From Methanobacteriota archaeon (GTDB lineage: Archaea > Thermoplasmatota > Poseidoniia > Poseidoniales > Thalassarchaeaceae): DNA of 16,034 nt. The notes beneath the pieces were generated by a model. That model ran no database searches and was not told the DNA's origin. It was given only the letters and a program-made list of their open reading frames with translations. Location of the stretch: positions 3,449-19,482 of the forward strand of contig PATZ01000036.1 in assembly GCA_002712575.1 (NCBI GenBank), written 5' to 3'. Shown one piece after another: positions 1 to 16,034 of the stretch. The position numbers and the translations under genes were made by a program. Every line of letters begins with the position of its first letter. The first letter of the stretch is position 1.

Positions 1-446
1 AGGGTTTGCCGATTGGATTAGGAGAACCATGGTTTGATGGTTTAGAACCATCATTGGCACGTGGATTGATGGCAATTCCCGGCGCTAGAGCAGTTGAATT
101 CTCTCATGGAGTAAATTCTTCCTTGATGCGCGGATCAGAGCATAATGATGAATGGATAAATGGTGAGGAAAAACCTACTCTAAAAAATTCAGGAAAGAGA
201 CTAGTAGATGGTGCTTTAGGAGGACGTTCAACAGGATCTCCTATGAGTGTCAAAATTCACTTCAAGCCACCAAGTAGCATACCCAAAGAACAATTTACTT
301 TACATCTTCCAAGCAATGAAGTCAGGTCTTTGAAAGTTGGCGGAAGACATGACCCAGTTTTAGGCCCAAGAGCAGTCCCCGTAGTGGAGGCAGTGGCCAT
401 GCTGATAATAGCTGATTTAGGGATTATTGGAGAATATATTAGATAA
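1..446 (+). CDS. aroC: Chorismate synthase, C-terminal part (5' end outside window)
   Basis: Last step of the shikimate pathway: it converts 5-enolpyruvylshikimate-3-phosphate to chorismate using reduced FMN, in the cytoplasm. Only about the last 148 residues are here; the family is usually around 350-400 residues. The frame is open to the window edge, so the TTG at base 6 is an internal Leu codon, not a start. Family blocks visible in order are GLGEPWFDGLE, a GSEHND block, GALGGRSTGSP, FKPPSSI, and the C-terminal GRHDPVLGPRAVPVVEA signature containing the conserved Arg-His pair. The stop codon (444-446) directly abuts the stop of the convergent membrane-protein gene, with no intergenic base. 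The fragment looks intact and normal, and I see no frameshift. Confidence 0.95.
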   Translation, partial: GLPIGLGEPWFDGLEPSLARGLMAIPGARAVEFSHGVNSSLMRGSEHNDEWINGEEKPTLKNSGKRLVDGALGGRSTGSPMSVKIHFKPPSSIPKEQFTLHLPSNEVRSLKVGGRHDPVLGPRAVPVVEAVAMLIIADLGIIGEYIR

Positions 447-1379
447 TTAGTTGGTTTTTTTATCTCTAAATTGTTGTATCCTGAGTGGTAGATTTACAGC
501 AAAAGAACCTGCAATTATCATAAAAATAACCATTGTACCTAAAGCGACACCATAAACACTGGTTAATTCAACACTTTCTCTAAGTCTATTGGCTGAGACC
601 GGATCTAACACTCCAATCATTGCAGGAATTATACGATTAATGAATAGTGTAAGTAGAGCAACAATACCAGCTATTGAGGGAGCAATCAGCAGAGATCTAT
701 GATAACGAGAGGTAATTTTCTGTATACCCATTACATATACTTCTCCGGTTCTTATTGATGTGTCGAGCATAGAAAATCTAATTATTCCACTAGAAAGTTC
801 AATGAACATAACCAGAAATATTGCATATAAAATAAGAAGGAATTTTTGAGCTATTTCTCCTTCTGGAAGAAAACTGAGGCCGAATTCTACTTTACTTCCT
901 GCAAATCTTATTGTTACAATTATTAGCATACAATAAGAAACCAATAGAGCTCTTTGATCTCTTTGAAATACACCATACATTCCACCAATTAGTCCTATTG
1001 CAATTATTATGAAATGTAATAGCCCTCCAACAAATCCCAATCCTATCATATTGGAAATAGCAAACCATGCTGTTCCGGTAACTGGAGTTATCATGAAAGT
1101 TAGGAAACACAATAGAACCAATGTGATTGATGAGGCCAATTGTAATGAAGTTACCATCCTATCTGGAGGGAGAAATTTCATTGAACTTATCACTGGACCT
1201 CCAAAGATTGATTCCACCCAGCCAGGTATATGAACCTCTGGAATGGCATCGACAGGAATTTCTGTATTCTGTTTTTGTCGACCAGCAGCGGCCTTCCTGC
1301 TTGGAGCTGAAGAGCGGAGCGTAGTACTATCATACAGATGTGCGGTATCACTAGTTTTGGGTTTATTTTCTTCTGCCAT
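447..1379 (-). CDS. Six-helix membrane protein, last gene of the MoxR/DUF58 operon
   Basis: I do not recognise a named family. The 310-residue protein has a hydrophilic N-terminus of about 75 residues rich in Ser, Lys and Arg, then about six membrane segments (roughly residues 80-100, 115-138, 145-160, 177-200, 229-256 and 274-296), and a short basic tail. I chose the ATG at 1379 over the TTG three bases upstream, because a GAGGTG Shine-Dalgarno sits five bases before the ATG and overlaps the TGA stop of the DUF58 gene. That arrangement implies translational coupling. Its place after MoxR and DUF58 suggests it is the membrane partner of that complex, perhaps anchoring it; this is inference from context. 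MoxR/DUF58 operons often carry a transglutaminase or VWA protein here, and this gene resembles neither. Confidence 0.8.
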   Translation of the reverse strand: MAEENKPKTSDTAHLYDSTTLRSSAPSRKAAAGRQKQNTEIPVDAIPEVHIPGWVESIFGGPVISSMKFLPPDRMVTSLQLASSITLVLLCFLTFMITPVTGTAWFAISNMIGLGFVGGLLHFIIIAIGLIGGMYGVFQRDQRALLVSYCMLIIVTIRFAGSKVEFGLSFLPEGEIAQKFLLILYAIFLVMFIELSSGIIRFSMLDTSIRTGEVYVMGIQKITSRYHRSLLIAPSIAGIVALLTLFINRIIPAMIGVLDPVSANRLRESVELTSVYGVALGTMVIFMIIAGSFAVNLPLRIQQFRDKKTN

Positions 1380-1384
1380 CAAAA

Positions 1385-1390
1385 CACCTC
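1385..1390 (-). promoter_or_regulatory. Ribosome binding site GAGGTG overlapping the DUF58 stop
   Basis: On the minus strand the sequence reads TGAGGTGTTTTGATG. The Shine-Dalgarno shares bases with the TGA stop of the DUF58 gene and lies five bases before the ATG. It decides the start of the six-helix membrane protein and indicates coupled translation. Confidence 0.75.
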
Positions 1391-2708
1391 AAAATCCTCT
1401 AGCGCCAGTAAGGGCAGTATTAAGCATCATATCTGGTTCCCAATCCATTACGTATGCACCCAATCCTCTTAACTCTGCCATCAAAATATCTCTCTCAGTC
1501 TTAAGGACTTCATATCCAGTCCTATCTAATCTTCTAGCATCAAATTCAAATTCTAAGCTACTAGGAGATAATACTGTAACTTCAAAATTCCTTGATCTTA
1601 AATCTCTAACAGCATCAACTATAGTTGGATCTTCTTCTAGAGGAGATAGTAATATAACCGGACTACCTCTATTAATATGCGGCATTATTCTATTAGTTAC
1701 AATCTTCAATGGAGTGTTTCCTTTTGCCATTGAACCTGCTAATTTAGTTAATAAAACATACAACTGTTTTTTACCGGTGTCTCTATCTACAGAAGTTATT
1801 TCGTCTCCATATAACACTAAACCGACAGAATCCCTTCGAGCTAAAAAATATTGTGAAAGACTTGCTGCAGCTCTTGTGCTATAAACCAAAGAATTCCTAC
1901 TAACTGGCCCTGTTTCGCTAATCTTCCTGCTATCAACTATTATTATAATATCACTAACAGCGTCTTTTTCAAATTCATTTACCATCATTTTTCCATCTTG
2001 CCTAGCAGTAGCTTTCCAATTTACTTTCTTCATTGGATCTCCTGGAATATATTCTCTTAGGTTGTAAAAATTTGAACCTTCTCCTGGATTTCGAATATTA
2101 ACAGCACCAGTGAAAATCTTTGGAACTCTGCTCTTTATCATGGCATCTTTAATATCTTCCATTTTGGGAAAAACAAGGAAATCTTCATACAAATGTATTT
2201 CCTTTTCATTGTGAAATAATCCAAAAGCGTCCTGCACCCTTACACATACTGGGCCAATCGTATAAAATCCCCTCAATGGAGTCTCTATAGTGTAAGAAAT
2301 CTCAGTTTCTCTTTGAGGGCCTAATTCCATCAACACATAATTAGCCCCCTTCTTTATCCTCATTACTTCGGGCACCCTATCTCGAACTTCCAATACTTTA
2401 GAGGTATTTGATCTATTTTGAAGTCTTAAGGATACATCTATTTCGCCATCTTCGAAAATTCTAGAAGAAGAAACTTTGCGCATGGCCAAGATATTTTGTA
2501 ATTCTATTCCTTCATCACTCTGTGCATCATCTATTCTTCTACCTGATGATGAAACATCTGCGTGACTGGTACGAAACGCGGCCCATGTCAAGAAAGAAAG
2601 TAAAACTACTGCAACAGTAACTAATTGTTGATTTCGCAAAACTAAACCTAGGAGATATAGAGCCACCGCTAAAGATGCGAACATCGCGGATTTTCTACTC
2701 CATGCCAT
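1389..2708 (-). CDS. DUF58 domain protein (MoxR-associated)
   Basis: DUF58 proteins are partners of MoxR AAA+ ATPases; their C-terminal half folds like a von Willebrand A domain. This 439-residue protein has two N-terminal membrane segments (about residues 9-24 and 28-46). A beta-rich middle region follows, with the typical TPLRGFYTIGPVCVRVQDAFGLF-like stretch at about 143-165. The DUF58 signature is at about 209-246 (EGSNFYNLREYIPGDP, then VNWKATAR). A hydrophobic strand ends in VDSRKISE at about 258-265, a MIDAS-like position of VWA folds. A GGTGGG ribosome site precedes the ATG. The gene lies 24 bases after the MoxR gene. The membrane segments place the domain at the membrane, probably facing the cytoplasm where MoxR acts; the biological target is unknown. 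Confidence 0.92.
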   Translation of the reverse strand: MAWSRKSAMFASLAVALYLLGLVLRNQQLVTVAVVLLSFLTWAAFRTSHADVSSSGRRIDDAQSDEGIELQNILAMRKVSSSRIFEDGEIDVSLRLQNRSNTSKVLEVRDRVPEVMRIKKGANYVLMELGPQRETEISYTIETPLRGFYTIGPVCVRVQDAFGLFHNEKEIHLYEDFLVFPKMEDIKDAMIKSRVPKIFTGAVNIRNPGEGSNFYNLREYIPGDPMKKVNWKATARQDGKMMVNEFEKDAVSDIIIIVDSRKISETGPVSRNSLVYSTRAAASLSQYFLARRDSVGLVLYGDEITSVDRDTGKKQLYVLLTKLAGSMAKGNTPLKIVTNRIMPHINRGSPVILLSPLEEDPTIVDAVRDLRSRNFEVTVLSPSSLEFEFDARRLDRTGYEVLKTERDILMAELRGLGAYVMDWEPDMMLNTALTGARGF

Positions 2709-2732
2709 AATCCCACCAACTCCGTAGAATAT

Positions 2733-3788
2733 TCAAACAGTTGGAACTGGAACAGTCCTCAAAATTTCTTTGATTATGTCTTCAGTGTTTACTCCTTTTA
2801 TTTGATGTTCTGGTTTGAGTATTAAACGATGTGCTACTGCTAAATTAGCTATTGATTTTACATCATCGGGAGTAACAAAATCACGTCCCCTCATTGCAGC
2901 AGCCGCACGACTGGTTTTCAACAAAGCTTGTGAACCACGAGGTGATGATCCCACTAGAACTTGATTATGTTCACGTGTTTGAGTGACTATTTCAACCATA
3001 TACATTCTAACTGCAGGATCAACATAAACATCTTCTATTGCTTGCTGCATTGCAACTACCCGCGCTGGATCTGTAATAGTTTCAACCTCAACTGCATCTT
3101 TCTTTCTTGCAATACGTCGTGATAATATTTCATCTTCATCGGAACGGCTAGGATAACCAACACTCATTTTGAACATGAATCTGTCAAGTTGAGCCTCTGG
3201 TAATGGATACGTACCTTCTTGTTCGACTGGGTTCTGTGTAGCCATTGTCAAGAATGGTGCTGGTAATTTATGAGTTACTGTACCAATAGTCACCTGCTTC
3301 TCTTGCATAGCTTCTAAAAGGGCTGCTTGAGTCTTGGGAGGGGCTCTATTGATCTCATCAGACAAAAGGAGATTACAAAATATAGGTCCTGGTTTAAATG
3401 TAAATTCACCTTTCTTAGCGTCATAGATATTTGTTCCTGTAATATCTGCAGGTAGTAAATCTGGAGTGAATTGAACTCTCTTAAAGTCACAACCTAGTGC
3501 ATCAGCGAATGTATTGGTCATCAGAGTTTTTGCTAAACCTGGATAATCTTCGAAGAGAAGGTTTCCGTTGGACAGAATATTAACTAATACGTTATCAATA
3601 ACATGTGATTTACCAATAATTACTTTCTGAACTTCTGAGCCAATTGCTTGAGCAATCGCTCCAACTGCTGTTAACTTTTCATTTGTTTTTGATGAGCCGC
3701 GAGCTTCGGCTGCCTTCTTAGCATAAGCAGCATCTGTGGTATTTGAGGGCGGTGCTGGTGGTGCATCGGTTGGTGGTGTTGCATTCAT
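2733..3788 (-). CDS. MoxR-family AAA+ ATPase
   Basis: A cytoplasmic AAA+ chaperone-like ATPase of the MoxR group, which uses ATP hydrolysis to remodel or activate partner complexes. At 351 residues it is close to family length, with a 45-residue Pro/Ala/Thr-rich N-terminal tail ahead of the core. Visible motifs: a Walker A variant EDYPGLAKT at about 80-88, Walker B LLLSDEIN at about 140-147, sensor-1 ATQNP at about 183-187, and EGTYPLPEAQLDRF at 191-204, typical of MoxR proteins and containing the Arg expected near the subunit interface. SSPRGSQALLKTSRA and FVTPDDVK appear in the lid domain. A GGAGAT ribosome site precedes the ATG. It lies between the DUF4350 and DUF58 genes, as in many archaeal and bacterial MoxR/DUF58 modules. 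Confidence 0.96.
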   Translation of the reverse strand: MNATPPTDAPPAPPSNTTDAAYAKKAAEARGSSKTNEKLTAVGAIAQAIGSEVQKVIIGKSHVIDNVLVNILSNGNLLFEDYPGLAKTLMTNTFADALGCDFKRVQFTPDLLPADITGTNIYDAKKGEFTFKPGPIFCNLLLSDEINRAPPKTQAALLEAMQEKQVTIGTVTHKLPAPFLTMATQNPVEQEGTYPLPEAQLDRFMFKMSVGYPSRSDEDEILSRRIARKKDAVEVETITDPARVVAMQQAIEDVYVDPAVRMYMVEIVTQTREHNQVLVGSSPRGSQALLKTSRAAAAMRGRDFVTPDDVKSIANLAVAHRLILKPEHQIKGVNTEDIIKEILRTVPVPTV

Positions 3789-3806
3789 ATTTATATCTCC
3801 ATTTCA

Positions 3807-5471
3807 TTAATTTTTCTTACCCCAACGACGAATTGCCTGCATCATCTGGCGTAACTCCTTGGGCGTGTATGTACGGCTTTGGCTATAAGCCAATTCCACA
3901 AGACGTGGATCTCCAATCATTGACTGGACTTCTGCCGGGGGTTTTGTTGCCATTTGATCACGAGACAAATCGTGATGGACTCTGATCTTGGTAAATAGTG
4001 CCTGTTGGACACGTGCCCTATATGTTTTAGGATCTAGCTTCTCGGGTCTTTCGGAAAATCTGGTTAAATCGAAGACGTGGCGCCAATTTTCTTTTTGTGG
4101 AACCACCATCATTGCTACTAATAATAGTAGTCCGACATTTAGAACCACTAACCATTTCAAGAAGGTATTAGAAGTTAACAAAACAATTGTACCCATAGTT
4201 TCAACAAATGGGGCCGAAATTACACCAGTGATATGACGACTTTCATCAAATACTATTTGAAAATTTGATTTATCTCCTGCAAAGTCACCGTTCTTAATTT
4301 TTGCAGATAATTCTGAATTATCAAATTCCATCATATCATAAATCAATGCATTGAAATAATTGCCATTACCTAACCAATCGCTATTGCTATTGATTTCCTG
4401 ATTCCAACAGTTTTCAACGATACATGATTCTCGCAAACCTGTTTTCTTTGCTTCGTCTAAAGTCCATAAACGATTTGAAAATGCTTCTTCATCTGCGACA
4501 AAGGTGATACTTCCAGAAACGGATAATTCACCAACTCCTCCGGAGAGTGTGCTTCCACTACCGCCACTACTCACTTGATCTAACACTGTAATATTATGAT
4601 AATCAAAACGCATAATTAATTTTAGATCCCCAGGTGCTGGATTCAAAGGATCACCAGGATCTCTATTCCCCTGAGTATCAATAAAAGCAGAAGTAGATGC
4701 AGTTCCAAGTGTCATTATTGCCCTATGGTCTGGATCAGTGATATCCCTAGTTGAAGGTTCAAACTTGAGTCCCGTAGGAGCCCTTAACATAACTGGCATA
4801 CGACAATCTATTGGTTTATTGGTACTAAGACTAAATGCGGAACAACCTTGTCTTAATGCGGCTGTAGGCATACTATCAATATCTTGTCCGACAGAAGCAA
4901 CAGTCCACACATTCCTCCATGTTACTATCTGACCACCATTAGCATCTCTTTTGACTTCTCCAGATTCATCGAATTCAACCCAATGTTGATTTTGATCAAG
5001 TAGTCCTCCGACAAATTTGCCTTTATCTTCATCGAATTTATAATCGAAGTAAGTTACTCCAAATTTATTGGATAAAAGATTTGCATTAGAATTATCAGAT
5101 GCAACTATTACTTTTCCTCCTTTTTCGGTGACGAATTTGTATATCTCTTCTGCTTCTGTCTCATCGATTGGTTTTTCTGGTCCAATTATCAACAACATAG
5201 TCCTATGAGGATCTTTCCAATCATTTACCAACATAGGCGTAGACATAGTATTTGCAATGAAATAGTGCTGTTCGTCATCAAGACTGTTGCGCATGTCTGT
5301 TAATTGGGCTAATTGATATATCTCACTATCTCCCGTAGCATATGCAGAATAGGCCGTTTCCTTACCTGCAACGAATAACATTGGTAAAATCAAAAGTAAA
5401 ACTACTGTGACTGTGAGTGAACTGACTACAATAGTCGAGAATCTTTCCTCATCAGTTTTTTCTTCAGTCAT
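3807..5471 (-). CDS. DUF4350-type membrane protein, first gene of the MoxR/DUF58 operon
   Basis: A 554-residue protein with one N-terminal membrane helix (about residues 12-34), a large extracytoplasmic region, a second helix at about 428-457 and a basic cytoplasmic tail of about 95 residues. The region after the first helix has the DUF4350 pattern: TMLLIIGPEKPIDETEAEEI followed by FVTEKGGKVIVAS, a strand-turn-helix ending in a Gly-Gly turn as in GATase-like folds. A Gly/Ser-rich patch (GGVG, SSGGSGS) lies mid-protein. DUF4350 proteins commonly precede MoxR and DUF58; their role is unknown. I chose the ATG at 5471; the frame also has a TTG nine bases earlier, but a weak GAGTTGAT lies between and no ribosome site precedes the TTG. 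The gene could also be leaderless. Eighteen bases separate its stop from the MoxR start. Confidence 0.8.
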   Translation of the reverse strand: MTEEKTDEERFSTIVVSSLTVTVVLLLILPMLFVAGKETAYSAYATGDSEIYQLAQLTDMRNSLDDEQHYFIANTMSTPMLVNDWKDPHRTMLLIIGPEKPIDETEAEEIYKFVTEKGGKVIVASDNSNANLLSNKFGVTYFDYKFDEDKGKFVGGLLDQNQHWVEFDESGEVKRDANGGQIVTWRNVWTVASVGQDIDSMPTAALRQGCSAFSLSTNKPIDCRMPVMLRAPTGLKFEPSTRDITDPDHRAIMTLGTASTSAFIDTQGNRDPGDPLNPAPGDLKLIMRFDYHNITVLDQVSSGGSGSTLSGGVGELSVSGSITFVADEEAFSNRLWTLDEAKKTGLRESCIVENCWNQEINSNSDWLGNGNYFNALIYDMMEFDNSELSAKIKNGDFAGDKSNFQIVFDESRHITGVISAPFVETMGTIVLLTSNTFLKWLVVLNVGLLLLVAMMVVPQKENWRHVFDLTRFSERPEKLDPKTYRARVQQALFTKIRVHHDLSRDQMATKPPAEVQSMIGDPRLVELAYSQSRTYTPKELRQMMQAIRRWGKKN

Positions 5472-5500
5472 CTTAATCAACTCTAATTAAAATAAAATAA

Positions 5501-5515
5501 GTAGGTAGCACCTAC
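5501..5515. promoter_or_regulatory. Perfect dyad GTAGGT-AGC-ACCTAC upstream of the MoxR operon
   Basis: A perfect 6-bp inverted repeat with a 3-base spacer lies 30-44 bases before the ATG of the DUF4350 gene. On the minus strand it is followed by an AT-rich TTATTTTATTTTAATT block that could hold the TATA box of a leaderless promoter. In that case the dyad covers the BRE position and would suit an operator. A second AT-rich block further upstream (about 5541-5552) is an alternative TATA site, which would put the dyad in the 5' leader. No other gene start nearby could use it. The regulator is unknown. Confidence 0.4.
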
Positions 5516-5644
5516 AATGCCTTTGCGACAATAGAATTACAATTATATGTTATTGCCCAAAGTTTCTTGAAAAATTTCCAATTAATAATCATAAGTTTAT
5601 TTTTTACATCTTCTTAGTATAACTTTTTTTTATTTTTTTTGTCT

Positions 5645-6601
5645 TTATTGAGTGTTATTTCTTCTAGTAAAAACAAGTGCAGTAAGAACGCAAGAAATTA
5701 TTGAAAGTAGGCTTGCTGAGGGCAGGCTTGAGCCAACAACTTCGGTCGTAGTCGTAGTGTCATCTACAGAATCCACAGGCCCTGTATTATCGGATAAAGA
5801 AGGATCAATCGTAATTTGAACTTCATCGATACTAACAGCTGATGAGGCTCCTGTATTCATTGCACCATTGGAGGCTATAGAAACTTCTACCTTACAAGTT
5901 CTCTTTGGATGGCTTTCAGAGGCAGTTAATTCCAGATCTGCTTGAGTCGTTTGACCTGGATTAAGATTCTTAGTCATTAGTGAATCTAGTCCATTATTAG
6001 GAGTCAATAATGGACAATTATCAGAAATATCAACATCTCCGACTCTATCTTCGATATTTCCAATATTTACTACAGAAACTCTCAAGGGAGTCGAAGTACC
6101 TGCATTCATAGGACCAACTGGATCAGTGATTTGTAAGTCTAGAGAATATACTATTGGTATTATCAATTTTCCTTCAGCATCTTTGGAGGAGGGAGATAGT
6201 TGAGGAGTTCCTTGTAATGATACGACTTTTGCAGTTATTAGGAAATCTTCTTGAGTTTTAGCAGCAAAATCGAGAACATTGATATTTGTTACTTCGAGTT
6301 TGAATGATTCATTAGAATTGGCGGCAACTGTAGCATCGGATGGACCAGTGAAAGTACCTTGAAATGGACCTTCAAACTCAAACTCTAAATCCATTGAAAG
6401 AAATCCATTATTAGATATTATAAAAGTTACAGATGCCTTTCCATCATCAGAAATATCAAATGGTTCACTTGAGTCATCATTTTCGAAATCTATTTCAATA
6501 TCCCATGGGTAAATATCTCCTTGGGACTGTACTGAGGGAATAGTATTGAGAAGAAATAAAAAAAATATCATCAAACTGGAGTATTTGATTAAAGCCGACA
6601 T
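5645..6601 (-). CDS. Secreted Ig-like repeat protein with C-terminal anchor/sorting-like tail
   Basis: A 318-residue exported protein of unknown function. Residues 1-27 form a signal peptide (charged start, LMIFFLFLL core, SVQSQ cleavage region). The mature part is acidic and beta-rich, with two domains resembling CARDB or other Ig-like folds. Domain 1 includes ASVTFIISNNGFLSMDLEFEF, domain 2 PVGPMNAGTSTPLRVSVVNIGN. Near the end come an Asp/Thr-rich linker (DDTTTTTE), a hydrophobic helix (SLLSIISCVLTALVF) and a TRR tail. That layout is typical of archaeal surface proteins that are membrane-anchored or processed by an archaeosortase. I set the start at 6601: a frame-compatible ATG at 6631 lies inside the FAD gene, while GGAGAT sits five bases before 6601. 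One base separates it from the FAD-gene stop, so it is translated with the molybdenum hydroxylase. Confidence 0.82.
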   Translation of the reverse strand: MSALIKYSSLMIFFLFLLNTIPSVQSQGDIYPWDIEIDFENDDSSEPFDISDDGKASVTFIISNNGFLSMDLEFEFEGPFQGTFTGPSDATVAANSNESFKLEVTNINVLDFAAKTQEDFLITAKVVSLQGTPQLSPSSKDAEGKLIIPIVYSLDLQITDPVGPMNAGTSTPLRVSVVNIGNIEDRVGDVDISDNCPLLTPNNGLDSLMTKNLNPGQTTQADLELTASESHPKRTCKVEVSIASNGAMNTGASSAVSIDEVQITIDPSLSDNTGPVDSVDDTTTTTEVVGSSLPSASLLSIISCVLTALVFTRRNNTQ

Positions 6602-6602
6602 G

Positions 6603-7583
6603 TTATATCTCCAATAAGCCCTTGCTTGCACGTCTAGATAAAACTTTGACCATTTTTCTCCTGTAAGAGGGTTGAAACCAAGTATTCAAAACTGGTTTTA
6701 CAGATTTTCTAATTGATTCTGCTAACTCTTCTATACTATCACTTCCAGACCATGATTTTATTATTTTCTGAGATTCTTCAGAGTGGAAACGTGGTATTGA
6801 TTCTATTCCCGTAGTTGCAACACGAAGGTCGGAAGGACCTTTGTCTCCTTTCTTCCATAAAACTGCTACTCCTGCTTCTGGAAAATCCCAAGAGTCGCGT
6901 TGCGTAAGTTTTTGATAGTCCCCTTCCCATTCAAAAACATCATCTGGAAAGGTAATATGTGTTACTAATTCATCTTCCATTAGAATATTTTTTGTAATGC
7001 CATCTAATTTAAAAAAATCTTTGATTAATACTGAGCGATTACCTGTGGGCGATGCTAAGTAAATAGTTGCACCAAGACCCATTAATACAGGAGCCATATC
7101 AGCTTGATATGTCGCCACACAGAGAGTATTTTGGTTTGGAATCACTCTGCAATCGGCACCCGTACCGCAATCACATTTATGGCAATAATCAATAGATTCT
7201 CTCCATTCTTCTGATTGATTAAACCAAAAACAACGTGTATCTAGACATATATTACCTCCCAAAGTTGCTGAACGCCTAATCATAACACTAGCGACTAGAC
7301 TAGCAGATTTTGCAATTAAAGGATGAATCTCGGATGATTGTGAAATATCATAAAGTCTAGCCATGGCACCAATATGATTTTTAGAGATCTTATGTAAATC
7401 TTCTATTTTTGATAATGAAATAACATCAGATTTAGTATTAATATGCCATTTATAATTGGGTATTAAATCTGTCCCTCCTGCAATCCAATCATACTCTAAG
7501 TTCTGTCTCCTGAGTTCTTTCACGATCTCGAATGCTTCATCTAATGATGAGGGTGTGTGTAATTTGAATGGAGGCATTTTCAT
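6603..7583 (-). CDS. Molybdenum hydroxylase FAD subunit with 4-hydroxybenzoyl-CoA-reductase-like [4Fe-4S] loop
   Basis: Medium (beta) FAD-binding subunit of a xanthine-oxidase-family enzyme; it passes electrons between the iron-sulfur subunit and an external partner. At 326 residues it has normal length. FAD-binding motifs are AGGTDL at 35-40 and SATLGGN at 105-111. From 112 to 160 there is a Cys-rich insertion: Cys113, 118, 134, 137, 139, 145 and 155, within CLDTRCFWFNQSEEWR and CHKCDCGTGADCR. Ordinary xanthine or CO dehydrogenase FAD subunits lack it. The beta subunit of 4-hydroxybenzoyl-CoA reductase has such a loop with four Cys holding a [4Fe-4S] cluster. Cys118, 134, 145 and 155 are the likely ligands; 137 and 139 are extra. 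The start ATG at 7583 follows the large-subunit stop by two bases and has an AGGAATGAT ribosome site. Confidence 0.93.
   Translation of the reverse strand: MKMPPFKLHTPSSLDEAFEIVKELRRQNLEYDWIAGGTDLIPNYKWHINTKSDVISLSKIEDLHKISKNHIGAMARLYDISQSSEIHPLIAKSASLVASVMIRRSATLGGNICLDTRCFWFNQSEEWRESIDYCHKCDCGTGADCRVIPNQNTLCVATYQADMAPVLMGLGATIYLASPTGNRSVLIKDFFKLDGITKNILMEDELVTHITFPDDVFEWEGDYQKLTQRDSWDFPEAGVAVLWKKGDKGPSDLRVATTGIESIPRFHSEESQKIIKSWSGSDSIEELAESIRKSVKPVLNTWFQPSYRRKMVKVLSRRASKGLLEI
6607..6612 (-). promoter_or_regulatory. Ribosome binding site GGAGAT deciding the secreted-protein start
   Basis: The minus strand reads GGAGATATAACATG. The site lies inside the last codons of the FAD-subunit gene, five bases before the ATG at 6601. 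It selects this ATG over the earlier in-frame one at 6631, which would also put non-signal residues in front of the signal peptide. Confidence 0.75.
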
Positions 7584-7585
7584 AA

Positions 7586-10357
7586 TTAATCATTCCTTTT
7601 TCTTCTTTCTACGTGCCTCCAGGCACTTCCTGCTAATCTAGGATTAGCGAGATATTGATCATCAGGAATGACACGTATTTCCCATCTAGAATCTTGTTCA
7701 TCTCCCGGTATTTCTGGATTCATACCGAATAATGCACCATTGTGATATGGGGTTTTTTCTTCCGATAAAATCCTTTGTAAGTCTCTTTCAGAGTGTTGAG
7801 ACGCCCTACTTTCCAATAGTGTTTGTAAATCGGAATGAATTAGGGAAGGATTAGGTAATTTGAGAGGGTTAGATATTTTTAGATTTCTACATTTCTTCTC
7901 TATCTCTTTGTATAATCTATCGCCTGTTATAGGCAATTCATTTACTCTTATTCCGGATGCGTCATAAACAGCATTACAAACCGCAGGAAGTATTGGCAGC
8001 AAAGGACCTTCTCCTGCCTCTTTAGCACCGAAAGGCCCTTCCAAATCGTTGGATTCAACTATTATTGGATTTACCTTTGGCATTTCATGGATACTTGGTA
8101 TTTTGTAATCTAATAAATCTGGATTTAGTAAGTCTCCCCCCCGGCTGTATTTCATTTCTTCACTAAGTACTTGTCCCAGACCCATATGACAAGAGCCTAT
8201 TATCTGCCCCTTAACAGACAGAGGATTTAGGGCTTTTCCGCAATCATGTGCTGCCCAGACTTCAAGAACTTTAGTTTGTCCAGTTTCCATATCCACTTTT
8301 ACTTCAGCGACATAAGCAGAAAAAGAGTAAGCAGGCGCTAATCCTGCAGCAGCTCCTTTGTGTGCCCTACCCATAGGAGGAGTACGATATGAGCCTGAAG
8401 AAGTAAGTGCCCCTCTATCTTCTTGGGCTTTATGTAAAGCTTCAAGATATGAAACTCCTATTGCAGGATCTTGTTTATCAAAAATTCTCCTATCTCCAAT
8501 GACAAGTTTCTTAATTTCAGTGTCTGTTATGATGGAGGCTGCCTTGAGAAGGTCTTTCCTTATTTCCAGTGCTGCAGAAATTGCTGCATTAGCATTCATG
8601 AATGTAACTCGTGAAGAATAAGATCCTAAATCTACAGGAGATGTATCAGTTTCCCTACTTCTTACACGTATCATATCCAAAGGTAGCCCAAGAACTTCGG
8701 CAACAGATTGAGCAACAACTGTGTCGGAGCCTTGTCCTATATCTGCAGCACCTGTGTGGATTGTAACGCCTCCATCCATATCGATTTTCAAATGGACAGT
8801 TGCATGTGGAAATTTATTGGGATCCCAATGAATTGGTAGACCACTGCCAGATATGAAAAATCCACAACCTATGCCAATACCGTGCCCTAATGGTAATTGG
8901 CGAAATTTTTTATCCCAATCTGATGCTATTTTGACCTTTTCTAAACATTCCCTCATACCAATACTAGTTATTCTAAATCCAGTAATTGTTGCAGAAAAAG
9001 GAGGTAGTAGATTGGCTAAACGAAGTGTAATTGGATCTACAGATAATTGCTCAGCAATATCATCTAGCCCCACTTCAACAGCACATCTAGAATTTACAGC
9101 CCCATGACCTCTCATAGCACCACTTGCAGGTTTATTTGTCCAAACTCTAGCACCCGTATAATGGAAGGCTCCTAATTCATATGGCGCAGTATGTAAGACT
9201 CCATTGTAATAAGTAGTTACATGACCAAAGGATGCAAAAGCTCCTCCATCGATCAAAGCATCGGTTTGAACACCACATAGACGGCCAGCAGAATCTGCAT
9301 GTATGTCCATTTCGATTCTAGAAGGATGCCTTCCTCTATTTACCCAAAATACTTCTTCTCTATCAAAGGTAATTCTTACTGGCCTTCCTGATTTTCTAGC
9401 TAATATAGCAGCACACATTTCATGAGGGAATGGATCGGATTTACCTCCGAAACCACCACCTACGAAAGTTCGGTAAACATTAATTTGATGCATTGGGATT
9501 TCTAAGACATCTGCCAATGCACGGTGAACGTAATGAGGCACTTGTTGAGGAGTATATAATGTCAATCTACCAGATGGATCCCAATCAGCAACAACAGCAT
9601 GAGGTTCTGTGAAACCATGATTAACTCCAGCAAATAACCAATTCGATTTATGATTTGCCACAGAGTTAGGAATCATTTCACCAATATTGCCAAATTCCTG
9701 AAAGACTCTTTTTTGTACATTTGATTCTCCGATGTGATATTGTCCTCTATCATGTATTGGATATTTAGAATCATCCAACCCTTTACGCATATCATGAATA
9801 CTATCTAAAACCTCATATTCAACTTCAATTAACCTGACTGCTTCTAAGGCTGTACTTTCATCAATAGCTGCAACACAAGCAACCAAATCTCCTTTATGAC
9901 GAGTTTTTTCAATTGCCATTGCATGTTCGTCTTTGGTCACTGGTAAAACTCCAAATGAATTTTGAGCATCTGCACCAGTTGCTATTGCTATGACACCTTC
10001 TAACTCTATGGCTTTACTAATATCAATCGAAAGTACACGCGCATAATGATGTGGAGAACGAACGATTTTGCCAATTAATTCATTACTTAACCTTATATCA
10101 TCTCCATAATTAGCCTTTCCAGTAACTTTCCATTTACTATCTACGAGTGCAGTGGACTTACCTATGGAAATTCCACTAATTAGTTCATCATGCCTATGGC
10201 CGCCCCTAGGTTGGAGTTTTTTACCACCTTGACTTTCGGGTATTAATTGGATATTGCGTAATTCACTGAATTGATTTTTACCGCCAGAGCCAGGTCTTGA
10301 GAAAGGCAACTTACCCGGTTGTTGTCTGTAGCCAACCATTTCATCATCATTAGACAT
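7586..10357 (-). CDS. Molybdopterin-binding large subunit, 4-hydroxybenzoyl-CoA-reductase-like
   Basis: Catalytic (alpha) subunit of a xanthine-oxidase-family hydroxylase; it holds the molybdenum cofactor and substrate. In the 923-residue product the substrate-pocket half begins near residue 67 (KVTGKANYGDDI at 77-88). Cofactor motifs follow: VGGGFGGK 299-306, SGAMRGHG 412-419, GAADIGQGSDT 536-546, GSYSSRVTF 578-586 and GPFGAKEAGEG 774-784, whose Glu783 matches the conserved base of the family. SGAMRGHG and GPFGAKEA match 4-hydroxybenzoyl-CoA reductase alpha as I remember it; the CO dehydrogenase AYRCSFR loop is absent. There are about 66 extra residues at the N-terminus and about 100 at the C-terminus, against a usual 760-780. 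I chose the ATG at 10357 (GGTGG four bases before) over one at 10420 inside the preceding gene. The physiological substrate is not determinable here. Confidence 0.94.
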   Translation of the reverse strand: MSNDDEMVGYRQQPGKLPFSRPGSGGKNQFSELRNIQLIPESQGGKKLQPRGGHRHDELISGISIGKSTALVDSKWKVTGKANYGDDIRLSNELIGKIVRSPHHYARVLSIDISKAIELEGVIAIATGADAQNSFGVLPVTKDEHAMAIEKTRHKGDLVACVAAIDESTALEAVRLIEVEYEVLDSIHDMRKGLDDSKYPIHDRGQYHIGESNVQKRVFQEFGNIGEMIPNSVANHKSNWLFAGVNHGFTEPHAVVADWDPSGRLTLYTPQQVPHYVHRALADVLEIPMHQINVYRTFVGGGFGGKSDPFPHEMCAAILARKSGRPVRITFDREEVFWVNRGRHPSRIEMDIHADSAGRLCGVQTDALIDGGAFASFGHVTTYYNGVLHTAPYELGAFHYTGARVWTNKPASGAMRGHGAVNSRCAVEVGLDDIAEQLSVDPITLRLANLLPPFSATITGFRITSIGMRECLEKVKIASDWDKKFRQLPLGHGIGIGCGFFISGSGLPIHWDPNKFPHATVHLKIDMDGGVTIHTGAADIGQGSDTVVAQSVAEVLGLPLDMIRVRSRETDTSPVDLGSYSSRVTFMNANAAISAALEIRKDLLKAASIITDTEIKKLVIGDRRIFDKQDPAIGVSYLEALHKAQEDRGALTSSGSYRTPPMGRAHKGAAAGLAPAYSFSAYVAEVKVDMETGQTKVLEVWAAHDCGKALNPLSVKGQIIGSCHMGLGQVLSEEMKYSRGGDLLNPDLLDYKIPSIHEMPKVNPIIVESNDLEGPFGAKEAGEGPLLPILPAVCNAVYDASGIRVNELPITGDRLYKEIEKKCRNLKISNPLKLPNPSLIHSDLQTLLESRASQHSERDLQRILSEEKTPYHNGALFGMNPEIPGDEQDSRWEIRVIPDDQYLANPRLAGSAWRHVERRKRND

Positions 10358-10361
10358 AAAA

Positions 10362-10367
10362 CCACCT
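10362..10367 (-). promoter_or_regulatory. Ribosome binding site AGGTGG deciding the large-subunit start
   Basis: The minus strand reads TAAAGGTGGTTTTATG: the small-subunit stop TAA directly precedes the Shine-Dalgarno, which lies four bases before the ATG at 10357. It rules out the longer reading from 10420, which would overlap the [2Fe-2S] subunit gene by 53 bases. Confidence 0.8.
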
Positions 10368-10934
10368 TTAATTATTGAATCCGGGATGAGGGTCACTTTT
10401 TGGAGAAGTTGAGTCTTCAATTTTTACATTATTTACCATTATTTCTGAAGCTGCTTTTACAGAATCAATGATTTGTTGATAACCGGTACACCTACACAGA
10501 TTTCCTTCTATAGCTGTTTTTATTTCCTGATCGTTTGGATTGTTATTTTCATTCAATAATGCTGAAATTACTACTAAAAATCCTGGTGTACAAAAACCGC
10601 ACTGACTTCCTCCGTACTCTGCAAAAGTTTCCTGAATTGGATGAAGATGGTGTCCCAAAGATAGACCCTCGACTGTAGTTATTTCAGAACCTTCAACTTC
10701 CTTGGCCATAGTTAAACATGATAATTTTGGTATGCCGTCGACTAAAACTGTACAACAGCCACATGTACCTAAATCGCATCCCCTCTTTGTCCCAAGGCTT
10801 CCTCCTTTATTTCTTAAAACATCTAATAAAATAGAATTACTTGCTATCGTAGTTGAAAAATCAACATTATTTATCCTTGATGTCCAAGATACTTCATCCG
10901 AGGAAGGAATCATTGGAAGCCTAAATCGTGACAT
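10368..10934 (-). CDS. [2Fe-2S] small subunit of the molybdenum hydroxylase
   Basis: Gamma subunit carrying two [2Fe-2S] clusters that wire the molybdenum centre to the FAD subunit. Residues 20-90 form a plant-ferredoxin-like domain with Cys53, Cys58, Cys61 and Cys73 (in GCDLGTCGCCTVLVDG and SCLTM). Residues 105-165 form the all-helical second domain with CGFCTPG (Cys112, Cys115) and LCRCTGY (Cys147, Cys149). All eight ligands are present. At 188 residues it is slightly longer than the usual 155-170, from about 18 extra N-terminal residues and a Pro/Ser tail. The ATG at 10934 lies five bases after the regulator stop; no strong ribosome site is seen, so coupling to the regulator gene is likely. 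Gene order small-large-medium differs from the medium-small-large order of many CO dehydrogenase operons. Confidence 0.96.
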   Translation of the reverse strand: MSRFRLPMIPSSDEVSWTSRINNVDFSTTIASNSILLDVLRNKGGSLGTKRGCDLGTCGCCTVLVDGIPKLSCLTMAKEVEGSEITTVEGLSLGHHLHPIQETFAEYGGSQCGFCTPGFLVVISALLNENNNPNDQEIKTAIEGNLCRCTGYQQIIDSVKAASEIMVNNVKIEDSTSPKSDPHPGFNN

Positions 10935-10939
10935 ATATG

Positions 10940-11647
10940 TTAATTCCCATCTATCATAGTTCTTTGAGTATTTGGTTTTAAATTATCATTTTGTGTCTTT
11001 AGATCCTCAATAGCTTTACGTAAAATCGTTGATTCTGCTCTTTGAATATGTTCTCCAAGAGTACTCCTAGCCATACCAAGTTCGTCGGCCAAATCTTTTA
11101 GAGTAGTTTTAGATTCTGTGCCATAATAGCCCCTGTAAGCAGCATAAGAAATTATTTCTTTTTGCCTACTTGTTAATTCATCCGTCCAGCCATTTCCGAT
11201 ATCTCCTTTTATTGATTGGACACTGATTTTGTCAGGAGGCATCAATTCTCTTACTACTGAAACAAACTTCCTTACTGAATCAGAAATTCCAGATATTCGT
11301 AATTCCATGCCCATTTCTGAGCACAATTTATACGGAGTTTGTAAATGAATATTTGCCATTTCTATTCCCATAATTGCTAATGGATGTGTGCATAGTAAAC
11401 TAACTAAAATACCATCTTCATCTTCTTCATATTTGTCAATAACTTCGAAATATGCTAGTTTTGAAATATCTTCAAGAGAGGCGTTTTGACGTAATTTTAT
11501 TTCGCATAATTGAGTTATTCCTCTATTTGTAACTGAAAGATGGCCAAGAATTTCAATGCTATGAACAAGACTGATAATTTGAGAAATTTCATCTGAACCA
11601 TGAAGTGAATTAATGTTCCACCTTATGGAGACCTTACGCATATACAT
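10940..11647 (-). CDS. HTH_10 (bacterio-opsin activator type) transcriptional regulator
   Basis: A 235-residue DNA-binding regulator. The C-terminal HTH_10 domain at about 157-212 shows the family pattern LTSRQKEIISYAAYRGYY, then LKDLADELGMARSTLGEHIQRAE, the recognition helix region. HTH_10 proteins are essentially archaeal. The N-terminal 150 residues resemble the alpha/beta sensor part seen in small Bat-like regulators and contain an acidic turn (KYEEDEDG, 72-79) and Cys48, 86 and 109. The ligand is unknown. Two starts are possible, ATG 11647 and ATG 11641; neither has a Shine-Dalgarno, so it may be leaderless with its own weak promoter in the 35-base gap behind the protease gene. It lies five bases before the [2Fe-2S] subunit gene and is the obvious candidate to control the hydroxylase; that is inferred from position. 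Confidence 0.9.
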   Translation of the reverse strand: MYMRKVSIRWNINSLHGSDEISQIISLVHSIEILGHLSVTNRGITQLCEIKLRQNASLEDISKLAYFEVIDKYEEDEDGILVSLLCTHPLAIMGIEMANIHLQTPYKLCSEMGMELRISGISDSVRKFVSVVRELMPPDKISVQSIKGDIGNGWTDELTSRQKEIISYAAYRGYYGTESKTTLKDLADELGMARSTLGEHIQRAESTILRKAIEDLKTQNDNLKPNTQRTMIDGN

Positions 11648-11682
11648 TGCAAACAGGGAATATGTATTGAATCCTGCGGAGA

Positions 11683-12903
11683 TTATGACCAGTAAGACTC
11701 ACGGATAGCCTGATTAGTTTGCATACATAGAACTACATCGGATGGCCTATTAGGAATTTCAGCGGTTCCATTAAGATGTTCGATGATCGGTAAAACATTG
11801 CTCTCATTCACGACACCCCAACCAACTTGTGTACAAGGAGCAATGGGGGATATAGGAGTTGTACCCGAGAGAGGATCCCATGACGAAAATGAAGGATACC
11901 ACGCTGAAAGATTAAGGGCATCTCTTAAATCATCATTTGAAAATTTTATTTCAGAACCATTGATTATGTTTTTATCTCTTTTTTCTGGATTTGCACCAGA
12001 TGAGAAATCACCAAATTCATGCCTTAAACTAGTGATTATTTTTGAAAGTAACCCGGCAGTTCTCGGAGTTGCGAATGATGTCCCAGAAGTTTCATGATAA
12101 CCATCCACATCATCATGATTCGGTAGTATTTGTGTCCAATCCGCTGCTACATCGGGATATGAGCCGCTCATAGTTTCTTTCTGATCATCTCCTTCTTCGG
12201 CATAACCAGAAATACCAATACTCCAAGGAGGTCCGGCTGTCGAATCTTGTACTGCTGGAGAGGGAGAATTATCTGCAGCACCTGTGTGTATTTTCCCTTT
12301 TTCAACAACTGCGACTTTTGTTGCATCTTCGATTCCTGGAACTGGAATTGAACCTATTGGACCAAAACTAGTAGTAATTATATCAACAAGTGGTTGGTTT
12401 GCTGCTGCCAAAACGGCAGCGTCACTAAAACCTTCTACAAAGAATATTACAGCATTGGGATTAGCATTCAATACTGCTCCTGTAACTGCAGTACCGTGAC
12501 CATCTTGAGGGTCATCTAGAATTGGAATGTCTGTATTATCGTCGGGAGTTGTACCAATTATCCTTGTACCTTTGAACCAAACAATATCTGTGGAGACAAT
12601 TGTATCCCAACAGGATTCTCTATCTGAAGAATATCTTTCTTCCCATGACCCATTTTTAGTTATATCACATACTTTAGTCACTCCCAACCCATTCAATAGC
12701 CATTGAGGATAGTCTTCTTCCATAACAAAATGATCATGATAGACATTTATGCCAGTGTCTATTGGCGCAACTACACTAAAAGCCCCAAAATCATCTGATG
12801 AAGAATTATCTTGAATACTAGATATTGTTGCATTACCAAAACAACCACCAAAGGAAGATAGTAAAAGTATCGTTAAAGTGGAAAAAACGAAATTTCTTGC
12901 CAT
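11683..12903 (-). CDS. Subtilisin-like serine protease (S8), probable lipoprotein
   Basis: An exported 406-residue protease. Residues 1-20 are a signal sequence ending FGGC, a lipobox-like site with Cys21 as probable lipid anchor. The full S8 triad is present: Asp49 in APIDTGIN, His136 in DGHGTAVTG and Ser276 in SGTSFATP; Asn212 in GAADNS is the oxyanion-hole residue. The catalytic domain runs from about 42 to 375. An insertion of about 60 residues lies between the Asp and His motifs, with Cys79 and Cys98; Cys357 and Cys393 could pair near the C-terminus. No propeptide of classical size is visible, since the Asp motif starts 28 residues after Cys21. The start ATG has a GGAGAA site. It sits between xdhC and the regulator, 15 bases after xdhC, an unusual place for a protease. 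Confidence 0.93.
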   Translation of the reverse strand: MARNFVFSTLTILLLSSFGGCFGNATISSIQDNSSSDDFGAFSVVAPIDTGINVYHDHFVMEEDYPQWLLNGLGVTKVCDITKNGSWEERYSSDRESCWDTIVSTDIVWFKGTRIIGTTPDDNTDIPILDDPQDGHGTAVTGAVLNANPNAVIFFVEGFSDAAVLAAANQPLVDIITTSFGPIGSIPVPGIEDATKVAVVEKGKIHTGAADNSPSPAVQDSTAGPPWSIGISGYAEEGDDQKETMSGSYPDVAADWTQILPNHDDVDGYHETSGTSFATPRTAGLLSKIITSLRHEFGDFSSGANPEKRDKNIINGSEIKFSNDDLRDALNLSAWYPSFSSWDPLSGTTPISPIAPCTQVGWGVVNESNVLPIIEHLNGTAEIPNRPSDVVLCMQTNQAIRESYWS

Positions 12904-12918
12904 TTTTTATTTCTCCAT

Positions 12919-13767
12919 TTATTTCTTTTCTAAAGATTGTTGTGCATCTAGAGATATTATCTCAGCGCAAATAGCGATTGCGATTTCTTCTGGGGTGTGT
13001 GCACCTATGGGTAAACCAATAGGACATCTAGTCGAGTCGACAATAGCAACTGGAATATTTGCATCTAATGCTGCTTTCCTAAATGCCGACCATTTAGTCT
13101 TAGAGCCTATGCAACCAACCCTCGGCCTTTGATTTGAATCGATTTTGGATAAAATACCAATTAAAATTTCCTGGTCTAGACTCCAATCATGACCTAATAG
13201 GAAAATATCTGAGAATCTAGAGAATGATTTTTGATTTTCTGAATCCAGAAATTCGGAAACAGAAGAGGTGTATATTTCTTCGGCATTCGGAAATCTTTCT
13301 TTATTCGAGAATTCCTCTCGAACATCGAAAATACTGTAAGTCCAGCCTATCGAATCACAAACAAATGCCAATGATTTTCCAACATGTCCTCCTCCAATAA
13401 TTAAAACATTAGGAGAAGTATTTATTACTTCCAAAGACACTGTCAACTGACCTCCACAAAGACTGTCCAAGGCAGTTACTTCTTTGCCTTTTCCATCCTT
13501 ATATAGTAAAAAATTCTCTATTCTTCCTCCCTGTAAAGACATTCTATATGGGCTTTTAATTAATTCATAAAGTGCTTCCTCGATTTTTAGTTCTAATCCA
13601 GCCCCTCCGATTGTACCGAATTTTTCACCGTTTTTTATCATGGCTAATTTAGCACCTGGTTTGCCTGGTATACTTCCTTTTGAATCGATTACAGTAGCCA
13701 AGGCTACATCGTAACCTTCTGCTAGCTTTTCTAAAATCCAAGAATGGACTCTACGAGTCATGCACAT
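12919..13767 (-). CDS. xdhC: XdhC/CoxI-family molybdenum hydroxylase maturation protein
   Basis: XdhC proteins bind molybdenum cofactor and deliver it, usually in sulfurated form, to xanthine-oxidase-family enzymes. The 282-residue protein has the two usual domains. The N-terminal XdhC_CoxI domain (about 7-115) contains GSIPGKPGAKL (31-41), GTIGGAGLE (51-59) and a Cys-Gly-Gly (104-106). The C-terminal Rossmann domain (about 119-270) contains VLIIGGGHVGKSLA (121-134), IGSKTK (220-225) and PIGLPIGAHTPEEIA (249-263). The start is ATG 13767 or ATG 13761; neither has a good ribosome site, and an AAATATA block at 13781-13787 could be a TATA box for a leaderless message beginning near the second ATG. 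It is the first gene of the hydroxylase cluster and so supports co-transcription of cofactor insertion with the enzyme. Confidence 0.94.
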   Translation of the reverse strand: MCMTRRVHSWILEKLAEGYDVALATVIDSKGSIPGKPGAKLAMIKNGEKFGTIGGAGLELKIEEALYELIKSPYRMSLQGGRIENFLLYKDGKGKEVTALDSLCGGQLTVSLEVINTSPNVLIIGGGHVGKSLAFVCDSIGWTYSIFDVREEFSNKERFPNAEEIYTSSVSEFLDSENQKSFSRFSDIFLLGHDWSLDQEILIGILSKIDSNQRPRVGCIGSKTKWSAFRKAALDANIPVAIVDSTRCPIGLPIGAHTPEEIAIAICAEIISLDAQQSLEKK

Positions 13768-13988
13768 CTCAGGAGAATCTTATATTTGTCATTAATCTAT
13801 GAATTAGTCGAAAGCGCCATCTAAAACTATCATAACTGTAACCTTTTCGAATCGGTTGGTTAATGCATTAGGACTCTCTCGTCGATATATGCGAGATGTC
13901 TCCGAACTATTCAGTGACGAAACCAACTCGGTTCAGAATCGATATGCGATTCTCTCACAATTCCTGAAATTTTGAAGGAGTAAATTCG
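13768..13988. promoter_or_regulatory. Divergent intergenic control region between xdhC and the transporter
   Basis: This 221-base region must hold promoters for two divergent units. On the minus strand, AAATATA at 13781-13787 is a candidate TATA box for xdhC. Toward the plus-strand gene there are several short dyads: TCTCG/CGAGA at 13877-13881 and 13892-13896, AACC/GGTT at 13921-13933, and a 7-bp perfect hairpin at 13935-13953. Two related elements, TCGATATATGCGA (13882-13894) and TCGATATGCGA (13939-13949), could be paired operator sites. No coding ORF or tRNA is seen in it. Confidence 0.45.
13935..13953 (+). other. Perfect 7-bp stem-loop in the transporter leader
   Basis: AGAATCG, loop ATATG, CGATTCT. 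It follows a smaller AACC/GGTT stem-loop by one base and ends 24 bases before the GGAG ribosome site of the metal transporter. It could be an RNA structure in the 5' leader or a DNA operator. It lacks the conserved core of the yybP-ykoY manganese riboswitch. Confidence 0.4.
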
Positions 13989-15197
13989 ATGGTTAGTTTT
14001 AATGAAATTATTGAGATAATTGTTGTTAGCATGCGTGACGCTTTTCTTGCAGTCACTGTTTTTGTTGCTGCAATGGTTTTGTTTTTTAGTTGGTTACAGT
14101 ATATTACTGCAGGAAGATTTGTCGATACAATTCGATCAAATACTAGATGGCAGCCAATAATTGGCGCACTCATGGGCATAACGCCAGGGTGTGGTGGAGC
14201 TATTGTAATGATGCCTATGTATGCGCGTGGTTATGTTACTTATGGCACTGTAATAGCAACACTGATTGCAACATTAGGAGATGCAGCATTTGTATTAATT
14301 GGTGCAGCAGTTACTGATTCATCATTTATACTACCTGTTATTGCTGTACATCTAATATCATTATTTGTTGGAATTTTTTGGGGATATCTTGTTGATATCT
14401 TGAAAATTACTCCTCGTAATCCCTTAGGGAAATTTAGTCTGAATTTTCGAGACGATTTGGTATTAGAGGTTCTTGTTGATGGAAAAAATCAAGACTCTAG
14501 AGAGGTATTCGAAGATCTAGGAAGAGAAGAAGAAAATGGTTGGAGATACATCCTTCTTCACAAAGGATATACTGTTTGGTGGATCATAACCACTCTAGGA
14601 CTAATATTCGCAATTATGTTGTTGTTTTGGAGTGCCCAAGATGCAAATTTCGCACTAGAAATAGATTATAATCCATTGACTTTACATGGGTTTATTACTT
14701 GGATAGGTTTGATTGGAACTTCCTTATCCATTATTCTTTATATTTCACAGAAAAATTGGATCGGTGATGATACAGAAGCATCTATCGGCGATAAATTATA
14801 TTCAATGCGTGAAACACTGATTCATTCTGCGAGTGAAACTGCATTCGTTACATTTTGGGTGATGTCTGCATATCTAATTTTTGAATTTTCCATGTTATTT
14901 TCAGATATGGATCAGACTGAACTAGCATCATATGGAGATGGTTTGATTGCAGTAATTATTGCATCATTAATTGGATTAATACCCGGTTGTGGCCCTCAAA
15001 TAATTGCTGTAACAGCATATACAAAGGATGCCATCTCATTTCCGGCACTTGTAGCAAATGCCATCAGTCAAGATGGAGATGCGCTTTTCCCATTGCTAGC
15101 AAGACATCGATTAGCGAGTCTATGGGCAACTGTTCACACCACTATCCCTGCCTTAATTGTCGGTGTTGGGTTGATGTTGTTTGATATTAGCTTCTAA
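13989..15197 (+). CDS. Putative manganese/metal transporter (DUF2899/ArsP_2-like)
   Basis: An integral membrane protein of 402 residues with about ten membrane segments in two homologous halves joined by a polar loop (about 140-190). Each half holds the same motif: ITPGCGGAIV (64-73) followed by a GDAAF (98-101) block, and LIPGCGPQII (330-339) followed by QDGDALFPL (361-369). The PGCG pair, probably meeting in the middle of the membrane, is the hallmark of the family annotated as putative manganese transporter. The true substrate in archaea is not established. GGAG lies eight bases before the ATG. It is transcribed away from the molybdenum cluster and its last 45 bases overlap the convergent nucleotidyltransferase gene. 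A link to manganese, or to an oxyanion such as molybdate or arsenite, cannot be decided from sequence. Confidence 0.85.
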   Translation: MVSFNEIIEIIVVSMRDAFLAVTVFVAAMVLFFSWLQYITAGRFVDTIRSNTRWQPIIGALMGITPGCGGAIVMMPMYARGYVTYGTVIATLIATLGDAAFVLIGAAVTDSSFILPVIAVHLISLFVGIFWGYLVDILKITPRNPLGKFSLNFRDDLVLEVLVDGKNQDSREVFEDLGREEENGWRYILLHKGYTVWWIITTLGLIFAIMLLFWSAQDANFALEIDYNPLTLHGFITWIGLIGTSLSIILYISQKNWIGDDTEASIGDKLYSMRETLIHSASETAFVTFWVMSAYLIFEFSMLFSDMDQTELASYGDGLIAVIIASLIGLIPGCGPQIIAVTAYTKDAISFPALVANAISQDGDALFPLLARHRLASLWATVHTTIPALIVGVGLMLFDISF

Positions 15198-15797
15198 ATT
15201 GCCCTCATTTTCTAAAGAAGAGATGAATTGGATAAGGATTGGAATGTCTTTTTCTGTATCTACATTAAGATGTAAATAATCATCCATTACTTCAAATTTT
15301 TTTGGCTTTATTATATCTCGTAAAGGTGTTGAAGGATTTTGATTTAGGATTTTTTTAACATCTAATTTTGATAACAATAAAGGATGTCCTCCTTTACCAT
15401 CTTTTTCAGGACAAGCAGTGTAATCCAAGGATATTAATTTTGATAGTGTTGAAGAAGAAAATCCTGGCCTGTCAACTGGGACCACTAAGGCTTTGAACTC
15501 ATTCGAATGATTTTCAAGAATAAAATTTAGGCCAACTTGAAGTGAACCCGTCCTGCCGGATTCAGGATTGTTGTTAGATATAATTTCTACATCTCCTGTA
15601 TGGTTTTTTATTTCAGAGATTAATTCTTCCCTAGTTACAATTATAATCGTGGTATTATGATTTTTGAGTCTTTTAACTAAAAAATTAATTAAAATATCAT
15701 TATTTATTTTTAATAATGATTTGGGTTTACCCAATCTCCGACTTTTACCAGCAGCCAGTATGACTGAAAAAAGTGTTTTATCCCCTGAAAATGACAT
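15153..15797 (-). CDS. MobA/MocA-like molybdenum-cofactor nucleotidyltransferase
   Basis: A 214-residue NTP transferase. MocA adds CMP to molybdopterin to form the cytosine dinucleotide used by many xanthine-oxidase-family enzymes; MobA adds GMP. Visible motifs: the nucleotide loop LAAGKSRRLGKPK (14-26), GRTGSLQ (81-87), a metal-binding VDRPGF (108-113), GGHPLLL (136-142), usual in MocA-type enzymes, and NVDTEKD (178-184) where the family has an acidic pair. Nearby xdhC and hydroxylase genes favour the MocA role, but cytidylyl versus guanylyl specificity is inferred, and other small-molecule nucleotidyltransferases share the fold. AGGTGAT lies three bases before the ATG. The last 15 codons overlap the end of the convergent transporter gene. 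It is 21 bases downstream of the exchanger gene, on the same strand. Confidence 0.85.
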   Translation of the reverse strand: MSFSGDKTLFSVILAAGKSRRLGKPKSLLKINNDILINFLVKRLKNHNTTIIIVTREELISEIKNHTGDVEIISNNNPESGRTGSLQVGLNFILENHSNEFKALVVPVDRPGFSSSTLSKLISLDYTACPEKDGKGGHPLLLSKLDVKKILNQNPSTPLRDIIKPKKFEVMDDYLHLNVDTEKDIPILIQFISSLENEGNLEANIKQHQPNTDN

Positions 15798-15800
15798 AAA

Positions 15801-15807
15801 ATCACCT
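15801..15807 (-). promoter_or_regulatory. Ribosome binding site AGGTGAT of the nucleotidyltransferase
   Basis: A seven-base perfect match to the archaeal anti-Shine-Dalgarno complement, within the 21-base gap after the exchanger gene. It suggests the two genes are on one transcript and confirms the ATG at 15797. Confidence 0.7.
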
Positions 15808-15818
15808 ATTATCTATAT

Positions 15819-16034
15819 TTAACTAAATAATAAAGCTATATATGCTATGTATCCAAAAACCATACTAAAACCTAACACTTTACTTATTCCTCTGTTATTA
15901 AGTAACAAGCCACATACCAATGCAGTTGAAAATAATAACAACCAAATATCTCCATCAGCATATGTCGACGAAACTACGATTCCTCCACTCACAATTGAAG
16001 CGAATCCTAGGATTCCTAAAATATTCATAACATT
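15819..16034 (-). CDS. Na+/Ca2+ exchanger-family (CaCA) protein, C-terminal end (5' end outside window)
   Basis: The frame is open to the window edge, reading NVMNILGILGFAS, so the ATG at 16028 is internal and this is the last 71 or so residues of a longer gene. Three membrane segments remain. The pattern NVxNILxxLG, a short loop, a helix pair around LLNNRGISKVLGF, and a final GYIAYIALLF matches the C-terminus of CaCA cation antiporters, where SNxFNxLLVLG begins the last helices and YxxYLxxLF ends them. These proteins exchange Na+ or K+ for Ca2+ across the membrane. The call rests on a short hydrophobic stretch, so a different multi-helix transporter remains possible. It likely heads a transcript shared with the nucleotidyltransferase. 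Confidence 0.65.
   Translation of the reverse strand, partial: NVMNILGILGFASIVSGGIVVSSTYADGDIWLLLFSTALVCGLLLNNRGISKVLGFSMVFGYIAYIALLFS

Follow-up and report, generated by a model that had tools for sequence, protein, structure and literature searches.

The molybdenum enzyme locus and its neighbors

The window, as we call the whole 16,034-nt stretch of DNA that was analyzed, comes from a Marine Group II (MGII; Poseidoniales) genome and carries the genes of a 4-hydroxybenzoyl-CoA reductase (HBCR)-like trimer, all three complete and on the minus strand. The source genome is 1.59 Mb in size and 83.7% complete, with a single PF02738 gene. A sequence-only reading of this DNA had ascribed it to a planktonic archaeon, described all three subunits as complete, and pointed to the motifs SGAMRGHG, GSYSSRVTF, and GPFGAKEA in the large subunit. 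These points were borne out: the nearest named relatives are Candidatus Thalassarchaeaceae/Marine Group II, the gamma, alpha, and beta genes are intact at the positions below, and all three motifs were found.

1389-5480, minus: DUF4350-MoxR-DUF58 block, located after beta in MGII
1389-2708, minus: DUF58 gene
2733-3788, minus: MoxR AAA ATPase gene
3807-5480, minus: DUF4350 gene (match below the Pfam cut-off)
5645-6631, minus: anchored/secreted-protein gene overlapping the end of beta (choice_anch_T, 40.9 bits, below the cut-off of 70)
6603-7583, minus: beta (FAD) subunit, 326 aa (TIGR03195, PDB 1rm6_B)
7119-7247, minus: Cys-rich [4Fe-4S] loop of beta, residues 113-155 (alignment with HcrB)
7586-10357, minus: alpha subunit, 923 aa, binding the Mo cofactor; N- and C-terminal extensions conserved in MGII (TIGR03194, PDB 1rm6_A, trees, AlphaFold2 model)
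7586-7882, minus: C-terminal extension of alpha, residues ~826-923, conserved in MGII, without a Pfam match, predicted to be folded
8009-8011, minus: putative catalytic Glu783 of alpha, at the position of HcrA Glu726 (E in 128/128 MGII rows of the set with the best 120 of 7443 matches)
10368-10934, minus: gamma subunit, 188 aa, two predicted [2Fe-2S] clusters (Fer2_2 and Fer2)
10940-11647, minus: HTH_10 regulator, 5 bp upstream of gamma (PF04967)
11683-12903, minus: subtilase-like gene
12919-13767, minus: XdhC-type Moco maturation chaperone (PF13478 and PF02625)
15153-15797, minus: MocA/MobA-like nucleotidyltransferase (PF12804; TIGR03310 at 79.5 bits, below the cut-off of 186.45)

The intergenic gaps are 10 bp between gamma and alpha and 2 bp between alpha and beta. 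The trimer genes belong to a minus-strand run of xdhC, subtilase-like, HTH_10, gamma, alpha, beta, and anchored-protein genes, separated by 2 to 35 bp except at the last junction, where the genes overlap. For alpha, the listed open reading frame starts with TTG at 10420; the start conserved in MGII is the ATG at 10357.

In all 15 MGII regions compared, DUF4350, MoxR, DUF58, and a fourth gene come after gamma-alpha-beta; MoxR is split in two in L027, and the anchored-protein gene was detected with BLAST in 14 of the regions. The 24 MGII loci of named assemblies kept the gamma-alpha-beta-DUF4350-MoxR-DUF58 order as far as the loci extend, with an additional small ORF in two. No BLAST match to the MoxR-DUF58 block was obtained in four regions of families f6 and f15; a role of MoxR and DUF58 as CoxD/CoxE-like maturation factors is speculation. 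XdhC, a helper of XO-family enzymes in general, was present in all 16 other genomes tested; 15 of these are MGII, and 14 of them have it on the same contig as alpha, at most 14 kb away. The MocA/MobA-like nucleotidyltransferase probably serves the nucleotide of the Mo cofactor.

Family placement of the three subunits

HBCR was the best NCBIfam family for the Mo and FAD subunits, with scores below the cut-offs (alpha, TIGR03194, 796.4 bits, cut-off 994.55; beta, TIGR03195, 221.5 bits, cut-off 404.55). XdhA models came next for alpha (517 and 514 bits), and PaoC and other aldehyde models scored far below HBCR. The top model for gamma was glyceraldDH_gamma (172.4 bits, below cut-off), 6 bits above the HBCR gamma model TIGR03193 (166.2 bits, cut-off 257.8). 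Among PDB sequences, alpha and beta best matched the HBCR chains 1rm6_A (E = 3.9e-185) and 1rm6_B (E = 1.2e-40), respectively. As for existing names, many MGII homologs among the matches listed are already called HBCR subunits by automatic JGI annotation, and four MGII clusters among them carry the NCBI name "aldehyde oxidase".

The conservation sets contained the best 120 of 7443 alpha matches and the best 120 of 3307 FAD matches, a non-random sample. L112 (5 stops) and one Sinorhizobium row (1 stop), with X at the stops, were excluded from the trees and conservation groups, and the FAD row of L040, read in a wrong frame, enters no loop-cysteine count. The HBCR-type Cys-rich loop that the sequence-only reading had reported in the FAD subunit aligned with HcrB, including all four cluster cysteines: C118, C134, C145, and C155 of beta correspond to C122, C138, C146, and C155 of HcrB, which we take to be the [4Fe-4S] ligands. 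The four cysteines were present in 151/151 MGII FAD rows (from the set with the best 120 of 3307 matches) and in 42/42 rows of non-MGII relatives. Two extra loop cysteines occur in the same MGII rows (again from the set with the best 120 of 3307 matches), namely C137 in 149/151 and C139, within a three-residue insertion, in 150/151.

Residues typical of the HBCR active site were invariant in MGII alpha (rows from the set with the best 120 of 7443 matches); Glu783, at the HcrA Glu726 position, is taken to be catalytic. At the position of xanthine oxidase Glu802, which we take to be the purine-binding Glu of the bovine enzyme and mapped through its 35-residue spacing from Q767, Ser was found in 128/128 MGII alphas (rows from the set with the best 120 of 7443 matches). 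The CoxL active-site Cys loop, presumably the VAYACSFR stretch of 8uem, is absent, and alpha reads GAMRGHG there. The aligned active-site pattern of MGII alpha is of the HBCR rather than the xanthine-dehydrogenase type. Several residues are fixed in MGII alpha and not in the bacterial, f6, or f15 relatives, among them P270, Q271, H379, W406, N588, H666, and I720. Those near the Mo site comprise PQQ in place of A/T-TQ before the apical Gln, H379, W406, and N588, and because of these changes the substrate may have shifted in MGII. By its sequence, the MGII enzyme is an XO-type trimer of a Mo, a [2Fe-2S], and an FAD subunit that also has the HBCR-type [4Fe-4S] loop; this cofactor set follows from the conservation of the ligands.

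We also modeled alpha with AlphaFold2 (pLDDT 76.9), and 1rm6 ranked first in the fold comparison. By VIA-align, the Z of an aldehyde oxidase was within 1 of that of HBCR, so the fold comparison adds little to the family call, and fold alone does not decide between the two. The MGII extensions were barely covered in this comparison; within the C-terminal one, residues 831-910 gave pLDDT block means of 73-96, and it is predicted to be folded.

In the trees, the large subunit grouped with HBCR, apart from the xanthine, CO, quinoline, and aldehyde enzymes. In a first alpha tree (65 of 88 rows), MGII formed one clade (SH-aLRT 100) with f15 of the same phylum as sister (93), followed by f6 (98), and all three nested in a larger clade that includes Planctomycetota, KSB1, and others. 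A second tree of 39 rows, which included the solved CoxL and quinoline oxidoreductase, gave a support of 100/99 for the HBCR side and 100/100 for the MGII clade. In an AU test on 21 rows, constraining MGII to group with xanthine dehydrogenases was rejected (p-AU 3.25e-5); HcrA, a long branch, as the direct sister of MGII, an arrangement absent from the trees, was not rejected (p-AU 0.105). Neither a grouping with xanthine or CO dehydrogenases nor a loop misaligned with HcrB was seen, and the trees, AU test, and loop alignment support the sequence-only proposal of an HBCR-like enzyme in a distinct archaeal clade, one that may use another substrate or run in another direction. By sequence, the MGII enzyme is a member of the HBCR family, which does not imply a proven HBCR, all subunits being under the NCBIfam cut-offs.

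Distribution in Poseidoniales and a BoxB-like operon

We found alpha in 190/193 Poseidoniales genomes, and the three misses are 70-80% complete. All 34 genomes at least 90% complete contained it, as did 21/21 genera in two families (f1 and f2, which we take to be Thalassarchaeaceae and Poseidoniaceae); among the matches listed, other Poseidoniales genera showed 68-82% identity to the window alpha. In a Thermoplasmatota phylum sample, which overlaps in genomes with the 193-genome order search, the FAD model was found in 124/127 MGII genomes. The HcrB model matched in 3 of 14 known control genomes, none above cut-off. The HBCR-like enzyme is thus a core gene of Poseidoniales, kept by essentially the whole order.

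One of seven MGIII-like genomes in the phylum sample (G195) had an HBCR-like FAD match. We rejected it as an ancestral relative within the class: about 44 kb at 38-52% GC is flanked on both sides by DNA of 62-73% GC, and its alpha sits inside Marinimicrobia, so the copy was either transferred or mis-assembled. We likewise discarded the idea that the HBCR-like enzyme is the sole Moco user, since PF00384 was also matched in 33/36 genomes (the 34 MGII genomes at least 90% complete, the source genome, and G195); the source-genome PF00384 protein belongs to the FdhF/YdeP family (851.9 bits, above cut-off). The sulfite-oxidase family was found in none of these 36.

HBCR is an enzyme with which anaerobes remove a ring hydroxyl from aromatic compounds. 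Of 50 bacterial loci with relatives, 20 contained, within the available stretch, a gene resembling BcrB, BcrC, Oah, or Had (at least 40% identity); the other 30 showed none, many of these stretches being short. Among the representatives, Oah, Had, and BcrC score above their NCBIfam cut-offs; that of BcrB is below its cut-off and more like a 2-hydroxyacyl-CoA dehydratase, and one of the 20 loci (L076) depends on BcrB alone. Such homologs were found beside the MGII enzyme in 0/24 loci. A family search detected the HGD-D/BcrBC reductase family, which also includes 2-hydroxyacyl-CoA dehydratases, in 0/35 MGII genomes and in 18/28 Thermoplasmatota outside MGII that gave a strong match to the FAD subunit (G195 excluded). 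For this phylum, bcrABCD has been reported in Ca. Yaplasmales (PMC9239135). The MGII enzyme is, by sequence kinship, related to enzymes that accompany benzoyl-CoA-reductase-family genes in many bacteria and, as judged by co-occurrence, in other Thermoplasmatota.

The sequence-only reading had seen no gene for a CoA ligase, a benzoyl-CoA reductase, or ring opening in the vicinity. This holds for the annotated genes of the window and, regarding the BcrBC family, genome-wide, but a BoxB-like epoxidase operon lies elsewhere, on another contig. PF05138 (PaaA/BoxB family) was present in 37/37 genomes (35 MGII and 2 f15). Two MGII proteins scored 216 and 229 bits with BoxB versus 36 and 46 bits with PaaA and matched PDB 3per (E = 2.9e-55); the source-genome protein reached 216.2 bits with TIGR03225, below the cut-off of 499.1. 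All six di-iron ligands were kept in 23/23 loci (19 MGII, 4 others), together with Q116, T119, S123, F193, and F203; F206 is F or Y, and T210 is replaced by V or I in all 23 (residue roles from PMC5489048). As aligned, MGII possesses a BoxB-like di-iron protein with most of the benzoyl-CoA-binding residues.

Adjoining the BoxB-like gene are a protein of ~190 aa without a family and a 3-hydroxyacyl-CoA dehydrogenase (22/23 loci each), mostly with a crotonase and an FAD protein beside it. An aldehyde dehydrogenase near the operon was set aside as a pathway member, being generic. In 32/35 genomes, the best BoxC match shared a contig with the BoxB-like gene and lay no more than 15 kb from it; the BoxC cut-off (TIGR03222) was passed in 0/37 genomes, and the BoxC-like crotonase is about half the length of BoxC. 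Both moaC and moaE occur in the BoxB-like region in 14/19 MGII loci. Among the 14 known control genomes, PF05138 was found in 4, BoxB in 1, and BoxC in 8.

In the phylum sample, 113/127 MGII genomes had the BoxB-like protein, and the 14 misses are all less than 90% complete. Outside MGII, a strong match (at least 150 bits) occurred in eight genomes, of which four have the HBCR-like enzyme without HGD-D (G205, G226, G231, G352) and four lack an HBCR-like FAD match (G193, G213, G246, G256). None of the 18 genomes with both the HBCR-like enzyme and HGD-D had one (Fisher p 0.01, with the 150-bit limit set after the scores were seen and phylogeny ignored). Six f6 genomes had no HGD-D and only weak BoxB/PaaA-like matches. 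The BoxB-like and HBCR-like loci are unlinked, lying on separate contigs in the source genome and ~1.17 Mb apart in the single-contig genome G002.

Candidate function and comparison with known systems

Taking these data together, our best reading, held at somewhat less than an even chance, is a ferredoxin-linked aromatic acyl-CoA (de)hydroxylase that feeds an O2-dependent Box-type pathway, with ferredoxin, substrate, and direction (reductive dehydroxylation) taken over from HBCR by analogy. The Mo cofactor would be matured by XdhC and the MocA-like protein, and electrons would travel between ferredoxin and the Mo site by way of the [4Fe-4S] loop, FAD, and the two [2Fe-2S] clusters. A phenolic (hydroxybenzoyl-type) acyl-CoA would lose its ring hydroxyl reductively at the Mo enzyme, the BoxB-like enzyme would use O2 to epoxidize the product, and the nearby BoxC-like crotonase and 3-hydroxyacyl-CoA dehydrogenase would degrade it further. 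An anaerobic-type entry step would thereby be joined to an aerobic Box-type ring attack. That this hybrid pathway is MGII core metabolism in oxic surface water, the BoxB-like enzyme having replaced benzoyl-CoA reductase during lineage descent, is a more tentative proposal that we doubt more than we credit. We counted against the best reading the unlinked loci, the BoxB-like protein without the HBCR-like enzyme in four genomes, the BoxB match in 1/14 controls, the lack of a passed NCBIfam equivalog cut-off for HBCR, BoxB, or BoxC, the half-length BoxC-like crotonase, the V/I at T210, the MGII-fixed changes near the Mo site, and the six f6 genomes without HGD-D and with weak BoxB/PaaA-like matches.

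An enzyme of the same family could instead run oxidatively, hydroxylating the ring of an aromatic or heteroaromatic CoA thioester from water and sending electrons out to ferredoxin. Hydroxylation is the usual reaction of XO-family enzymes, and most of them work in this direction. The missing BcrBC family and the MGII-fixed changes near the Mo site would agree with it, as would the description of MGII from surface water (PMC6461757). We nevertheless consider this direction rather unlikely, given that the [4Fe-4S] loop is fully kept, the HBCR active-site positions are kept, and many bacterial relatives sit among reductive benzoyl-CoA genes. The [4Fe-4S] loop is a mark of the inverted electron flow of HBCR. 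It seems unlikely that the enzyme is a derived form acting on something other than a CoA thioester (a free phenolic ester or an aldehyde), apart from benzoyl-CoA metabolism and with the BoxB-like protein serving another purpose. The HBCR active-site positions, the low scores of PaoC and other aldehyde models, and the benzoyl-CoA-binding residues of the BoxB-like protein speak against this reading; it could draw on the unlinked loci, the four genomes with only the BoxB-like protein, the four MGII clusters named "aldehyde oxidase" among the matches listed, and Ucdh, an HBCR relative (32.7% identity) described as dehydroxylating free urolithin C (PMC12771579).

Damashek et al. (2021) read xdhC and yagS of Thalassarchaeaceae as a xanthine dehydrogenase and described a highly transcribed xanthine/uracil permease (PMC9723583); we infer that these are the genes of the present locus. 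XdhC at the locus and the XdhA models ranking next after HBCR (517 and 514 bits) would suit a role in purine catabolism. As XdhC helps XO-family enzymes generally, the xanthine grouping is rejected (p-AU 3.25e-5), the HBCR model reaches 796 bits, and Ser replaces the purine-binding Glu in 128/128 rows (from the set with the best 120 of 7443 matches), we hold a xanthine dehydrogenase to be very improbable and the published reading to be probably wrong. Poseidoniales may run an unrecognized aromatic pathway rather than the published xanthine breakdown. An ordinary anaerobic HBCR feeding benzoyl-CoA reductase would accord with the family placement in trees and is hardly credible with HGD-D/BcrBC in 0/35 MGII genomes versus 18/28 other Thermoplasmatota in the same family search.

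According to PMC6461757, no other planktonic archaea are as abundant in surface waters as Poseidoniales, which are uncultured; Moco synthesis is counted there among their core traits, and nitrate reductase, present in three MAGs, is named. Our results would give this Moco synthesis an order-wide client. A boxB gene is listed with highly expressed MGII genes (PMC5069720), and Poseidoniales are counted among the archaea that have enzymes leading from catechol to intermediates of the TCA cycle (PMC9535955). In a literature search with most subscription journals outside it, no paper pairing "hydroxybenzoyl" with "Poseidoni" or "Marine Group II" was found. What is new here is an order-wide HBCR lineage without BcrBC; the surprise lies in its pairing, by genome content, with a BoxB-like oxygenase. 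The equally widespread enzymes point to aromatic acyl-CoAs as a possible core substrate, and the hybrid of anaerobic entry and aerobic ring attack, if true, has not been described before. Both enzymes are expressible, so that function is testable without an MGII culture.

The MGII enzyme shares with HcrABC of Thauera aromatica (PDB 1rm6) the three subunits, the [4Fe-4S] loop of the FAD subunit, and the active-site pattern. Large-subunit identity is 43%, with the window proteins under the NCBIfam HBCR cut-offs; alpha has GGGFGGKSDPF where HcrA has GGGFGARTEAL and PQQ where HcrA has TTQ, and, unlike the Thauera system, carries extensions in a genome without the BcrBC family. The HBCR-like enzymes of Marinimicrobia, Bacteroidota, and other Thermoplasmatota are 48-56% identical to the window alpha (five sampled), have the same loop cysteines (42/42 rows), and have XdhC and MocA neighbors in 16/56 loci each. 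The MGII enzyme differs from them in its own clade, the 0/24 loci with Bcr/Oah/Had homologs nearby, and the adjoining MoxR-DUF58 block. Ucdh, the urolithin C dehydroxylase of Enterocloster bolteae, is likewise an HBCR-related member of the XO family and a phenol dehydroxylase, but its medium subunit is described with FAD only, and it acts on a free phenol rather than a CoA thioester (PMC12771579). Compared with BoxB of Azoarcus evansii (PDB 3per, 3pm5; 481 aa), the MGII protein shares the six iron ligands and five of the seven listed substrate-side residues and differs in its length of 380-416 aa, the T210 change to V/I, and the accompanying half-length BoxC-like crotonase.

Cluster loop and alpha extensions of the HBCR-like enzyme

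In the FAD subunits of Marine Group II (MGII), the cluster loop (window 7119-7247) was found to carry two extra conserved cysteines, C137 and C139, the latter within a three-residue insertion that is missing from 42 other rows. The alpha (Mo-cofactor) subunit has two MGII-conserved extensions, neither of which had a match in Pfam:

7586-7882, minus strand: C-terminal extension, about 100 aa, with the motif PRLAG.AW.H.ERR, predicted to be folded
10178-10357, minus strand: N-terminal extension, about 60 aa, modeled for the most part at low pLDDT

Other molybdoenzymes and the BoxB-like locus

PF00384 was matched in 33 of 36 genomes, and the window's own genome (G000) encodes an FdhF/YdeP-family molybdoenzyme over the NCBIfam cut-off (L057:1112-3418, its contig C5). 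On a Sulfitobacter plasmid (L151:2539-6766), an XO-family large subunit adjoins a gene annotated as 6-hydroxynicotinate reductase.

Two further genes lie at L158, the own-genome locus with a BoxB-like gene:

L158:6715-7773: Rieske ring-hydroxylating-type oxygenase (PF00848, PF00355)
L158:8977-9573: protein of about 190 aa adjoining the BoxB-like gene

The Rieske-type gene lies close to the BoxB-like operon here and, by BLAST, in few other loci. The 190-aa protein, detected in 22 of 23 loci, matched nothing in Pfam or NCBIfam; it is possibly a partner subunit.

The low-GC stretch of G195

On contig C5 of the MGIII-like genome G195 (L061, L062, L053), about 44 kb at 38-52% GC is flanked on both sides by DNA of 62-73% GC. 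This stretch holds the HBCR-like genes, four HGD-D genes, an acyl-CoA-synthetase-like gene and an Oah gene scoring over cut-off. In the tree, the G195 alpha was placed inside Marinimicrobia. The stretch may be either a transferred island or a chimeric contig.

Genes around the enzyme

3-446: chorismate synthase, C-terminal part (PF01264), at the window edge
1389-6631: MoxR-DUF58-DUF4350 block and anchored protein
13989-15197, plus strand: heavy-metal/arsenic exporter of the ArsP_2 type with 10 TM segments, scoring above the cut-off of NCBIfam arsenic_eff

The exporter gene is placed between xdhC and the MocA-like gene, and the chorismate synthase fragment is convergent with the MoxR-DUF58-DUF4350 block. 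This block and the anchored protein lie downstream of the Mo enzyme throughout MGII, and appear reminiscent of CoxD-type maturation factors.
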